Shown here piece by piece: positions 1 through 64,000 of a stretch of DNA of 64,000 nt. Each line of letters starts with the position of its first letter. Position 1 is the first letter of the stretch. The notes beneath the pieces are model-generated. The model searched no databases. It was given only the letters and a program-made list of their open reading frames with translations, and had not been told where the DNA came from. This stretch comes from Lysinibacillus parviboronicapiens. Lineage in GTDB: Bacteria > Bacillota > Bacilli > Bacillales_A > Planococcaceae. The translations under genes and the position numbers were made by a program. Location: assembly GCF_003049575.1 (NCBI RefSeq), contig NZ_PYWI01000009.1:62001-126000 (forward strand), written 5' to 3'.

Positions 1-306
1 TTCTCTGCATGAATGCCTTCACCCTTCAAGTGTTATTTCCACACTCGCTTGCTACGAGAGCTCACTTTTAGCAAGTAGTGGAACCAATCCAACTTGGCAT
101 TGATTTCATTCGATTGATCCGCAATTTAATTTTTGTGAAGCTGTATTCCACAGACTTGTCCTGTTTTTTACCAATGCTGTTACCTCGATGGGTACTGTCG
201 ACAACAAATACAACTATTTTAAGAAATAGTGGCGATTCGATAAAAAAACGGACATTAGCATAAACCTCCAAACAAAACCCAATACATTACCATTACATAA
301 AATTCG
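1..306. other. Leading stretch without a supported gene
   Basis: Open frames of about 60 codons occur on both strands between 68 and 271, but neither has a convincing ribosome site or a product I recognise. The stretch may be decayed coding sequence at the edge of a unit that continues outside the window. Confidence 0.4.
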
Positions 307-339
307 AGGCTGTAGCGTTTTCTCACGACTATAGCTTTT
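307..339 (+). terminator. Terminator-like hairpin, ggctgtagcg family
   Basis: GGCTGTAGCG and CACGACTATAGC form an imperfect stem followed by TTTT. The same core occurs at 16934, 17217 and 59434, so this is a recurrent terminator type in this genome. The gene it serves is not visible. Confidence 0.45.
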
Positions 340-443
340 AAATTTATTTAATCTATTTCACAGGCAAATGGCTAGACAAAACAGCTATCACATCATATTA
401 CTAATAGTGTAAAGCTAATTAAACCATATACCTCCAAACCTTG

Positions 444-471
444 GGGTCACTTTCGTCCGAGTGATCCTTTT
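444..471 (+). terminator. Rho-independent terminator-like hairpin
   Basis: GGGTCACT pairs with AGTGATCC across an 8-nt loop and TTTT follows. The gene it serves upstream is not clear. Confidence 0.45.
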
Positions 472-556
472 GTGTTTTATTCCCCACCCTACATCAATCA
501 CATTAATTTTTTCATTAAATTTCAAAACAAAAGGGACTTTTGATTAGATGAATTCC

Positions 557-604
557 CCCCTCTTTTCAGCAGCAATACATACTATAGGTTGTAGAAAAGA
601 GGGG
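557..604 (+). promoter_or_regulatory. Hairpin covering the ribosome site of the YjcZ-type gene
   Basis: CCCCTCTTTTC at 557-567 is an exact reverse complement of GAAAAGAGGGG at 594-604. The right arm contains the AGAGGGG ribosome site of the gene starting at 611. The stem is followed directly by ATTTTT, so it could act as a translation block, an attenuator, or both. Confidence 0.5.
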
Positions 605-610
605 ATTTTT

Positions 611-763
611 ATGGGATACTCCGGAAATGTAGGTAATTACAACAACAATTGTTATTACAGAGGCTATGACAATGGCTATAGTGGTTCAACATTTGTTCTA
701 ATCGTTGTATTATTCATTCTACTAATTATTGTCGGCGCTACTTTCATGCGTGGTCAGTATTAA
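611..763 (+). CDS. YjcZ-family tiny membrane protein (sporulation-type)
   Basis: The product is 50 residues: a glycine-, asparagine- and tyrosine-rich N-terminus beginning MGYSG, then one hydrophobic helix (about residues 30-46) and a short polar tail. This is the pattern of the YjcZ/tiny-TM family of Bacilli, whose members are made during sporulation and sit in spore membranes or the coat; the exact role is unknown. The ATG at 611 is chosen because AGAGGGG lies just before it. A start at 548 would add an unrelated stretch read through the ribosome site. The ribosome site is buried in a perfect 11-bp inverted repeat, suggesting translational or attenuation control. Confidence 0.8.
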   Translation: MGYSGNVGNYNNNCYYRGYDNGYSGSTFVLIVVLFILLIIVGATFMRGQY

Positions 764-1055
764 CTCGTCCAGTTTTTTGTTTTAAAAATTGACCATTCAC
801 TTGTACTTTTCAGTGACAGGTTGCGCCTTCATTTGGTTAAATCAATAGTCACCTCCCCTTTTACAAGTTGTAATAATAGTCGTGTAATGCTAATCTGCTG
901 ACCTTATACACTCCTGTTATGACCAAAGGGTCACTATCCAGCTTAGTGACCCTTCGACTAGTTTTATTTCCTCACATAGTTCAGTAATGAATGATGAAAC
1001 CTTTTTTAATAACATCCGTAAACTTATTAGAACCCAAAACATGAGGTGACGTAAA
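764..1055. other. Intergenic stretch with one terminator
   Basis: No gene is seen. The only clear structure is the hairpin at 926-966, which would end transcription of the upstream small gene. Confidence 0.5.
926..966 (+). terminator. Terminator-like hairpin
   Basis: AAGGGTCACTA (926-936) and TAGTGACCCTT (944-954) form a perfect 11-bp stem. The T-run (TTTTATTT) is about 7 nt downstream, so efficiency is uncertain. Confidence 0.45.
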
Positions 1056-1370
1056 ATGATTGTTGGATTTATTACTTGTATAGTTCTTGCTGCAATTATT
1101 AGTTTTATGGGTTATCAAATCCATATAAAAAAGAAACTGTGGCTTATTGCAGGTTATCAAGAAGAAAGTTTTACTGGCGATAAAGATAAACTTGCTAAAC
1201 TATTTGGTATTTTCTCTTACATAGTAGGTATTGCTACTTTCCTATTACCTTTCGGGCTTGAGTACTGGGGATTCATTAGCAATATTATATATGCCGTATG
1301 TATATGTGTAGGTTCAGTAGTCATTTTGGTATGGAAACAAATTATTAATAAACAAATTAAAGAGTCTTGA
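1056..1370 (+). CDS. DUF3784 family small membrane protein
   Basis: A 104-residue protein with three hydrophobic segments (about residues 2-20, 45-64 and 72-92). Between the first two lies a polar loop reading LIAGYQEESFTGDKDKLAK, which matches the invariant motif of DUF3784 proteins as I know them. Function is unknown; family members are inner-membrane proteins of Firmicutes. GAGGTG lies 9 nt before the ATG. The stop codon is inside a terminator stem. Confidence 0.75.
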   Translation: MIVGFITCIVLAAIISFMGYQIHIKKKLWLIAGYQEESFTGDKDKLAKLFGIFSYIVGIATFLLPFGLEYWGFISNIIYAVCICVGSVVILVWKQIINKQIKES

Positions 1371-1385
1371 GAAGGCTCTTTTTAT
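1359..1385 (+). terminator. Rho-independent terminator of the DUF3784 gene
   Basis: AAAGAGTC and GGCTCTTTTT form a short stem with a loop around the TGA stop, followed by a T-run. Confidence 0.6.
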
Positions 1386-1386
1386 T

Positions 1387-1632
1387 ATGCTTGACTCTTC
1401 CATTGTTGGTTCTGAACTAGAAGAAATCGATTATGTATTTATCACCGCTAATTTAAAATCAATCAGTAGTGGTTATATTGTGAAAATGTTTCATACATTA
1501 AAAACGAAGCATCAAATTGAACGATTTTCAGCTCATATTCTAAGACAATCTTATGTGAGTATTTAAATTGCTGAGGGTACTGCAGTAACAACAGTAGCAA
1601 AAATTATGGGGGACAAAATTGGGGTACAATGA
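1387..1632 (+). pseudogene. Tyrosine recombinase (integrase) C-terminal relic
   Basis: The frame from 1387 reads through one internal stop (TAA at 1564) and ends at 1632. Residues SAHILRQSY, the stop, and then AEGTAVTTVAKIMG align by eye with the box II pattern of tyrosine recombinases (H-x-L-R-H-[ST]-x ... G ... [VI]-x-x-x-[LM]-G). The second Arg-His step is altered (LRQS), the catalytic Tyr region is missing and the N-terminal domain is absent. It is therefore a decayed fragment, implying that a mobile element once sat here. The identification rests on motif reading only. Confidence 0.5.
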
Positions 1633-1687
1633 GGGGTACAAAGTACATTTGCACCCCTCAAACTTTGGTATATCAGTATTTATAAGT

Positions 1688-2893
1688 CTATCTAAATATA
1701 TTATGTTCATAGAGAAAATCATAGGAAAGATCGACAAACAAGTATTCATGTTCATTGATGGCAATCGAAAAGGTACGTGTAATTTCGCCTGTCTCAATAT
1801 CTCGATAAAGTTCTGAAATTTCCCCACTTTGATCATTTCTCATTTTAATAATCGTTTGCAGGAAATATGGACGCCAACTCCAGTTTTTATTGATTGCACT
1901 TGGTTGTAATTCCCACTGTCCCTCTACACGCATCACGTTTGGCGTTAGCTGAAATCCGTCCTCATTACAAATATATAATCGGAAAGAATAGCTATCTAAC
2001 AGCTGTGCTAAATGTTCTAAATGGGCAATGTTATCACTAGAAGGTTTGACACGATGGACAATTGCCTCTAGCTCCTCCTGCAACTTCTTTAGTTCAAAAT
2101 ACTGCGCCTCAAGCATTTTCTTTTCTGAGGTAATGAATCGCTGACATTCTTGTTTAAATCTTTCCTTCAGCACATCCTTTTCCACAAAAGTTATAGCTGC
2201 ATTTGCCAAGTAAGATCCTTGGTAGAAACGTCCGCCATTTTTCCAGGCAAATTGCAGTTGATAAACAGTCTCGATACCTTCAAATAATAAGTTCGCGCCA
2301 ATTTTATAAGCTAAACTGCCAATTGCTGAAATCATGTCTGATTGGGCTGACCATGAATCATAATTTAAGTCACGAATATTCACTTTTAAAATCTGTGGAG
2401 AAAGGAGAGCAATGTGCTCTAAATGACTTTCAGCTCCTACCTCCTGTACAGCAATTTTTACACCGTACGTTGTAAAATAGCGCAGTGCATGATGTAATTT
2501 ATTGATATCCCCTAAAAAGCGATGTTCAGACACAACTAACACAATGCGATGTAAATCTTCTTCTTGTAAATATTGTTGAATAATATTGAAATGACTTTCA
2601 CCGAAATCTTGCATCAACAAATTGGGGTTACTTGGAATATAGATATCAATTTCATTTGGTACTTCCGCTATTTTTGCTAAAGCAGCGTGCAAAATTTTAT
2701 GTTCCATATCAATTCTATATTCTTCTGGAATATCTTCATTATTCACAAAATCATTTAAGTTAATTTGTTGACCTTCAATTTGTAAATGTCCGGAAATTTC
2801 GTAGGCAATAACCGTATGCGCTTCTGCGCTAAATATAGGTTGAAAATACCCATGTATTTGATCTAAATTTGTTAACACTTCAATTGCATCCAT
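1688..2893 (-). CDS. ykuI: YkuI-like protein: degenerate EAL domain plus PAS-like C-terminal domain
   Basis: The 401-residue product matches B. subtilis YkuI (about 407 aa) in length and layout: an EAL-type barrel (about 10-245), a coiled linker (about 250-285) and a C-terminal PAS-like sensor domain with the conserved NWSWRPYF segment. YkuI binds cyclic di-GMP and is thought to be an effector rather than an active phosphodiesterase. Here the EAL signature reads YEISG, so only the Glu is kept. The metal-binding acidic pair is replaced by QE (IAVQEVG), while EGIET and the QGSY loop remain. This favours binding over catalysis (inference). The start at 2893 is chosen because GGAGG lies 8 nt before it; that motif lies inside the alternative ATG at 2908. 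It is a single-gene unit. Confidence 0.85.
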   Translation of the reverse strand: MDAIEVLTNLDQIHGYFQPIFSAEAHTVIAYEISGHLQIEGQQINLNDFVNNEDIPEEYRIDMEHKILHAALAKIAEVPNEIDIYIPSNPNLLMQDFGESHFNIIQQYLQEEDLHRIVLVVSEHRFLGDINKLHHALRYFTTYGVKIAVQEVGAESHLEHIALLSPQILKVNIRDLNYDSWSAQSDMISAIGSLAYKIGANLLFEGIETVYQLQFAWKNGGRFYQGSYLANAAITFVEKDVLKERFKQECQRFITSEKKMLEAQYFELKKLQEELEAIVHRVKPSSDNIAHLEHLAQLLDSYSFRLYICNEDGFQLTPNVMRVEGQWELQPSAINKNWSWRPYFLQTIIKMRNDQSGEISELYRDIETGEITRTFSIAINEHEYLFVDLSYDFLYEHNIFR

Positions 2894-3053
2894 TGTCGAA
2901 ACCTCCATACTTGAATAACCAAGCTACTGTTATTCAAAAATAACATCACATTCACAGTTCATAAAATGAAAAAGCTCTCTGACTGTATAATAATTTGTTT
3001 ATAGGAAATTCGCAACTTCACATGCCGTTATTTAGAAAATATATGCTTTATAT

Positions 3054-3950
3054 TTATTGTGTCACTAATTCTTTTTCCTGTTGCTTATACGGGGCAAGCT
3101 CGGGTTGACATACCCAGCTCAAGCCAAGTGTTCCTTCCCCTGCATGAACGCCAACACATGCACTCAATGGAAGAATATGAAAAGTGATAAGTGGGTAGGC
3201 TTTTTCAAGTGAAGTTTGCCAACATTTAGCACCTTCTGCATTGTTACAGTGAATAACAGCCACCTCGGGAATAATACTTGACTCTACATCTATATTTAAC
3301 AGGTTTTCTACATATGCTTTCGCTTTAGTTGCTGTCCGTATTTTTTCTTTCATCACAACTTTTCCATTATCAAAGGAAATAACGACTTTAATGTTTAAAA
3401 GGTTGCTTAAAAAGGCCTGTGTTCCTGTTACCCGTCCACTTTTATGCAATTGGGATAAACTCGATGGGATAAAAGATAATTTACTATGGTCTGCAAGCTC
3501 ATTAATTCTTTCTACGATAGCGGCAGGTTCAAAGCCCTCTTTTTCTAATTGCTGCCCCAGTTCAATCATTTTCATCATTGGAAAAGAGCCAATTTTTGAA
3601 TCGACTGGGTACACTTCAAATTGTGCTTGCTCTGCAGCTGTGAAAGCGCTTAAATAAGTGCCCGATAAATGCTGTGATGTATGAATAGCGATTGCACCAG
3701 CATAGCCTTGTTGCTTTAATGATTGATATAATTCCACCACTTCACCAATGGCAGGTTGCGACGTCTTTGGATGTGTTTTAGCATTGCGTAATTTGTCGTA
3801 AAACTCATCATGTGTCATATCAACAGTTTCACGTAATGCCCCTTCTTCAAATACAATGTTTAGTGGTAATACGTGAATTTGATTGTCCTGTATGAATTTT
3901 TCGTCTAACAATGCTGCTGTATCTGTAACCCATGCAATTTTCTTTTTCAT
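3054..3950 (-). CDS. DegV family fatty-acid-binding protein
   Basis: A 298-residue protein of the DegV (FakB-like) family. Known members bind a fatty acid and present it to a FakA-type kinase for phospholipid synthesis. The N-terminal WVTDTAALL strand, the TSQPAIGE loop and HTSQHLSGTY are the family's lipid- and phosphate-site motifs. The C-terminal half holds the second alpha/beta lobe. No kinase gene is nearby, as is usual. GAGGAG lies about 12 nt before the ATG. The terminator hairpin between this gene and the next lies at 4102-4150. Confidence 0.85.
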   Translation of the reverse strand: MKKKIAWVTDTAALLDEKFIQDNQIHVLPLNIVFEEGALRETVDMTHDEFYDKLRNAKTHPKTSQPAIGEVVELYQSLKQQGYAGAIAIHTSQHLSGTYLSAFTAAEQAQFEVYPVDSKIGSFPMMKMIELGQQLEKEGFEPAAIVERINELADHSKLSFIPSSLSQLHKSGRVTGTQAFLSNLLNIKVVISFDNGKVVMKEKIRTATKAKAYVENLLNIDVESSIIPEVAVIHCNNAEGAKCWQTSLEKAYPLITFHILPLSACVGVHAGEGTLGLSWVCQPELAPYKQQEKELVTQ

Positions 3951-4101
3951 TAAATGCTGTGCTCCTCGTCTATCGTAAAATATTATTATCTATATAACTT
4001 ATGCAACTATACATAGAGAGTACCATGATGAATAGTGACATTTATCATACTCGCTAAATTTATTTACATCATTCGACATTATTTCGACAATTTTCTTAAT
4101 G

Positions 4102-4150
4102 AAAAAAGCAATATGCCCGCAGTATGTTAACGATACTACGGGCATATTGC
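4102..4150 (-). terminator. Strong hairpin terminator after ydjG-like gene
   Basis: GCAATATGCCCG and CGGGCATATTGC form a long near-perfect stem at 4108-4150, and six A residues on the left give a T-run for leftward transcripts. Confidence 0.75.
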
Positions 4151-4155
4151 CTTGA

Positions 4156-5262
4156 CTATTCAGACATAAAGAAATACCAGATACATGCAATAACGATGAA
4201 TGATAAGAGAACTGCAATCGTTACGCGTAACGGTGAAATCGGGGCATCGCCACCTACACGGCCTGTTTGTCCATTCACCATAAAGCGGTAAATTTTCTCT
4301 TTATAGCGGAAGGACGATAGCCAAATTGGTAACATTAAATATTTATATGTAATGTCATCATGGGTCGTAGAGAAACGTAAATTTGACACAACGTCGGCGT
4401 GTTTTTCTCGACGGATTTTCATTGTTATTTGCGCATTTAGCTGATCTTGGATTTCCCTCTTCGCCTGATGCCAGCCATCCTGTAAACCTATGCTATAACG
4501 TTCCGATAGAAAACCTGTCACATACTCAGGTTTATAGGATTTATTATTGAGCAAATTAAAGGGTTCGATTTTACGCATCATCTCTCGATCATATCGAGTC
4601 GTAGCACTTACTAAATGATCATCGATAAATTCCTGATAGAAGCCACTTGTCGAATACCAATCTGTCTCCGTACGCGTATTGCCATCTTTATCTGTCACGG
4701 TTCGATGTTTACCATAGCTAGCCGAATAGCGTGAACTAGTTTTTGTATCGAACGTCCAATACGGTAAATAAACACCTTTAAAGGAATCTGGCTTTGCACT
4801 AATTTTCGCAGCTTTTGGTGTAAACCATCTTCCTTTAATCCATTTTTGAAAATGAACCCCTGCTTGCTTGTCTGTCACCTCAAATGTACAAACCCCATTT
4901 GGCGCAAGTGTATTATCTGCACTGGCCTCCATTACTTGGTTGGAACCACAGTAGGGGCAACTGTCGGCGACTTGTAATGCATCGTAAATCGTCTCTGCTG
5001 CACAGGCTTTACAAATAACAGTTTTTTTCTCAACACCCCAATTAAAATTTCCACGTTCCTCAGCTTGTGCAAAATCCATTTCCTGTGCAACTTTGTCTTC
5101 TTCTTTTTCTGGGATGGCAATCGCTGTTTCAAAGCCACAATAAGGGCAAGTTAACTTCCCTGTTGCTGGGTTAAATTCAATGGATGCACTACATGATGGA
5201 CATTCAGCGTCGAATTCAAGCTTAGCCTCTTTGACGTTTTCTGCTTCTTGTGTCGTCATCAT
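4156..5262 (-). CDS. ydjG: YdjG-like zinc-ribbon membrane protein
   Basis: A 368-residue protein with two N-terminal zinc ribbons: CPSCSASIEF...CPYCG (about 20-42) and CKACAAET...CPYCG (about 81-103). A central beta-rich domain follows with WTFDTKTSSRYSAS, then a single C-terminal helix (about 345-365) that anchors it in the membrane. The layout and the SPFH neighbour match B. subtilis YdjG, which works with YdjH and YdjI to recruit the PspA protein YdjF to stressed membranes. The start follows AAGGGG. It lies 11 bp after the SPFH gene, so the two are one operon. ydjF (pspA) and ydjH are not in this cluster. The symbol is by resemblance. Confidence 0.65.
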   Translation of the reverse strand: MMTTQEAENVKEAKLEFDAECPSCSASIEFNPATGKLTCPYCGFETAIAIPEKEEDKVAQEMDFAQAEERGNFNWGVEKKTVICKACAAETIYDALQVADSCPYCGSNQVMEASADNTLAPNGVCTFEVTDKQAGVHFQKWIKGRWFTPKAAKISAKPDSFKGVYLPYWTFDTKTSSRYSASYGKHRTVTDKDGNTRTETDWYSTSGFYQEFIDDHLVSATTRYDREMMRKIEPFNLLNNKSYKPEYVTGFLSERYSIGLQDGWHQAKREIQDQLNAQITMKIRREKHADVVSNLRFSTTHDDITYKYLMLPIWLSSFRYKEKIYRFMVNGQTGRVGGDAPISPLRVTIAVLLSFIVIACIWYFFMSE

Positions 5263-5273
5263 TAGTCATCCCC

Positions 5274-6602
5274 TTACTTACTATCATTTTCATCGAATAC
5301 ATCGCCACACTCTGGACAGAATTTAGGTGGGTTGGCCGCATTTTCTGGCTCCCAACCACATTTATCGCAAGCATATTGTAATGCGCCAACTGGTTTTTTT
5401 GCCCCGCATTCGCTACAGAATTTTCCTTTGTTGGTTGTCCCACATGTACATGTCCAGCCTTCTGCCATCGGTTTTGATGCCCCGCAGTTTGAACAGAACT
5501 TGCCAGTATTTTCATGCCCACAAGCACATGTCCATGCATCGGGCGCCGCCGTCGATTGTGCCTGCATTGATTGTGTCATTTGCGCTTGTTTATGTTGCTC
5601 GTTCAGTTGGAATAGTTGCCCTGCATTGACGCCGCCAGCTTGCGTCGCCATGTTCAAGCCCATAAAGCCCGCCATTGCGCCACCTTCATTTTTAGCAGCT
5701 GCAATCATTGCCTCAGCCTGTGCTCCTGTTAAATGAGCGGCTGCCATACCAGGATCACGCATCACTGCGTTCCGTTGTAATTGTTTTAGCATTGTTTCAT
5801 CTTCTTCAGATGCTTTTAAAGAACTTATTCCGAAGGATACAACTGCCAGCCCTCGTGTTGCTAACCATTTTTCTGATAACACCTTATTTAATGCATCTGC
5901 TAAGGCAATTGTATGTGCTGGTATTTCACTGTAACGTACACCACTTGCTGAGATTTGCGCGAAGGCCGGTTGTAATGCCGTCATAAGTTCTGTTTTTAAT
6001 TGGCTGTCAATGGCATCACGTGTGAATTCACGTTCCACATTCCCACATACATTTGTATAGAATAATAATGGGTCAACAATTTTATACGAATATTCCCCAT
6101 GACATCGTATAGCGATATCAATATCTAAACCAATGTTTCTATCTATGACACGGAATGGAATAGGAGCGGGTGTACCATACTTATTGCCGATAATTTCCTT
6201 TTTATTAAAGTAATACACGCGTTGATCCTTTGCTGTTTCACCTCCAAATGAAAATCGTTTTCCGATTTGTTTAAACGTTTCCATAATGCTCGTAGAAAGG
6301 TCATTACCATACATAATTGATGGCTCTGTTGATGTATCATATAGATATTCCCCAGACTCGGAAGAGAACTCCACCACTTTTCCTTGCTCGACAATCATCA
6401 TGCATTGACCTTCATTAATCGCAATAATGGAGCCATTACTAATAATGTTATCATTTCCTTTGTTTGAACCACGTTTAGAAGAACGCTTTACACCCTTCGT
6501 TACGAGAACGTCTGCTGTTAGCGACTCACAGTAGAAATATTCACGCCATTGATCCTCTAATACGCCTGCTAATGCACCAATGCCTGCCTTTAATAAACCC
6601 AT
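5274..6602 (-). CDS. ydjI: YdjI-like SPFH-domain protein with C-terminal zinc ribbons
   Basis: The 442-residue product begins MGLLKAG and has an SPFH/band-7 core (about residues 25-290) beginning DQWREYFYCESL, as in B. subtilis YdjI. A Gly/Ala/Met-rich linker follows, then three zinc ribbons: CACGHE...CSNCG, CTCGTT...CSECG and CDKCGW...CPECG. B. subtilis YdjI is about 320 aa, so this protein is some 120 residues longer and the added part is mostly metal-binding. SPFH proteins organise membrane microdomains. The ATG at 6602 is chosen because AAGGTGGG precedes it by 7 nt; an ATG at 6638 has no such site. It is the first gene of the operon with the YdjG-like gene. Confidence 0.75.
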   Translation of the reverse strand: MGLLKAGIGALAGVLEDQWREYFYCESLTADVLVTKGVKRSSKRGSNKGNDNIISNGSIIAINEGQCMMIVEQGKVVEFSSESGEYLYDTSTEPSIMYGNDLSTSIMETFKQIGKRFSFGGETAKDQRVYYFNKKEIIGNKYGTPAPIPFRVIDRNIGLDIDIAIRCHGEYSYKIVDPLLFYTNVCGNVEREFTRDAIDSQLKTELMTALQPAFAQISASGVRYSEIPAHTIALADALNKVLSEKWLATRGLAVVSFGISSLKASEEDETMLKQLQRNAVMRDPGMAAAHLTGAQAEAMIAAAKNEGGAMAGFMGLNMATQAGGVNAGQLFQLNEQHKQAQMTQSMQAQSTAAPDAWTCACGHENTGKFCSNCGASKPMAEGWTCTCGTTNKGKFCSECGAKKPVGALQYACDKCGWEPENAANPPKFCPECGDVFDENDSK

Positions 6603-6752
6603 ATTTATTCCCACCTTCAAAAATTTACTTAAGCTCATTTTATCATTAAAAATAATTTGCTCACTACTGTATTACGCAGGAAAGGACATTTTGTTTCATT
6701 AATTTCAATCAATCGAAACCCCTTCTTGTTTATTTCTAGCCTCCGATGAAAT

Positions 6753-6784
6753 AAAAAAAGATGCTGCACAAAGTGTACAGCATC
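6753..6784 (-). terminator. Terminator of the thioesterase-ywdK operon
   Basis: GATGCTG pairs with CAGCATC around a short inner stem, with seven A on the left giving a T-run for leftward transcripts. Confidence 0.75.
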
Positions 6785-6789
6785 ACTGA

Positions 6790-7164
6790 TTAAGCAAAAG
6801 CTTCGATGGCTACAAGAATCCAAGCGACAATAAATAACATACCACCAATTGGAGTTATAGCTCCTAATTTCTTAACGCCCGTAACTGCAAGCATATATAA
6901 ACTGCCTGAGAAGAAAATAATGCCCGCAAACATTAAATAGCCAGCCCAAGAAAGCATACTAGATGTCCCTAAAAGAACATCACTCGATAACATACCAAGT
7001 ACAAGTAGACCTAATGAATGGTACATATGATATTGCACGGCTGTTTCCCAAATCGCCGCATAGCGTGGCGTCGAAAATTTATCTTTTAATGCATGAGCGC
7101 CGAAAGCACCGAGTGCCACCCCAAGACAAGCCATAATAGCGCCTAAACCTAGTAAAATTTCCAT
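6790..7164 (-). CDS. ywdK: DUF423 membrane protein, YwdK-like
   Basis: A 124-residue protein with four hydrophobic helices and the family pattern GAFGAHALKDKF...WETAVQYHMYHSLGL...FSGSLY near residues 20-95. DUF423 proteins are short inner-membrane proteins without a proven function; B. subtilis YwdK has the same size. It lies 11 bp after the thioesterase gene on the same strand, so they are probably co-transcribed and end at the hairpin at 6753-6784. Confidence 0.8.
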   Translation of the reverse strand: MEILLGLGAIMACLGVALGAFGAHALKDKFSTPRYAAIWETAVQYHMYHSLGLLVLGMLSSDVLLGTSSMLSWAGYLMFAGIIFFSGSLYMLAVTGVKKLGAITPIGGMLFIVAWILVAIEAFA

Positions 7165-7175
7165 GTGCTGTTCAC

Positions 7176-7601
7176 CTATTTTTGCTCAAGAGCAATTTCT
7201 TTATATTTTGCATCCCAAACAGCATCAATTTTACTCAGAGAGACAGGTCTTAGCGTTTCTTTATGAGCTAAAATATGTACTGACTGGGCAGTAGCAGCAA
7301 CTGTGCCATCCTCATGTAAAATCTCATAGCCGTATGTTGTCCGTAAACGGTCGTGTTTTTCCACCCATGTGCGCACTGTTGCTACCTGGCCGTAGTGCAT
7401 AGCTGCCTTATATGAAATGGATAAATCCATCACTGGCGATACATAGCCTTCTTTCTCCAACGCGGCATACTCAAATCCCGCATCGCTAACTAGTTGTGTT
7501 CGTCCAATTTCCATCCAAATGATGTAGTTTGCGTGGTACACAACGCCCATCTGATCCGTTTCGGCATATCGAATCTCAATCTGTTTTTCACTTACAAACA
7601 T
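7176..7601 (-). CDS. yneP: YbgC/YneP-type acyl-CoA thioesterase (hotdog fold)
   Basis: A 141-residue single hotdog domain with the signature IRYAETDQMGVVYHANYIIW near the N-terminus, including the catalytic Asp of the 4-hydroxybenzoyl-CoA thioesterase class. Such enzymes hydrolyse small or branched acyl-CoA in the cytosol. The product resembles B. subtilis YneP (about 138 aa). The ATG at 7601 follows GAGGTG by 6 nt; the ATG at 7622 lies upstream of that site and is rejected. First gene of a two-gene unit with ywdK. Confidence 0.85.
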   Translation of the reverse strand: MFVSEKQIEIRYAETDQMGVVYHANYIIWMEIGRTQLVSDAGFEYAALEKEGYVSPVMDLSISYKAAMHYGQVATVRTWVEKHDRLRTTYGYEILHEDGTVAATAQSVHILAHKETLRPVSLSKIDAVWDAKYKEIALEQK

Positions 7602-7991
7602 TTTCTTCACCTCGCATATCATTATAGCGTAAAAATGTTGATTTGGCGGGGTTTTTGCTCTAGGAATGATGAAACGTTGAAAATGAAGAGGTGCTCTATT
7701 TGATATATAACATAAAAATTAATTTTTGATATAAATAACTTAATACCATATAAACTCGTATTAACTCTTTTAATCGGGGTACTTTCTGGGGTACCATTAT
7801 TTTAAATAAAAAATACAAAAGTATTGAGCAGGTGCAATACTATCTAAATATAAAAAATCACTCTTTTTACTTCTTAAAAGAGTGATTTTTTATAGTCATT
7901 ACTATAGTAAACAGATTATTTCTTCGAGAGAGTTGTTCAAAGAAGATACTATGACAAAAGAGGCCCAGGTTATAAAAAAGGAGCTACACAC
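7602..7991. other. Intergenic stretch with possible integrase-tail trace
   Basis: No intact gene is seen. The stretch GGGGTACTTTCTGGGGTACC near 7776 resembles the GGGGTACAATGAGGGGTAC segment at the end of the recombinase relic at 1621, as if two integrase 3' ends had decayed here. This is weak. A strong hairpin lies at 7853-7892. Confidence 0.3.
7853..7892 (+). terminator. Strong bidirectional terminator
   Basis: AAAAATCACTCTTTT and AAAAGAGTGATTTTTT form a 15-bp stem with A- and T-tracts on the two sides. Confidence 0.75.
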
Positions 7992-8222
7992 ATGACAGAA
8001 AAAGAATACTTAGAATTCAAAAACACCATTGCAATGGGTGATGAACTTAACTTTTATTACAAAAATGATGAATATTGGATAAGTCATAATCCTGGTAAAT
8101 CCTATTTATCAAGAACCAGAGATTCATATACACAAGAATTTAATGGGTATGAAGAACTCTTTAAAAAAGCAACAATAGACAGCATAAAAATCTCTGATAT
8201 TTATCCTAGTTTAAAATGGTAA
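7992..8222 (+). CDS. Small hypothetical protein
   Basis: A 76-residue soluble protein, MTEKEYLEFKN...YPSLKW, rich in Tyr, Asp and Lys, with no signal or membrane segment. I do not recognise a family. AAGGAG lies 10-12 nt before the ATG and a clean terminator follows, so the gene is well framed. It stands alone between two terminators in a region of relics. Confidence 0.6.
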   Translation: MTEKEYLEFKNTIAMGDELNFYYKNDEYWISHNPGKSYLSRTRDSYTQEFNGYEELFKKATIDSIKISDIYPSLKW

Positions 8223-8253
8223 AATAGAATTTCTTATGATCAAAACAAAAAAT

Positions 8254-8290
8254 CCTCCAAACAAACGAATTTCCGTTTGGAGGGCTTTTA
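8254..8290 (+). terminator. Rho-independent terminator
   Basis: CCTCCAAAC (8254-8262) and GTTTGGAGG (8275-8283) form a perfect stem followed by GCTTTTA. It ends the small gene at 7992. Confidence 0.75.
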
Positions 8291-8547
8291 CATATACATA
8301 GTATTTTTTCTACAAGTACTGTACTAAATTTGACAATTTATTATTTATTAACTTCGTCTCTGCTGAATTGTAATATACAGACCCATTATTCGGTCCGTAG
8401 CATTACTCCACTTTGCAAATCCTTCAAATGTGATTCCTGAATAATACCATCCTTAACAACTGTGAAATATATTTTTTTGAATCACTTTTTGTATGTTCAT
8501 TTTACTTTATATTTCCTAAAATGGAAATTAGTAGGAAGTATATGTAA
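8291..8547. other. Gene-free stretch with a short coding-like trace
   Basis: On the minus strand about 8347-8452 one frame reads GWYYSGITFEGFAKWSNATD and continues without stop for some 33 codons to TAA. It has no start or ribosome site. It could be the tail of a decayed gene; I do not recognise it. Confidence 0.3.
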
Positions 8548-8658
8548 ATGCGTAAAATCATCAAAAAAGTTACTATCATTTATTTCACCGTAGTAGTTGT
8601 ATTGTGTCTACTCTTGCTATTTTTAAACCCAAGTGCAACTGTAATTAAGATGAATTAG
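8548..8658 (+). CDS. Possible 36-residue membrane peptide
   Basis: The frame encodes MRKIIKKVTII followed by a hydrophobic helix (about residues 9-26) and a short polar end. A basic head followed by a single helix is a typical membrane-peptide layout. GGAAG lies about 10 nt before the ATG, a weak ribosome site. There is no recognised family and no clear terminator, so it remains a candidate. Confidence 0.4.
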   Translation: MRKIIKKVTIIYFTVVVVLCLLLLFLNPSATVIKMN

Positions 8659-8755
8659 ATTAACAAAATTGATATGAGAACAAATCAAAAGAGCATGTTA
8701 TACTCTTATTAAATATCGAAGTTTGAAACTTTTATTGCACAAACCCTAAGAGTAA

Positions 8756-8977
8756 TTACCACTTCTCATTATTTTTATGATTTTTTAAATAAACGTATTC
8801 TGCATTTTTAATTCCTGTCCAATTACTAATAGAATTCAAAATCAACATAAAAATTCCAAATAAAACAAACCCCACCTTGTAATGGCCTAAGAAAAATAGA
8901 ACAAACGCCGCAGCCAATATTGATATCATTAATACTATTACCAATACATGTAATTTTCCATTCTTCTTGTCATTCAT
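8756..8977 (-). CDS. Small two-helix membrane protein
   Basis: A 73-residue protein with a polar lysine-rich head (MNDKKNGK), two hydrophobic helices (about 10-30 and 34-50) and a charged tail. AGAGGTTG lies about 6 nt before the ATG. No family recognised. It stands alone between relic-rich intergenic stretches. Confidence 0.6.
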   Translation of the reverse strand: MNDKKNGKLHVLVIVLMISILAAAFVLFFLGHYKVGFVLFGIFMLILNSISNWTGIKNAEYVYLKNHKNNEKW

Positions 8978-9204
8978 ACACTCAACCTCTTATTAAATCG
9001 ATTTTTCCGTAGCTTTTACAACGCCAGTCGAAAAGGAAATCTTCGAAGTGAGGATTCACTTCTTTTTCCATAACATAGTTCTCCATTCATTTTTTCTATA
9101 CTTTACCACTTAATTAGATTTTGCTCATTCATTTGTTTGAAATTTCAAAAATATATAGTTGACTTAAATATTTTTCTTTTTCAAAAGTCTATTGCTCTGT
9201 AATT

Positions 9205-9233
9205 TAAAACCAAATTGGGGGCCCTACGCCCCC
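9205..9233 (-). terminator. GC-rich hairpin at the end of the HTH gene
   Basis: GGGGG at 9217-9221 pairs with CCCCC at 9229-9233 and overlaps the stop codon; a TTTT lies a few bases beyond for leftward transcripts. Confidence 0.4.
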
Positions 9234-9463
9234 ATTAACATTTGTTTAACTATCCAGTCTTTTGTACATTTCATGTGCTTGCCAATCGCTCGCATACTAT
9301 TCCCATCTAACAATCTGTGAAGAACTTCTACCTCCCTATCTCCAATCACGTATGAGATGCGTTTTTGTACCTCAGCAGACTTTTGCTCGTATTCCTTAAT
9401 ACGATAATTCAATGCATAAACTCGTCGCTGCAACTCTGTAAATACTCCGATCACTTGTACCAC
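9224..9463 (-). CDS. Small helix-turn-helix protein, phage-like
   Basis: A 79-residue protein. Residues 1-40 form a charged helix (LQRRVYALNYRIKEYEQKSA), and residues 42-75 form a sigma-70 region 4 or LuxR-like helix-turn-helix (DREVEVLHRLLDGNSMRAIG). The start is GTG, with GAAGG 7 nt before it. Proteins of this size and layout are common as late regulators in Bacillus prophages, but no other phage gene is intact nearby. It may be a leftover of an excised element. Confidence 0.55.
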   Translation of the reverse strand: MVQVIGVFTELQRRVYALNYRIKEYEQKSAEVQKRISYVIGDREVEVLHRLLDGNSMRAIGKHMKCTKDWIVKQMLMGA

Positions 9464-9645
9464 CGGATGCCTTCGGTGTTTGAATTGGTTTCTGTCACGC
9501 CCATTTTTACTAAACTAGTGAAGTGTTTTTCTGTCAAGGATGAAAAATATTTACGGGTTTGCAAGTTACATTAAGGGTTTATTTGAATTTTCAAGCCATT
9601 TAAGTTGAGTTAACAAGGATTATTAGTGTGATGATAAACTCCTAA

Positions 9646-11312
9646 TCACATAGTTTTCTTCTTTAATATATACGGTAGCACCTCTAACAACCGTCCACGC
9701 GTGATAGGGTCTTCATAATTCCATGTAGCATCCATAAAATGAATCTTACCGGGAGTTAACTCGACTATAGCCGCGATCTGTGGACAGTGAGCAACTGTTT
9801 GCAATTCTTTGCGAGAAGCCAAGATGAAATTGCGATCTCCAGCATAGTGTTTCATTTGATGCTGCTTAATTTCTACCCATGCTTGCCCTTGCTCGATTAG
9901 GTGCATCACTTGGGTAGAGGGGCGAAAGCCAAGTGATTCATACAAGGAGGCGGCCAATCCGTTTTGGCCCATAATATAAAATTTTGTACCTAACTTAAGA
10001 TAAACAGTAGCCGTCTCCCCAGCAATATAAGCATCTGCTAATTGTTGACGTACCAGTCTTACTTTGTCCTCATATGTAGTAATCCACTTCTCCGCCGCTT
10101 TACTACGTTCAAATAGTTTAGCGATATACCGTAATCGCTCAAATAGTTTAAACTTATTGTCCAACACAACAGTAGGAGCAATTGCATCAAGTACTGTAAA
10201 TCGTGCGCATGATGATGATAGCTAAGCAACACTATCTCAGGCTGCAACTGTGCTATTTTATCGGGATCTGCCCAGTACCCGATATTTTGAATATTTCGTA
10301 ACTTATTGTGATAAATCACATTATCTTTCATAGAGATGGCCGCTCCTATAGGGGATATGCCTAGCACTAGTAATTCTCCGAGTGTATATTTGCCATCCGT
10401 CACAATACGCGTTGCATTTTTAGGAATATGAACTTTTCTGCCAAGTGAATCGATAACTGTTCTTTGCTGAGTATGTAGATGGATATTGGCATATTCACGC
10501 GGAGTGTTTCCAGTTAATTTACGAAAGCATCTGCTGAAATAGTATTCATCCTTGAACCCAATTTGTCGAGATATTTTGCTCAATGGCTCAGTGGAATTGC
10601 AAAGAAGTTTTTTTGCGTGCTTTATACGTAAATGGACCAAATAATCAGTTGGTTTTTGGCCAGTTAATGTTTTAAACTGTTGACTATATTGCCATCTGAC
10701 CATTCCGGCCATGTTAGCTAGTTGTTCTACAGTTAAGTCTTCATCGTAATGCTGTTCCATATAATGTACAGTATGTTGGATCATTTTTAACTTTTCTTCG
10801 TTCTTTTGCAAATGGGAAGCTTGCTGGTCTAACTGTGCCATCATACCTAGAATAAGCTGAAGTCTACCTTGCATCATAGCTATTTCTGATGCGGAAAGCG
10901 AGGAGCGAAACTGATTCTTCCTGTCTGCTTCATGTCCTAATACTTGCTTGACTCTAGAAAATAAAAGATTATAGGGATAACCACAAAGCAAAGGTGAATG
11001 AGCAACCGGATTCAAAGTCATTCCCTCTACTTCAAAGGTTTCAAAGGTAAAGCGCACAAGCTCTCCCTCCCCATTGCTTGGTTCCACCGTGTAACGTTGT
11101 GCTGGTAAAACTAGAATGCAACTTCCTTGTCGCAGATCGATTGCAATTTTATCTATATACAGCCTTATGCCATGACTAAGTGCTATCAATAATGTGCATA
11201 AATTTGTTTCATTGTTATTTATTCCCCTATTATGGCTAATCGCTGAGATCGTCTGGTCAACTTGAAACCTATCATAGTGTTGTAGCCTAATATACAAGGA
11301 TGCTAGATTCAT
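9646..11312 (-). pseudogene. btr: Btr-like AraC regulator with fused siderophore-binding domain, frameshifted
   Basis: Two overlapping frames together give one protein of about 555 residues, the usual length for B. subtilis Btr (about 529). The first (11312-10059) holds an N-terminal sensor region, a two-HTH AraC domain (EQLANMAGMVRWQYSQQF and ISRQIGFKDEYYFSRCF) and the start of a periplasmic-binding domain. The second (from about 10190 to 9646, running -1) holds the rest: IAPTVVLDNK, FYIMGQNGLAASLYESLGF and so on. The break is near 10180-10195 and fits loss of one base. Btr activates siderophore-uptake genes when its fused domain binds ferric siderophore. The ATG at 11312 follows GGGAG; a Fur box lies upstream at 11337. 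Confidence 0.75.
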
Positions 11313-11336
11313 AAGCAACTCCCTAACTATCGAAAT

Positions 11337-11351
11337 TGATTATCATTATCA
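11337..11351 (-). promoter_or_regulatory. Fur box before the Btr-like gene
   Basis: TGATTATCATTATCA differs from the 7-1-7 Fur consensus TGATAATNATTATCA at one position. It lies 25 nt before the start codon, where Fur-Fe would block transcription. Confidence 0.75.
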
Positions 11352-11453
11352 TTTAATATAACATATAATGACCCGCTTTCAACTATAGCTCAGCTTTAAT
11401 AGTTCGAGTATGTGCTACTTTAGAAAACTAACGGTTTAAACAGATACAATTTC

Positions 11454-12416
11454 TTACGTCCGTTGCATCCATTGTGGCAGCTCTTTAAACAATTGCTCCA
11501 AAGCTAACAAGTTATCTGTATTCCATTCAGCAGAAGCAACGTAAACATTTCCCTTTTGGACTGCTGGCAGAGTTCCCCATAGCGGGCTTCTTTGTAGTAG
11601 GCGGTCAGATTCTGTTTTACTTTCATCATCATTATCTTGTATAAGTACAAACAAATGATCACCAGCAAACTCTGGAAGCACCTCTTCTGAAACCTCAACG
11701 AAAGATACCCCTTTTTGATTAATAATATTTTTCTGTACAGCTGGTGGGATGGCAAAGCCGTTGTCTCCATAAATAATGGCACCAAGTGAACGATTGCCCA
11801 TAACATAAAGCGTTTTACCTAACTGGTAGAAAACTGTTGCTGTCTCCCCTTCTGCTAATTGAAGCTTATCCCACATTTCTTGCGACTGTGTTTCAAACTT
11901 AGCAATCAATTGAGCTGCCTCTTTCTGTTGGCCAAAGATATTTCCCATCTCCTTTACACGTTCTGCATAAGGAAGAGCCGGGTTAAATGGGATAGTAGGA
12001 GCAATTTTCGACAATGCCTCATTTTGCTCTGCATCCGCATTGTAATAACTATTTATAATCAGATCCGGTTTTAAAGTTAGAATCATCTCTAAATCACCTG
12101 GATGTCCAACATCAACTATTCCTGCCGTTTTACCTTCATAGTAACTATGATTAGCATGGATAAGATTACTACCAACGATTGGAATATCCATCACCAAGAA
12201 ATCACCAAGCGTCGGACCAATATAAACGACCCGTTTGGGATGTGCAGGTATTTCAACTTGTTCACCTTTAATCGTTGTATATTGTATTGTTTTCTCGCTT
12301 TCCTCTACCTGCACATCAGATGCATTGCCTCCAGTATTACTACATGCCGATAATATTAGCAACAGGAGGAACACCCCCGCCCATATTATAATTCGCTTTC
12401 CACGATGCTTCTTCAC
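11454..12416 (-). CDS. Iron-siderophore ABC transporter substrate-binding lipoprotein (FeuA-like)
   Basis: A 320-residue lipoprotein: signal segment with lipobox LSAC (Cys at about 25), then a class III periplasmic-binding fold of two lobes. Recognisable blocks include IPAHPKRVVYIG, LKPDLIINSYYN and GETATVFYQLGKTLYVMG. It would hold a ferric siderophore on the outer face of the membrane. No permease or ATPase gene lies beside it, so it must use one encoded elsewhere. The start is GTG with AAAGGGG upstream. The Fur box at 12449 and the adjacent Btr-like regulator support iron control. Confidence 0.85.
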   Translation of the reverse strand: MKKHRGKRIIIWAGVFLLLLILSACSNTGGNASDVQVEESEKTIQYTTIKGEQVEIPAHPKRVVYIGPTLGDFLVMDIPIVGSNLIHANHSYYEGKTAGIVDVGHPGDLEMILTLKPDLIINSYYNADAEQNEALSKIAPTIPFNPALPYAERVKEMGNIFGQQKEAAQLIAKFETQSQEMWDKLQLAEGETATVFYQLGKTLYVMGNRSLGAIIYGDNGFAIPPAVQKNIINQKGVSFVEVSEEVLPEFAGDHLFVLIQDNDDESKTESDRLLQRSPLWGTLPAVQKGNVYVASAEWNTDNLLALEQLFKELPQWMQRT

Positions 12417-12448
12417 ACTTTGTTGCCCCTTTCCTTCTTACACTTAAT

Positions 12449-12463
12449 TGAAAATGATTATCA
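12449..12463 (-). promoter_or_regulatory. Fur box before the siderophore-binding lipoprotein
   Basis: TGAAAATGATTATCA differs from TGATAATNATTATCA at one position and lies about 33 nt before the GTG start. Confidence 0.8.
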
Positions 12464-13353
12464 TTTACGGCATTGTTATAGCTTGTGGGAAATGGGGAAA
12501 CAATGGAAAAAACGCAATAATTTATTTGGATAAATGTCAATAGCATGAATAGAAAAAGCTTCAATTTGTCCCGTATAAAAAAATATTTAACAGCTTCGAT
12601 GTCATTCTCAGTGTCCAACCATCTTTAATGTTCTAGAAACGCTCACATGAAAAGTGAATAATTCACAAATTAGATGCATTATGCATCTGGGAAAAAACCC
12701 AAACTAAAAATAATCAAAGCCCAAGCTCAACATGAATTGAGACCTGGGCTTTTGAGGGTTGGTTACCCTATGACAAGATTACCTTATTAGATTACTACAT
12801 CGTTCTGAACAAATAATGAACAAAAAGGTTGATTATTTACAAGTAATAGTCCAAGAAAGTGACATAAAACCTCTTGCTACGATGGCAAAGCCATTGTTTT
12901 CATAGCTTAGATGCATATATGTTTCGTCATGAACAAAGTAGGAATTAATGAATTACCAATAACTATAGCCCAATAAATATTAAAGAAACTATAATAAAAA
13001 AAGCTATTATTAAACTTTTTACTTATTTTAAAGATATCTTTCTTCTCTAACTCCTCAAATACTTGATTTAGTATCTATTTCTTCTCCTCCTTTATATTGT
13101 TTGGATTTGGATAACAAAAAGTGTTAGGATTTTATTCACTTTTTCGTTGTCTTTAATTATGGATTTTATTCTCTTGAGCATGCGAAGTTATAACCACAAT
13201 ATTAACCGCAGCAGTATCATTAGTTGTACCATATTGGCCAGAGAAATCACGGTTGTCTATTACTGGGTAACCACATGCTCTCGAACGTGTTTATGGTCAG
13301 TCGTGGTCTGTCTATCCTTAATTTTTATCGCCTGTTCCTATACGATAATTAAA
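12464..13353. other. 890-bp stretch without an intact gene
   Basis: It holds the hairpin repeat at 12718-12780. At about 13160-13280 (minus strand) a stop-free stretch reads YPVIDNRDFSGQYGTTNDTA and onward, about 38 codons without a start, which looks like a fragment of a lost gene. A plus-strand frame at 13147-13362 in the same place has no ribosome site. Confidence 0.4.
12718..12780 (+). repeat. Hairpin plus conserved 20-mer, copy 1
   Basis: AAGCCCA-CTCAA and TTGAG-TGGGCTTTT form a hairpin, followed by GGTTACCCTATGACAAGATT at 12761-12780. The same 20 bases after a similar hairpin recur at 20198-20217. Confidence 0.65.
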
Positions 13354-14106
13354 TTAGTATGAATTATTTCTATAAAACTCCATAGCCTCTTTTAAAAATT
13401 TTTGCTCCTTTGCTGTAAAAGGATTTGGAAATGACAATGATTCTGTGGATGGCAGCTTTTCTTCAACCAAATCTAAATTTCCTTTCAAAGTTTCATCCAT
13501 AAGCAATAGCAGTGTTTCAATAGTTTCTTGTGTTTCTTTCGAAGACGGTATAGCATCAGTAGACGTTAAATGTTTGATTTCAGATAAAACTTTCGTCCAT
13601 TTTTTATCTAAATCAATTTCTTCGGATTTTTTTATATTAAATAATTCATCAGTTATATCTTTAGAAAAGTGCTCTTTAAACCATTTTTCTGTATATGCTT
13701 CAAACATTAATTTTTGAAGCATCACACAAAATATTTCAATATTGATGATTTCCTCATCTTCTATTGTTTCCATAAGATGGTTTAAATCGGATAATATATT
13801 AGTAATCTCAAACTTTTTTGCTTCAAATAAGTGCTTTTGGTGTTTTAAAGATTTTAATATAACCTCGCCTTCAACAGTGTTTTTTTGAAGCATGATTTTA
13901 ATATCCTTTAGGGATAATCCAAGAAACTGCAAGGATTTAATGTTTTGTAGAATAGTTAAATCCTCTTTTGAATATCGTCGATGTCCACCCTCTGTATAAT
14001 CACGCGGTTTAAGTAGGTCTATACTGTCATAATATCTAAGCGTTCTAATGCTCACACCAGACTTTTGCACAAGTTCCCCAATTGTAAATACACCTTTTCC
14101 CAACAA
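13354..14106 (-). CDS. MerR family transcriptional regulator
   Basis: A 250-residue protein with an N-terminal MerR winged helix (FTIGELVQKSGVSIRTLRYY then GGHRRYSKEDL, residues about 7-55), a dimerising coil (about 80-120) and a long C-terminal ligand-binding region rich in acidic and aromatic residues, as in TipA-like activators. The inducer is unknown. The start is TTG with AGGAGAGG upstream. It follows the DUF4870 gene by 49 bp on the same strand and may control that operon. Confidence 0.8.
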   Translation of the reverse strand: MLGKGVFTIGELVQKSGVSIRTLRYYDSIDLLKPRDYTEGGHRRYSKEDLTILQNIKSLQFLGLSLKDIKIMLQKNTVEGEVILKSLKHQKHLFEAKKFEITNILSDLNHLMETIEDEEIINIEIFCVMLQKLMFEAYTEKWFKEHFSKDITDELFNIKKSEEIDLDKKWTKVLSEIKHLTSTDAIPSSKETQETIETLLLLMDETLKGNLDLVEEKLPSTESLSFPNPFTAKEQKFLKEAMEFYRNNSY

Positions 14107-14155
14107 ATAACCTCTCCTTTTGTTCCTAAATTGAACCTAAAAATCCTTTGTTTTT

Positions 14156-14488
14156 TCAGACTTTAAAGTAACGTATAACGGGGTAAGAAAACTTTTTCCC
14201 TTTTAACGTATAAATTGTTGCAATTATAATTAATATTGTTTCAAGTATAATAAGTGCAAATGAAAGAACAGAAGCCGCACTCCATTTTGTAGAAATAAGA
14301 GTTAATAACAAAAAGACTGGGAAGAAAGTAAAATGAAGGTTCATCCCTTCTTTTGCATGATCGGCAAAATATTTATTTCTATCCTTTGATACCAAGTATA
14401 CTAATATAGGTAACACAAAAGTTAATAATAGCGAGAACAGATGCATTAAACTTGCCAATCCTCTATTTAATAGACTCTCTTTTTTCAT
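14156..14488 (-). CDS. DUF4870 membrane protein
   Basis: A 110-residue protein with three hydrophobic segments and the family pattern LASLMHLFSLL near the N-terminus and FADHAKEGMNLHFTF in the middle (Tic20-like fold). Function is not known. GGAGG precedes the ATG by about 9 nt. First gene of a two-gene unit with the MerR regulator. Confidence 0.75.
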   Translation of the reverse strand: MKKESLLNRGLASLMHLFSLLLTFVLPILVYLVSKDRNKYFADHAKEGMNLHFTFFPVFLLLTLISTKWSAASVLSFALIILETILIIIATIYTLKGKKFSYPVIRYFKV

Positions 14489-14874
14489 AAAACTGCGCCT
14501 CCAATAGCGTAAATTATTTAGTTGTTACCTTTTAATTTAGTAACTACATTCATCATAAAAGGTGACGCTACTGGAGATTCAAGTACAAAATTAATTTTAA
14601 TCTAATCAATCTTTATTTAACCACTTCTTTGTTGGTCAGATGTGCTGATAAAAAACGCCGAACATGACTTCAACATCGTGTCTATGTCTATGTCTAATTG
14701 AACACTAAGAAAAGAATTGGATGCCTATATTCATTCCTATAATCACAACGTATATAGGCAAAATTAAAAAATCTAAGTCCTTAGTTCAATACCGGACTCA
14801 GATTTTAGAAGTTGCTTAAATTATTTGTCTAACTTTTTTTGGGGTAGATCAGTTTTGCTCACAGTCTTTTTTAC
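14489..14874. other. Intergenic stretch, no gene seen
   Basis: A hairpin-like stretch (TCTAAGTCCTTAGTTC...GGACTCAGATTTTAG) lies near 14770-14808 and may terminate the leftward or rightward unit. Nothing else stands out. Confidence 0.35.
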
Positions 14875-15663
<789 letters not shown>

Positions 15664-15676
15664 TTAGTCCTCCTTT

Positions 15677-16534
15677 TTATCCTTTAGCAATTCCTAACAT
15701 GATGCCAGCAGCGACTATAAAGACAATACCAATAATGATTGCTATGAATTGCCGTTTTGTTTTTTTCTCCCCTAATATAAAAATCCCGCCCAAAGTCGAG
15801 ATTACTATGCCCATTTGAGAAAGGGAAAAGCTAGTTGCTACTCCTACACGTGGCTGAGAAATAAATAAAAACATATTTCCAGCCGCCCAAATTAAACCAG
15901 GAATTATATTGCGAATGGCATATTTATTAAATGGTTTATGCTTAAATGTTAATAAAATTCCGCCAAGAACCATTCCGATTGCTTGCGGCAATAAAGCAGA
16001 CCATCCACTTACATTAAATAGACGTATAATTACTACATATACTAAATAGCCAAAGGTTGAAACTAATAAAATCATAATTCCTTTTTTAAAATTATTGACT
16101 TGTTCTTTTTCTTTCTCTTCAGGATTTTGAAGCGTTGTGAGAATGATACCAACAATGATACTAAAAAGTGCAAGAATACCTAACACAACTGATATTGTTG
16201 TAGACCATTCATGAAATACAATCACTCCGAATAAAGTTGTTGATACCAATTGAAGCCCAGTCGAAATAGGCATTGTTTTGGAAACACCCATTAAATCAAT
16301 ACTTTTCAATTGATTTGCTTGTCCTAATGCCCAAAATAAACCTGATACAATTCCTACACCGATAACTAAAGGTGTTAAAACAGGTTTTACAAAAATATAA
16401 ATGGCTATAGAGAAAATAAGGGCGCCCAAAGTTGTACCTAAAACTTGACTATATGGTCCTCCGCCAAGTTTAACATTAAATAACACAATGCTTCCCCAAA
16501 ATAGAGCAGGTAAAATTGCTAGGAAGATATCCAT
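15677..16534 (-). CDS. glcU: Glucose uptake protein GlcU
   Basis: A 285-residue membrane protein with about ten helices, opening with ILPALFWGSIVLFNVKLGGG, as in the GRP sugar-uptake family. GlcU brings glucose in by proton symport, and its gene precedes gdh in Bacillus, as here. GAAAGG lies about 9 nt before the ATG. I could not see a clear sigma-G promoter upstream, although the operon is sigma-G-dependent in B. subtilis. Confidence 0.9.
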   Translation of the reverse strand: MDIFLAILPALFWGSIVLFNVKLGGGPYSQVLGTTLGALIFSIAIYIFVKPVLTPLVIGVGIVSGLFWALGQANQLKSIDLMGVSKTMPISTGLQLVSTTLFGVIVFHEWSTTISVVLGILALFSIIVGIILTTLQNPEEKEKEQVNNFKKGIMILLVSTFGYLVYVVIIRLFNVSGWSALLPQAIGMVLGGILLTFKHKPFNKYAIRNIIPGLIWAAGNMFLFISQPRVGVATSFSLSQMGIVISTLGGIFILGEKKTKRQFIAIIIGIVFIVAAGIMLGIAKG

Positions 16535-17009
16535 TTATATAGACCTTTCTATATTTAAATTTCATATTTCTAAGAAGGATTGAACAATATTTTTCACTTC
16601 TCCCCTTTAATAAATTTCTCACCTCATTCCACATTCCTATTCTTTCACTGTTTTTGATTTCTAAACAAAAAATCTTTTTATCTTATTAAACCCTAAATGG
16701 TAAATTTTTTAGATTTTAAATTGATTAAGTACAGCTTAAGCTCTCCTACTTCAAAGTATCGCATCTTCTATTTATTTGGCTGTTGTTCGGTTTTGTTACT
16801 ACACTGTCACTATAAACCTGTTAACGAATCTAGTTATCTTTCATTCTCATGTACTTACACAATTTAAATCTGTTTGCCCTTCTAAGTTGTGGTATAATAC
16901 TGTAGTATGCAACATCAAAGGGCATAATCAATTCTAGGCTGTAGCGTTTGATCACGCTGCGGTTTTTTTATGTTAAAATTTACATAAATTACATATTAAG
17001 GTGATTTAA
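16535..17009. other. Intergenic stretch with a possible short transcript
   Basis: Around 16895 the sequence TATAAT could serve as a -10 box, but the -35 is weak. About 40 nt later comes the terminator at 16934, so a very short RNA could be made. No gene is seen. Confidence 0.3.
16934..16969 (+). terminator. Terminator, ggctgtagcg family
   Basis: CTGTAGCG and CGCTGCGG form an 8-bp stem with G-T pairs around TTTGATCA, followed by seven T. It is nearly identical to the element at 17217. Confidence 0.7.
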
Positions 17010-17197
17010 ATGATATTTATCAGAAAATACTTATATATTTTTTACTTCGTACTATTGTTTTTACTTTTATCAGTTGGAGATTATTTCAAAAAAGGTAATT
17101 GGGATTTGCGAGAAAATTTTTTTATTCCTTATTTGCGACAATTGTTTATGCATTTATAACATGGGCATGGGATAGTAAAAAATATGAAAAGAAATAG
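17010..17197 (+). pseudogene. Small two-helix membrane protein, frameshifted in a T-tract
   Basis: The first frame (ATG 17010, AAGGTG 6 nt before) reads MIFIRKYLYIFYFVLLF...GDYFKKGNWDLREN. After the 7-T tract near 17123 the sense continues in another frame as FFYSLFATIVYAFITWAWDS and ends SKKYEKK at 17197. One extra T would restore a single 62-residue protein with two hydrophobic helices. It lies between two almost identical terminators. It is either a pseudogene, a phase-variable gene or a homopolymer sequencing error. Confidence 0.55.
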
Positions 17198-17216
17198 CAT
17201 GTTGTTCAGTTAATCT

Positions 17217-17252
17217 CTAGGCTGTAGCGTTTGATCACACTGCGGTTTTTTT
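17217..17252 (+). terminator. Terminator, ggctgtagcg family
   Basis: Same element as at 16934 with one base change in the right arm (CACTGCGG). It follows the frameshifted small gene directly. Confidence 0.7.
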
Positions 17253-17764
17253 CGTGCTTTCAAACTATGCTCTCCCTTCCCCAATTTATTTCTTCTGCTA
17301 CACAATATCTTTCGATTAATCTTCAACACGCTCCCAAACAACTTCTTCATCAATAACTCTAAAGCCACGATACGCCATGTACTTCTTGTCCTTCAACCGT
17401 AACTCCTGCACGCATCAAATTATGACGAAGGCTTTATGTCCTTTTCGCTCTCGAAATCAATGTCCACCATCACCTTAAATGCTTATCGCCCTTTCTACTG
17501 TACAACTTCTTCCATCCTAATATTGGTAGTTATCTAATATATCTCTCGCTGTATTAGGTGTTTCTACTACGGAATTATGTCTTGGTATATAAATTCACCA
17601 TCGTTAACAATTTTTCTTTTGAAAAAATTTCTACTAATTAAACCATATATTTCTTTAATAAATAAAATTGTGATTAATAAGACTAGAGAGTGTAACAGTG
17701 TACTACATATTATGAAAATGTAATCTGCAGATTATAATTTTTTATTTGCAAGGAGGTGAATTAA
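17253..17764. other. Gene-free stretch with decayed coding traces
   Basis: On the minus strand at about 17315-17450 two frames show coding-like text without a start: KDKKYMAYRGFRVIDEEVVW ending in TAA, and LRHNLMRAGVTVEGQEVHGV in the next frame. This looks like a broken gene of unknown, possibly phage, origin. Confidence 0.35.
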
Positions 17765-18106
17765 ATGCCTTTAACTACTGGTCCAATTGAAAATACAGGA
17801 AATCAACCAGCTAATGCAACTAGTGTTCGTGTCAAAATTCTCAATCTTAGTGGAGGTTTATTAACTGGAGTAGTAAGAGTTTTTAGACTAAACGGCTCAA
17901 GACGATTATTGTCAACAACTCCTTTTGCCGCAATTGCTAATGGTTCTACTTTTGTAACTCCTGGTGTAGGAGGTGCTGCTCAATATGAAGTTGAAATTGT
18001 CCCAAATCAAAATGGCGGAATATATAGCGTTTATGGACGAACAGCTTCAGGTGTTATCATTACTGCCCAACGGTTTGTAAACTCAGAATTAACGCAGATT
18101 CTTTAA
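17765..18106 (+). CDS. Beta-rich hypothetical protein, possibly surface or spore associated
   Basis: A 113-residue protein with no signal peptide, low charge and many Gly, Thr, Asn and Val residues in short alternating strands. It begins MPLTTGPIENTGNQPANATS and ends FVNSELTQIL. From memory, similar proteins occur in the B. cereus group and lack an assigned role; the composition suggests a beta-sandwich on the cell or spore surface (inference). AAGGAGGTG sits 6 nt before the ATG, an excellent ribosome site. A terminator follows. Confidence 0.65.
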   Translation: MPLTTGPIENTGNQPANATSVRVKILNLSGGLLTGVVRVFRLNGSRRLLSTTPFAAIANGSTFVTPGVGGAAQYEVEIVPNQNGGIYSVYGRTASGVIITAQRFVNSELTQIL

Positions 18107-18123
18107 TGTTAAAGTTAATATCG

Positions 18124-18154
18124 AAAAGCCTTATACTCAGTTATAAGGCTTTTC
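18124..18154 (+). terminator. Rho-independent terminator
   Basis: AAAAGCCTTATA and TATAAGGCTTTT form a perfect 12-bp stem just after the stop of the beta-rich protein. Confidence 0.8.
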
Positions 18155-18332
18155 ATTTATAATCATCTTCTTTCTCTTGTTTTACGTCGAGATACATAAT
18201 TGAAAAAATACTGTAGAAATGCTGTTGTGGATGAACAAGTTTGACTTAGAAACACCAGTTACATTAGTTGTAAATCAAGAATTTGGTGGTAAAGCATTAG
18301 GTCGACAAGATTATGAAGTAAGCAATAGAAAT
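18155..18332 (+). other. Coding-like trace, possible phage tail-gene relic
   Basis: The frame from 18219 contains DLETPVTLVVNQEFGGKALG and stops after the next terminator. The text resembles the C-terminal end of phage tail proteins, but it has no ribosome site. I treat it as a relic. Confidence 0.3.
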
Positions 18333-18372
18333 AAAAAAAGTCACTCATTCCTTTTCAAATGAGTGACTTTTT
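18333..18372. terminator. Bidirectional terminator
   Basis: AAAAGTCACTCATT and AATGAGTGACTTTT form a long stem with A- and T-tracts. It lies past the end of the VanZ gene on the minus strand. A very similar stem is at 53425. Confidence 0.75.
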
Positions 18373-18448
18373 AATGCTCCGTTATTTTACTTTAACTAGT
18401 TGTCTTAAAACGATGTTCGAATAGAATAACTCTTGAGATGCTTTAAGC

Positions 18449-19876
18449 CTAGTTTCGGCGTGCCTGAATTAATGTAAACCAATCTGAATCCCCATTAAAT
18501 ATTCCACTCACTCTATATACAGGCTGATAGAATTCCTTTGTGTCATACATGAATGTAAGCTCCATCCCGGTTATTTCTAGTTTATCGCCCTTTTTTATAA
18601 CCATCATATCAGGGGTTAAAATTGCATTCCTTTTTATGAGAGGAAATTCCCCTTTCTTTATACGTTCATACACATCTTTAGGGGTTAAGATATCCACTTC
18701 CCGTATAAAGTGATGTTCTTGAAGCCCATATGACACTGCGTAAATACTGCCATCTTTTTTTAACCCAAGTGATAGTTCCCCAGACCAATAATCTTTATTT
18801 ATATGGGGTGTATCTGAGAGTGACCACTGAAACTGGTCTCCCTCTTCTGTTATAAGATCAGCTTTTTGAGGAAGTATATCTAGATTATCCATTATAGCCA
18901 TTGCCTCTTGACGCATTGGTCCTTGTTTCGTCCATGTAGCTTGCTGAGGTGTATAATTGCTGTCGGTTAATGTCCAATTTCCTTGTGTCGATTGAAATAA
19001 AGTATATTGAGACCCTGATTTATCTTCTAATAGAATCCCACGGTCCCTTTCCTTAGCTGCTGTCTTCACTTCAGTTAACCCTAACTTCCGATACAATATA
19101 TCCCCCACTTCATCCGAATGGTTTACTTTCTTATATACGGATGCCATTGTGGGTACTGAATTTAGTTGCATGGATGTTGTCAAATGTACGTCTGTCATAT
19201 CCCATTTAGAATATGAATTAATCGACAGATTTCCAAACTCCTGCTTAGCATAAGCAATAGTTATACCCGCAAAAATGAAAACCATGAGCAGAGGTATGGC
19301 TAAACTTCCTAACAGACTTTTCATGCGAACTTTTTTGTGCTGAATAATAGACGTGTATAGTCTATAGAACTGGTATCCAATTACTCCTCCCAGCGTATTG
19401 TTAAATAAATCATCCAGCTCAAAAATCCCTGCGCCAGTAACTAACTGGTAGATTTCTATGAATAGTGTAAAACATACGACAACAACTATGAGCCATTTAA
19501 ATGTTGTAAGCTTTCGACTAAGAAGAGGAAGCAACATTCCCATTGGGATAAACATGAGTATATTATAAATACTGGGCTGAAGTTTTTTATAAGAATAGCT
19601 ATTCCATGCTTCCACATAGCCACTAAACAGATGAAGATTCATCTCCTTATAATGCGAGCTTCCCCGACTGATAATTGTTAGATTAAGGACTAAAGCAATA
19701 TATCCGATGAATAGAGCGATCCAAATAAGCTTCTTTATTTGAATTAGAGGTTTTCCCTCTAATTGTTGCTTTCTATAATAGCAAAAATAATAAAGAGCAA
19801 TGCATATGAATTCAAAAGCAACAAATGCCATTATTGGCACGATGTTGAATTCTAGTAGATAATAAAATATGTTCAT
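18449..19876 (-). CDS. VanZ-family membrane protein with large extracytoplasmic domain
   Basis: A 475-residue protein. The first 185 residues hold five hydrophobic helices with the VanZ signatures FIPMGMLLPLL and ELDDLFNNTLGGVIGYQFYR. Another helix at about 190-210 leads into a C-terminal domain of about 260 residues, rich in charged and aromatic residues, that should lie outside the cell. VanZ proteins reduce teicoplanin binding in some hosts; most family members are uncharacterised. The ribosome site is poor: GAGGAGGA lies 17 nt before the ATG, and no better start is in frame. Stands alone. Confidence 0.75.
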   Translation of the reverse strand: MNIFYYLLEFNIVPIMAFVAFEFICIALYYFCYYRKQQLEGKPLIQIKKLIWIALFIGYIALVLNLTIISRGSSHYKEMNLHLFSGYVEAWNSYSYKKLQPSIYNILMFIPMGMLLPLLSRKLTTFKWLIVVVVCFTLFIEIYQLVTGAGIFELDDLFNNTLGGVIGYQFYRLYTSIIQHKKVRMKSLLGSLAIPLLMVFIFAGITIAYAKQEFGNLSINSYSKWDMTDVHLTTSMQLNSVPTMASVYKKVNHSDEVGDILYRKLGLTEVKTAAKERDRGILLEDKSGSQYTLFQSTQGNWTLTDSNYTPQQATWTKQGPMRQEAMAIMDNLDILPQKADLITEEGDQFQWSLSDTPHINKDYWSGELSLGLKKDGSIYAVSYGLQEHHFIREVDILTPKDVYERIKKGEFPLIKRNAILTPDMMVIKKGDKLEITGMELTFMYDTKEFYQPVYRVSGIFNGDSDWFTLIQARRN

Positions 19877-20352
19877 GATTCTTAAGTTTAAATCCTCCTC
19901 ACAAATTGTTATTAATGAAAATTACCCTCCATTTTATTGAGCTACAATCATTGAACATGGTATTAAGATGAATGAATGAAAAGTTGAGTTAGTTCATCTC
20001 CCTTTTACTTGCTACTTTCTAAGTTATTTCAGTATAAATGACAAATCTTAATAAATAATGTTTAAAATTCTTAATTTTTCTTAATAAAATAGCATTAGGT
20101 TAATTAATTTTATTAACATAAAACAATGTTCAGTTATCTCTGTGGAAATAAAAAAACAGGCTCAACATTCATTGAGTACCTGGACTTTTTTGGGGCTGGT
20201 TACCCTATGACAAGATTGCAATGATACTACTCACTTTCATTGATTATTTGGTCTCAAAGAATTGTGTTAGCACATTTCCGTGCACTTAGTAAGTTTGACT
20301 TAAAAATATTGGGACAGTGGCTTAAGCTCACATATTAATCAGCCCTTCTATG
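19877..20352. other. Intergenic stretch with a repeated hairpin element
   Basis: It contains the second copy of the hairpin plus 20-mer repeat (20158-20217). No gene is seen. Confidence 0.45.
20158..20217 (+). repeat. Hairpin plus conserved 20-mer, copy 2
   Basis: CAGGCTCAA...TTGAGTACCTG forms a hairpin followed by TTTTTT, then GGTTACCCTATGACAAGATT at 20198-20217, identical to 12761-12780. The stems differ in sequence but keep pairing. Confidence 0.65.
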
Positions 20353-20586
20353 TTAGAGATAAATGAAATTTTGAATGGATACAAATAGTGCAAATAAGCA
20401 AACAGCGATTAGTAGCCAACCATAAATACTTCTCTCTCTCTGAAATTCTTTAATTCCTAAAATTAACATAAATAACCCTAAAAAGAATATCATTAAAAAA
20501 TTCAGCTGATAATCCCGTGTGATTAAGCCGTAAGCTGAGAGTGATATGACTATGATTGAAGAAACAAGTTGTAAAATTTTCAGCAA
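20353..20586 (-). CDS. DUF3953 (YczI-like) membrane protein
   Basis: A protein of about 77 residues with three hydrophobic helices and the pattern LLKILQLVSSIIVISLSAYG...FLGLFMLILGIKEFQRER, close to B. subtilis YczI. Function is unknown. The start is either GTG (20589) or TTG (20586); GGAGGAG upstream supports both, with better spacing for TTG. Single-gene unit. Confidence 0.65.
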   Translation of the reverse strand: MLKILQLVSSIIVISLSAYGLITRDYQLNFLMIFFLGLFMLILGIKEFQRERSIYGWLLIAVCLFALFVSIQNFIYL

Positions 20587-20843
20587 CACTTTCCGCTCCT
20601 CCTCTTTTAAATTACACTTTTATGACAAGAATTTTGAAATTTTGTTATTTTTATTATACAATAAAATAAATTACATGGATATAAATACCAATTTATTTTC
20701 TTAATCGTCTATCTATCAGTCTACACGTAAATATTACAGACATAATGTCTAATATTGATACAGTATAATTAGACTGGTTGGAATTAGAAAAACGTACCGA
20801 AGAGCTTGAAAATAGAATTAGATTATCACAAGGGGGTTGTTAT

Positions 20844-21026
20844 TTGAAAACTATAGCGGGAACAATCTCTCTATCTGTTTCTTTTACTTTATTTATTTAT
20901 TTGTTTGGATTAAAAATGGAACATTCAATTAAATATGATGCAGGTTTCTTCTTTTTTCCTATAATTTTATTGATTCTTTCTTTCATTTTTTTCAGAATAG
21001 ATTACAAGCATAATACAAAAAAATAA
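20844..21026 (+). CDS. Small two-helix membrane protein
   Basis: A product of about 60 residues with two hydrophobic helices (about 3-22 and 32-50) and a lysine-rich end. The TTG at 20844 has AGGGGG 7 nt before it. A longer reading from a TTG at 20778 would add MELEKRTEELENRIRLSQGG, a coiled stretch that runs through the ribosome site and may be part of an older, longer gene. Family not recognised. Confidence 0.5.
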   Translation: MKTIAGTISLSVSFTLFIYLFGLKMEHSIKYDAGFFFFPIILLILSFIFFRIDYKHNTKK

Positions 21027-21326
21027 CTACAAATTTACTGCACAATAATTTTCAAATAGGCTTTACATAAATTATCAGAATAGTTATACTATTGATACAA
21101 CCTTCCATAAAACCTCGAGTATAACTTTGTCCTCGAGGTTTTTTATTGTTTAACTTCCTCTACTAATCTCTTTCTCTTTACCTGACAACCCCGTTATGAT
21201 TAAAGCATAAAATACAGAAAAGCACCTGAGCGGGGTCAATACAAAAAAACTCTACTGACAGCAACTGGTATTAATGATATAATTCAAATAATACAAATAT
21301 ATACAATAAAGGGAGTCAGTCACACA

Positions 21327-21785
21327 TTGAAAAAACTATTTTTAAGCACTGCTCTTGTGCTATCACTTGGTCTTGCTGGGTGCGGTGATGATTTGAGTAA
21401 AGAGGCGCCCGTAGAAAAGAAAACAGAACAAAAGACTGGCAAAAAAGAAATGACTTCTGTACCTAACTACACAATAGAAGAAGAGCATATAGACGGAAGC
21501 ATTTGGTATGTAACATTGTTAACACCTTCAACTTCCGAAGAAGAATTAAATGCCTTGGTGGAACACACTGCTGAGTTAGCAAAAAAGGAATCCCTAATAA
21601 TAGATTCCATTTTTGTTAAAGTGAAAACGAAGGATAGCGTCGCTAAATCATATGCTGCTACTGGTAAAGTAGCATTGAGTAATAGGGGTAAAGCCCAAAC
21701 CGGATTGGCGGACACTAATAAATTTGAGTTTGAGTATTATGTAGATAAACGCTTGCATGTATTAAACAACGTTGTTAATAATTGA
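21327..21785 (+). CDS. Hypothetical lipoprotein
   Basis: A 152-residue lipoprotein: signal helix with lipobox LAGC (Cys at about 19), a charged Lys/Glu linker (about 24-45) and a compact domain of about 105 residues. No family recognised. The start is TTG with AAAGGGAG upstream. It stands alone, between the small membrane protein and the alpha/beta hydrolase on the other strand. Confidence 0.7.
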   Translation: MKKLFLSTALVLSLGLAGCGDDLSKEAPVEKKTEQKTGKKEMTSVPNYTIEEEHIDGSIWYVTLLTPSTSEEELNALVEHTAELAKKESLIIDSIFVKVKTKDSVAKSYAATGKVALSNRGKAQTGLADTNKFEFEYYVDKRLHVLNNVVNN

Positions 21786-21852
21786 AATAGCAAAAAGTCA
21801 CTCATCATGTAGTGACTGACAAAAATTAGATACTTTATTTTAAGAAGCTTGT

Positions 21853-21892
21853 AAAGGATTGAGTTCGGTCTTGTACCAGACTTAATCCTTTT
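21853..21892. terminator. Hairpin terminator between converging genes
   Basis: AAAGGATT and AATCCTTTT pair around an inner stem (AGTTCGGTC/ACCAGACT). It lies between the lipoprotein (rightward) and the hydrolase (leftward). Confidence 0.55.
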
Positions 21893-22032
21893 AACGTTAC
21901 CTTAATTCGTTTGTGGTTAGCATTCAATATATTGTTTCAAGCTCTCGCTTAAAGCATTCTATGTCTTCTAAACTGCATCAAACGGGTTTTACTCGAGTTA
22001 TAGCACTTAGCGAACTTCTATAAGTGCTTGTT

Positions 22033-22818
22033 TTACAACGCATTTGTATCAGAATGTTTCTGGATAAAGGCATCAATGTTTTCGTTTAATTTAACTGCTG
22101 CTTTCGTCGGAATTTGGTGCTTTTCGTTTTCAAAAAACACCAATTCATTATGAGGTAGCTTTTCATAAAGTATATGGGCATATTGATGAAATGCTTTGTC
22201 TTTCGTACCAAAAACAAGCAGAACGGGCGAATTTATATCTGGAAGTCGACTTGTACAATTATAGCGTAGACTATAATTGTAGTACTGCTGGATATTTCGT
22301 GCATCTCCGTAGGATGCATCTTTATATAGTTTCCTAAAAACTTGTCGTGTGTTAGAATTTCCCCATGCTACCGCAAGTGTCAGAACAGAAATAGCCTTTT
22401 TATTTGCTAGTTTAACTGCTAAAGCAATTCGTTGTTTTAAATAGAAATCCTTCACTTCAGACATTCCGCTAATTATGATACCACCCAATCCCCTACTCGG
22501 ATTCATCAATAAAAACTCTAATAAAATCGAGCCACCAGTTGAATATCCACAAATAAACGCTTTCTCTATCTTTAAATAATCCAATAAATTAACAATATCA
22601 TTAACAATGAGTGGATACGTGATCGCTTGTTTGGAATACACACTTTTTCCATGACCTCTAATATCAAAGGTAATCACTTTAAATGTTTTTGATAATTGTT
22701 CTAATTGATAAACAAAATTTGTGCTTGTTAATAATGGAGGATGAATGAAGACGATTGGCGTCCCCTCGCCCTTTACTTGATAGTATATGTTACTACCTTC
22801 TACATCTAACATTGGCAA
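22033..22818 (-). CDS. Alpha/beta hydrolase
   Basis: A 261-residue single-domain hydrolase. FIHPPLL is the oxyanion loop, DIRGHGKS the conserved turn, GYSTGG the nucleophile elbow (Ser about 93), FGTKDKAF carries the acid and NEKHQIPT the catalytic His. The substrate cannot be told from sequence. The start is TTG with GGTGAT 5 nt before it; an ATG two codons later is less well spaced. Single gene. Confidence 0.8.
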   Translation of the reverse strand: MPMLDVEGSNIYYQVKGEGTPIVFIHPPLLTSTNFVYQLEQLSKTFKVITFDIRGHGKSVYSKQAITYPLIVNDIVNLLDYLKIEKAFICGYSTGGSILLEFLLMNPSRGLGGIIISGMSEVKDFYLKQRIALAVKLANKKAISVLTLAVAWGNSNTRQVFRKLYKDASYGDARNIQQYYNYSLRYNCTSRLPDINSPVLLVFGTKDKAFHQYAHILYEKLPHNELVFFENEKHQIPTKAAVKLNENIDAFIQKHSDTNAL

Positions 22819-23064
22819 TTCTAATCACCCCGATTTACAAATTCTTTTTGAGCATGCTGATTGGTAGTAGTATGTATCGTCAAGAATTATAATATTCTTT
22901 TACATGTTGAATACTTGCTCTTATTTATTTCAAAGGGTGGGTAATGTTGCCTTAGTTAGTCAAAAGAGATACTACTATGAGAAACAAAAAAACCAAAATC
23001 GCTATTTGCAATCTGGATCCATAAACATGCTCTTGGAATACACTTTAAAAATGCAAAATCTACA

Positions 23065-23232
23065 TTAATGGTCATCGTTTTGATGATCATTTTGGTTATC
23101 ATTTTGATTTTCTTGCTGTTCAGATGGTTCTTCTGTTGAATCTGGCTCTTGTTCATCATCAGCTGTTCCACATCCGAACAATAATCCTGAAGAAAGTATT
23201 ACTGTAAACGTACCCATTATTATTTTTTTCAT
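23065..23232 (-). CDS. Small lipoprotein with Asn/Asp/Gln-rich tail
   Basis: The frame encodes 55 residues: MKKIIMGTFTVILSSGLLFG followed by the lipobox Cys (LLFGC), then a highly acidic tail with repeated QND/DHQND units. GAGGTG lies 5 nt before the ATG. It is a typical short Bacillaceae membrane-anchored lipoprotein of unknown role. The frame is short and easily missed. Confidence 0.7.
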   Translation of the reverse strand: MKKIIMGTFTVILSSGLLFGCGTADDEQEPDSTEEPSEQQENQNDNQNDHQNDDH

Positions 23233-23594
23233 GTATTCACCTCATTTAGGGAATTTTTATTCCTCTTTATTATTATCCAAATTATTTTTACGTATACGAT
23301 TTTTTCAAGTTACAGACCGAGTTATAAGAAAAGGAAACAAAAAATACAAGTCTAAAAATCTTACAGTATACACACTTCCTTATGTATTACCCAACCTAAA
23401 TCATTTCCTAAAACAATGAGAGTTTTGGAGTCAGGAGCGACAGTAGTATTTACTTATAGTACGGAGTTAAACAAATAATCAGTGCAACTTTAATTACCTG
23501 TACAGTTTTTTTAGAAGAGATACTTATTTCAATACATTTTGGTTAAGCTAGTGAATGTTACAATTATATACTACTTAAGGAGATGAAAAAATTT
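23233..23594. other. Intergenic stretch, no gene seen
   Basis: It holds the promoter regions of the divergent lipoprotein and the 146-residue hypothetical gene. Frames here are not supported by ribosome sites. Confidence 0.4.
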
Positions 23595-24035
23595 ATGGGT
23601 AAAGCTATTGAAGTTGGACTCCACGCAATTGTGGTCCTAAATACTGGTGATGATGAAGACAATGATGAATTAGAAATTCGTGGCACCCTTATTGCACAGG
23701 CGGGACTTTCACCAACCAATATTCGCGAAACACGTGAATTATGGCACATAGGAGATCATGACATTATTGGTATCGAACAAGGTGACAATCATGTAAGCCT
23801 CATTGGTAATTTCCAAACTATGGTTCTTGAAGATTATGAAATATTGGTCATTGGTGGTCACATAGAAGAGGATGATACTTTCAGTGAGGATGATTATATG
23901 AGCCACAATTTCCAAGTCATAACTCAGGCGGAAATTGACACTTTTCACCCTAACGGAAAACATTTCCCTATATTCTTTTCCCAATCTAATCAGCAAGTTC
24001 GAGTTGATTATACGATAAGAAAAATAAATATTTAA
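23595..24035 (+). CDS. Hypothetical acidic protein
   Basis: A 146-residue soluble protein with a clear beta-strand pattern, an acidic loop DDEDNDELE (about 20-29) and a second acidic stretch EEDDTFSEDD. No signal or membrane segment and no recognised family. The ATG at 23595 is preferred because AAGGAG precedes it by 12 nt; the ATG at 23583 overlaps that site. A terminator follows at 24140. Confidence 0.6.
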   Translation: MGKAIEVGLHAIVVLNTGDDEDNDELEIRGTLIAQAGLSPTNIRETRELWHIGDHDIIGIEQGDNHVSLIGNFQTMVLEDYEILVIGGHIEEDDTFSEDDYMSHNFQVITQAEIDTFHPNGKHFPIFFSQSNQQVRVDYTIRKINI

Positions 24036-24139
24036 GCTCCATGTATGTCTGCTCAATCTTTGGTTTGTTTTATCCAGATTTAATCTATCTACAAAGATTT
24101 TTTAAAATTTTTAATCCGTTACTAATAGAAAATCATTTA

Positions 24140-24175
24140 CCAGGCACTCATTATAAAAGTGAGTCCTGGTTTTTA
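24140..24175 (+). terminator. Rho-independent terminator
   Basis: CCAGG-ACTCA and TGAGT-CCTGG form a stem with one bulge per side, followed by TTTTT. Confidence 0.7.
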
Positions 24176-24208
24176 TCTTTTCAACCCGCCCAGCTACAAA
24201 TGGATGCT

Positions 24209-24385
24209 TTAAAGGTACTCATTTATGGCTTTTTCCTTATTAACATTGGATTGGTTTAAGTTAGAAATCGTTGATTTTATTAATTTTCGGATTTCCTCAG
24301 TAATGGAAGGCCTTCTTCTGTCTGTTTGGCAATGTACGCATTGATGTCTTGTGGTTTTGATATATTTATATGTCCGCTCTTTCAT
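24209..24385 (-). CDS. Doubtful small basic protein
   Basis: From the ATG at 24385 the frame gives 58 residues with a CVHC pair and many Lys/Arg. GAAGGGG is 15 nt upstream, too far for comfort. It could be a real small metal-binding protein or chance. Confidence 0.25.
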   Translation of the reverse strand: MKERTYKYIKTTRHQCVHCQTDRRRPSITEEIRKLIKSTISNLNQSNVNKEKAINEYL

Positions 24386-24549
24386 TCCGTAATTTATACT
24401 ATCCCCTTCTTTAAACAAGGCATTATTCTTTTCCCTTTTCTAGAGAAATTTTTATTTACACATAATCCTCTCATTTTTTGTCTAAGCTTAAAATGTACCA
24501 ATTAAGCAATCGCTCCTCATACAACGAACTTCTAAAAGTAGGGAAAAAA

Positions 24550-25704
24550 ATGAAGAAAAAAATTATATTAATAATAAGTTTATCAGCAACACTTCTTCTT
24601 TCTGGATGTTGGGATGTATCAGAACCACAAAGAATGTATTACATTCTTGGAGTCGGTATTGATTTCAAGGATGATGAATATGAAATATTCATGCAAATTA
24701 TCGACTTTTCAAACGTTGCTAAATCTGAGCAACCAAATCCAAATCCAACACAGGCTGAGATAGGACGTGCGAAAGGTAAAACGATGGAGGAAGCTTTTTT
24801 TAAATTATATCGTTCCATCGATCAAAAAGTATTTTGGGGACATATGACCTACCTTATTTTATCGGAGGAGGCCATGAAAAGTGAGCATGCTGTACCAATT
24901 ATCGATAGCTTTTTACGTCATCGGGAAACAAGGTATCAAATTTGGGCTTATTGCACACAGGAATCCATTGAAGAAATTCTCTTAGTAACACCCATTATAA
25001 ATAAGTCACTAACTGCATCCAAACTGAGTAATCCACTCACTTCAGGTGCACAAGAGTCATTTATTGAACCCATCAATTTACGAAAATCTATCATTGGTTT
25101 GAATGAACCAAGCCATGAAATTAGTATTCCTTTAGTGACGATTAATAAAAATTGGCAGACTACAGAACAGTCTGCCGAAGAAACTGCATTGACAGGTGTC
25201 GGCATACTTTCAAAAGATGGTTTTAAAGGCTTTATTAAAGGTGAAGCTGCGAAAGGTTTGCAATGGATGCAGGAGAAAAAAAGTAAAGGAGCGGTAACCT
25301 TTAAATTAGAAGACGGTGACGATCACTTAACAGTAGATTTAGAAAAAATAAACCTAGACGTTGAACCAATTGTAAAAAATAATCAGGTTAAGTTTGAAAT
25401 AGATATTACTTTTGATGCCACAATTAATGGCTTTAAAGGAAAAGTTACTTCAGATGAAATAAGAAAAAATATTATAGCAGAGGTTAAAAAAAACATAAAA
25501 ACAGCCTATGAAGAGGGTTTAAAATTAGATGTCGACATTTATCGTTTTTCAGAATATTTATATCGAAAAGACATAAAAGCATGGAAGAAACTAGAAAATA
25601 ACGGCAAAATACCATTAGACCAAGATTCAATTAGTAAACTAGACATTAAGGTAAATAAAGTTAATCCTGGACGAAAAACATTTGCTGAAACAATTGAAGA
25701 ATAA
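24550..25704 (+). CDS. Ger(x)C family spore germination lipoprotein
   Basis: A 384-residue lipoprotein: signal helix, lipobox LLSGC followed by WDVSEPQR, the usual opening of GerAC/GerBC/GerKC proteins, and the three-domain Ger(x)C body (GKTMEEAFFKLYRSIDQKVF, then TGVGILSKDGFKGF, and a C-terminal helix-strand domain). In spores the C subunit sits on the inner membrane with A and B subunits to sense nutrients. No gerA- or gerB-type gene is next to it, so it is an orphan subunit. The ATG at 24550 follows AGGGA; the upstream extension has no signal logic. Confidence 0.85.
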   Translation: MKKKIILIISLSATLLLSGCWDVSEPQRMYYILGVGIDFKDDEYEIFMQIIDFSNVAKSEQPNPNPTQAEIGRAKGKTMEEAFFKLYRSIDQKVFWGHMTYLILSEEAMKSEHAVPIIDSFLRHRETRYQIWAYCTQESIEEILLVTPIINKSLTASKLSNPLTSGAQESFIEPINLRKSIIGLNEPSHEISIPLVTINKNWQTTEQSAEETALTGVGILSKDGFKGFIKGEAAKGLQWMQEKKSKGAVTFKLEDGDDHLTVDLEKINLDVEPIVKNNQVKFEIDITFDATINGFKGKVTSDEIRKNIIAEVKKNIKTAYEEGLKLDVDIYRFSEYLYRKDIKAWKKLENNGKIPLDQDSISKLDIKVNKVNPGRKTFAETIEE

Positions 25705-25710
25705 CTATAA

Positions 25711-25752
25711 AAAGACCGAATACTTGAGATTTCCACAAGTATCCGGTCTTTT
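25711..25752 (+). terminator. Rho-independent terminator of the GerC-type gene
   Basis: AAAGACCG-ATACTTG pairs with CAAGTAT-CGGTCTTTT. Confidence 0.8.
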
Positions 25753-25906
25753 GGATTTTTTCACCACAGACCTTTGTAGCTCTAATGTATCATTTTTTTC
25801 ATTGTAAGCAATCGTCAATGCTGCTGAGTTGCTATGACATCTGCATGGCTATATCTTACCGTTATTCTATCCCTCATTCGTTTGATGTGACATACAAAAA
25901 AAGACA

Positions 25907-26062
25907 TCACTTAGACGTCTTTAATGTTTTATCAATATCCTCAATTAAACGGTCTACTTGTTCCTTCGTAATCTTAATGACATATAATCCTTTATGCTCT
26001 CCGTTATGACGTCGCTTCTGGTGTTTGGGATATTGATAATCGAATGACGTATCTTTTTCCAT
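25907..26062 (-). CDS. Small hypothetical protein
   Basis: A 51-residue basic, soluble protein, MEKDTSFDYQYPKHQKRRHN followed by GLYVIKITKEQVDRLIEDI, so an unstructured head and a C-terminal helix. GAGGTGAT lies 7 nt before the ATG at 26062, which decides the start over a longer frame. Unknown function. Confidence 0.55.
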   Translation of the reverse strand: MEKDTSFDYQYPKHQKRRHNGEHKGLYVIKITKEQVDRLIEDIDKTLKTSK

Positions 26063-26260
26063 AAAATCACCTCTTAAAGCTATATTCAATATAAAGTATA
26101 ACAAACTTTCAATAAAAAGGAAATTAACTATACATATTTTCACTCGGACGAACAGCTCATTACGTGTCGTTAATGCTAGATTTTTTCTACCCTTCGGTGA
26201 TAACAAACTATTACTATCACTTCCGCTTATAATCGTTTTTTAACTGTATGTGTTATTTTT

Positions 26261-26764
26261 TTACGAATATAGTTCCACTACTCGTTGATGATTCACTTTA
26301 GTCTTATCAGTTATATCTATAAAGTATGGTATTTGCCATTTTTGAGTAGTTATTGCTTGCTTATTTGTTAGTTTATCCCAGCTAGGATAGACTCTGATAG
26401 CCATCTTACCTTTCTTTTCATCCGTTTGTAGAATACCTTTTTTCAACAGAAGTTCTTTTGGAAAAACAAACTGACCGACCCTATTACCATTAAAGGTTGT
26501 GATAACTAATAAGTCTGGGAAGTCTCTATATTGATAGGGCTGATTTTTATGACTGCGATTTTTCTCCCAAAAAGCTACGAATTGGCCAATTTTAGTGGGC
26601 GTTATTTTGGCAACCCTAAAGCGAATCGATTTCAAATTTAACTGGAACTTTCCTGCTCCATATTGTGAGTTTTGCTGTTCTTCTTGAATATTTTCAATTA
26701 TTAGGTTATTCGGTTCGTATATTTTATTATTAATAAAAGTGACAGCATTATAAAACGTGTTCAT
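26261..26764 (-). CDS. mepB: MepB family protein
   Basis: A 167-residue protein with the family blocks IQEEQQNSQYGAGKF, IRFRVAKITPTKIGQFVAFW, FPKELLLKKGIL and GKMAIRVYPSWD. MepB proteins are named after the S. aureus mepRAB locus, where MepA is a drug exporter and MepR its repressor; the role of MepB itself is unknown. Neither mepA nor mepR is here. AAGGAAG lies upstream of the ATG. Confidence 0.85.
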   Translation of the reverse strand: MNTFYNAVTFINNKIYEPNNLIIENIQEEQQNSQYGAGKFQLNLKSIRFRVAKITPTKIGQFVAFWEKNRSHKNQPYQYRDFPDLLVITTFNGNRVGQFVFPKELLLKKGILQTDEKKGKMAIRVYPSWDKLTNKQAITTQKWQIPYFIDITDKTKVNHQRVVELYS

Positions 26765-27319
26765 GATTTCTTTCTTCCTTGTTAACTGTAATTTGTATTT
26801 TCTTTGTCTAGTATTAGCTAGCCTTGTTATTAAATTGTTGTTACGGTGTTCTTAAAGATGGTGAGGTTTTTGCTAACTGTTGAGCCTCCTTTGGGCGAGA
26901 TGGAGGAAATCACCTAAATTTGAAGCAACCTTTGTCAGTTGTCTTTTTAACATTGTACTACTAAGGACAATTTCTTTATATAAACAACAATTAAAAAGGT
27001 CACTTCCATTTAGAAAGTGACCCAAAACAGGAGAGTTTTTGTAAGGCTAGATTAGCTTTACACTACTATTATTATGCGCTGAAAGCTATTTTTGACTAGT
27101 CATTTGTCTGTAAAGTAGATTTAAAATAAAAAAACTAACATTTTGTTATATACAAATTAGAAGTGAGTTCATAAAAATGAATTAACTTTCAGGCATTTTA
27201 TCTATACTACCCGCCTTACTTCTATTGTTGCTCATGTTCACATACAATGCAATACTATATGTCTTTTATTGTTTATTCTTTTGCGTCATATTACTACTAT
27301 TTTCGTAGCGGAAGACCAC
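26765..27319. other. 555-bp intergenic stretch
   Basis: No gene is seen. A hairpin at 26999-27022 (GGTCACTT/AAGTGACC with a T-run for leftward transcripts) may end the polymerase operon. A separate hairpin with a rightward T-run (CCACTCAT/GTGAGTGG, TTTTTT) lies at about 27314-27338, overlapping the end of the operon's last gene. Confidence 0.45.
26999..27022 (-). terminator. Possible terminator of the SOS operon
   Basis: GGTCACTT and AAGTGACC pair over an 8-nt loop; TTTTT follows for leftward transcripts. Confidence 0.5.
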
Positions 27320-27679
27320 TCATGTGAGTGGCTTTTTTATATGACTAAAAAGTAGTTGTTCCACTTCTGTTTTTAAAGCTTGGTTGGCATAGCGTAACCA
27401 TTCATCATTACCTGCCGTGGCAACTTGAATATCGCTAAAATATTCATTTATTCGATGCCAACCGACTACACGTATTTGTTGACTTGCAAGCTGTCGTTTC
27501 AGGCTAAATGAGTCTTTCCGTAAATCCTTTAGTAAGGAATCCAGTAAAGGTAAATAGACGGTTTTCATTTTTAAGTGCTCTATAGTTTTATAATCTTGTT
27601 GAAGTGATCTTACAGCTAAATCCAGTAGCAGAAACTGATGCAGTAATTGTCTTTGTTCACTGTTAATCACAACCATCAT
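27320..27679 (-). CDS. YhjD-like hypothetical protein of the SOS operon
   Basis: A 119-residue, mostly helical protein. The middle part MKTVYLPLLDSLLKDLRKDS and the following RQLASQQIRVV resemble B. subtilis YhjD by eye. Function is unknown. Its start overlaps the YolD-like gene by 17 bp, so it belongs to the same transcript. The exact start is unclear (ATG 27679, ATG 27676 or GTG 27670 all lie close to AGAGG). Confidence 0.55.
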   Translation of the reverse strand: MMVVINSEQRQLLHQFLLLDLAVRSLQQDYKTIEHLKMKTVYLPLLDSLLKDLRKDSFSLKRQLASQQIRVVGWHRINEYFSDIQVATAGNDEWLRYANQALKTEVEQLLFSHIKKPLT

Positions 27680-28004
27680 CCTCTAAACGTGCAGCGTGGA
27701 TATATGCTAAGGGGATATGTTTCATTTTTGTGATTGTTTCGAGTATTAGCTCTTGAGCATCCTGGTTTAAAGATGCAATTGTTCCAGTCCACTGCAAATA
27801 CCTAGAGCCTTCCCACACCGTTAAAGTAATGATCTTATGTTGACATACAGCACAATCTATTGTTTGTTGTAATTCTTCTAGTTCCCATTCTGTAAGTTCA
27901 CGCGATGCCTCAGCAAAATCCTCTTGTTTCCATTCTCTAATGAGCTGCACATGCTCAGGTAACATCATTGCTGTCCATTTCATCGTACCTCTATCACGTA
28001 TCAT
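27663..28004 (-). CDS. YolD-like protein
   Basis: A 113-residue protein of the YolD/YqjX family: MIRDRGTMKWTAMMLPEHV opening, an acidic helix and a C-terminal beta domain (ILETITKMKHIPLAYIHAAR). YolD-like genes accompany Y-family polymerases in Bacillus (uvrX-yolD, yqjW-yqjX), and the protein has been proposed as a UmuD-like partner. It lies 12 bp after the polymerase gene. Confidence 0.8.
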   Translation of the reverse strand: MIRDRGTMKWTAMMLPEHVQLIREWKQEDFAEASRELTEWELEELQQTIDCAVCQHKIITLTVWEGSRYLQWTGTIASLNQDAQELILETITKMKHIPLAYIHAARLEDDGCD

Positions 28005-28016
28005 TCAAACACTCCC

Positions 28017-29276
28017 CTATGCCAAATGGCCACCTACTAAACGATTTCTTTTAATAGCTGTACCTACATTTGTGTAAGATACAGCACGTAATAAGGCATT
28101 AGCACCAAACTTATTGCGTATAGCATCCATTGTGTGCCCTATTACTTGTCGTTGCGCTTTTCGTTCATCAAATAAATCCAATTGAATGCTCTTTTCTGGT
28201 TCTAGATTGGTTAGGCGAACTGATAATTGACGGGCTGGCTCACCAGCAAAGTACTGATCTAATAAATCCAAACACACGTTATACATGACAAGTGTCTCAC
28301 CAGTCGGTACATGAATGGTTTTTGAACGGTGAAAACCTTTCGTCATCGCATTACGACTGTAGGATAGCCCTAAAGTGATCGTGCGGCCAACATAACCAGC
28401 TTCACGCGTTCGTTTCATAATATCTTCACACATTTCAAGTAGCACTACGGCTATATCCTTTCGGGTGTGATAATCCTTCATCAACATCTGCCCTTTGCCA
28501 AAGCTTAAAGCTGAATTTGTCACTAAAGGCTCTCCAAATGTAGACAGGTCTATCCCCCATGCATGGTGATATAATTGATTTCCCATAATACCAAAACGTT
28601 TTTCTAACTCTTTTAAATTGGCTTGCGCTAAGCCACCCACTGTTAAAATACCCATCGCATTTAAATTTGCCTCCATTTGTTTACCAATCCCCCACATTTC
28701 AGACAATGGTCGAACAGACCAGAGTTTTTGAGGAATATCCTCATAAGACCATTTAGCAAAACCAGATTTTTTAGCATCGAGATCTAATGCCAGTTTAGCC
28801 ATTAACATATTTGGTCCCATGCCAATCGCAGAGGGGATTCGAAATTGAGTATAGATGGCATTTTGAATTTCCTTTGCTGCCTGTTCTGGTGAACCCCAAA
28901 GTTTTTCTGTGCCAGTCAAATCCACAAAGCTTTCATCCACGCTGTATACATGTATTGCCTTAGCAGGTACATATCTTGCAATAAGGCGCGTAATAGCCAT
29001 AGACATCTCTAAAAAGAAGCTCATTTTAGGCTCAAACAACTTGATGTCTGGGTGTTTAGGTATTTCATAGCGCCGATTTCCCGTTTTTATTTTAAATTTT
29101 TCTTTCATCATGGATGAGGCAGCAAGAACAATACTGCCAGGTTGATGAAAGTTGCCGATAACTGCAATAGGTTCTTGCAAAACATCTAGACCCTCTAGCA
29201 TTGCAATACAGCTAGCGTAAAAGCACTTCATGTCGATACACATAATACTTTTGTTTGGCATGTTTTCGTAATTCAT
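28017..29276 (-). CDS. uvrX: Y-family DNA polymerase, UvrX/YqjW type
   Basis: A 419-residue translesion polymerase. CIDMKCFYAS (Asp about 15) and SVDESF (about 113-118) are the metal-binding motifs; MWGIGKQMEANLNAMGI is the helix-hairpin-helix of the thumb; a little-finger domain follows. IQLDLFDE near the C-terminus is a beta-clamp binding motif. Such enzymes copy damaged DNA with low fidelity. The gene overlaps the upstream WYL-like gene by 4 bp (ATGA) and is controlled from the LexA boxes at 29523 and 29546. Confidence 0.9.
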   Translation of the reverse strand: MNYENMPNKSIMCIDMKCFYASCIAMLEGLDVLQEPIAVIGNFHQPGSIVLAASSMMKEKFKIKTGNRRYEIPKHPDIKLFEPKMSFFLEMSMAITRLIARYVPAKAIHVYSVDESFVDLTGTEKLWGSPEQAAKEIQNAIYTQFRIPSAIGMGPNMLMAKLALDLDAKKSGFAKWSYEDIPQKLWSVRPLSEMWGIGKQMEANLNAMGILTVGGLAQANLKELEKRFGIMGNQLYHHAWGIDLSTFGEPLVTNSALSFGKGQMLMKDYHTRKDIAVVLLEMCEDIMKRTREAGYVGRTITLGLSYSRNAMTKGFHRSKTIHVPTGETLVMYNVCLDLLDQYFAGEPARQLSVRLTNLEPEKSIQLDLFDERKAQRQVIGHTMDAIRNKFGANALLRAVSYTNVGTAIKRNRLVGGHLA

Positions 29277-29494
29277 ACTACACCACGCTCTTTACGTACT
29301 ACTGGAACAATAGCGAGAACATTATTTATAATAAAAGTACGCTTTGCCTGCCTTGTAAAACAAAATGCTGTAAAAGAATCACCAACCACTTTAATGATTT
29401 TCACTCGCCTTTTTGTAATTTCACCCGACTTAGATACATACATCATGTTCATTAACTGTCCCCGTTGCATTGCTTTTACCAGTTGCTGTTTCAT
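29273..29494 (-). CDS. Small WYL-like protein, first gene of the SOS operon
   Basis: A 73-residue protein with the pattern of a minimal WYL fold: MYVSKSGEITKRRVKIIKV, then a beta hairpin and RTFIINNVLAIVPV. WYL domains bind ligands or nucleic acid and often accompany DNA-damage genes. GGAG lies 8 nt before the ATG. It is the first gene behind a TATAAT box flanked by two LexA sites. Confidence 0.6.
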   Translation of the reverse strand: MKQQLVKAMQRGQLMNMMYVSKSGEITKRRVKIIKVVGDSFTAFCFTRQAKRTFIINNVLAIVPVVRKERGVV

Positions 29495-29522
29495 GCTAGC
29501 TTCTCCTTCTCTACATAAAATA

Positions 29523-29536
29523 AGAACCTTTGTTCT
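29523..29536 (-). promoter_or_regulatory. LexA (DinR) box, proximal
   Basis: AGAACCTTTGTTCT matches the GAAC-N4-GTTC core of the Bacillus SOS box exactly. It lies just after the -10 box of the operon promoter. Confidence 0.7.
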
Positions 29537-29559
29537 TGTATTATACGCACGTACGTTCG
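29537..29559 (-). promoter_or_regulatory. SOS promoter with distal LexA box
   Basis: Read on the minus strand, CGAACGTACGTGCG (29546-29559) is the LexA consensus CGAAC-N4-GTTCG with one mismatch, and TATAAT follows it directly as the -10 box. The two LexA boxes therefore bracket the -10. Confidence 0.65.
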
Positions 29560-29810
29560 TTTTTAGAAGCGGTAATTTTTACTAAATAGCTGTTATGCAT
29601 TCATCTACAGAAAACAATACAGATTGCGGGCTTTTGTATAAGTGCAAATTGCTAGACCGTATCTGAATTATCTTTCACTAGCGTTTTCTATGTACCCAAT
29701 CAAAAGAAATGCTTGGTTCGGTTTCAAAAGCAATAATGGCTTTTTTTGATTAAAATATTATAATAAATATTAGATTGACCCGATTATCGGATAGTAAGGA
29801 GCTGGTTGAA

Positions 29811-30137
29811 TTGAGTAACTTAGCACATACATATAAACTACCCTATTATGCAGTTGTCTTTGCTTCAGAGCGAACAGTAGGCGACAATGGTTATGGAGTA
29901 ATGGCAACCAAAATGGATGAATTAGCAAGTAAACAAAAAGGATTTCTAGGTGTGGAAAGTGCAAGAGATACAAATTTAGGTATCACCGTTTCTTATTGGG
30001 AAACACTTGAAGATATTGCTGCATGGAAAGAGCATGCCGCACATCAAGTTGCTCAAGAACGTGGCAAAAAAGAGTGGTATAGTCGATTTGCATTACGTGT
30101 TTGTAAAGTAGAACGTGATTATCTATTTGAAATGTAG
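29811..30137 (+). CDS. Antibiotic biosynthesis monooxygenase (ABM) domain protein, YqjZ-like
   Basis: A 108-residue ferredoxin-like ABM protein: YYAVVFASERTV (strand 1), MATKMDELASKQKGFLGVES, VSYWETLEDIAAWKEHAAHQ and the closing strand FALRVCKVERDY. Such proteins are small heme-degrading or quinone-modifying enzymes, or of unknown use. The TTG at 29811 has AAGGAG 9 nt before it; an earlier ATG at 29775 lacks a site. It is divergent from the SOS operon. B. subtilis yqjZ also lies near a Y-polymerase gene. Confidence 0.7.
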   Translation: MSNLAHTYKLPYYAVVFASERTVGDNGYGVMATKMDELASKQKGFLGVESARDTNLGITVSYWETLEDIAAWKEHAAHQVAQERGKKEWYSRFALRVCKVERDYLFEM

Positions 30138-30542
30138 GTATCAACAAATATAAGCTAGTTATGTAACTACTAAGGATTGAGTCCACTACAATCCTTATCT
30201 TGATTCTGTTGAAAATTACCTATTTCAACGCTTGAATGGCATAACGATCAATAGGTAAAAAACATGCCGTTTGGGTTCCTAAAAACGATGCGATCTTTCG
30301 TTTGATTATTTTAAAAGACTAAGAAGCCAAAGCCTCTTAGTCTTTTTTGGTCCTCATTAACTTGTTGGTGCAATAAATAGTATGTGTAATACGAATGATT
30401 CCATCAATATTTATTAAGTTAATCTACCCGTTAAATTTGTTTACTAACATTCATCAAGGTGACATGAGCGTTTTTATTTAAAGCACTGTTTAGTTCAGAT
30501 TCATCAATTGTGACAAGGATTTTATGCTCCAACTCAAATTGA
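30138..30542. other. Intergenic stretch with one terminator
   Basis: A short coding-like trace KHAVWVPKNDAIFRLIILKD (about 30260-30320) runs into the terminator; it has no start and is probably a relic. Confidence 0.35.
30313..30348 (+). terminator. Rho-independent terminator
   Basis: AAAAGACTAAGA and TCTTAGTCTTTTTT form a 12-bp stem over AGCCAAAGCC. Confidence 0.8.
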
Positions 30543-31763
30543 CTATTTTATAGAATCAATATGACGGTCTTTAGCTGCGCCTAGACCAACTATAAAGAGC
30601 AAAACTGACGCACAAACCAATAGTAACAGTGGAAAAGTCCAGCTAGTAGTTACATCATGCAGGTACCCGAAGAGTGTTGGGCCCGTAGCAGCAAGCAGGT
30701 AGCCGAATGATTGAGCCATCCCTGATAATTCTGCCGCTTGATGTGCATTTTTTGTACGTAAGCCAAAAAACATCATGGCTAATCCAAACGCAAAACCTCC
30801 TCCAATGCCTAATAACACAATCCACAACACAATAAAATTCAAGCTTCCATAAAGTAATCCTAGCGTGCCACTTAACAATAGCGTTGAAGCAATGGTCACT
30901 AATGAGCGTTGACTGGACATACGTCCTGCGATGATGGGCACTATAAATGTAAATGGCAGCAAAGATAACTGCATAATAGAAAGCAACCAGCCAGATTGAT
31001 CTGCACTTATTCCCTGTTGTTTTAAAATCTCTGGTAACCATGCAATCAGTACATAAAACACCATGGATTGTAACCCCATAAACAAAGTCACTTGCCATGC
31101 TAAAGATGAACGCCATAAATTTACACCACTGCCAGCCTTTTGGGCTGATTCAGCTGTTGTACGTCCCTTCCTATGTTTCATTTGAGGTAACCACAATAAA
31201 ATTGCTATAAAGCTTAGAATGCCCCAAATTCCCAGTGCACCTTGCCAGCCAAAGCCTAAGCGAATTGCAATAGGAATACTAATCCCAGAAGCCATTGCTC
31301 CAAATAAATTCATAGCAATGGAATATACACCTGTCATTAAGCCCAATTGTGTCGGAAATTCTCGTTTAATAAGACTAGGCAATAAAACGTTACAGATGGC
31401 AATAGCTAGTCCAAGAATAGCAGTGCCGACATATAAAGTAGCCACCCCTGATAGGGAACGTAAAATAATACCAATCGTAAGAAAGATGGCTGAAATGAGA
31501 ATAAGTAGTTCCATTCCATATCTTCGTCCTAATCTAGGTACGAAAGGTGAAAAAAGTGCAAAAGCCAGTAAAGGTAACGTAGTAATCATGCCTGCAAGTG
31601 TATTTGAAATATGTAGATTGTCTCTAATCACACCCACTAAAGGCCCTACTGAGGTTAAGGGAGCCCGTAAATTGGTTGCAATAAATATAATACCTACAAC
31701 AATCACCCAGACTGATGATTTATGAATATTTATAGTTGATTTTGTTGCTTGATTTTCACTCAT
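30543..31763 (-). CDS. MFS transporter, CynX/NimT family
   Basis: A 406-residue protein with 12 hydrophobic helices. IATNLRAPLTSVGPLVG in helix 1 is the hallmark of the CynX/NimT group, as are LGRRYG in the 2-3 loop and the GMAQSFGYLLAATGP segment late in the protein. Known members carry cyanate or 2-nitroimidazole; the substrate here is unknown. GGAGG lies about 11 nt before the ATG. The XRE-cupin regulator gene is just upstream on the same strand, separated by a terminator. Confidence 0.85.
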   Translation of the reverse strand: MSENQATKSTINIHKSSVWVIVVGIIFIATNLRAPLTSVGPLVGVIRDNLHISNTLAGMITTLPLLAFALFSPFVPRLGRRYGMELLILISAIFLTIGIILRSLSGVATLYVGTAILGLAIAICNVLLPSLIKREFPTQLGLMTGVYSIAMNLFGAMASGISIPIAIRLGFGWQGALGIWGILSFIAILLWLPQMKHRKGRTTAESAQKAGSGVNLWRSSLAWQVTLFMGLQSMVFYVLIAWLPEILKQQGISADQSGWLLSIMQLSLLPFTFIVPIIAGRMSSQRSLVTIASTLLLSGTLGLLYGSLNFIVLWIVLLGIGGGFAFGLAMMFFGLRTKNAHQAAELSGMAQSFGYLLAATGPTLFGYLHDVTTSWTFPLLLLVCASVLLFIVGLGAAKDRHIDSIK

Positions 31764-31933
31764 TTGACTGATGTTCCTCCTACTATTTTTACATCTTGAG
31801 TTGTCGATATTGCTAGAGCGAATACTTCGAACTCACATTAAGTATACTAAACTATATATAAAAATAAATAAAGTATAATAAAATATATTTATTAATCCAA
31901 CTTGTCTTTTGTATTCATCCTTTATATAGAAAT

Positions 31934-31969
31934 CAAAAAATAATCTCTATTCTTTATTGAATAGAGATT
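31934..31969 (-). terminator. Terminator after the XRE-cupin gene
   Basis: AATCTCTATTC and GAATAGAGATT form a perfect 11-bp stem with a T-run for leftward transcripts. Confidence 0.75.
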
Positions 31970-31999
31970 ATACTGGTCACAGCATAGCTGATGAATAAT

Positions 32000-32569
32000 T
32001 TAATTGTTGGGCGGATATTTCAAAAGGATATGGAGGACAACAACATCATTAGAATCATTTATATATGAATGCGTGCCATCTGCGCGAAAACTAATAGAAT
32101 CATATTGATTCAGGATGTAGGACTCATTATTAACATTAATTTGAACTTTTCCTGACATGACTGTAGCAAGTTCAGTTGTATTAGGATGATGTTTTTCAGG
32201 ATAGTAGGAGCTATTCGGCTGTAAATAGGCTCTAAACATCTCATTTTCATTGCTTACATTTTGAAATATCGGCTCAATTACCCAATTATCCCCATCTTCA
32301 GCAATACTTAATCCTTGTCCAGCTCTAGATAAACTCACACGGTTTTCAGTAGCGAATAATTCCATAAGGGGAACGGATAAGCTCTTCGAAATTTTCCACA
32401 GCATGCCTAATGTTGGATTCGTTTCTCCACGTTCAATATTTCCAAGTGTGAGTTTGCTCACACCAGAAATTTTTGATAAATCTTCAAGACTCCATTGCTG
32501 TTCTTTACGAAGCTTTTTTAGTACTGCCCCGACTTGTAAAACAACTTGTTTGTGATCATCAGTTCCCAT
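32000..32569 (-). CDS. XRE-family regulator with C-terminal cupin domain
   Basis: A 189-residue protein. Residues about 10-70 form an XRE helix-turn-helix (SLEDLSKISGVSKLTLGNIE); residues about 115-185 form a cupin barrel (YYPEKHHPNTTELATVMSGK). Such regulators sense a small metabolite through the cupin. The ATG at 32569 is preferred, with GGAGG about 11 nt before it; an extension to 32641 adds hydrophobic text without a ribosome site. It may control the adjacent transporter. Confidence 0.8.
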   Translation of the reverse strand: MGTDDHKQVVLQVGAVLKKLRKEQQWSLEDLSKISGVSKLTLGNIERGETNPTLGMLWKISKSLSVPLMELFATENRVSLSRAGQGLSIAEDGDNWVIEPIFQNVSNENEMFRAYLQPNSSYYPEKHHPNTTELATVMSGKVQINVNNESYILNQYDSISFRADGTHSYINDSNDVVVLHILLKYPPNN

Positions 32570-32974
32570 GCTCTTTTCATCCTCCTTTTTGGAATATATG
32601 GCGAAAAATAAAAGTATAATTTGATCGACGAACACTGGCAAAATAATCCCTAATAAACCTTATTATACATGATGATAGATAAAACAAAAAAAGCTTATTA
32701 TAATATATTTTAAATCAAACTAACCAAACAGCCCATATCAAGTATTTGCATGAACCTGCTCTATTGGTGTCGCTTGCCCTATTTTGCCATGCCTTCACCT
32801 GCCATGAAAAATCTCTTACTGTACTGTAACTTACATAATCAGATGATGCCTTTATGGAAAATATAAAATAGCTTGTCGGAGTGATACCTTTAAAAAGGTA
32901 CTGTGTTGTCGAATGGCGGAGAAATAGCTACAATTTAAAATTGCAAAACCACCCCGACAATTTTTAAACACGCA
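32570..32974. other. Intergenic stretch before the TPR relic
   Basis: No gene is seen. The lost N-terminal part of the TPR protein is not recognisable here. Confidence 0.4.
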
Positions 32975-33169
32975 ATGAAAGAATTTCCGCAAGCTGAACA
33001 CATGAAGGTCTTCCATGCCATGACACTTTATAATCTAGGCGAATTTTCCAAGGCGATGGAAATATTGTTAAGCAGTTTGATAGTCACAACCAAGGATGAG
33101 GGCATACAAAGATACAGCAAAGCTATAAAATTTTATAGTGATAAGCTAGATCAAACTTGGTTGTCATAA
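32975..33169 (+). pseudogene. Tetratricopeptide-repeat protein, C-terminal remnant
   Basis: The 64-codon frame FPQAEHMKVFHAMTLYNLGE...AIKFYSDKLDQTW matches the last repeats of TPR_5-type proteins of Bacilli, which are normally about twice as long. The ATG has no ribosome site, and the preceding sequence does not encode the missing repeats. I read it as a truncated gene. A terminator follows directly, as it would for the intact gene. Confidence 0.55.
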
Positions 33170-33192
33170 TGGCCATAAGCTTTTCATCATCA

Positions 33193-33227
33193 AAAAATCA
33201 GGCTCACCAACGAGAACCTGATTTTTT
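33193..33227. terminator. Bidirectional terminator
   Basis: AAAAATCAGG and CCTGATTTTTT pair; it lies between the TPR remnant and the converging DUF3955 gene. Confidence 0.75.
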
Positions 33228-33233
33228 GTTTTG

Positions 33234-33449
33234 CTATTTAGCAACGTTTATTTTTTTAATCGTTGAAAAGATGGCAACAAATAATATTGAAATAATTCCG
33301 GTAAAGAAAAATAGATAGCCCACTGGAATTAAGAAGAACGGTTCAATCAACGTGCCGTCTGGTGCTAAACTATCCCCAATCATCCCTCTCAAAATAAAAC
33401 AGATAACCCCTAGAAAAATTGGTGTAGCAGCAATTACATATTTTTTCAT
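33234..33449 (-). CDS. DUF3955 membrane protein
   Basis: A 71-residue protein with two hydrophobic helices and APDGTLIEPFFLIPVGYLFF, the conserved DUF3955 block. Function is unknown. The ATG at 33449 is chosen because GGAGG lies about 10 nt before it; the longer frame from 33506 runs through the end of the HTH gene. Third gene of the DUF2975 operon. Confidence 0.7.
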   Translation of the reverse strand: MKKYVIAATPIFLGVICFILRGMIGDSLAPDGTLIEPFFLIPVGYLFFFTGIISILFVAIFSTIKKINVAK

Positions 33450-33465
33450 ACCATTTTTTCCTCCA

Positions 33466-33684
33466 TTAATCATTGATTTCATTTTTTTGATATGCCAAAA
33501 TGTCACCTGGTTGACAGTCTAAAACTTCGCATATTTTTTCTAAAGTTGAGAATTTGACGGCTTTTGCTTTGCCATTTTTTAAAATAGAAACGTTAGCCAT
33601 TGTAATGCCTAGTTTTTCCGATAATTCTGTCACACTCATTTTTCTTTTAGCCAGCATGACATCGAGATTAACAATAATCACCAT
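33466..33684 (-). CDS. Small Cro/CI-type HTH regulator (YozG-like)
   Basis: A 72-residue single HTH protein: MSVTELSEKLGITMANVSIL recognition region, then FSTLEKICEVLDCQPGDIL. This class (HTH_26) is regularly encoded next to DUF2975 membrane proteins and represses its own operon in known cases. GAGGTG lies upstream of the ATG, 13 bp after the DUF2975 gene. Confidence 0.85.
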   Translation of the reverse strand: MVIIVNLDVMLAKRKMSVTELSEKLGITMANVSILKNGKAKAVKFSTLEKICEVLDCQPGDILAYQKNEIND

Positions 33685-33697
33685 AGTTTACTACACC

Positions 33698-34177
33698 TCA
33701 AATCGTTAGGTCATTATCCTGCTTGATGTCACTAGCTTTTCTCACTAAGTAGGAAAGCAAGGAAGTAAAAACAGCAATAACGACTGCGAAAAATAAAATG
33801 AGTAGCAAAATAGCTAAGACATTCGTGTGAAAGCTGCCACTTACAAAGAGGAAGAGTAAAGCAACTACATATAAAACACCTTCAAGCATGGCTAAAACGC
33901 TTATTATTTTTAACCTATCAGCATTTATAATCGTAAAATCTCGATTCCAACCTACATCCGAACAAATTTTCCATCCAAAAACTAATGCTATAAAAAATGG
34001 AATACCTGTTACCCAGATGAAAATAGTAAAAGGTTTGTACATTCCCTTCAAATTTTCAGCATCGAGTAATAATTCTCTCCCCGTTTCTGGACCAACATAG
34101 ATACAGAACAGTAAACCGAAAAATCCGCAAAACACAATTATCAATTTTAACCACCTTGATAATTCTCTCTGTTTCAT
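33698..34177 (-). CDS. DUF2975 membrane protein
   Basis: A 159-residue protein with four hydrophobic helices. The typical DUF2975 segment with a conserved Phe/Asp pattern after helix 2 reads FTIINADRLKIISVLAMLEG. Function is unknown; it forms a module with the adjacent HTH protein. AAGGAGGTG stands 5 nt before the ATG. First gene of a three-gene operon. Confidence 0.8.
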   Translation of the reverse strand: MKQRELSRWLKLIIVFCGFFGLLFCIYVGPETGRELLLDAENLKGMYKPFTIFIWVTGIPFFIALVFGWKICSDVGWNRDFTIINADRLKIISVLAMLEGVLYVVALLFLFVSGSFHTNVLAILLLILFFAVVIAVFTSLLSYLVRKASDIKQDNDLTI

Positions 34178-34608
34178 GAAGCACCTCCTTCTTCCCTTAC
34201 TATTGTCATAATAAACAAGAATAAATCTTAAGTCAACAATTATTTATTGTTTTACGATAAATAATTGTTGTATCTTACTTTATCTAACGTCTTATTTCTT
34301 TCACGAACTTGTAAGAAGAAGCCTGTTATGGCGTTTTCAAAGTCCCCTCTTTCAAACTTAGGTCATTTACCCAAAAATGCTTGTAAAATGGCGAACTCAT
34401 GATAAAATAAGAACATGCATTCGTGCTCTCTTAGTACTTTTTCGTGATAGGATTTGTTTATAAGAAGGAATTTGGTGCGAATAATTAATGATTACTAATA
34501 AACTTAATGTCGGATAATCTGTATTTACTGTATAGAAAAACGGCTGCTCCGTAACGAGCAACCGTACTTTTTTATGGCTATTTTATGAGAATCGTTATTC
34601 AATCGTCT
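34178..34608. other. Intergenic stretch with one terminator
   Basis: Promoter region of the DUF2975 operon on the left strand; nothing coding was seen. Confidence 0.4.
34536..34573. terminator. Bidirectional terminator of the ACAD-kinase operon
   Basis: ACGG-TGCTC and GAGCA-CCGT pair over CGTAAC, with A-tract on the left and TTTTTT on the right. Confidence 0.75.
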
Positions 34609-35655
34609 TTAATTAATAGCTTTCGATGCTTGTGTAATAAGTGCAGCGACCATTTTGTCCATTTGTGCAAAACGATCATCCTGCGTCTGCCCTTTCACAT
34701 ATCGATAATAAATTTGTTGGCAAATCACTGCTAATTTGAAGTAGGCAAAAGTAATATAATAATTAATTGATGAGACATCCCGCCCACTCTTCTGGCCATA
34801 ACGAGCAATGAATTCTTCTCGTGAATAGAATCCAGGTAAAACTGTAATTGGAGGCTCTCCCAGTGCATACAACAACATCTTCGGATCATCTGCGTGCACC
34901 CAGTAGCTCATTGCCACACCAAGATCTGCTAATGGGTCCCCTACAGTGGTCATTTCCCAATCAAAAAGCCCAATCATTTCACTATAGTCCTCAGAAAACA
35001 TCGCATTATTCAACTTATAGTCATAGTGAATAATTGTCGCTTCAGCATTCGTCGGAACATTTTCTTTTAGCCAAGTCGTTAGCGCTTCTACTTCTGCAAA
35101 CTGTGACGTTTTAGCCTTATCATAGCGCTCTATCCAACCGTGCACCTGTCTTTCCATAAATCCTTGTGGCTTCACCATGTCCTTCATTGCCGTTTTCTCA
35201 TAAGGTATTGCATGCAGTGTAACAAGCGAGTCGACCATCTTTTCAGACAATTGGCGTGCTAATTTTTCTTTATTTTCGGTTCCTTCAGGAAAATGGGTGT
35301 CAAGGACGATGCCCTTCTTGCGTTCCATTAAGAAGAAATCACTACCGATTATAGCTTCATCATTGACATAGACATAAGGTGTTGGCACCGTGGCTAAAAA
35401 CGGGTGCAGTGCCGATAGAATGGTAAATTCACGCTTCATATCATGTGCCTTTTTCGCAACAACACCAAGAGGCGGCCGACGTAGAACAGCTTCAAAATCC
35501 CCGACTTTCAGACAATAGGTTAAATTTGAATGACCTGCACTAAATTGCGTAATTTCAAGCTTGCCCTCTGGTAAGTCTGGAAACTGTGTCTTTAAAAATG
35601 CATGAAGTCTTTGTGCATCAATGCGTTCACTTGCCCTTACTTGCATCGTATCCAT
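34609..35655 (-). CDS. Aminoglycoside-phosphotransferase-fold kinase, ACAD10/11-type (LvaA-like)
   Basis: A 348-residue APH-fold protein: FSAGHSNLTYCLKVG nucleotide loop, RRPPLG, catalytic loop IIHYDYKLNNAMF and metal motif FDWEMTTVGDPLADLG. Proteins with this exact DW-E-x-x-x-x-GDPLADLG text occur as the N-terminal part of mammalian ACAD10/11 and as LvaA in Pseudomonas, where the kinase phosphorylates the 4-hydroxyl of 4-hydroxyacyl-CoA. That role is inferred here. It is the last gene of an operon with an SDR and an acyl-CoA dehydrogenase. AAAGGGGGG lies before the ATG. Confidence 0.8.
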   Translation of the reverse strand: MDTMQVRASERIDAQRLHAFLKTQFPDLPEGKLEITQFSAGHSNLTYCLKVGDFEAVLRRPPLGVVAKKAHDMKREFTILSALHPFLATVPTPYVYVNDEAIIGSDFFLMERKKGIVLDTHFPEGTENKEKLARQLSEKMVDSLVTLHAIPYEKTAMKDMVKPQGFMERQVHGWIERYDKAKTSQFAEVEALTTWLKENVPTNAEATIIHYDYKLNNAMFSEDYSEMIGLFDWEMTTVGDPLADLGVAMSYWVHADDPKMLLYALGEPPITVLPGFYSREEFIARYGQKSGRDVSSINYYITFAYFKLAVICQQIYYRYVKGQTQDDRFAQMDKMVAALITQASKAIN

Positions 35656-35667
35656 AATAGCCCCCCT

Positions 35668-36444
35668 TTAAATGATTGCACTCATGCCACCGTCCACGAC
35701 AATAACATCCCCTGTGACATAATCTGAAGCTGCCGCTGCTAAAAAAAGCGCAACCCCTTTTAAATCATTTTCCGAACCTAAGCGTTTTAACGGTGTGACT
35801 CCCATTAAATAATCTTGTCCACGCTCAATTAAAATACTCGACATTTTCGTTGGGAAAAATCCAGGTGCAATGGCATTAACATTTACACCGTAAGGTCCCC
35901 ATTTCACTGCTAAATCTTTCGTTAAGGTGATAACTGCCCCTTTACTGGCGTTATAGCCAATTGTATCCATGAAATCAGGTAGTGTACCGCCAAGCCCTGC
36001 AATTGAGGCGATGTTTATAATCTTTCCAAATCGCTGTTCAAGCATTACTCTACCAACTGCTTGGCTCATTAAAAACGTACCATTGACGTTGACGTCGAAT
36101 ACCTTTTGCCAAGCTTCATATGGCATGTCTACAGCAGTTGTGCCCCAAGATGCACCACTGTTATTTACCAAAATATCAATACTACCGAACGTTTCTTTTG
36201 TTTTTGTCACTACATGCTCAATATCTTCTGGTTTAGTTACATCACATGCAAGGGCTAATGTTTGTACGCCTAATGCAGCTAGTGTTATTGCTACTTCTTG
36301 ACATGCCTCAACCTTACGAGAGCACAGCACGACATTAGCTCCTGCCTCTGCAAAACCTTGGGCAATTTGTGCCCCAAGTCCACGTCCGCCACCTGTCACA
36401 ATAGCTGTTTTACCCTTTAAGCTAAATAAGTCAAGTACGCTCAT
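35668..36444 (-). CDS. Short-chain dehydrogenase/reductase
   Basis: A 258-residue SDR with TGGGRGLG (cofactor), NNSG, the Ser of IASIAG and the YNASKGA (Tyr/Lys) active site. It ends [10 protein letters not shown]. The fold is that of 3-oxoacyl or 3-hydroxyacyl dehydrogenases. Its ATG overlaps the stop of the acyl-CoA dehydrogenase gene (ATGA), and it precedes the kinase gene by 12 bp. It probably handles an oxidation or reduction step on the same acyl-CoA substrate (inference). Confidence 0.85.
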
Positions 36445-37676
36445 TTCACCAGCTCCTCTTGTTTTTTAGCATGTTTTTTCAGTTCAAGCTTTGCAATCGT
36501 ATTTCGATGGACTTCATCCGGGCCATCTGCTAAGCGCAATGTACGGGAATTTGCCCATTGTGCAGCAAGGGTTGTATCTGGACCCACTCCAGCAGCACCA
36601 AATGCTTGAATTGCACGGTCAATCACACGTAAAGCCATATTTGGCGCTACTACTTTAATCATAGCAATTTCTGCCTTTGCTTCTTTATTACCAACCGTGT
36701 CCATCATATAGGCAGCCTTTAGCGTTAATAGTCTTGCTTGTTCAATATCAATGCGTGATTCTGCAATACGTTCACGCATGACCCCTTGATCTGCCAGTGG
36801 TCGATGGAAAGCTTTTCGCTCCTTTACACGTATACACATTTCTTCTAAAGCGCGTTCAGCAGCTCCTATTAGACGCATACAATGGTGAATACGGCCTGGT
36901 CCCAATCGACCTTGCGCAATGGCAAAGCCCTTGCCCTCACCCCATAATATATTTTCTACTGGTACACGAACATTCGTAAATGTTACTTCACCATGGCCTT
37001 CTGGCGCATGGTCGTAACCAAAAGCTGTTAACATACGCTCAATTTGAACGCCTGGTGTATCCATCGGCACTAAAATCATCGACTGTTGCTCATGGATTGG
37101 CTTCGTAGAATCTTTATGTTTGCCCATAAAAATGGCGATTTTACAACGCGGATCCCCAGCTCCTGTTGTCCACCACTTATGACCATTTAATAGATAATAA
37201 TCGCCATCACGTTCGATACTTGCCTCAATATTTGTTGCATCACTAGACGCTACTGCTGGCTCTGTCATGGCAAAGCAGGAACGAATATCCCCTCGAAGTA
37301 ACGGTTCTAGCCATTGCTTCTTCTGTTGTTCGGAACCGTAACGAACGAGCACTTCCATATTCCCTGTATCAGGTGCATTGCAATTAAATACTTCAGGTGC
37401 GAGAAGTGAACGCCCCATAATTTCACACAGTGGTGCATATTCTAAATTTTTTAGACCTGCACCGTACTCGCTATCGGGCAAAAATAAATTCCATAAGCCC
37501 GCTTCCTTAGCCTTCGCCTTCAATTGCTCCATAATCGGTGGAATTGCCCCCCAGCGATTGTCCATTGCTTCCACTTGTGCAGCATACACCGATTCATTTG
37601 GATAAATATACTGCTCCATAAAATTTGTCAGCTTCTCTTGTAGTGCTACCACTTTTTCGCTATAAGAAAAATTCAT
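36441..37676 (-). CDS. Acyl-CoA dehydrogenase, ACAD11-like
   Basis: A 411-residue FAD enzyme. [16 protein letters not shown] (FAD and substrate loop, about 136-151), [27 protein letters not shown] and the C-terminal [14 protein letters not shown] are the marks of the ACAD10/11 and LvaC branch. It would remove the elements of phosphate or two hydrogens from an acyl-CoA made by its operon partners. AAAGGGGGC precedes the ATG. A FadR-like palindrome lies 37 bp upstream, so the operon is probably switched on by long-chain acyl-CoA. Confidence 0.85.
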
Positions 37677-37713
37677 AGGAAAGCCCCCTTTGATTGAACA
37701 TCGAATTTTAAAA

Positions 37714-37731
37714 TGAATGAGTATTCATTTT
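37714..37731 (-). promoter_or_regulatory. FadR-type operator
   Basis: TGAATGAGTATTCATTTT matches the Bacillus FadR (TetR-family) consensus TGAATGAMTANTCATTCA at about 15 of 18 positions. It lies just before the acyl-CoA dehydrogenase gene, where FadR would repress fatty-acid degradation genes until acyl-CoA binds it. Confidence 0.7.
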
Positions 37732-37903
37732 TATTCTTACCTTAAATGTTACCGCTATATTTCTCGTAAATCAATCATCTATTACACAAAATTCCAATTA
37801 AAGAGAAAATTCTTACTCCAATTAGCGTAAACACATGCAGAGACTTGTCGCCAATTTACAAAGCGCAAAGTAAATTTTTTTCGAAATAACAGTAAACGAT
37901 TTT

Positions 37904-38788
37904 TTACTTATTGAAAAAATGATCGATATCATCAATTAATTGACTTATCGCAAAAGGAAGATGTCGATTTTTCAAATACACTAAGTAAACATTTCGTCGG
38001 AAAGTTGGGCAATCAATTTCTTTTTGTACAATAGTTTTAGCAGTAGGCCCTTGTAAATAATTTTCAGGTAGAATTGTGATACCTAAACTTTCTCGAACAA
38101 GTGACACAGCCGTTTCAAAACGTTCAATTTCAAATTGAATATTTAAGTCTTTGCCTGCATTTTCAAAGGTCTTCAAAATATCTTGTCTCGTTTGAAATCC
38201 TTCTGTACTTATAATAAAAGGCTCGTTACATAAATCAGCAATTGTCAGTTTATCTTTTGCGGCTAATGGATGATGTAATGGTAAAACTGCGACTAGTCGT
38301 TCCTCATACAAGCACCTTACTTCGAACTCCTCGTCGTCAATTAACTGATTCGTAATAATTAAATGTGTTTTATAACTTCTAAGCGATTTTTTAACCCGTT
38401 TACTGCCCAAGATATCCACTAAATGAATCTTCATCTGCGGATATATCTCCTTATAGACAGTAATAACTTTTGGTAACCAATGTTTGATTGATTCCATTAC
38501 CCCAATAGTTATTTCACTAGTGCCATGGACAATCACTTCATCCATTTCAATTTTTAATATTTCCATATTTTTCAAAATCATTTTTGCTCGCTCATAAAGA
38601 AGCTGTCCCGCTTCTGTTAAATGAAGATTTCTCGTATTTCTTTCAAGTAATTGCGAACCAATTTCTTGTTCTAATTTCTTTATAGCGTTACTTAGAGAGG
38701 GCTGAGATATATGTAGTTTTTCAGCCGCCTTTGAGTAATTCATGTGTTCAACTACTGCTATAAAATATTGCAATTGTTTCAAATCCAT
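37904..38788 (-). CDS. LysR-family regulator
   Basis: A 294-residue protein: winged helix (MNYSKAAEKLHISQPSLSNA, about 16-35), linker and two-lobe effector domain. Divergent from hutG-gltS with about 130 bp between starts. It is the likely activator of that operon; the co-inducer may be formiminoglutamate or glutamate (inference). A T-N11-A dyad lies in the gap at 38809. Confidence 0.85.
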   Translation of the reverse strand: MDLKQLQYFIAVVEHMNYSKAAEKLHISQPSLSNAIKKLEQEIGSQLLERNTRNLHLTEAGQLLYERAKMILKNMEILKIEMDEVIVHGTSEITIGVMESIKHWLPKVITVYKEIYPQMKIHLVDILGSKRVKKSLRSYKTHLIITNQLIDDEEFEVRCLYEERLVAVLPLHHPLAAKDKLTIADLCNEPFIISTEGFQTRQDILKTFENAGKDLNIQFEIERFETAVSLVRESLGITILPENYLQGPTAKTIVQKEIDCPTFRRNVYLVYLKNRHLPFAISQLIDDIDHFFNK

Positions 38789-38808
38789 AACAACACTCCT
38801 CTACATTT

Positions 38809-38823
38809 ATAGTTAATAACTAT
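38809..38823. promoter_or_regulatory. LysR-type dyad ATAG-N7-CTAT
   Basis: ATAGTTAATAACTAT is a perfect inverted repeat of T-N11-A type between the divergent LysR and hutG genes, close to the LysR start. AT-rich near-repeats (ATATATTA) continue to 38857. Confidence 0.55.
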
Positions 38824-38916
38824 ATATTAATAACAATTATATATTAGTAAATATAATTGTGTGAATATATAATGAATTTACACTACATGAATATTGCAAA
38901 TGGAGTTGATAAAGTT

Positions 38917-39879
38917 ATGTATACGATGACAGATCAAAAACAATGGAAAGGCCGAATAGACTCAACAACCAATACGAGCAGTTTCCGCTTACATCAAAAA
39001 GTAAAGCGAATTCCTATCAATGATGTAAGCGCTTCAGATAGTCCCCAAGCAGGGATTGTAGGCTTTATATGTGATGAGGGTGTGCGTCGCAATCAAGGGC
39101 GTGTTGGTGCCGCTAATGGGCCAAAAGCTCTTCGTGAATCATTAGCAAGCTTACCTTGGACTTTTGACGATGAACTGCAAATTGCCGATGTCGGAAACAT
39201 CCTCTGCCTCAATCACGCTTTGGAAGAAGCACAGCGTGAACTTGGCGAAATTGTCGAAGTATTACGAAAGAAAAAAATGAAGTGTATCGTACTGGGCGGT
39301 GGTCACGAAACGCTATATGGACATTATTTAGGTGTTCGTGCTGCATTACAAAGTGATGCCAAAATCGGCATCATAAATATCGATGCACATTTCGATTTAC
39401 GTTCATACGATGAACAACCATCCTCTGGCACAATGTTCCGCCAGATTTTAGAGCAGGATTCAAACGTAGATTATTTTGTACTAGGCATCCAACGTTACGG
39501 TAACACCAAGGAGTTATTTGACAAGGCTCACGAGCTAAACGTGAAATATGTGTTAGAAGAAAAACTAACAGTAGACAATAAACCTCAATTAATCAATGAC
39601 TTGCAACAATTTATGGATGGTCATGATTACATTTTATTAACTTTATGTATGGATGTACTAAACGCGGCAGTTGCACCAGGCGTAAGTGCCCCATCACCAT
39701 TTGGACTCGAACCAACATTTGTACGTACAATAATTCAACAAGTAACTTCGCATCCAAATACACATTCCTTTGATATTTGTGAGGTAAATCCTTTACTTGA
39801 TGAGAATGGACGAACAGTCAAATTAGGTGCCTACTTTGTCTATGAAGCACTTAATAACTTACTTAGGGGGAATGGTTAA
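38917..39879 (+). CDS. hutG: Formimidoylglutamase
   Basis: A 320-residue ureohydrolase close to B. subtilis HutG: GFICDEGVRRNQGRVGAANG, then the metal sites GGGHETLYGH, NIDAHFDLR (D-x-H-x-D) and LCMDVLNAAVAPG. It splits N-formimino-glutamate into glutamate and formamide, the last step of histidine breakdown. The ATG at 38917 follows GGAG by 11 nt; upstream ATGs lack a site. It overlaps gltS at its last base. The other hut genes are not in the window. Confidence 0.9.
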   Translation: MYTMTDQKQWKGRIDSTTNTSSFRLHQKVKRIPINDVSASDSPQAGIVGFICDEGVRRNQGRVGAANGPKALRESLASLPWTFDDELQIADVGNILCLNHALEEAQRELGEIVEVLRKKKMKCIVLGGGHETLYGHYLGVRAALQSDAKIGIINIDAHFDLRSYDEQPSSGTMFRQILEQDSNVDYFVLGIQRYGNTKELFDKAHELNVKYVLEEKLTVDNKPQLINDLQQFMDGHDYILLTLCMDVLNAAVAPGVSAPSPFGLEPTFVRTIIQQVTSHPNTHSFDICEVNPLLDENGRTVKLGAYFVYEALNNLLRGNG

Positions 39880-41063
39880 TGATCGAATTTAATCAAATAA
39901 CAACAATATTTTTAGCAGTAGCACTATTGGCTTTTGGTAGTTTACTCATCAATAAAATAAATTTTTTAAAGCGTTTTTGTATTCCAGCTCCAGTTGTTGG
40001 CGGCTTGCTTTTTGCCGCTTTAACAACAATTTTAAAGACAACTGGCGTTTTAGAAATTTCGCTTGATACTTCCCTACAAAGTCTATTTATGATTACGTTT
40101 TTCACGACAATTGGTTTAGGGGCAAGCTTTAAGCTCGTAAAACTAGGCGGCAAACTATTAGTCATTTATTGGTTGGCATGTGGCTTTTTAGCACTCATGC
40201 AAAATGTTATTGGTGTATCACTTGCTTCTCTAATGGGCATTCATCCGTTAATCGGTATGATGGCTGGAGCTGTTTCAATGGAAGGTGGACACGGTGCAGC
40301 AGCAGCATTTGGACAAACATTAGAAGATTTAGGTATTTCATCGGCTATGACAATCGGCGCTGCAGCGGCAACATGTGGTTTAGTAGCTGGAGGCCTAATC
40401 GGTGGACCGATTGTTAAATATTTAGTGAGTAAATATAATTTAACACCTGATGAGCAAGAAACTGAGGAAGTTGAATATGAAAACAAGAAAGAACAAATTA
40501 CATCTGATTCATTCTTTACACAGGTATTATTAATTACGTTCTGTATGGCTGTGGGTACGTATGTGGGTACATTATTCTCAGAAGCTACAGGCTTTGTTCT
40601 ACCAGGCTATGTAGGTGCGATGTTTGTAGCGGTATTCGTCCGTAATATATTGGACAAAGTAAAACCTGACGCTATTAATATGAAAAGCATTTCTTTAATC
40701 GGGGACGTAACATTAGGTATTTTCTTATCGATGGCGTTAATGAGCATTAGACTTTGGGAAATTGCAGATTTAGCACTACCACTATTCGTTATTGTTTTTG
40801 TACAAGTACTATTTATCGTGGTATTTAGTACATTTGTATTATTCAAATTACTCGGTAAGAATTACGATGCTGCGGTAATGGTTGCAGGTTTTGCCGGACA
40901 TGGCTTAGGTGCAACACCGAATGCGATGGCCAATATGTCCGCAGTTGTTCAACGTTTTGGACCTTCGAAAAAAGCTTTTATCGTGGTACCTATTGTAGGA
41001 GCATTTTTAATCGATGTCTTTGGTATCCCCATTATTATTACAACTATCAATTTATTTAAATAA
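39879..41063 (+). CDS. gltS: Sodium/glutamate symporter
   Basis: A 394-residue membrane protein with about ten helices in two inverted halves. GAVSMEGGHGAAAAFG and AGHGLGATPNAMANMSAVVQ are the paired GltS substrate loops. It moves glutamate with sodium. It is translationally coupled to hutG (TAATG), so it may bring in glutamate or a related compound, or export the glutamate that HutG makes; direction is not evident. A strong terminator follows. Confidence 0.95.
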   Translation: MIEFNQITTIFLAVALLAFGSLLINKINFLKRFCIPAPVVGGLLFAALTTILKTTGVLEISLDTSLQSLFMITFFTTIGLGASFKLVKLGGKLLVIYWLACGFLALMQNVIGVSLASLMGIHPLIGMMAGAVSMEGGHGAAAAFGQTLEDLGISSAMTIGAAAATCGLVAGGLIGGPIVKYLVSKYNLTPDEQETEEVEYENKKEQITSDSFFTQVLLITFCMAVGTYVGTLFSEATGFVLPGYVGAMFVAVFVRNILDKVKPDAINMKSISLIGDVTLGIFLSMALMSIRLWEIADLALPLFVIVFVQVLFIVVFSTFVLFKLLGKNYDAAVMVAGFAGHGLGATPNAMANMSAVVQRFGPSKKAFIVVPIVGAFLIDVFGIPIIITTINLFK

Positions 41064-41067
41064 CAAC

Positions 41068-41109
41068 AAAGCCGTGCAATCGTCTTTTCAGACAGTTGCA
41101 CGGCTTTTT
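41068..41109 (+). terminator. Strong terminator of hutG-gltS
   Basis: AAAGCCGTGCAA and TTGCACGGCTTTTT form a 12-bp perfect stem. Confidence 0.85.
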
Positions 41110-41144
41110 AACGTTTCATTTAGCCTAGACTTAATAGTATTTGA

Positions 41145-42413
41145 TTATTGTAATATTTCACTAACAGTTACAAGTTCATAGCCTTGCTGTTGTAAATAAA
41201 GAATGACATTCTCAAGACCATTTGCTGTTGATTGGTGGATATCATGCATTAAAATGATACTTCCATCTTTCACAGATGCTTTGACGTAGGCTAATATTTT
41301 GTCTGCGTTACGGTGCTTCCAGTCTAGTGTATCCACTGACCATAAAATAGAAGGCATTGTCATAACAGAACGCACCTGTTCGCTCGTCGCCCCATATGGT
41401 GGTCGGAAAACTGTTGGATACTGCCCAATGGCAGCATAAATGGCATTGCTCGTACGGTCAACCTCTTGTTTAACATTTACTTTCGTTAAAGTCGTTAGCT
41501 TTGGATGATTCCAAGTATGGTTACCGATTTCATGTCCTGACTCATAGACTTTTTCTACGGTTGCAGGATTTCTCGAAACATTTTTACCAACCATAAAGAA
41601 AGTTGCTTTAACATCATATTTCTTTAAAATCGCTAAAATTTGAGGAGTTACTTTTACATCAGGTCCATCATCAAATGTTAATGCCACCCGTTTTTTTGCA
41701 CCTTTTGCTACGGTAACGCCTTTATTATATACTTTGTTATCAAGAATCTTCAGATCTGCCATCTCAGATGCTTTTATGTAGCCTTGTTGTTCGTCCGCTT
41801 CCACATATGCCCAACCGGCAAATGTAGCATAGTGCTGTACAATTGTTTGATTAGCAATCGTACCTATAACCTCACCACTTGGACTAGCCGTCACATGTAA
41901 CACTGCACCGTTAACAGCATTTACCCTTTTCTTAGTTATAGTGGCTTTCTTTAAGGTGTTTGTGGCGACATACCCTGTTTCATGTCCATATTGGACAAAA
42001 GACCAACCACCGGGTGCTGTTCCATATACATTAATGGTACTGTTTTCATATAGTTGACCTGTCTTTTGTGCACTAGGACTTGGATATGTAAATAAAGTCG
42101 TGCCACCCTTTTTTGCCACTATTAACTTGTCGGGCCTAACAGTTGTTAATGTAGTCGTTGCCACATATCCTTCCAGCTGTTGCGTTTGAATATGTGTCCA
42201 TTGCTCATTAAATGGTGTAGTTTTTACAAAACTTCCTTGTGTAACATGCCCCATTGTGGCGCTTTCCATAGAAGCTTCTCCATAAACCGTCGCATCCTTT
42301 GTAACCTGCTGGATAACGGATGGACGTTCAGCGTTTGCAGAGGCATGACCTACAACCACGACACTTAACAAAAATGTCATAAATATAGCAAATGGCAAAA
42401 ATCTTTTCATCAT
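41145..42413 (-). CDS. Secreted polysaccharide deacetylase with SH3-like repeats
   Basis: A 422-residue exported enzyme: signal peptide (about 1-27), three SH3-like cell-wall repeats (about 30-230) and a NodB deacetylase domain (about 245-420) with LTFDDGPD, HEIGNHTWNHP, RPPYGA, LWSVDTLDW and ILMHDIH. It would remove acetyl groups from peptidoglycan or another wall glycan. The ATG at 42413 follows AAGGCGGTG; a longer start at 42446 is less likely because it would put charged residues before the signal. Confidence 0.85.
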   Translation of the reverse strand: MMKRFLPFAIFMTFLLSVVVVGHASANAERPSVIQQVTKDATVYGEASMESATMGHVTQGSFVKTTPFNEQWTHIQTQQLEGYVATTTLTTVRPDKLIVAKKGGTTLFTYPSPSAQKTGQLYENSTINVYGTAPGGWSFVQYGHETGYVATNTLKKATITKKRVNAVNGAVLHVTASPSGEVIGTIANQTIVQHYATFAGWAYVEADEQQGYIKASEMADLKILDNKVYNKGVTVAKGAKKRVALTFDDGPDVKVTPQILAILKKYDVKATFFMVGKNVSRNPATVEKVYESGHEIGNHTWNHPKLTTLTKVNVKQEVDRTSNAIYAAIGQYPTVFRPPYGATSEQVRSVMTMPSILWSVDTLDWKHRNADKILAYVKASVKDGSIILMHDIHQSTANGLENVILYLQQQGYELVTVSEILQ

Positions 42414-42901
42414 TCTACACCGCCTTTTTACAATCATTGCTGTCATTTTCCTGTGTAAAATATTGTGAAAACATACAACCCGATTCTTATTATAGAAGAA
42501 TAGATTGTTCTAGAAAATAGTATAAATCAACTAGATTTAGTGTTGAAAAGTGTATAATTAATATTTTTTGATAGTTCGTATTAGCGACATACTGCTTGAC
42601 GTAATATAGGAAAAACGGACATGTGCTCCCCACTGAATACCTCTTTAGCCATCTCTACCCTTTTATCATTAATACGAAACTATATATACCACCAGCTCCT
42701 CCCCACGCACAAATTAGTCGAATGTATCCTAGTAAGAATACAGTGCTAGCACTCTTAGTGGCATCCAGATAAGCGCCAATATCAATACCGACATAAGGCT
42801 TTCCCAAGTTGAGGCCAAGTCTATCAGATGCTTTTACTATGCACTTGTTAATAAGACGATGCAAAGCATAAAAAAAGTTTACTATTTTTTTAATTTTTTT
42901 C
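42414..42901. other. Intergenic stretch, one doubtful frame
   Basis: A minus-strand frame at about 42655-42850 contains VGIDIGAYLDATKSASTVFL and could be a remnant of a small membrane protein, but it has no ribosome site. Nothing else stands out. Confidence 0.3.
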
Positions 42902-43735
42902 CTAAAGCGCAGCATATGCAGCAAGTGCATCTGCAACATGAAGTGGTGTTGTCTGCACATGACCAGTAGCATTCGTAGTGACAAATATAAATAATTCACC
43001 ATTTTTTTCAATAACAGAGGCTAAGCAAAGCCCTGCTTCAGGCGTATACCCTGTTTTGCCACCTACAATGGCATCTGCAACACCTGTCATCTTACTATAA
43101 AGTGTATTGGCTATTGTAAGCTTATTTGGTGCGTAGGTTGTATAACTTTTTGTAGTCAACACTTCATAAAAATATGGATTTTTAATAGCATAACGAAATA
43201 GCTTACTAAGATCACGAACACTTGATACATGTGCAGCATCATGTAGCCCACTCGCATTCACAAAATGGGTATCATCTAAGCCTAGTTCACGAGCTTTATC
43301 ATTCATTCGTGTAACAAACGCCTCCTCGCTTCCTGCGATCGCATTCGCAAGCGTAGCTGTGGCATCAGCTCCAGAGGCCAGCAATGTTCCGTATAATAAA
43401 TCTTCTATCGTCACTAAATCTCCTGCCTTAAAGCCAGCCATAGAAGCATTTTGTGCGGTAAACTTCGTTATTGTTTGAGGTGTAACCATAGTTTGCATGT
43501 GTACATTATCACTTGCCTCAATAGCTACGATTGCCGTCATTATCTTCGTTAGCGAAGCTGGATAAATAATGGCATCTGCATTTTTTTCGTATAACACTTC
43601 AGCTTTTTCGTTCAGTAATAAAGCATTTTTACTATGTAACGAAGGTAGCTCAATGACAGCTTGCTCCGCTGGCTTATTGGCATAAAAATAGAATACTGCA
43701 GCACATATACAACAAAGTAAAATGAATTTCTTCAT
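42902..43735 (-). CDS. D-alanyl-D-alanine carboxypeptidase (S11, low-molecular-weight PBP)
   Basis: A 277-residue protein with an N-terminal hydrophobic anchor (about 1-18) and the three penicillin-binding motifs: SLTK (Ser about 61), SGA in place of SxN (about 121) and KTG (about 226). It trims the terminal D-Ala from peptidoglycan stem peptides at the outer membrane face. At 277 residues it lacks the C-terminal domain of DacA. GGGGGC lies before the ATG. Confidence 0.85.
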   Translation of the reverse strand: MKKFILLCCICAAVFYFYANKPAEQAVIELPSLHSKNALLLNEKAEVLYEKNADAIIYPASLTKIMTAIVAIEASDNVHMQTMVTPQTITKFTAQNASMAGFKAGDLVTIEDLLYGTLLASGADATATLANAIAGSEEAFVTRMNDKARELGLDDTHFVNASGLHDAAHVSSVRDLSKLFRYAIKNPYFYEVLTTKSYTTYAPNKLTIANTLYSKMTGVADAIVGGKTGYTPEAGLCLASVIEKNGELFIFVTTNATGHVQTTPLHVADALAAYAAL

Positions 43736-44128
43736 AAAAAACGCCCCCTATTCTAATTATAATAGGGGACAAATCTGAATATTCCTGTAGGCAAATTATA
43801 AAGAAATACTTCAGGGCTTGCATTATGTAGACATAATTCTTTGTTTCAATGAAGGACACAACTAAAGGGCGTTCGTTGCTCCTTTCCTCGTTTATCCTCA
43901 AATTATTTAGTCAATAGGTGAAAGTCTAGCTCCCCATACCCTTTATATTTCCAATGTAATAGCATTTATGGCACTTTAAATATCCAAAACGATTTTTATG
44001 TTCTAACAGGGTATTTATAAACTTCTGGTTAATGGACGTATTACCAATCACACAGCAATTTCAAAACATAGATTACAGATGTAAGGCACTTGCAGCTTTA
44101 CATTTTTAATCAAGAAGGGAAGTTGGAA
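43736..44128. other. Intergenic stretch, no gene seen
   Basis: It holds the upstream regions of the divergent carboxypeptidase and coat-like genes. No clear motif found. Confidence 0.4.
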
Positions 44129-44623
44129 ATGGAAGAGAAACGATACGTAATGAGTTGGAATAATGGACGATGTTATAAAGCCTACAAATACAATATAATT
44201 GATGACCCATCGGATTATGTAGAAGACCAATGGGATTATAAAATTGATATCCACAAATGCAAGGTGGACAAAAATCACGATTATAAAAAAGATAAATTCT
44301 ATCATGAAGATCACAAATGTCGCAGTCGCGAAATTGAAATAGAACGATCTAAAGACGACGTATGCTTCAACCATGAGGATGACAAAGGCGATCATCAATT
44401 TGACAATAATTGCAAAAATTGCATTTGTGATCAATTAAGAAAATTAGAGCCCGGAACTTTAGTAGATATATTCTTATCAAGTGGTGTTAGTTTCTGTGCA
44501 ATTACTTTTATAAGCTTAGATCCGAAAAATTGCTGTGCACACTTTCTTGAAACAGATGAAACTTATAAACCACTGATTGTAGACTGTCAAAAAATTGACG
44601 CTATTCGTAGAAATCTTTGCTAA
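44129..44623 (+). CDS. CotZ/ExsY-like spore surface protein
   Basis: A 164-residue Cys-rich protein. The first 90 residues are highly charged (Lys, Asp, His, Glu) with scattered Cys. The last 70 (CKNCICDQLRKLEPGTLVDI, then FLSSGVSFCAITFISL and CCAHFLETDE) have the pattern of the conserved core of CotY/CotZ/ExsY coat and exosporium proteins, which crosslink through Cys. The charged N-terminal part is unlike those proteins. The ATG at 44129 follows AAGGGAAG. A terminator follows. Confidence 0.65.
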   Translation: MEEKRYVMSWNNGRCYKAYKYNIIDDPSDYVEDQWDYKIDIHKCKVDKNHDYKKDKFYHEDHKCRSREIEIERSKDDVCFNHEDDKGDHQFDNNCKNCICDQLRKLEPGTLVDIFLSSGVSFCAITFISLDPKNCCAHFLETDETYKPLIVDCQKIDAIRRNLC

Positions 44624-44628
44624 ATTTT

Positions 44629-44662
44629 AAGGGGGCTCTTCCTTTATGGAAGTACCCTTTTA
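44629..44662 (+). terminator. Terminator of the coat-like gene
   Basis: AAGGG-CTTCC and GGAAG-CCCTTTT pair over TTTA. Confidence 0.7.
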
Positions 44663-44792
44663 ATACTGTCTATCTACAAAAACATACCTATGTATAAGTT
44701 GTAACGAAATAACTTCCATCAAAGGTAGGCATCTGAAACCCTCATCTACTACACAGCGCATACGCTAATTTTATAAAAGAATTCATCCTAAC

Positions 44793-45404
44793 TTAATAAA
44801 AATCATCGAAGTCTATAGAAATCCTATGGATCGTTTTATTGGATAATTTGAAGAACACATCTTGAGCTACTTCTAACTTAAGTGCATTTTCCTTTTCTAG
44901 CCCAGCGTAAATGCCACGTAAAATCCGCCCTGTCAGACCATGAGAAACAGCAATTATATTTTGTTCCTGTTGAATGCTTTCGAGCCAATGAGTTAGTCTG
45001 TTCACAACAGCGTCATAACTTTCGCCATTTGGCGCATTAAAATACCAATTATAGACGTCTGAATTTTTAAAAAGGCTAGGCCAAGATTTTTCAATTTCTC
45101 TAGTTGTTAAGCCTGCCCAATGACCTACATCCACTTCAGTTAATCGATTATCCTGTTCTACCTTGTTCACATCATATCCAATGGCATCACAAATAATTTC
45201 TGTGCTTTTTAGCGCTCTCCCTAGTGGACTTGAAACAACTTTCCATTCATGCGGATTTCCGATGAGACTTTTCAATACATTTGCATTTTGTCGAACTTGA
45301 TCTATTCCAACATCTGTTAAAGAAGAATCAAGTACACCTTGATATCGCCCTTGTGTATTAAATTCAGTTTCTCCATGGCGAAGTAAGTAAATAATTTGAT
45401 TCAT
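44793..45404 (-). CDS. Histidine phosphatase (phosphoglycerate-mutase-like)
   Basis: A 203-residue protein of the branch-1 histidine phosphatase superfamily: LRHGETEFNTQGRYQG (catalytic His), SSPLGRALKS, EVDVGHWAGL and VSHGLTGRILRG (second His). It may act on a small phosphate ester; the substrate is not evident. The ATG at 45404 follows AGGAGG by 8 nt; a longer frame to 45503 reads through the end of the DUF3995 pseudogene. Confidence 0.85.
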   Translation of the reverse strand: MNQIIYLLRHGETEFNTQGRYQGVLDSSLTDVGIDQVRQNANVLKSLIGNPHEWKVVSSPLGRALKSTEIICDAIGYDVNKVEQDNRLTEVDVGHWAGLTTREIEKSWPSLFKNSDVYNWYFNAPNGESYDAVVNRLTHWLESIQQEQNIIAVSHGLTGRILRGIYAGLEKENALKLEVAQDVFFKLSNKTIHRISIDFDDFY

Positions 45405-45460
45405 GCAAAATTCCTCCTGTGCAAGTCGCCTATTCGTATAATCGAACTGTACAGTAAAAA

Positions 45461-45884
45461 TCACAACAGTACGAACATATAGACTACGCCAAAGAACAAA
45501 CACAATGGGCTATAAAACCATGTATCGTTTCTAGCAAACTGAGAATGTGTTATTTTTTTAAAAAACCCTACGTATTTAAAATCACCAATCGCTCGAATAA
45601 AGAAAACAAAAGTACATACTATGCAGCCAATTTTAGAAATGATGTTTGCTTGAAAACTTTGTAAATATACCTCCCTGCATAAGTATTAGCATAGCAGCTA
45701 TTACAATAAGTACTGCCAACAATAATGTCCCCGTTTTGCTTGGAACAAAAGTAGGTCCATCCCCCCCTTCCTTTACGGGTACAGCAACTATAGAGCCCCA
45801 ACGCCCCCCACAAGCCCAATATACATGTAACATACTAATAAGACATAGCACACTTACAGCTGATAACGTCAAAATCATTTTCAT
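45461..45884 (-). pseudogene. DUF3995 membrane protein, frameshifted
   Basis: The frame from ATG 45884 (GGAGG 7 nt upstream) reads MLHVYWACGGRWG, VPVKEGG and two helices, then stops at 45633. In the next frame the sense continues from about 45655: GCIVCTFVFFIRAIGDFKYV, then FARNDTWFYSPLCLFFG, ending at TGA 45461. Both parts are DUF3995 text; together they make about 140 residues, the family's usual length. The break near 45650 fits one inserted base (ATATTTACAAAG). A palindrome at 45917, like that before the neighbouring tetR, lies upstream. Confidence 0.75.
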
Positions 45885-45916
45885 TAGTCTGCCTCCAATA
45901 CCATTTGGTTTTAACA

Positions 45917-45934
45917 ACATACGCTACCGTATGT
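45917..45934. promoter_or_regulatory. TetR-type operator before the DUF3995 gene
   Basis: ACATACGCTACCGTATGT is a perfect inverted repeat (ACATACG/CGTATGT). The same ATACG-N4-CGTAT core occurs before the tetR gene at 46520. Confidence 0.7.
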
Positions 45935-45987
45935 CGAGATATTTATTTTGTCCCTACAGCATTTAGAACTGTTAGGGACATTCTTTA

Positions 45988-46500
45988 TTAACTATTTACT
46001 AATAGCTCAAGCATTATTTCTATATCAAAATTAGGATTAGCTTCAAACCTCGTCATCCACCCTACATATGTTAAATAAGCAAGTCTCGCTCGAACGATAG
46101 CTTGTGGCGCGGCTATGCCCTTTTTTTGATATAATTTTGCCACACAATGTATTCTTTGCTCCTCAATATCTACTAAACGAGCTGCCACAAGTGTGTCATA
46201 CTTTGCCCAGTCATAAATTCCAATTTCAACTTTTTTATCACTACTAAAACTTATTCGTAAAAGCTGTTCTAATGAAGCATCCTCTTGCTCCATACTATGA
46301 ATGATGCGCATCGTTGCATGCATTTCCCAATAATCAATCATCGATTCTAATAGTTCTTGATGATCACGAAAATAGTGATAAAAGCTCCCTTTGCTTATTT
46401 TCAGTGAACGCGCAAGGGTTTCAATGCGAACTTTATGTATACCTGCTTCAGCTAATTGCTGTAAACCTGCCTTTACCCAGTCTTCTCTCGTTAATTGCAT
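45988..46500 (-). CDS. TetR/AcrR-family regulator
   Basis: A 170-residue protein: TetR helix-turn-helix (IETLARSLKISKGSFYHYF, about 26-44), then a short helical ligand domain. It is encoded directly upstream of the DUF3995 gene. Palindromes of the same sequence before both genes indicate that it represses itself and its neighbour (inference). GGGAG lies about 10 nt before the ATG. Confidence 0.85.
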   Translation of the reverse strand: MQLTREDWVKAGLQQLAEAGIHKVRIETLARSLKISKGSFYHYFRDHQELLESMIDYWEMHATMRIIHSMEQEDASLEQLLRISFSSDKKVEIGIYDWAKYDTLVAARLVDIEEQRIHCVAKLYQKKGIAAPQAIVRARLAYLTYVGWMTRFEANPNFDIEIMLELLVNS

Positions 46501-46519
46501 AACCCATCTCCCTATTAAG

Positions 46520-46533
46520 ATACGGCATCGTAT
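46520..46533. promoter_or_regulatory. TetR-type operator before tetR
   Basis: ATACGGCATCGTAT is a 5-4-5 palindrome sharing its arms with the site at 45917. Confidence 0.65.
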
Positions 46534-46614
46534 GTTTTCATCAGATTACGCCTTATTGTAAATTTTGTCAATACAACTTTATCATTGTTGCAACAAACAT
46601 TGATTTAAAAGTAA

Positions 46615-46652
46615 AGCCCCTGCTCCGTATACTGACTAAACGGCAAGGGGCT
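46615..46652 (-). terminator. Hairpin, likely terminator of the small secreted-peptide gene
   Basis: AGCCCCT and AGGGGCT pair over an imperfect inner stem; TTTACTTTT follows for leftward transcripts. Confidence 0.5.
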
Positions 46653-46680
46653 AATAGTTGCTTAATATTGTTGAGCATTC

Positions 46681-46794
46681 TTAAGCTTTGTTTCCTTTAT
46701 TAATATGAATATTGTTGCTTACAGAAATATTTATGTGCAAAAATGTTGGTAAAATACAAGCAAGTAGCAAAAGTAAAGTGGTTTGTTTTTTCAT
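46681..46794 (-). CDS. Small exported peptide, 37 residues
   Basis: The frame MKKQTTLLLLLACILPTFLH followed by INISVSNNIHINKGNKA is a lysine head, a hydrophobic signal-like helix and a polar tail. AAAGGAGAG lies 3-8 nt before tandem ATGs (46797 and 46794). The layout fits a short secreted peptide such as a Phr-type signal precursor, but no Rap-type gene is nearby. A hairpin terminator follows at 46615. Confidence 0.5.
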   Translation of the reverse strand: MKKQTTLLLLLACILPTFLHINISVSNNIHINKGNKA

Positions 46795-46861
46795 CATTCT
46801 CTCCTTTACCGTATAAAATCATCTATATACTATACGAAAAGTAACTTGCTTATATGATGAT

Positions 46862-46896
46862 GACAAAGACCAACCTAGTGCCTTGAGGTCTTTGTC
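46862..46896. other. Hairpin after the MORN-AAA gene
   Basis: GACAAAGACC and GGTCTTTGTC form a perfect 10-bp stem over 15 nt. A T-run is weak on either side, so its terminator role is uncertain. Confidence 0.4.
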
Positions 46897-46939
46897 TTTA
46901 GCTTAACTAGATTTTAAAAAGTAGTCAGCTTCATCTTCT

Positions 46940-48628
46940 TTAAAATGTACGATCGAAAAGTTTTTCTGCTATAGCTTGAATCATATCTATTTCAGTAAAC
47001 TCCATCAGCTCTTGTCTTGTAATATGCTGCTGCAAGATTAAACGATTGGATTGGATGGTCACCAACTTCTCGAATAAGTTTCGTATATAACGGCCATTTG
47101 AGAAATTTGTAATGGTTGCAACTGGGATTTGATGTAACTGTGTTCTCATATGATCAGCAAAAGGTTCTCCATATCGGTAATCATTTTGCTGACATAGCAT
47201 AGCAAAAATGTCATATAACTCGTCTGTACTAAAATTATCAAATTGTACAAAATGATTAAAGCGCGATTTAAAGCCTGGATTGGCTTGTAAAAACTGCTCC
47301 ATTAGCTCTGTATACCCTGCCACAATGATGACTAAATCATCGCGTAAATCCTCCATTGCCTTTAACAAGCTATCAATAGCCTCTTTGCCAAATGCATCTT
47401 GTTTATCATTAATCAGCGAATAGGCCTCGTCTATAAAAAGTACGCCACCAGTCGCTTTTTTCACGACTTCTTGTACTTTCAACGCAGTTTGGCCAACATA
47501 CCCTGCTACTAGGCCAGCTCGGTCTGTTTCTACAAAATGTCCACTTGAAAGTACGCCCAGATGCTTATAGATTTGGCCAATTATACGAGCTACTGTCGTT
47601 TTCCCTGTCCCTGGGTTACCTGAAAATACAAGATAGTAGGTAATAGGGAAACTTGTTAAACCATGGTCCACACGTAAACTTTGAATTTTAATAAGATTGA
47701 TGAGATTATGTAATTCTTTTTTAGCATTCAGGAGTCCCACTAACCCATCTAACTGCGCCTGTAGCTTTTCAATCTCCCGTTCGACTTCAGGCGTAATTCG
47801 CAAACGTTCACCGTCAATAAATTCACCGCTGTAAATAATCTTACCTTCTTCATTGTAAAAATCGCCGCGTCCATGCTTGTCTCCATTTACCAACTCACCA
47901 ATATACTTAGCCTGCCCATTTGCATAATAGAGTGTACCTTTACCTGTCATCGCATCCTCTTTAAATTGCCCTTCTGCTTCAAGCACACCTTGCCGTGAAT
48001 AGACTTTTCCTTTACCGTGTTTTAGGTCCTCAAAAAAATACCCTTCATACTGTAATTTAGTAATACCCGTTGCCAGCTCCTCCGCAGTTGGCTTTTCCGG
48101 GGCATAATAAAGCCTTCCAGCTCCTTGCATATCGTTCCACATAAAATCCCCTTTGTACTGCAGAAAACCGCTTGGGTAATATTGTGTGCCCTTGCCCTTT
48201 TTCATGCCGTGCACAAAATCGCCTTCATATTGTGGTTGATGTAGCTGTAAATTTTGCATACGTAGCTCTTTAAATGGGGCAATGACGTCTTCTTCATAAT
48301 ATAAAGTGCCATAACCATCCATTAAATCATTACGAAATTGACCCTCGTAAAATATCTTGCCATCCTTATATAAAATGCCATTACCTTGTTTTTTATTTTG
48401 AATAAATTCACCCTGATAGATCATTTGACCCTTTAAATACATAATGCCGTTACCCTGCTTCATATGATTGACGAATTCACCCTCAAATAATAAGTCACCC
48501 TCTTGATCAAAAATTGTCCCCTTGCCATCATAAATGTCATGGCCGAAATCATTTTTCTTGACGCCACCGCGATACATGACGATTCCATTTGCATAAAAAA
48601 ATTCTTTTTCTTCATAATTATGTGTCAT
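46940..48628 (-). CDS. MORN-repeat/CbxX-SpoVK-type AAA+ ATPase fusion
   Basis: A 562-residue protein. Residues about 17-275 contain ten MORN-like repeats (FEGEFVNHMKQGNG, YQGEFIQNKKQGNG, YEGDFVHGMKKGKG and so on). A short coil follows, then a CbxX/CfxQ/SpoVK AAA+ domain: Walker A GNPGTGKTT, Walker B GGVLFIDEAY, sensor IIVAGYTELM, arginine finger NPGFKSRF and a helical lid to the end. MORN repeats bind membrane lipids or partner proteins; AAA+ proteins of this type remodel others. The gene stands alone with no obvious substrate gene beside it. All ATPase motifs are intact. Confidence 0.85.
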   Translation of the reverse strand: MTHNYEEKEFFYANGIVMYRGGVKKNDFGHDIYDGKGTIFDQEGDLLFEGEFVNHMKQGNGIMYLKGQMIYQGEFIQNKKQGNGILYKDGKIFYEGQFRNDLMDGYGTLYYEEDVIAPFKELRMQNLQLHQPQYEGDFVHGMKKGKGTQYYPSGFLQYKGDFMWNDMQGAGRLYYAPEKPTAEELATGITKLQYEGYFFEDLKHGKGKVYSRQGVLEAEGQFKEDAMTGKGTLYYANGQAKYIGELVNGDKHGRGDFYNEEGKIIYSGEFIDGERLRITPEVEREIEKLQAQLDGLVGLLNAKKELHNLINLIKIQSLRVDHGLTSFPITYYLVFSGNPGTGKTTVARIIGQIYKHLGVLSSGHFVETDRAGLVAGYVGQTALKVQEVVKKATGGVLFIDEAYSLINDKQDAFGKEAIDSLLKAMEDLRDDLVIIVAGYTELMEQFLQANPGFKSRFNHFVQFDNFSTDELYDIFAMLCQQNDYRYGEPFADHMRTQLHQIPVATITNFSNGRYIRNLFEKLVTIQSNRLILQQHITRQELMEFTEIDMIQAIAEKLFDRTF

Positions 48629-48721
48629 TTAATTGCCTTCCTTTATCATTTCAGTATATGCTCAATTATAGCGTGGAACAGCATACATAAGAGCGAATTT
48701 TTAGAATTTAAGGAGATCAAC

Positions 48722-49150
48722 ATGAAAAAAAGATACAAAATACTTTTCGTCACCCTACTAACCCTTATTATTCTCTATGTAGCAACAATGCTACTAACGA
48801 GAGATTCAACTTTTGATAAGGAAGTATTGGAACAACTCGATATAAAACAAATTGAAGAAATTGAAATCATTCGAGCCTCCGACGAAAAAACGATTAATAT
48901 AACTGATACAGCTATGATTAATCAAATTATGCAACATTTTAATGACCAACCACTCAGAAAAGTACGTTTTTCCAACTCTGACTTTGAAGAGGCTTATTGG
49001 CTAACATTACATGTTAATGACGAACGAGCAATTGGCATGCGCCTTGATGATGCAAAGCATTTATATATTTTTTTATATGAAGAAAACTATATGAAGGATT
49101 ACAAGCTATTAGAAGACATAGATTTGACATTTATCGAAGCATTGTTTTGA
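48722..49150 (+). CDS. Membrane-anchored hypothetical protein
   Basis: A 142-residue protein with one N-terminal helix (about 6-25) and an extracytoplasmic acidic domain of about 115 residues. No recognised family; the DEKTINITDTAMINQIMQHF text resembles small secreted domains that follow an anchor. The ATG at 48722 has AAGGAGATC 5-6 nt before it; the longer frame to 48503 overlaps the MORN gene and is rejected. It is divergent from the MORN-AAA gene. Confidence 0.65.
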   Translation: MKKRYKILFVTLLTLIILYVATMLLTRDSTFDKEVLEQLDIKQIEEIEIIRASDEKTINITDTAMINQIMQHFNDQPLRKVRFSNSDFEEAYWLTLHVNDERAIGMRLDDAKHLYIFLYEENYMKDYKLLEDIDLTFIEALF

Positions 49151-49163
49151 CAATAGACAGTGA

Positions 49164-49196
49164 AACCCGTGTACCAAATACACGGGTTCATCTTTT
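49164..49196 (+). terminator. Terminator of the membrane-anchored hypothetical gene
   Basis: AACCCGTGTA and TACACGGGTT pair over CCAAA; TTTT lies a few bases on. Confidence 0.7.
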
Positions 49197-50172
49197 ATAT
49201 ATAACGATAGTTTTGTTGCATAGATTGAATGATGCCAATCATTTCTTCTCTTAATTCAAGTGGCTCTAACACCTCTATATTCGCACCTTGGCTCAGTAAC
49301 CACATTTTAATACCACGTCCAAAAACTTCTGCTTCAAATAAGCATTGTCCTTCTTTATGTGACAACATTTTAGCCGTAGGTAATCGATCTAATACTGCTT
49401 GTGGTGATACACCTTTAAATATAAATTTCATATGCATAAGCTCACCAGCATGCATGAACTGAATGCGTTTGCGAAACTCGCCTTCCTGGAAACGCTCAGA
49501 ATAGGGTATTTGGAATTTCTTGTCAAGTTCGAGGAAATGTTGAATACAATCAATGCGGTATACAATCGGCAAATCCTTCTCATGCTTACTATCATAAGCA
49601 ATTAGATAAAAATAATATTCCGAGAAAATAACGCCAAGGGGCTTCAAGATTTTTTCAGCAGGAATTGACTCGCCTTCTCGCAAATAGTCAATTTTAATCA
49701 ACTTCTTCTTTTGAATCGCCTCTGAAATAGCCCAAATTAAATGTAATAAGGACTTTTTATGATTTAAATCCACGTACAAGTGTTTTTCATTTAAAATAAT
49801 ATTATGAATAAACTCCTGTTTATCTGCAGCTACAATCGAAATAAGTTTATCTATAATGTCACTCATTTCCGTTTTTAGTAATGCTCTCGATTCGATTAAT
49901 ATTTTAACAATCGCTAACACTTGCTCTTTCGACAATATTTTCTTTCCAGTATTCGTTAACTTGTATACATTTTCTGTCCGCACATATGCTAAATGGCAAT
50001 CTAATTTAGCTTGTTCAATATACGCTCTGATTTGATCTAAATCACGTTGTATGGTTTTTTCACCAACATTATGTGTAAATGCTTCTTGCTTTTTGTTTAT
50101 TCCTTGACCATCCATCAGTCTGTCAAACATTGAAATGACACGATAGCCCTTATTTTGTTGTGAATCCACCAT
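49195..50172 (-). CDS. WYL-domain transcriptional regulator
   Basis: A 325-residue protein: N-terminal winged helix (NVGEKTIQRDLDQIRAYIEQ), a helical middle part, a WYL domain (about 160-235, IKIDYLREGESIPAEKILKP and VYRIDCIQHF) and a C-terminal WCX-like extension. Such regulators sense ligands or nucleic acid; the target is not evident. The ATG at 50172 is chosen; upstream sequence GAGTGGG is a fair ribosome site. A longer frame to 50211 lacks one. Confidence 0.8.
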   Translation of the reverse strand: MVDSQQNKGYRVISMFDRLMDGQGINKKQEAFTHNVGEKTIQRDLDQIRAYIEQAKLDCHLAYVRTENVYKLTNTGKKILSKEQVLAIVKILIESRALLKTEMSDIIDKLISIVAADKQEFIHNIILNEKHLYVDLNHKKSLLHLIWAISEAIQKKKLIKIDYLREGESIPAEKILKPLGVIFSEYYFYLIAYDSKHEKDLPIVYRIDCIQHFLELDKKFQIPYSERFQEGEFRKRIQFMHAGELMHMKFIFKGVSPQAVLDRLPTAKMLSHKEGQCLFEAEVFGRGIKMWLLSQGANIEVLEPLELREEMIGIIQSMQQNYRYI

Positions 50173-50351
50173 ATATCCCACTCTTTCTCCATAGTTACTC
50201 TTATTATACAAAACGAGATGGACATCATTAGTCCTTTTAACTATGAAATTCCTATATTTTTGGTATAATTGGTACTATACTAATTTCACAACAATACATC
50301 ATGAAACAGACTGAACATACCACTTTTTTGTCATAAATAACAATATTACTA

Positions 50352-50385
50352 CAAAAAAAGACTTCAATCAATTTGACTGAAGCCT
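50352..50385 (-). terminator. Terminator of the GNAT-NDT-YbjQ operon
   Basis: AGACTTCA and TGAAGCCT pair over ATCAATTTGAC; seven A on the left give the T-run for leftward transcripts. Confidence 0.75.
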
Positions 50386-50396
50386 AAAAGAATAAG

Positions 50397-50714
50397 TTAG
50401 CTCTTTAATTTTACAGCTGTACCGTATGCTAATACTTCGGAAGTACCATCCATGACAGACGATGTGGAAAATCTTACACCGACAATGGCATTGGCTCCTA
50501 ATCGTTTGGCTTCTTCTACCATTGCCGCGCTAGCAATTTCTCGGGAGCGAGCGAGCATTTCTGCATACTCCTTTACCTCTCCACCTACAATATTACGGAG
50601 CCCTGCCATCATATCACGACCCAAGTTTCTAGATTGCACTGAGTTGCCCTTCACTAAACCTAGTGTTTCATCAATGTCTTTGCCAATAATTACATCCGTT
50701 GTAGACATTAACAT
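50397..50714 (-). CDS. YbjQ family (UPF0145) protein
   Basis: A 105-residue protein of the YbjQ/UPF0145 family: LGLVKGNSVQSRNLGRDMMA, then GANAIVGVRFSTSSV and a final LAYGTAVKL strand. Members form pentameric rings; function is unknown, although metal binding has been suggested. GGGGGAA lies before the ATG. Last gene of an operon with the deoxyribosyltransferase and the GNAT gene. Confidence 0.85.
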   Translation of the reverse strand: MLMSTTDVIIGKDIDETLGLVKGNSVQSRNLGRDMMAGLRNIVGGEVKEYAEMLARSREIASAAMVEEAKRLGANAIVGVRFSTSSVMDGTSEVLAYGTAVKLKS

Positions 50715-50726
50715 ACGCGATTCCCC

Positions 50727-51206
50727 CTATAAGTTCAATTTACGAATTGCTTTAACAGCATCTTCAATAGAAGAAGCAATCGTACCATTGCGCTTAATCA
50801 AGCCTATTACAAATAAATTACGGTAGACAAACTGGTTTTCGGTGCCATCTCGAACTAGTGCTTCAATTTTCATCATATTTTCTCGCCCTTGCTGACGAAC
50901 ATCCGTAAATACACCAATAATTGGACGATTAAGCATAGAAAAAGCACCAATTTCAGCTGCTACCCCTGAATCTATTTCTACACCGTCTAGTACTGCAACT
51001 AATACATCACTACTTTGCAGCATCGCTAAATCCGCCTCTGCAATCGCCAAACTATCTGCATATGCTGTTTTATCATTTATGGCATCATTCTCCTGTGGTA
51101 CGTATAACTCAATGCCTGCTACAGCCTGTCTTATCGCTGCCGCTAGCTGTTCGTTGACTATACGATCTCCTAAAGAAAATAAGCCATTTGCTAAATAAGC
51201 CTTCAT
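50727..51206 (-). CDS. Nucleoside 2-deoxyribosyltransferase
   Basis: A 159-residue protein with the NDT pattern: AYLANGLFSLGDR N-terminus, the catalytic loop VEIDSGVAAEIGAFS (Glu) and IIGVFTDVRQ. These enzymes transfer deoxyribose between bases for nucleotide salvage, or hydrolyse modified nucleotides. It is 12 bp upstream of the YbjQ gene and 12 bp after the GNAT gene in one operon. Confidence 0.85.
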   Translation of the reverse strand: MKAYLANGLFSLGDRIVNEQLAAAIRQAVAGIELYVPQENDAINDKTAYADSLAIAEADLAMLQSSDVLVAVLDGVEIDSGVAAEIGAFSMLNRPIIGVFTDVRQQGRENMMKIEALVRDGTENQFVYRNLFVIGLIKRNGTIASSIEDAVKAIRKLNL

Positions 51207-51218
51207 GTTATTAACTCC

Positions 51219-51652
51219 TTACACCAATGTTTTTTCGAAAATTATTTTATGTCGACCCTTGTCGTCGACAAATGTAGAAACGATGTCAAAATCATGCTTA
51301 ATATTTGTCATTAGCATAGCTTTTCGCTCATTTCTACCATATGTACGTACTTTGTTAAAGCCAAGTGCCTGTATATGTTCATGCTGCTGTTTCATTAACT
51401 GACTTGCAATTCCTTGCCCTCGTTTTTTTTCATGAACACCACCTAACCAGCTATAAAAAACACCATCAGGATGTGTATACCCTATTTTAAAACCTAATAC
51501 TTCCTCGTTCTCTATAGCAAATATACAAATGAGACCATCTTTACTTTCAAGTTTTTCCATGGCAGATTTGCATCATCAAATACTAGTGCATGAATTTTTT
51601 GCAATTGGTTCAGCAAAGTATATGGTACACCCTCGATTGTCACGAAATGCAT
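51219..51652 (-). pseudogene. GNAT-family acetyltransferase, frameshifted
   Basis: The ATG at 51652, with GGGGGAGGAT 5 nt before it, begins MHFVTIEGVPYTLLNQLQKI and HALVFDDANL, a typical GNAT N-terminal half. The sense then moves to another frame at about 51558 and continues MEKLESKDGLICIFA, KIGYTHPDG and the acetyl-CoA loop KKRGQGIASQLM (R-x-x-G-x-G/A). The break (AATCTGCCATGGAA) fits one lost base or two gained. Translated from 51560 alone the protein would lack its first 30 residues. First gene of the three-gene operon. Confidence 0.7.
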
Positions 51653-52537
51653 TTTTATCCTCCCCCATCTATATAATTCTTCATTATAACAAAAAGGGTG
51701 AGCTTCGTGGTGGGTGAGCTAGGGCTATATGGCGCAACACGACTCCCAAAGAAAAGTGGCACATTATTAGCGCGTAAGTAATGCGGTAAGTGGTGAAAGT
51801 CCCGAGGATTATCATAGTGAATATAGCCATCATTGACTGGGAGTACTTTCCTCGCACTAACAATTTTAGACGATGTTCAATGATTGAAGTCTAACTGTAT
51901 TGGATCTAGTCCCAAAAAACGACCACGTCGAAAGCTTCATCCCTTTCCAATGTTTTCTATCTCCAGGCACCCATGCCATTAACCCTCTGGAATAATTTTT
52001 AAAGGCCATGTCCAAAGTTCTTACCCAATAGAAAGCGAGATAATCTATAGCCAGTTTGCAATAGTAGGACCAGAAAAGAGGAATCTATCAACAGAGCTAC
52101 ACTTTCTCCAATAGCTTCTCTGCGGAGGCCTGTTCGTTAATTTACTTTTGCTCTTAAATCGGAGTGCTTGGTCCCAAACGTCATTTAGAAAAGTCCGCGA
52201 TTCAAATGCAATGTCTTCCTTCTATTAATGAAACAAGCATACCGCTTTATTATGTAAATAATCGCTTTAAGTAACACTAAAAGTTTATCTTCATTCATCT
52301 GTGCTAAACAGCATGCGTAAGTCAGAGCAACATAGGCTAAATACAGCACACTACTAGGGTATGCTGTGCACAGAAAACAAAGTGCTACATTGCCAACCAC
52401 GTCAGTGGCACACACTTGAGAAATCAAAGAGTGTTAAATTAATGACTCTCTTGATGTCCAAGATTTTGATAATTGCGCTGAGGCGCTATTGTTAGCAATA
52501 GAAGAAAATAGACCGTATAAGTTTTGGAAGGTTTTCA
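51653..52537. other. 885-bp stretch of decayed coding sequence
   Basis: On the minus strand at about 51680-51855 a stop-free frame reads GYIHYDNPRDFHHLPHYLRA and on for some 55 codons, without a start. At about 51995-52110 a plus-strand frame reads SEIIYSQFAIVGPEKRNLST. A minus-strand frame at 52185-52427 (about 80 codons) has no ribosome site. I do not recognise any of these; together they look like broken genes. Confidence 0.4.
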
Positions 52538-53086
52538 TTAACCATACAACATAGCTGGTTCACGTACACCTTGTAAATAGTCTGCAAGCTTGCCAACAAA
52601 CACTTGCTCTAAATAAGGCAATTGTGCGATGCAGTGAGGGGTCATTAACGCTGGATTTTGATACACCTTTAAGCCCCCAGCTTTTAAAAGCATTGCCACA
52701 AATTGCGAGCAAAAATAGGCACGTTCTCTTCGTACTTCCTTTTGCACCATAACACCAAATAACCCGATAAAATTGTATTTATATCGATCTCGATTCCAAT
52801 ACATATATTGGACGATTTTCATCATTTCTAAATACTGATAATGCGATACCTTACAGCGATAAATAACACAGTCAGCAGCTTCGAATAGCCCTGATTCTGC
52901 ATCCTCGCGTAAAAATCCACCGCTTAATGGGTTATTTAGTTGTCTTCGCCCAAAGCTATACATTTCAAAAAGGCCATCATCAAATGCAACAGATGCATGA
53001 TTCATCTCTTTTCCCGTATACATGCCAATAGCTTTAGACAATAATGTGCCTGTTTTTGTTAACACTATGTAAATGGTATATGCCAT
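52538..53086 (-). CDS. YiiX/NlpC-P60-like (permuted papain-fold) hypothetical protein
   Basis: A 182-residue protein. MNHASVAFDDGLFEMYSFGR carries the His motif and YFCSQFVAMLLKAGG the Cys motif in the order of the permuted YiiX/NlpC group. These are lipid- or peptidoglycan-related cysteine hydrolases; no signal peptide is seen here. The ATG at 53086 follows AGGTG; an earlier one at 53122 lies upstream of that site. Confidence 0.65.
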   Translation of the reverse strand: MAYTIYIVLTKTGTLLSKAIGMYTGKEMNHASVAFDDGLFEMYSFGRRQLNNPLSGGFLREDAESGLFEAADCVIYRCKVSHYQYLEMMKIVQYMYWNRDRYKYNFIGLFGVMVQKEVRRERAYFCSQFVAMLLKAGGLKVYQNPALMTPHCIAQLPYLEQVFVGKLADYLQGVREPAMLYG

Positions 53087-53487
53087 ATTTTCACCTACTT
53101 CAATATTCTCAGCTATTACCAATACGTATTAGCTCTTCATTTGGTTTCGTATTTTCTATTATTTCTAGCATACAATTTAATTCTTAATTTTTCCCTTTCT
53201 AGTACCTTAAGATTTCCTTAAGAATTTACTTCATTTAATTGTCTTTAGTAAATGATAGATTTAGATGTTGGTAATGTTTAACAACGCCTATATTTTCACT
53301 ACCTTTATTTATATGTCTTTAATTGTATTGTTATGTGGTGATTTTGAGGGTACTCACACCTTTTTTCTAGGATGCTTGAAAACTTGATAACAATTTATAA
53401 AAATTATGTGCAATAGAAAAAGGCAAGTCACTCATTATTTTTGAATGAGTGACTTATAAACATATGCTACGCTGTTCTATTTCATCT
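53087..53487. other. Intergenic stretch with a terminator
   Basis: No gene seen. The hairpin at 53425-53455 (AAGTCACTCATT/AATGAGTGACTT) probably ends the serine hydrolase gene, which runs leftward. Confidence 0.45.
53425..53455 (-). terminator. Terminator of the serine hydrolase gene
   Basis: 12-bp perfect stem AAGTCACTCATT/AATGAGTGACTT; a T-run (CCTTTTTC) lies on the left strand. The stem is almost identical to that at 18333. Confidence 0.65.
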
Positions 53488-54981
53488 TTAAATCTTTTTT
53501 TTAGTAACAATAAGCAATAAGCCAAACAGATAATACATAACACTTGTCACTATGACACTATAAAATAATACCGAGATGGAAGATGGTCCCCATACTTTAA
53601 TAAATCCCCAAGGTAATCCCTCAAGTAAAATTTTGGGGAACAGTATCATCAGTGTCAAAATGGCAGCTACTATCACCGAATGTATGAAGAGTAGCAATAT
53701 CCTCTTTGTGTTGAAAGATACTCTCATGCGTTGTTTTCGATATAACTTCCTCACAATTAGTAGCGAAAAAATGCTGAAAAATGCACCCAGAACGAATAGT
53801 GTCATACAGACGATGGTCACAATTTTATCCAACTTTTGATAGTTATCGGCATGATTATTGTTAACATTTTTTCCTTCCCATAAATCCATTACGCCCTGTC
53901 CTATAGCTGTTGTATAGCTCGTGTTCATATTGGACAAGATGGCTACTCCTAATTGTTCATCAGGTTGCATGATGAAATACGAGGTAAATGTCGGATTTTC
54001 CCCTGCATGGAGTATATATTGTTTTTCGTCTTTTTCCATAACTCCCCAACCACTTGCATAGTATGTATCTTTATCGAATGGCTCTACGGATTGATCGGGA
54101 ATATGTGATGCTTGAATGATTTTTTTTCCGATAGGGTAAATCTGGCTGATTCCTAACTGTAAGTTCAACCATTTTGCGATATCATTCGTATTGCTGACAA
54201 TATACCCAGCCGGGACATTTCCCCGATAAATGGGTGGGCTGTACTTTTGTTCTCGCATCAATCCTATTTTATAACCAGTTGCTAGCTCAGCTGAATGAAC
54301 TTGTTGAAGCCCAACAAATGTATCATTCATATTGACTGGCTCAAGAATCTGCTGTTTTATATACATTTCATAGGGCTGTTTTGTTATTTTCTCGATAACA
54401 AGACCCAATACATCGTAATTAATTGTTGCGTATTCAAATGAACTGCCAGGTATACGATTTAAGTGTTGATTTAGTAATGTTTTCACAGTCAATTCTATGG
54501 CGTTATCCGCTTCACTTTCAGGGATATGAACTATGGTGTTAGATGCTATCCCACTCGTATGATAAAGTAACTGATTTATAGTAACCGTCTGCACTTGTCC
54601 ATTATAAGTTAGCTCTAACCAGGGGATATACTTTCGGACATCGTCAGTTCGTTCTAACAAGCCTTCCTTTTCCAATTGCAGAATTGCTAGCCCTGTAAAT
54701 GCTTTCGTCGTGGAGCCTATTTCAAATAATGTTTGAGCAGTTACAGGTATTTTATCCTCAACATTAGCATATCCGAAGCCTTTTTGATAGACCGTCTCTC
54801 CCTTCTCTACAATAACTAACGATAACCCTGGAATTTTACTTATTGCTCTTTGCGCTTCAACGAAATGTTCAATCTTTTGAATTTTTTCTGTAGCGTCTGC
54901 TTTTGCTATTTGTGGCATTAATCCATTAAGTGCAAAAATCATAGCAATTATACATATGTACATTTTTAATGATGGTTTCAT
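53488..54981 (-). CDS. Class C beta-lactamase-like serine hydrolase with membrane tail
   Basis: A 497-residue exported protein: signal peptide (about 1-28), a beta-lactamase/PBP-like domain with GSTTKAF (S-x-x-K, Ser about 90), YATINYDVLG (Tyr site) and LHAGENPTF (H-x-G), then four hydrophobic helices (about 390-490) at the C-terminus. This layout occurs in membrane-bound esterases or D-aminopeptidase-like proteins; the substrate is unknown. Single-gene unit with a following terminator. Confidence 0.8.
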   Translation of the reverse strand: MKPSLKMYICIIAMIFALNGLMPQIAKADATEKIQKIEHFVEAQRAISKIPGLSLVIVEKGETVYQKGFGYANVEDKIPVTAQTLFEIGSTTKAFTGLAILQLEKEGLLERTDDVRKYIPWLELTYNGQVQTVTINQLLYHTSGIASNTIVHIPESEADNAIELTVKTLLNQHLNRIPGSSFEYATINYDVLGLVIEKITKQPYEMYIKQQILEPVNMNDTFVGLQQVHSAELATGYKIGLMREQKYSPPIYRGNVPAGYIVSNTNDIAKWLNLQLGISQIYPIGKKIIQASHIPDQSVEPFDKDTYYASGWGVMEKDEKQYILHAGENPTFTSYFIMQPDEQLGVAILSNMNTSYTTAIGQGVMDLWEGKNVNNNHADNYQKLDKIVTIVCMTLFVLGAFFSIFSLLIVRKLYRKQRMRVSFNTKRILLLFIHSVIVAAILTLMILFPKILLEGLPWGFIKVWGPSSISVLFYSVIVTSVMYYLFGLLLIVTKKKI

Positions 54982-55353
54982 TTTTAGTATCTCCTTTGGT
55001 TTTACATATTTTGCCTAAGTCCTGCTAGTGACATAACTCATAACATCGTTAAATATAACAAGCAAATCTTGCTGAAACCATCGTTTTACATGACCAAAAA
55101 CGATACAATATGACATTTTTGTAACATAACATTGATCAGTATTTAATGGGTATCAACAATTGAATTTAAAATCATGTTTAAAAGAATAAAAGCCATTTTT
55201 AAACATCCTCGGAGCTTTTTTACAGTAAAACACAAACAGACAAGAACTCACTCGCATTTTACTAACGAAACCCATACATAGTGTCCTAAACGGCAAAAAG
55301 CCGCTCATTCATGAGCGACTTGTTATAAAAATACTTGAAACGTTATTCACTTC
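54982..55353. other. Intergenic stretch with one terminator
   Basis: The hairpin at 55295-55321 ends the ATPase gene. No gene seen. Confidence 0.45.
55295..55321 (-). terminator. Terminator of the P-type ATPase gene
   Basis: AAGCCGCTCAT and ATGAGCGACTT form a near-perfect stem with a TTTTT run for leftward transcripts. Confidence 0.75.
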
Positions 55354-57963
55354 TTAGTTCTTACTTCTTACGAACAACAGCTTATACCACTGATTAACTA
55401 AAAACGGCATACAAGACAAGCTATAAATTAAGCCTAATTGTGCACCACTTAAGGTAGCCACCTCGAACATACCTGTAAGCGATGGCACAAATAATACTAA
55501 ATGTAGACATAAAAAACCAATTAAAAACGCTAGCCACGTATATTTATTAGAAAATAAGCCGATTGTAAACAGCGATTCTTTCGATCGAGAGTTAAAGCCA
55601 TGGACTAGTCGTGACAAACATAAGGTTGTAAAGGCCATGGTAGTTGCCGTTAGTGTATCTCCAGTTGACAATCCTATACGAAAAGCAATGATTGTAGAGA
55701 TAGCAATTAATAGTCCTTCAAGCACTACTTGTGTAGTAAATGTTTTATTTAATAATGGTGTGCGAATATTCCGAGGCTTGTCCTTCATGGTCTTTTTATT
55801 ATGTGGCTCTAAACCGATTGCAATCGCCGGCAAACTATCAGTAAGTAAGTTAATAAATAATAAATGTACGGGTGCAAAAGGAACTGGTAAGCCTAATACG
55901 GTTGCATATAATACAACAAAAATCGCACCGGCATTACCTGATAATAAGAATAGAATAGCATTTTTAATGTTTGTATAGAGACTTCTTCCATTCGAAATAG
56001 CTTTGACAATTGTTGAAAAATTATCATCCATTAAGATCATCGAAGAAGCATCTTTTGCTACCTCAGTGCCGGTAATGCCCATTGCCACACCGATATCAGC
56101 TTGTTTTAAGGCAGGGCCATCATTAACTCCATCCCCGGTCATAGCAACTACATTGCCTTTTTCCTGCCAAGCTTTAACGATACGAATTTTTTGCTCTGGT
56201 GTTACTCGTGCGTAGACAGAGAGCTGTGGAACGATTTCTTGTAGTTGTTGATCTGTTAACCCTTCAATTTCATATCCTTCAATCGCTTCTGATGGCTCTT
56301 TTAAAATACCAATTTGTTTAGCAATAGCGGTTGCAGTGATTTTATGATCGCCAGTAATCATAACGGGTTTAATACCAGCTTTTATGCAGTTTTCAACCGC
56401 TTCTTTCGATTCTTTTCTTGGAGGATCCATCATGGCCATCAATCCGACGAAAATTAAATTTCTTTCAGCTTCTACATTCATCGTTTGTTTGGGCATGATC
56501 TCTTTGTAAGCAATTGCTAGTACTCTCAAACCATTCATAGAAAAATTACGATTCACTTCTTCAATTTTTTTACGATGTTCTGCCGTAATATCAAGTATCC
56601 CGCTAGAAGTTTGGATTTTTACAATTTTAGATAGCAGAACATCTAATGCACCTTTAGTAATCATAATATTTTTTTGATTGATGAGATTTACTGTACTCAT
56701 TAGCTTTCTGTCTGAATCAAATGGAAGCTCTGCCACTCTTGGATAGTGCTTTCTGACGATTAATTCCTCAAAACCATACTGCTTCCCTAATTTCACGAGT
56801 GCTATTTCAGTTGCGTCACCTATTTCTTTTTGATCGCTTTCCAAGGCATTATTACATAATAGTGCCTTTAAAATAAGATCTTTTTCAATTGCATTTTCTG
56901 TATGTAGTTGATCATGCGGAATAACTTTTTGATCAACATATACTTGTTGAACAATCATTTTATTTTCGGTTAATGTCCCTGTTTTATCTGAACAAATAAC
57001 AGATACACTGCCCAAACTTTCAACAGCATAAAGCTTTCGTATGATGGCATTTTCTTTTGCCATTTTTTGAGTCCCAAAGGCCAGCACAATGGTAACAATG
57101 GAACTTAAAGCTTCCGGAATTGCTGCAACGGCAAGCGAAACCGCAAACATAAAAGATTCTACTAATTCGCGTCCTCGAATAAGGTCAATCGTAAAAATGA
57201 CGACACAAATCATCGTAATACCTAATGCTAATTTTTCCCCAAATTGATCTAGACTTATTTGTAGAGGTGTTTTTTTCTCTTTCGCCGTATCCAACAGGTT
57301 TGCAATTTTCCCTATTTCTGTTTCCATACCTATTGCAGTAACTACTACAGTCCCACGTCCATTGGTAACAAAACAGCCCGTGAATACCATATTTTTTTTA
57401 TCAGCTATCGTTACTTGCTGTACTTTAATGGGCGCTGTACTTTTTGCTACAGCCAATGATTCACCAGTCAATGAACTTTCATTTATATGCAAATTATAGC
57501 TTTCTAACAATCGCCCATCCGCATTAATATAATCGCCAGCCTCTAAAAAGAGAATATCTCCCACCACTATGTCCTTTGAAGGAATCTCTATTAGCTGATT
57601 ATTTCGCATCACTTTGGCAACGGAGGAAGTCAAAGCTTTTAGATTATCCAAAGACTGTTCCGCTTTGACATGTTGTACTGTGCCTAGGATTGCATTTAAA
57701 AAAACAACAATCATAATCACAATAGTACTCTCTACTTCACCTAATAGTAATGAAATAACGGCGGCAACCATTAATATAATGACTAATAAATCTTTAAACT
57801 GCCCAAAGAAAACAGCGAATGTGCTTGTTTTTTTCCCTTCCACTAATTTATTATATCCGTATACTTCTTGTCTCTTTTTGACGTCATCATCGCTCAATCC
57901 TTGATTTGTTACATTCAACCGTTCCATGACTTCGTCTGATAATTGTTGATGATATTCTGCCAT
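55354..57963 (-). CDS. Calcium-type P-type ATPase (P2)
   Basis: An 869-residue cation pump with ten membrane helices. LTGES (actuator loop, about 165), AAIPEALSSIV (ion site in helix 4), SDKTGTLTEN (phosphorylated Asp about 330), MTGDGVNDGPALK (hinge) and the NLLTDSLPAIAIG segment of helix 6 are all present. The PEAL and N-x-x-T-D patterns are those of bacterial Ca2+-ATPases such as LMCA1 and YloB. It would export Ca2+ using ATP. GAAGGGGAA precedes the ATG. Single-gene unit. Confidence 0.9.
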   Translation of the reverse strand: MAEYHQQLSDEVMERLNVTNQGLSDDDVKKRQEVYGYNKLVEGKKTSTFAVFFGQFKDLLVIILMVAAVISLLLGEVESTIVIMIVVFLNAILGTVQHVKAEQSLDNLKALTSSVAKVMRNNQLIEIPSKDIVVGDILFLEAGDYINADGRLLESYNLHINESSLTGESLAVAKSTAPIKVQQVTIADKKNMVFTGCFVTNGRGTVVVTAIGMETEIGKIANLLDTAKEKKTPLQISLDQFGEKLALGITMICVVIFTIDLIRGRELVESFMFAVSLAVAAIPEALSSIVTIVLAFGTQKMAKENAIIRKLYAVESLGSVSVICSDKTGTLTENKMIVQQVYVDQKVIPHDQLHTENAIEKDLILKALLCNNALESDQKEIGDATEIALVKLGKQYGFEELIVRKHYPRVAELPFDSDRKLMSTVNLINQKNIMITKGALDVLLSKIVKIQTSSGILDITAEHRKKIEEVNRNFSMNGLRVLAIAYKEIMPKQTMNVEAERNLIFVGLMAMMDPPRKESKEAVENCIKAGIKPVMITGDHKITATAIAKQIGILKEPSEAIEGYEIEGLTDQQLQEIVPQLSVYARVTPEQKIRIVKAWQEKGNVVAMTGDGVNDGPALKQADIGVAMGITGTEVAKDASSMILMDDNFSTIVKAISNGRSLYTNIKNAILFLLSGNAGAIFVVLYATVLGLPVPFAPVHLLFINLLTDSLPAIAIGLEPHNKKTMKDKPRNIRTPLLNKTFTTQVVLEGLLIAISTIIAFRIGLSTGDTLTATTMAFTTLCLSRLVHGFNSRSKESLFTIGLFSNKYTWLAFLIGFLCLHLVLFVPSLTGMFEVATLSGAQLGLIYSLSCMPFLVNQWYKLLFVRSKN

Positions 57964-58771
57964 TCGATTCCCCTTCCCGTGTGTAATTACTAGACTAGCA
58001 TGCTACTTCAAAAGAAACTGTCACTCTATAGCTTATTTCTATAGAGACTCATCCTGCTGCAATCAAAATTTAAATCAAAATAAAGGAAGAGATTAGTAAG
58101 GGCTTAGACATGTTCCAATAGTTAGCGGATCGGACCCATTACGATCACATGCTATTTGATAGCTATACTTCCTTACGCGTAGCACTCAAATATTGTGTTC
58201 TATCTACTCCGTAATACTTTATCTAACTCAATATTATTCCTTGTTCTATTCCAGTATGATAATAATCGATATAGAAATTTAAATATTTGTTATAGCGGTG
58301 ATATTTTTTAATATAGACGCACGACATCTAGCGAAAATATCAAGCTTTGTTTGTGCTTAACGGGAAGTAGTTATACAAATTACAATGCGTCTGTTTATGA
58401 AAAGACAAAAAAGACCAGCTTTACTAATGTCGCTGGCCCTGTTTTTAGCACATTGCATAGTTACACCAATATCTCCATGATTGGTTCTATCTATGTTCAG
58501 TATCCTTTTCAATTTTGACCGTTCTTTCGTTACATCCATTAATGCACTTTATCCTTTATCGCCACTTTTCCAGTCTTCACTAATCCCTTCACCACCGTGT
58601 TACTCTCTAAGGGCTTCTTCACAATCAGACATTCTGAAAGATTACAAGTTATCAATATAGGCAGAAGGTATTTTAACAGCTCTACGTGAAATAGGCATTC
58701 GTTTAATGCTACAACAGCACTAATCATATCCTGTACTAGTGACAAACATCTAAATTCATTCAGGAAAGGAT
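57964..58771. other. About 800 bp without a convincing gene
   Basis: Short minus-strand frames occur at 58357-58745, but the terminator hairpin at 58406-58438 lies inside one of them and neither has a good ribosome site. They are probably not genes. Confidence 0.4.
58406..58438 (-). terminator. Terminator-like hairpin
   Basis: GACCAGC and GCTGGCC pair over 12 nt, with a TTTTTT run for leftward transcripts. Confidence 0.55.
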
Positions 58772-58777
58772 GTAAAT

Positions 58778-59428
58778 ATTAGTTCCAATATTGATTACAC
58801 TTCACCTTCAGCGCAGTTCACATTTGATGTAAATAAAAGCCCACTTTTTAAAAAGGATAGTCAAAATTTCATCAATATTCTAGGTGTTGAACAGTTAAAC
58901 ACTCTTGAAAATGTGTCATTGCTAGATATTTTTCTTAGTACAAACAATGTAGTTGAGCCACATTACCATCAAAATGCTGGGGAACTTGTCTATTGTATTT
59001 CTGGGGCTGCAACAGTGTCTTTACTTAACCCTTTGACAAAACAAATTCAAAACTATCCAATTAGACCAGGGCAAGTTGCAAATGTGCCACAGGGCTGGTG
59101 GCATTATGAAATTGCTACAGCCGATAATACGCACTTACTTGCCATTTTTGATGCTCCCACACCTGAAGTCATTTTAGGTTCAGATATATTGAAATTTACG
59201 CCAGCTAATGTGATGGCACACACATATTGTTTAGATGAAAATCAGTGGAAGAAAACAATAGCTCCGATTGTACCAACAACTTATATTGGTCCTGCCAATC
59301 ATTGCAAAGGTGCCAATCAACATCAGACTTCTCCTAATCACATCAATCCTTATGGAAACGGCTATCACCAGCCGATGAACCCTTATCACTACCAATATCC
59401 CTATAGTTATCCATATGGGTCACAATAA
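58778..59428 (+). CDS. Oxalate-decarboxylase-like cupin with Tyr/His-rich tail; start codon unclear
   Basis: A single-cupin protein. EPHYHQNAGELVYCISGAAT and NVPQGWWHYEIA are the two metal-binding cupin motifs; the last 40 residues are rich in Tyr, His, Asn and Pro (NPYHYQYPYSYPYGSQ), like coat proteins. The open frame runs from 58754, and the text YTSPSAQFTFDVNKSPLFKK between 58793 and 58860 is clearly coding. But no ATG, GTG or TTG is in frame before GTG 58913, which would drop about 45 residues. GGAAAGGATG with an ATT at 58778 is the best fit; the nearby ATG is one base out of frame. So the start is either ATT or was lost by an indel. Confidence 0.6.
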   Translation: MSSNIDYTSPSAQFTFDVNKSPLFKKDSQNFINILGVEQLNTLENVSLLDIFLSTNNVVEPHYHQNAGELVYCISGAATVSLLNPLTKQIQNYPIRPGQVANVPQGWWHYEIATADNTHLLAIFDAPTPEVILGSDILKFTPANVMAHTYCLDENQWKKTIAPIVPTTYIGPANHCKGANQHQTSPNHINPYGNGYHQPMNPYHYQYPYSYPYGSQ

Positions 59429-59433
59429 TGTAC

Positions 59434-59467
59434 TGGCTGTAGCGCCTATTGCTACAGCTTTTTTTAT
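59434..59467 (+). terminator. Terminator of the cupin gene, ggctgtagcg family
   Basis: GGCTGTAGC and GCTACAGC pair over GCCTATT, followed by seven T. Confidence 0.85.
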
Positions 59468-59757
59468 GAGCAACTACATAAATAAATGATATTATTTTCG
59501 CTCGTCAGACAATCTTTTACATCCTATTGAAGCACACTTGAAATGTAATACTTATTTAATGACACCTCTACAATGCTTTTACCCAATCCACAAAAATACT
59601 AAGGTGATAACTAAAAATAAAAAGAAGCTTCATTCGTGCATTCTTTTATACACCACCCAAAAAAACCCTTTTTTTCGAAAAGTTGAATAAAATATATATT
59701 TATAGCCCATCCTATTCTCATATAAAAAAACTATAATAGAAATTAGGAAGTGTAACT

Positions 59758-60252
59758 ATGGCATATTTCAATGGAAATTTAACATCTCTATCATTACGTT
59801 TTAATGAGTTATTTACGATTTGGACACATCTCACTTTAAATAACGGCTATATCACTGCGAATCACTCGTTTTATAAGCATGCTTTGGATAAAGATTTGAG
59901 GGCTATCATTGTGGAGTTTATTGAAGTCTTGAAAGATGGCAATAAGCAATTAGAACAGTTACTAACAGAAAATCACATAGCTATTCCTCCTATGCCTCGT
60001 GAAAATCTCACGATGCAACTCCGTGATATTCGGGGCGTTAAAAAAGTTAACGATACAGATATCAGTGCAGTCTTATCCATGAATATCGCTTCTGCTTTAA
60101 TTGCTTCTACCCAAGCGATGGAAGCGTCTACTCAGACTAACTTAACTAAATTGTTTGGTCAATTTCATATGAAGAATGCCATACTTGGAGCAAAGTTAAT
60201 ACAACTTAGTAAAGATAAAGGTTGGTTGCCCGTCCCTACTACTATATCTTAA
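59758..60252 (+). CDS. DUF3231-like helical-bundle protein
   Basis: A 164-residue, almost wholly helical protein with an N-terminal LRFNELFTIWTHLTLNNGYI and a C-terminal repeat of the pattern. The length and the TANHSFYKHALDKDLRAIIV text fit one half of the DUF3231 (ferritin-like, CotF-related) family. Such proteins are often made in sporulating cells; the role is unknown. GGAAG precedes the ATG. A terminator follows. Confidence 0.6.
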   Translation: MAYFNGNLTSLSLRFNELFTIWTHLTLNNGYITANHSFYKHALDKDLRAIIVEFIEVLKDGNKQLEQLLTENHIAIPPMPRENLTMQLRDIRGVKKVNDTDISAVLSMNIASALIASTQAMEASTQTNLTKLFGQFHMKNAILGAKLIQLSKDKGWLPVPTTIS

Positions 60253-60288
60253 GCGTTTGTGCTAACTCACATAGATACAGAACTGTCA

Positions 60289-60320
60289 GTCGTCTCATTT
60301 TTCGAGACGGCTTGTTGTTG
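60289..60320 (+). terminator. Terminator of the DUF3231-like gene
   Basis: CGTCTC and GAGACG pair over a T-rich loop; the T-run is interrupted (TTGTTGTTG). Confidence 0.5.
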
Positions 60321-60428
60321 TTCGTGTCTCCTCCTAGGGTAATTGCATTAAGCAAACCTGATATTTCTATAAAGAAAAAGACTACCTAAAGGCAGCCCTA
60401 TGACATTTTCTAGTTATATTATTTTTCA

Positions 60429-60710
60429 TTATTTATCTCTGTTTGTTACTAATAAATAATCGAGCGCGCTCATTCTAGTGAGCTTGTGTGTAAATTTAAT
60501 GGCATCCGCTTTTGAATCGAATGTAAAGTTTTGGAGTTCGTCTGTTGGTATATATTGATCAGCGATTTTTCGTTTCAGTTTTCGTACAGATAAAATGTGT
60601 GAGTCCTCCTCATATAAGATAATAGCACCAACGTTTCGATAAAGCGTTTGGTCAATCGTCGCAACAATTTTCACATTCAATCCTTCAAATTCTGTTAAAT
60701 CTACCTGCAT
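60429..60710 (-). CDS. Hypothetical protein
   Basis: A 93-residue soluble protein with a beta-strand start (VKIVATIDQTLYRNVGAIIL) and a helical end. I do not recognise the family. GGAGG lies about 11 nt before the ATG. It stands alone between the DUF3231-like gene and pbuE. Confidence 0.55.
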   Translation of the reverse strand: MQVDLTEFEGLNVKIVATIDQTLYRNVGAIILYEEDSHILSVRKLKRKIADQYIPTDELQNFTFDSKADAIKFTHKLTRMSALDYLLVTNRDK

Positions 60711-60933
60711 TTATTTACCAGCCTCCCTCTACACTACATTCGATTCACAGCCAAACTAATCCTTCTTTTCTACTTAAAACCGACGATAAATCTGCTCTGT
60801 TCCTAGCAATTTTATAGCTGGGGGTACTTAAACTATATCTAGGTTAATGGCAATCTCTGTTCATTACCAAAAGACTTTTTTACCGCTAGTCCGCAATGAG
60901 GAACCAAAAAAACAATAAGCACAATGGTTTTAT

Positions 60934-62103
60934 TTAATTAGAAGTCGGGTTTTCTTGAGATAATGGTGCTCGTTTCAGTGAAAAAACAGCACATGCTAAT
61001 GCACATAAAACTAATACAGCACCAAAACTTGCTAAATCCATGACAGAACCTGTCATTGCAAACAATGCTCCACCAACTGCTGATCCTATGGATATACCGA
61101 TTTGTAAAGCCGCAGTATTTAAACTTTGTTGAATATCCGATGTTTGAGGGTCCGTTTGTATTAAATAGTTTTGTAAAGGCGGTGTAAGGGCCCAACTAAG
61201 TGCTCCCCACAATACTGTGACAATTAAAAAGAGCGGGAAAGCTATGATTGTATAAGGAATCGAAAATAGTACAATTGCGAATGTCGAAATAACAATTACA
61301 ATAGCTTTGCCAGAACCTAATTTGTCGCTTAACCATCCACCAATGGCATTGCCACTTACAGACGCGATACCAAATATAAGATAACAAATGCTTATCCAGG
61401 ATGAATTCAAATCAAATGCCTCTACTAAAAATGGTGTGAAATAAGCATAAAGCATATAATGACCAGCTAGCATAAATAACGTAGTCAAATGGGCACTCGA
61501 TATTTTTAAGTTTGCTAATGATTTAATTTGAACTTTTAAAGGTGTAACCTCTACCACTGGCATTTTTTCTAACAGTAAATAAATTAGTATCATTGAAACT
61601 GTTGATAGTAATCCTATCCCTAAGAAAACAGTACGCCAACCAAAGGCTTCTGTTATAAATATCCCCATTGGAACACCTATTACAAGGGAAGAACTGACCC
61701 CAATAAAAATAAGCCCCAGTGCTTTTGCGCGATGTCTTGGCTCTACAATTTTTGTTGTAATTGTGAGTGACAGAACAATCACCAATGCCGTACTCATTGC
61801 AGTTATGATTCTAGCAATCATCACTGTGAGGAATGTAGCACTGAAGAATGTCATAATATTGCCTAAAGTGAAAACCAATAAAGCAAGAAGATACAAGCGT
61901 TTCCTTTCCACTTTTGCCGTTATTGATAAAAGTACAGGAGCAGAAATGGCGTACACTAACGCAAAAATAGTAATGAGCTGCCCGGCTGTCGCTAACGATA
62001 CATTTAAATCATCTGCAATATTAGGTAGTATCCCACCTACAATTAACTCTACTAATCCGACTGCAAAAGTAGTAGCAGCCAGTATAAAAACTCTCCAATT
62101 CAT
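60934..62103 (-). CDS. pbuE: Purine efflux pump PbuE
   Basis: A 389-residue MFS protein of DHA1 type, close to B. subtilis PbuE (388 aa): AVGLVELIVGGILP in helix 1, TAKVERKRLYL in the 2-3 loop, ISSAHLTTLFMLAGHYMLYA and SDIQQSLNTAALQIGISIGS. PbuE exports adenine, hypoxanthine and guanine. The ATG at 62103 follows AGAAGGG by about 10 nt; a longer frame to 62130 is not needed. The leader carries a purine riboswitch and overlapping terminator, giving direct ligand control. Confidence 0.9.
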   Translation of the reverse strand: MNWRVFILAATTFAVGLVELIVGGILPNIADDLNVSLATAGQLITIFALVYAISAPVLLSITAKVERKRLYLLALLVFTLGNIMTFFSATFLTVMIARIITAMSTALVIVLSLTITTKIVEPRHRAKALGLIFIGVSSSLVIGVPMGIFITEAFGWRTVFLGIGLLSTVSMILIYLLLEKMPVVEVTPLKVQIKSLANLKISSAHLTTLFMLAGHYMLYAYFTPFLVEAFDLNSSWISICYLIFGIASVSGNAIGGWLSDKLGSGKAIVIVISTFAIVLFSIPYTIIAFPLFLIVTVLWGALSWALTPPLQNYLIQTDPQTSDIQQSLNTAALQIGISIGSAVGGALFAMTGSVMDLASFGAVLVLCALACAVFSLKRAPLSQENPTSN

Positions 62104-62148
62104 GAAAATCAACCCTTCTATTGCCTCCATCTTGTACGGGTTAATGAT

Positions 62149-62203
62149 AAAAAAATCCTGACTACAAAAATGAAAGCATAATTTTTGTAGTCAGGATTTT
62201 TAT
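62149..62203 (-). terminator. Riboswitch expression platform: intrinsic terminator
   Basis: Two arms (62149-62171 and 62181-62203) are perfectly complementary over more than 20 bp and end in a T-run on the leftward RNA, 45 nt before the pbuE start. The 5' arm includes the aptamer's P3 right strand, J3/1 and P1 right strand, so a folded aptamer and the terminator exclude each other. Confidence 0.85.
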
Positions 62204-62262
62204 GGTTCCTGGTAGAGACCCTCAATCCATATTATTGAGGTTATACATATCAAATTATTTTA
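62181..62262 (-). promoter_or_regulatory. Purine riboswitch aptamer, guanine-type base
   Basis: On the minus strand: J1/2 TATAAC; P2 CCTCAAT/ATTGAGG with loop AATATGG; J2/3 GTCTCTACC; P3 AGGA/TCCT with loop ACCATAAAAA; J3/1 GACTA. Each element matches the purine riboswitch consensus. U47, U51 and the loop bases are kept, and the base that reads the ligand (position 74) is C, as in guanine aptamers. P1 is interrupted: three pairs (TGT/ACA), an internal loop and an A/T helix (ATAATTT/AAATTAT). Before pbuE it should act as an on-switch, since the aptamer displaces the terminator. Confidence 0.88.
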
Positions 62263-62270
62263 CTTTAGCT

Positions 62271-62299
62271 ATATTAGCATATTGTATTTTTTCTTACAA
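62271..62299 (-). promoter_or_regulatory. Promoter of the pbuE leader
   Basis: TTGTAA, then 17 nt, then TAATAT on the minus strand, about 25 nt before the aptamer. Confidence 0.6.
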
Positions 62300-62444
62300 C
62301 ATTTTTTATACGCAAGGCTCATTATGATTCCGCTCCCTCTCCTAGAATTTCCCCCCGCAATGTCCTTTTTGCTAATATTGCTTATAATTTTCACAATTTG
62401 ACCATACATAAGTATATAAGAAGTTTTCATAGGGAGGTGATTGT

Positions 62445-62651
62445 TTGCGTATAGTCGGTTTAGTTTGTTATTTTTTAGGACTGTTTTACGGCGTGGAGCC
62501 AGTGTTAGAAGAATTTACGGCACAAGAACCAACTATTCATTTTCCCGTTGTGGACAAACAGCAAACCCCGATAAAAGAAACAGTCGAAAATGCCCATGTC
62601 TGTGTTCATTACCCCACTTATAAAGTGTGTACAGCATTATCTAAAAAATAA
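62445..62651 (+). CDS. Small exported hypothetical protein
   Basis: A 68-residue protein with a hydrophobic N-terminal segment (LVCYFLGLFYGVEPVLEEF) and a C-terminal part with two Cys (HVCVHYPTYKVCTALSKK). GGGAGGTGATTG lies before the TTG start, an excellent ribosome site. Unknown family. A strong terminator follows. Confidence 0.6.
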   Translation: MRIVGLVCYFLGLFYGVEPVLEEFTAQEPTIHFPVVDKQQTPIKETVENAHVCVHYPTYKVCTALSKK

Positions 62652-62656
62652 ATACT

Positions 62657-62702
62657 AAAAAGAGGTCAACTCAAGTTAAAATCTGAGTCGACCTCTTTTA
62701 TT
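62657..62702. terminator. Bidirectional terminator
   Basis: AAAAGAGGTC-ACTCA and TGAGT-GACCTCTTTTATT pair; it lies between the small exported gene and signal peptidase, which converge. Confidence 0.8.
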
Positions 62703-62750
62703 AAAAGTGTAGGTAATGAAGACTGTTAAAAAGTGTTGTTATCACTAAGA

Positions 62751-63308
62751 TTATTCTCGTCCAATATGAAAATGCTTGAACGGGTAAAGCGTTATTTTAG
62801 ATTCTCCATATACTGCATCTTTAGATATTAAACCGTAATGACGGCTATCATAGCTTTTCAAACGATTATCACCAAGCACAAAGTACATACCTTCCGGCAC
62901 TTTTTTCTGATCAACTAGTTCCTCTAAAGTAAAATTTTCTGTAGTACGTAATTGATTCGGATCATCTGTTTGGCGATTCACATAATCTTCTTGATAAGCT
63001 TTGCCATTTACATATAAAACATCGTCTTTCATTTCCACAGTATCCCCAGGTAGTCCAATTACACGTTTAATGTATAATTCATCCTCAGTTGGTGATTGGA
63101 AAACAATTTGGTCAAATCGTTCAATTTTACTTATTTTACTGACAATGATAATGTCCTTATCCTCATAAGTGGGATACATTGAAGCACCTTGTACTTTAAT
63201 GGGGGCAAATAAAAATTGTTTACACCCCAATACGACAAGAACTGTAATGACAATAATTTTAATGTAGGATAGTACTTCTTTTTTAAAATTCGTTTTTTCT
63301 TCTTGCAT
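62751..63308 (-). CDS. sipS: Signal peptidase I
   Basis: A 185-residue protein with one N-terminal anchor (about 15-34), GASMYPTYEDKD with the catalytic Ser (about 43), YIKRVIGLPGD with the catalytic Lys, and the late box GDNRLKSYDSRHYG. It cleaves Sec signal peptides at the outer face of the membrane. The ATG at 63308 follows GGGGA by about 7 nt. A longer start at 63413 would span the terminator of the upstream small gene and is rejected. Confidence 0.9.
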   Translation of the reverse strand: MQEEKTNFKKEVLSYIKIIVITVLVVLGCKQFLFAPIKVQGASMYPTYEDKDIIIVSKISKIERFDQIVFQSPTEDELYIKRVIGLPGDTVEMKDDVLYVNGKAYQEDYVNRQTDDPNQLRTTENFTLEELVDQKKVPEGMYFVLGDNRLKSYDSRHYGLISKDAVYGESKITLYPFKHFHIGRE

Positions 63309-63399
63309 GCTCATTCCCCGATACTGTTTTCTTATAGTATAGCATTTTCTATAAGAATAGTGACGCTTATCAGCCCAAAATGTTTCTAATTCATGAAAA

Positions 63400-63428
63400 A
63401 TAGACAAAGCCATAACAAGCTTTGTCTA
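63400..63428 (-). terminator. Terminator of the 36-residue membrane peptide gene
   Basis: AGACAAAGC and GCTTTGTCT pair on the minus strand, followed by ATTTTT. Confidence 0.75.
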
Positions 63429-63458
63429 CAGAGCATTCTATATTATTATTTTAGGATA

Positions 63459-63569
63459 TTAAGAATGGTTACTTTGTGTAGCAGAGTGATGCTGTTCGTT
63501 AAACAAATCTACTGCTAATACTATACCGATAGGCAATGCGATTGCCAATAAAATGGTACCTATCATCAT
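63459..63569 (-). CDS. Small membrane peptide, 36 residues
   Basis: The frame gives MMIGTILLAIALPIGIVLAV followed by DLFNEQHHSATQSNHS, one hydrophobic helix and a His/Ser/Asn tail. GGGAGTGAT lies 4-8 nt before tandem ATGs. A terminator follows. The clean ribosome site, helix and terminator make it a likely real gene of unknown role. Confidence 0.6.
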   Translation of the reverse strand: MMIGTILLAIALPIGIVLAVDLFNEQHHSATQSNHS

Positions 63570-63640
63570 TACTATCACTCCCTTAACCATCTGATATTTA
63601 TAGTATACACTAAATTTTCTGATATTTCAAACGAAACAAA

Positions 63641-63685
63641 AAAATCATTCAACTAGGCATGCATCCTACCTGAATGATTTTTTTA
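63641..63685. terminator. Bidirectional terminator
   Basis: AAAATCATTCA and TGAATGATTTTTTTA pair over a 19-nt loop. Confidence 0.75.
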
Positions 63686-63916
63686 GATTTACATGAAAAG
63701 TTTTAGACAAAGTAGTTGTAAGTTTCGCATAGCTGATTTGATTGGACTTTTTCGTACCTTACGTGTAGGTATATAGCTTTGCATGCAGTTATTTAGAGCT
63801 GTATACCTAAGCACCTGGGTCCTCCCATTCATGAAATTCCCTCCCCCATTAACAAAATTTACAGCATACTTTAATTGTCAGATCACACTATTGTTATTTA
63901 CAATTTTCAGTTTATT

Positions 63917-64000
63917 TTATTGCAGATGCGTTTTTAATTCCGTTTGGATTTGTTGCAATTCCGCTTCTTTTGGAATATAATACCATATATTATTGATTTT
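63917..64000 (-). CDS. Partial gene running off the window end
   Basis: On the minus strand the frame from the right edge reads INNIWYYIPKEAELQQIQTE and LKTHLQ and stops at TAA 63917-63919. It has no start here, so it would be the last 27 residues of a gene that continues beyond 64000. It cannot be identified from this end. Confidence 0.4.
   Translation of the reverse strand, partial: KINNIWYYIPKEAELQQIQTELKTHLQ

Follow-up and report, generated by a model that had tools for sequence, protein, structure and literature searches.

Purine riboswitches read their ligand through the base at position 74 (xpt numbering) of junction J3/1: C gives recognition of guanine or hypoxanthine, and U that of adenine. 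The xpt-pbuX, purE, and pbuG guanine riboswitches are off-switches in Bacillus subtilis. PMC9756952 describes yxjA as an off-switch in the same species, and PMC7707468 describes the B. subtilis pbuE on-switch as having a terminator that overlaps the aptamer, a layout shared by the leader studied here. Guanine-family aptamers have also been placed on the pbuE on-platform in engineered xpt/pbuE chimeras (PMC7707468 and the work cited there); the chimera with an aptamer-invading terminator was made adenine-type (C74U) and was functional only after two extra changes. Riboswitch variants with changed ligands, including a change from guanine to adenine, are known (PMC9295807). In a search of the titles and opening lines of abstracts of the open-access literature, a scope that mostly excludes subscription papers, we found neither a natural guanine-type pbuE on-switch nor repeated flips of the ligand-reading base.

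The leader and its exporter gene

Across the window (the whole 64-kb stretch of DNA analyzed), a purine aptamer (RF00167) was the sole Rfam match at the gathering score. It lies on the minus strand at 62268-62168 and scored 72.9 bits in cmscan, above the curated cutoff of 37 (E value of 5.5e-11), so the purine aptamer recognized in the preliminary description is present. The features of the leader and the gene are as follows.

62271..62299, minus strand, probable sigma-A promoter read from the sequence: -35 TTGTAA (62299-62294), 17-nt spacer, extended -10 TGC-TAATAT (62279-62271)
62168..62268, minus strand, purine riboswitch aptamer (RF00167; cmscan, 72.9 bits)
62247-62244/62189-62186, minus strand, aptamer P1
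62240-62234/62226-62220, minus strand, aptamer P2
62219-62212, minus strand, aptamer J2/3
62211-62207/62196-62192, minus strand, aptamer P3
62206-62197, minus strand, aptamer L3
62190, minus strand, ligand-reading base C (xpt position 74), predicted from sequence and Rfam alignment to pair with guanine or hypoxanthine
62149..62201, minus strand, intrinsic terminator in the minimum-energy fold: 5' arm 62201-62181, loop 62180-62172, 3' arm 62171-62151, U run 62155-62149
62162, minus strand, G, the matching terminator partner of base 74 in the leader fold, covarying with it in 147 leaders
62113..62119, minus strand, putative ribosome-binding site AGAAGGG, ending 9 nt upstream of the ATG
60934..62103, minus strand, predicted pbuE-like purine base exporter (MFS, 389 aa, start MNWR; Pfam MFS_1; 55% identity to the G478/L218 protein)

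J3/1 of the leader reads GACUA, with C at 62190 as the equivalent of xpt position 74, as had been reported. The Rfam alignment places this C in an intact pocket, as in the guanine class, and both the C and the pocket are the same as in the xpt-pbuX, purE, pbuG, and yxjA guanine riboswitches. The leader folded with a minimum free energy of -35.1 kcal/mol (z score of -4.67), which none of 200 shuffles equaled, and the minimum-energy fold included an uninterrupted 21-bp terminator stem pairing 62201-62181 with 62171-62151. Its 5' arm spans J3/1 together with the 3' strands of both P3 and P1, the layout of a pbuE-type on-switch, and confirms the perfect, aptamer-overlapping terminator described earlier. 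Since the arm is built from these aptamer strands, the aptamer and the terminator are mutually exclusive. A simple terminator scanner that permits loops of 3 to 8 bases found none at the leader, probably because this loop has 9 bases.

The locus thus resembles the B. subtilis pbuE (ydhL) adenine riboswitch in its aptamer fold, in the terminator invading P1, J3/1, and P3, in the mismatch that closes P3, and in the exporter downstream. It differs from it in having C rather than U at position 74 and G rather than A in the terminator, and from the pbuE type of B. subtilis in having C instead of G at position 48 of J2/3. L3 is one A longer than in a close relative (L038), a length also found in L007, L066, L067, and L068; the extra A might weaken the switch.

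We consider it very probable that the leader is a pbuE-type transcriptional on-switch reading guanine or hypoxanthine. The ligand is suggested by C74 together with the analogy to B. subtilis pbuE, and the on-polarity by that analogy. RNA polymerase would transcribe the aptamer first. Without ligand, the 3' arm of the terminator would invade P1, J3/1, and P3, and transcription would stop at the U run; with ligand on C74, the junction would be locked, the invasion would stall, and the exporter would be transcribed. Variants of the guanine scaffold that read 2'-deoxyguanosine or xanthine are known (PMC9295807), but a purine-class switch with such an alternative ligand appears extremely unlikely here. 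The same source marks the xanthine type by U51G with insertions in J2-3 and J3-1, but in the Rfam alignment the leader has U51 and no junction insertion, and U51 was found in 147/147 pbuE leaders, although this letter belonged to the search pattern.

Transcription of the leader probably starts near 62264, from the promoter that the sequence suggests just upstream of the aptamer. TGCTA(A/C)TAT occurs at the same place in all 16 named Lysinibacillus leaders. A promoter scanner did not list the window promoter because it matches only 8 of 12 consensus bases.

Just downstream of the terminator, the exporter gene begins with its putative ribosome-binding site and ATG (62119-62101). A longer open reading frame from 62130 is a less likely start, the MNWR start being common to relatives such as L029. 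Pfam assigned MFS_1 and MFS_4 to the protein, and an NCBIfam scan of it found no model at cutoff (best, cmx_cmrA, 201 versus 400 bits). The exporter shares 55% identity with a protein of genome G478 encoded behind leader L218, which we take to be a B. subtilis-type pbuE leader and in which P1 has five pairs rather than the four seen here. Given this identity and the shared leader, the gene can be called pbuE-like as proposed earlier, with a predicted substrate range. In Lysinibacillus fusiformis M5, described as a hypoxanthine producer from then-unpublished data, pbuE was named a putative hypoxanthine transporter (PMC5105109), which gives a plausible physiological context for the predicted ligand.

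Repeated changes of base 74

The state of base 74 was compared across pbuE leaders. At an E value of 1e-100, 144 of 261 family genomes had a close homolog of the exporter and 117 had no match; the order-level genome set consisted of the same 261 genomes from one family. The survey comprised 147 leaders: 129 of the 130 family loci fetched, leaving out L100, a 49%-identical paralog without an aptamer, and 18 of 27 class-level loci from other families, the other 9 being without an aptamer by Rfam. In these 10 loci without a pattern match, Rfam found no aptamers; that is, the search pattern skipped none that Rfam finds in these loci. Rfam placed the aptamer above cutoff in 20 of 20 leaders chosen across both types. 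Another 15 of the 145 family matches were not in the counts, all from genus g12, whose 24 counted loci are all U. Two apparent duplicate genomes are in the sample (L193 with L037 and L095 with L039).

Base 74 was C in 56 of the leaders and U in 91. Within the family (55 C and 74 U), both states occur in g17 (22 C, 30 U), g10 (1 C, 4 U), and g13 (1 C, 1 U); g12 (24), g16 (12), g19 (2), and g5 (1) had U only, and g1 had C in all 31 leaders (L059 to L089). Matching contig positions lead us to infer that g1 is Lysinibacillus, the genus of the window. Among 46 named loci, the 17 with C were 16 from Lysinibacillus and that of Bacillus ndiopicus, and the remaining 29 had U. The other families of the class gave 17 U and 1 C among their 18 leaders. 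The single C-type leader, L227, shares its genus code (g55) with three U-type leaders, lies on a long branch of the quick tree, and barely passes Rfam (37.8 versus 37 bits), as the weakest of the 20 leaders scanned. One pbuE leader, L186, has a J3/1 of GCUUA, with C at position 73 beside U74; this J3/1 is matched in the terminator, and the aptamer scored 58.7 bits.

The preliminary description had held that U in close relatives would suggest a sequencing error in the window. C was present in all 31 leaders of the same genus, and every C-type leader, those of the genus included, has G opposite it in the terminator; a one-base sequencing or assembly error is therefore ruled out as an explanation for the C.

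Base 74 pairs within the terminator in 147/147 leaders (56 C-G, 87 U-A, 4 U.G, and no mismatch). An exporter protein tree was built without leader sequence by a careful method, from 129 family rows thinned to 87 plus 6 outgroup rows. On these 93 rows there were at least 10 changes of base 74 (range of 10 to 10 over 200 bootstraps), 9 of which were forced by well-supported branches. An unthinned quick tree (138 rows) also gave 10 changes, and a quick tree with class-level rows (152 rows) gave 11, of which 9 were forced. A single clade of the 22 C-type g17 rows against the 30 U-type rows, named after inspection of the tree, was rejected with a p-AU of 5e-46. Base 74 has thus flipped repeatedly in pbuE leaders, and its terminator partner has changed to match. 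The change of ligand within an unchanged on-switch architecture, as put forward in the preliminary description, holds as far as sequence can tell, but the change in the window is one of several flips of base 74 and not a single event.

A leader and its gene can in principle recombine separately, and the flips might then reflect swapping of whole leaders and not point changes in place. We regard this as highly unlikely. Close pairs that differ at base 74 match over most of their aligned bases (L098/L099, 124/134; L118/L124, 123/132; L130/L134, 114/130; L091/L092, 113/132), and the C-type leaders retain the P3 and P2 of the pbuE type. Moreover, L095 and L096 of genus g19, both with U74, differ at 1 of 135 aligned bases, and that base is the terminator partner of base 74. 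Such a pair shows that U.G states are natural and a plausible bridge, and point changes passing through a U.G wobble likely connected the U-A and C-G states. For the switch in the window, the change was most likely from U to C, in an adenine-reading ancestor.

Taken together, we think it likely that adenine and guanine/hypoxanthine recognition were exchanged about 10 times in one family, and perhaps once in another, by a single-base change that the terminator matched each time, probably through a terminator-preserving U.G pair, the input signal of the exporter being evolutionarily free while the xpt-like switches of the family stay guanine-type. Changes of riboswitch ligand are usually framed as splits between classes, whereas here orthologous leaders flip repeatedly from one ligand type to the other. 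Because related species show the U-type, U.G, and C-type states, the evolution of RNA ligand specificity can be tested with close natural pairs, and the coevolution of aptamer and expression platform is likewise directly testable.

Features kept by both leader types

Positions 19-23, 46, 47, 49-54, 72, and 75-77 were identical in 147/147 leaders, a constancy partly built in, since several of these letters belonged to the search pattern. Variation in the pocket was confined to positions 74 and 48 and, in one or two rows, to positions 24 and 73. These data bear on the possibility that the C arose by neutral drift, either because a multipurine exporter makes the ligand irrelevant or because the switch is dead, with the terminator covarying merely to stay a terminator. 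Repeated flips are compatible with weak selection on the choice of ligand, and we established no genomic feature that goes with C or with U. However, a dead aptamer would not keep the pocket around base 74 constant in 147 leaders, and when the family leaders were rechecked with any letter allowed at base 74, only C and U were found, again in 55 and 74 leaders. Drift of this kind is accordingly quite improbable, and a working switch whose ligand has changed remains our reading.

According to PMC7707468, an aptamer derived from xpt switched on the invading pbuE platform only when its P2 tune box was paired and P3 had a mismatch next to L3. The natural C-type leaders, as opposed to the engineered chimeras, come with both a paired tune box and a weak pair closing P3: in the 56 of them, the pair closing P3 at L3 was a mismatch in 49, G.U in 7, and Watson-Crick in none, and the tune box was paired in all (54 Watson-Crick and 2 with one G.U). 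The 91 U-type leaders gave 87 mismatches, 1 G.U, and 3 Watson-Crick pairs at the same place, with the tune box paired in 91/91. The likeness of the two types indicates that these platform features were kept through the change of ligand. Our findings also suggest that the invading pbuE platform can be driven by guanine-family aptamers in nature, although this proved hard to engineer.

P1 of the window aptamer has four contiguous pairs (62247-62244 with 62189-62186) and is then interrupted. The interruption had been noticed earlier and stands, but its description as unusual does not, as exactly four contiguous pairs is the most frequent P1 length in each type within the family, found in 48 of the 55 leaders with C and in 33 of the 74 with U. 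A P1 of five or six pairs (counted as five or more) was found in 39 of the 74 U-type leaders and 3 of the 55 C-type leaders. Because four pairs are ordinary in the family and three are enough for pbuE function (PMC9756952), the interruption of P1 does not have to be accounted for separately.

Correlates of base 74 and other purine switches

The raw median terminator energy of family leaders was -21.9 kcal/mol for the C type and -28.3 kcal/mol for the U type. Between C or U and P1 length, terminator strength, or presence of adenine deaminase (TIGR01178), there was no significant association in a low-power comparison of 7 to 9 independent pairs; the deaminase presence list was compiled by hand, with four genomes just below cutoff entered as present. 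Most simply, the exporter would relieve a general excess of purine bases, so that either base can serve as the signal.

Of 151 family genomes, 130 had one or more C-type purine switches with an xpt-like P3/L3 and none had a U-type one, as surveyed with exact patterns requiring A...U around L3, the pbuE and L005 leaders being among the forms outside these patterns. As read from the sequences, an A-U pair closes L3 in the four other C-type switches of the window genome, the apparent counterparts of xpt-pbuX, purE, pbuG, and yxjA, unlike in the leader studied here.

The window genome also has an adenine-type switch with the on-layout (L005; contig C82, 1599-1501, minus strand; J3/1 of GAUUA) before two tandem TIGR00730 (LOG-like) genes, with a terminator G opposite U74, a U.G wobble. 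A related U-type leader precedes a putative adenosine deaminase gene in seven other g1 genomes (L234 to L237 and L239 to L241; an N-terminal fragment was checked for L234), and by eye all seven have G opposite U74. A second, adenine-type on-leader before an adenosine deaminase or LOG-family gene in some g1 genomes hints at a split of signals.

Finally, a stretch complementary to the 3' arm of the terminator was observed between the terminator and the ribosome-binding site in Lysinibacillus, Metabacillus (L021), Rossellomorea (L034), and the Bacillus pumilus group. In a shuffle test that omitted a few leaders too short for it, at most 1 of 100 single-base shuffles was as good in 0 of 52 g17, 0 of 5 g10, and 2 of 24 g12 leaders, and in 11 of 31 g1, 8 of 11 named Bacillus, and 2 of 2 g13 leaders, as well as in L021 and L034.
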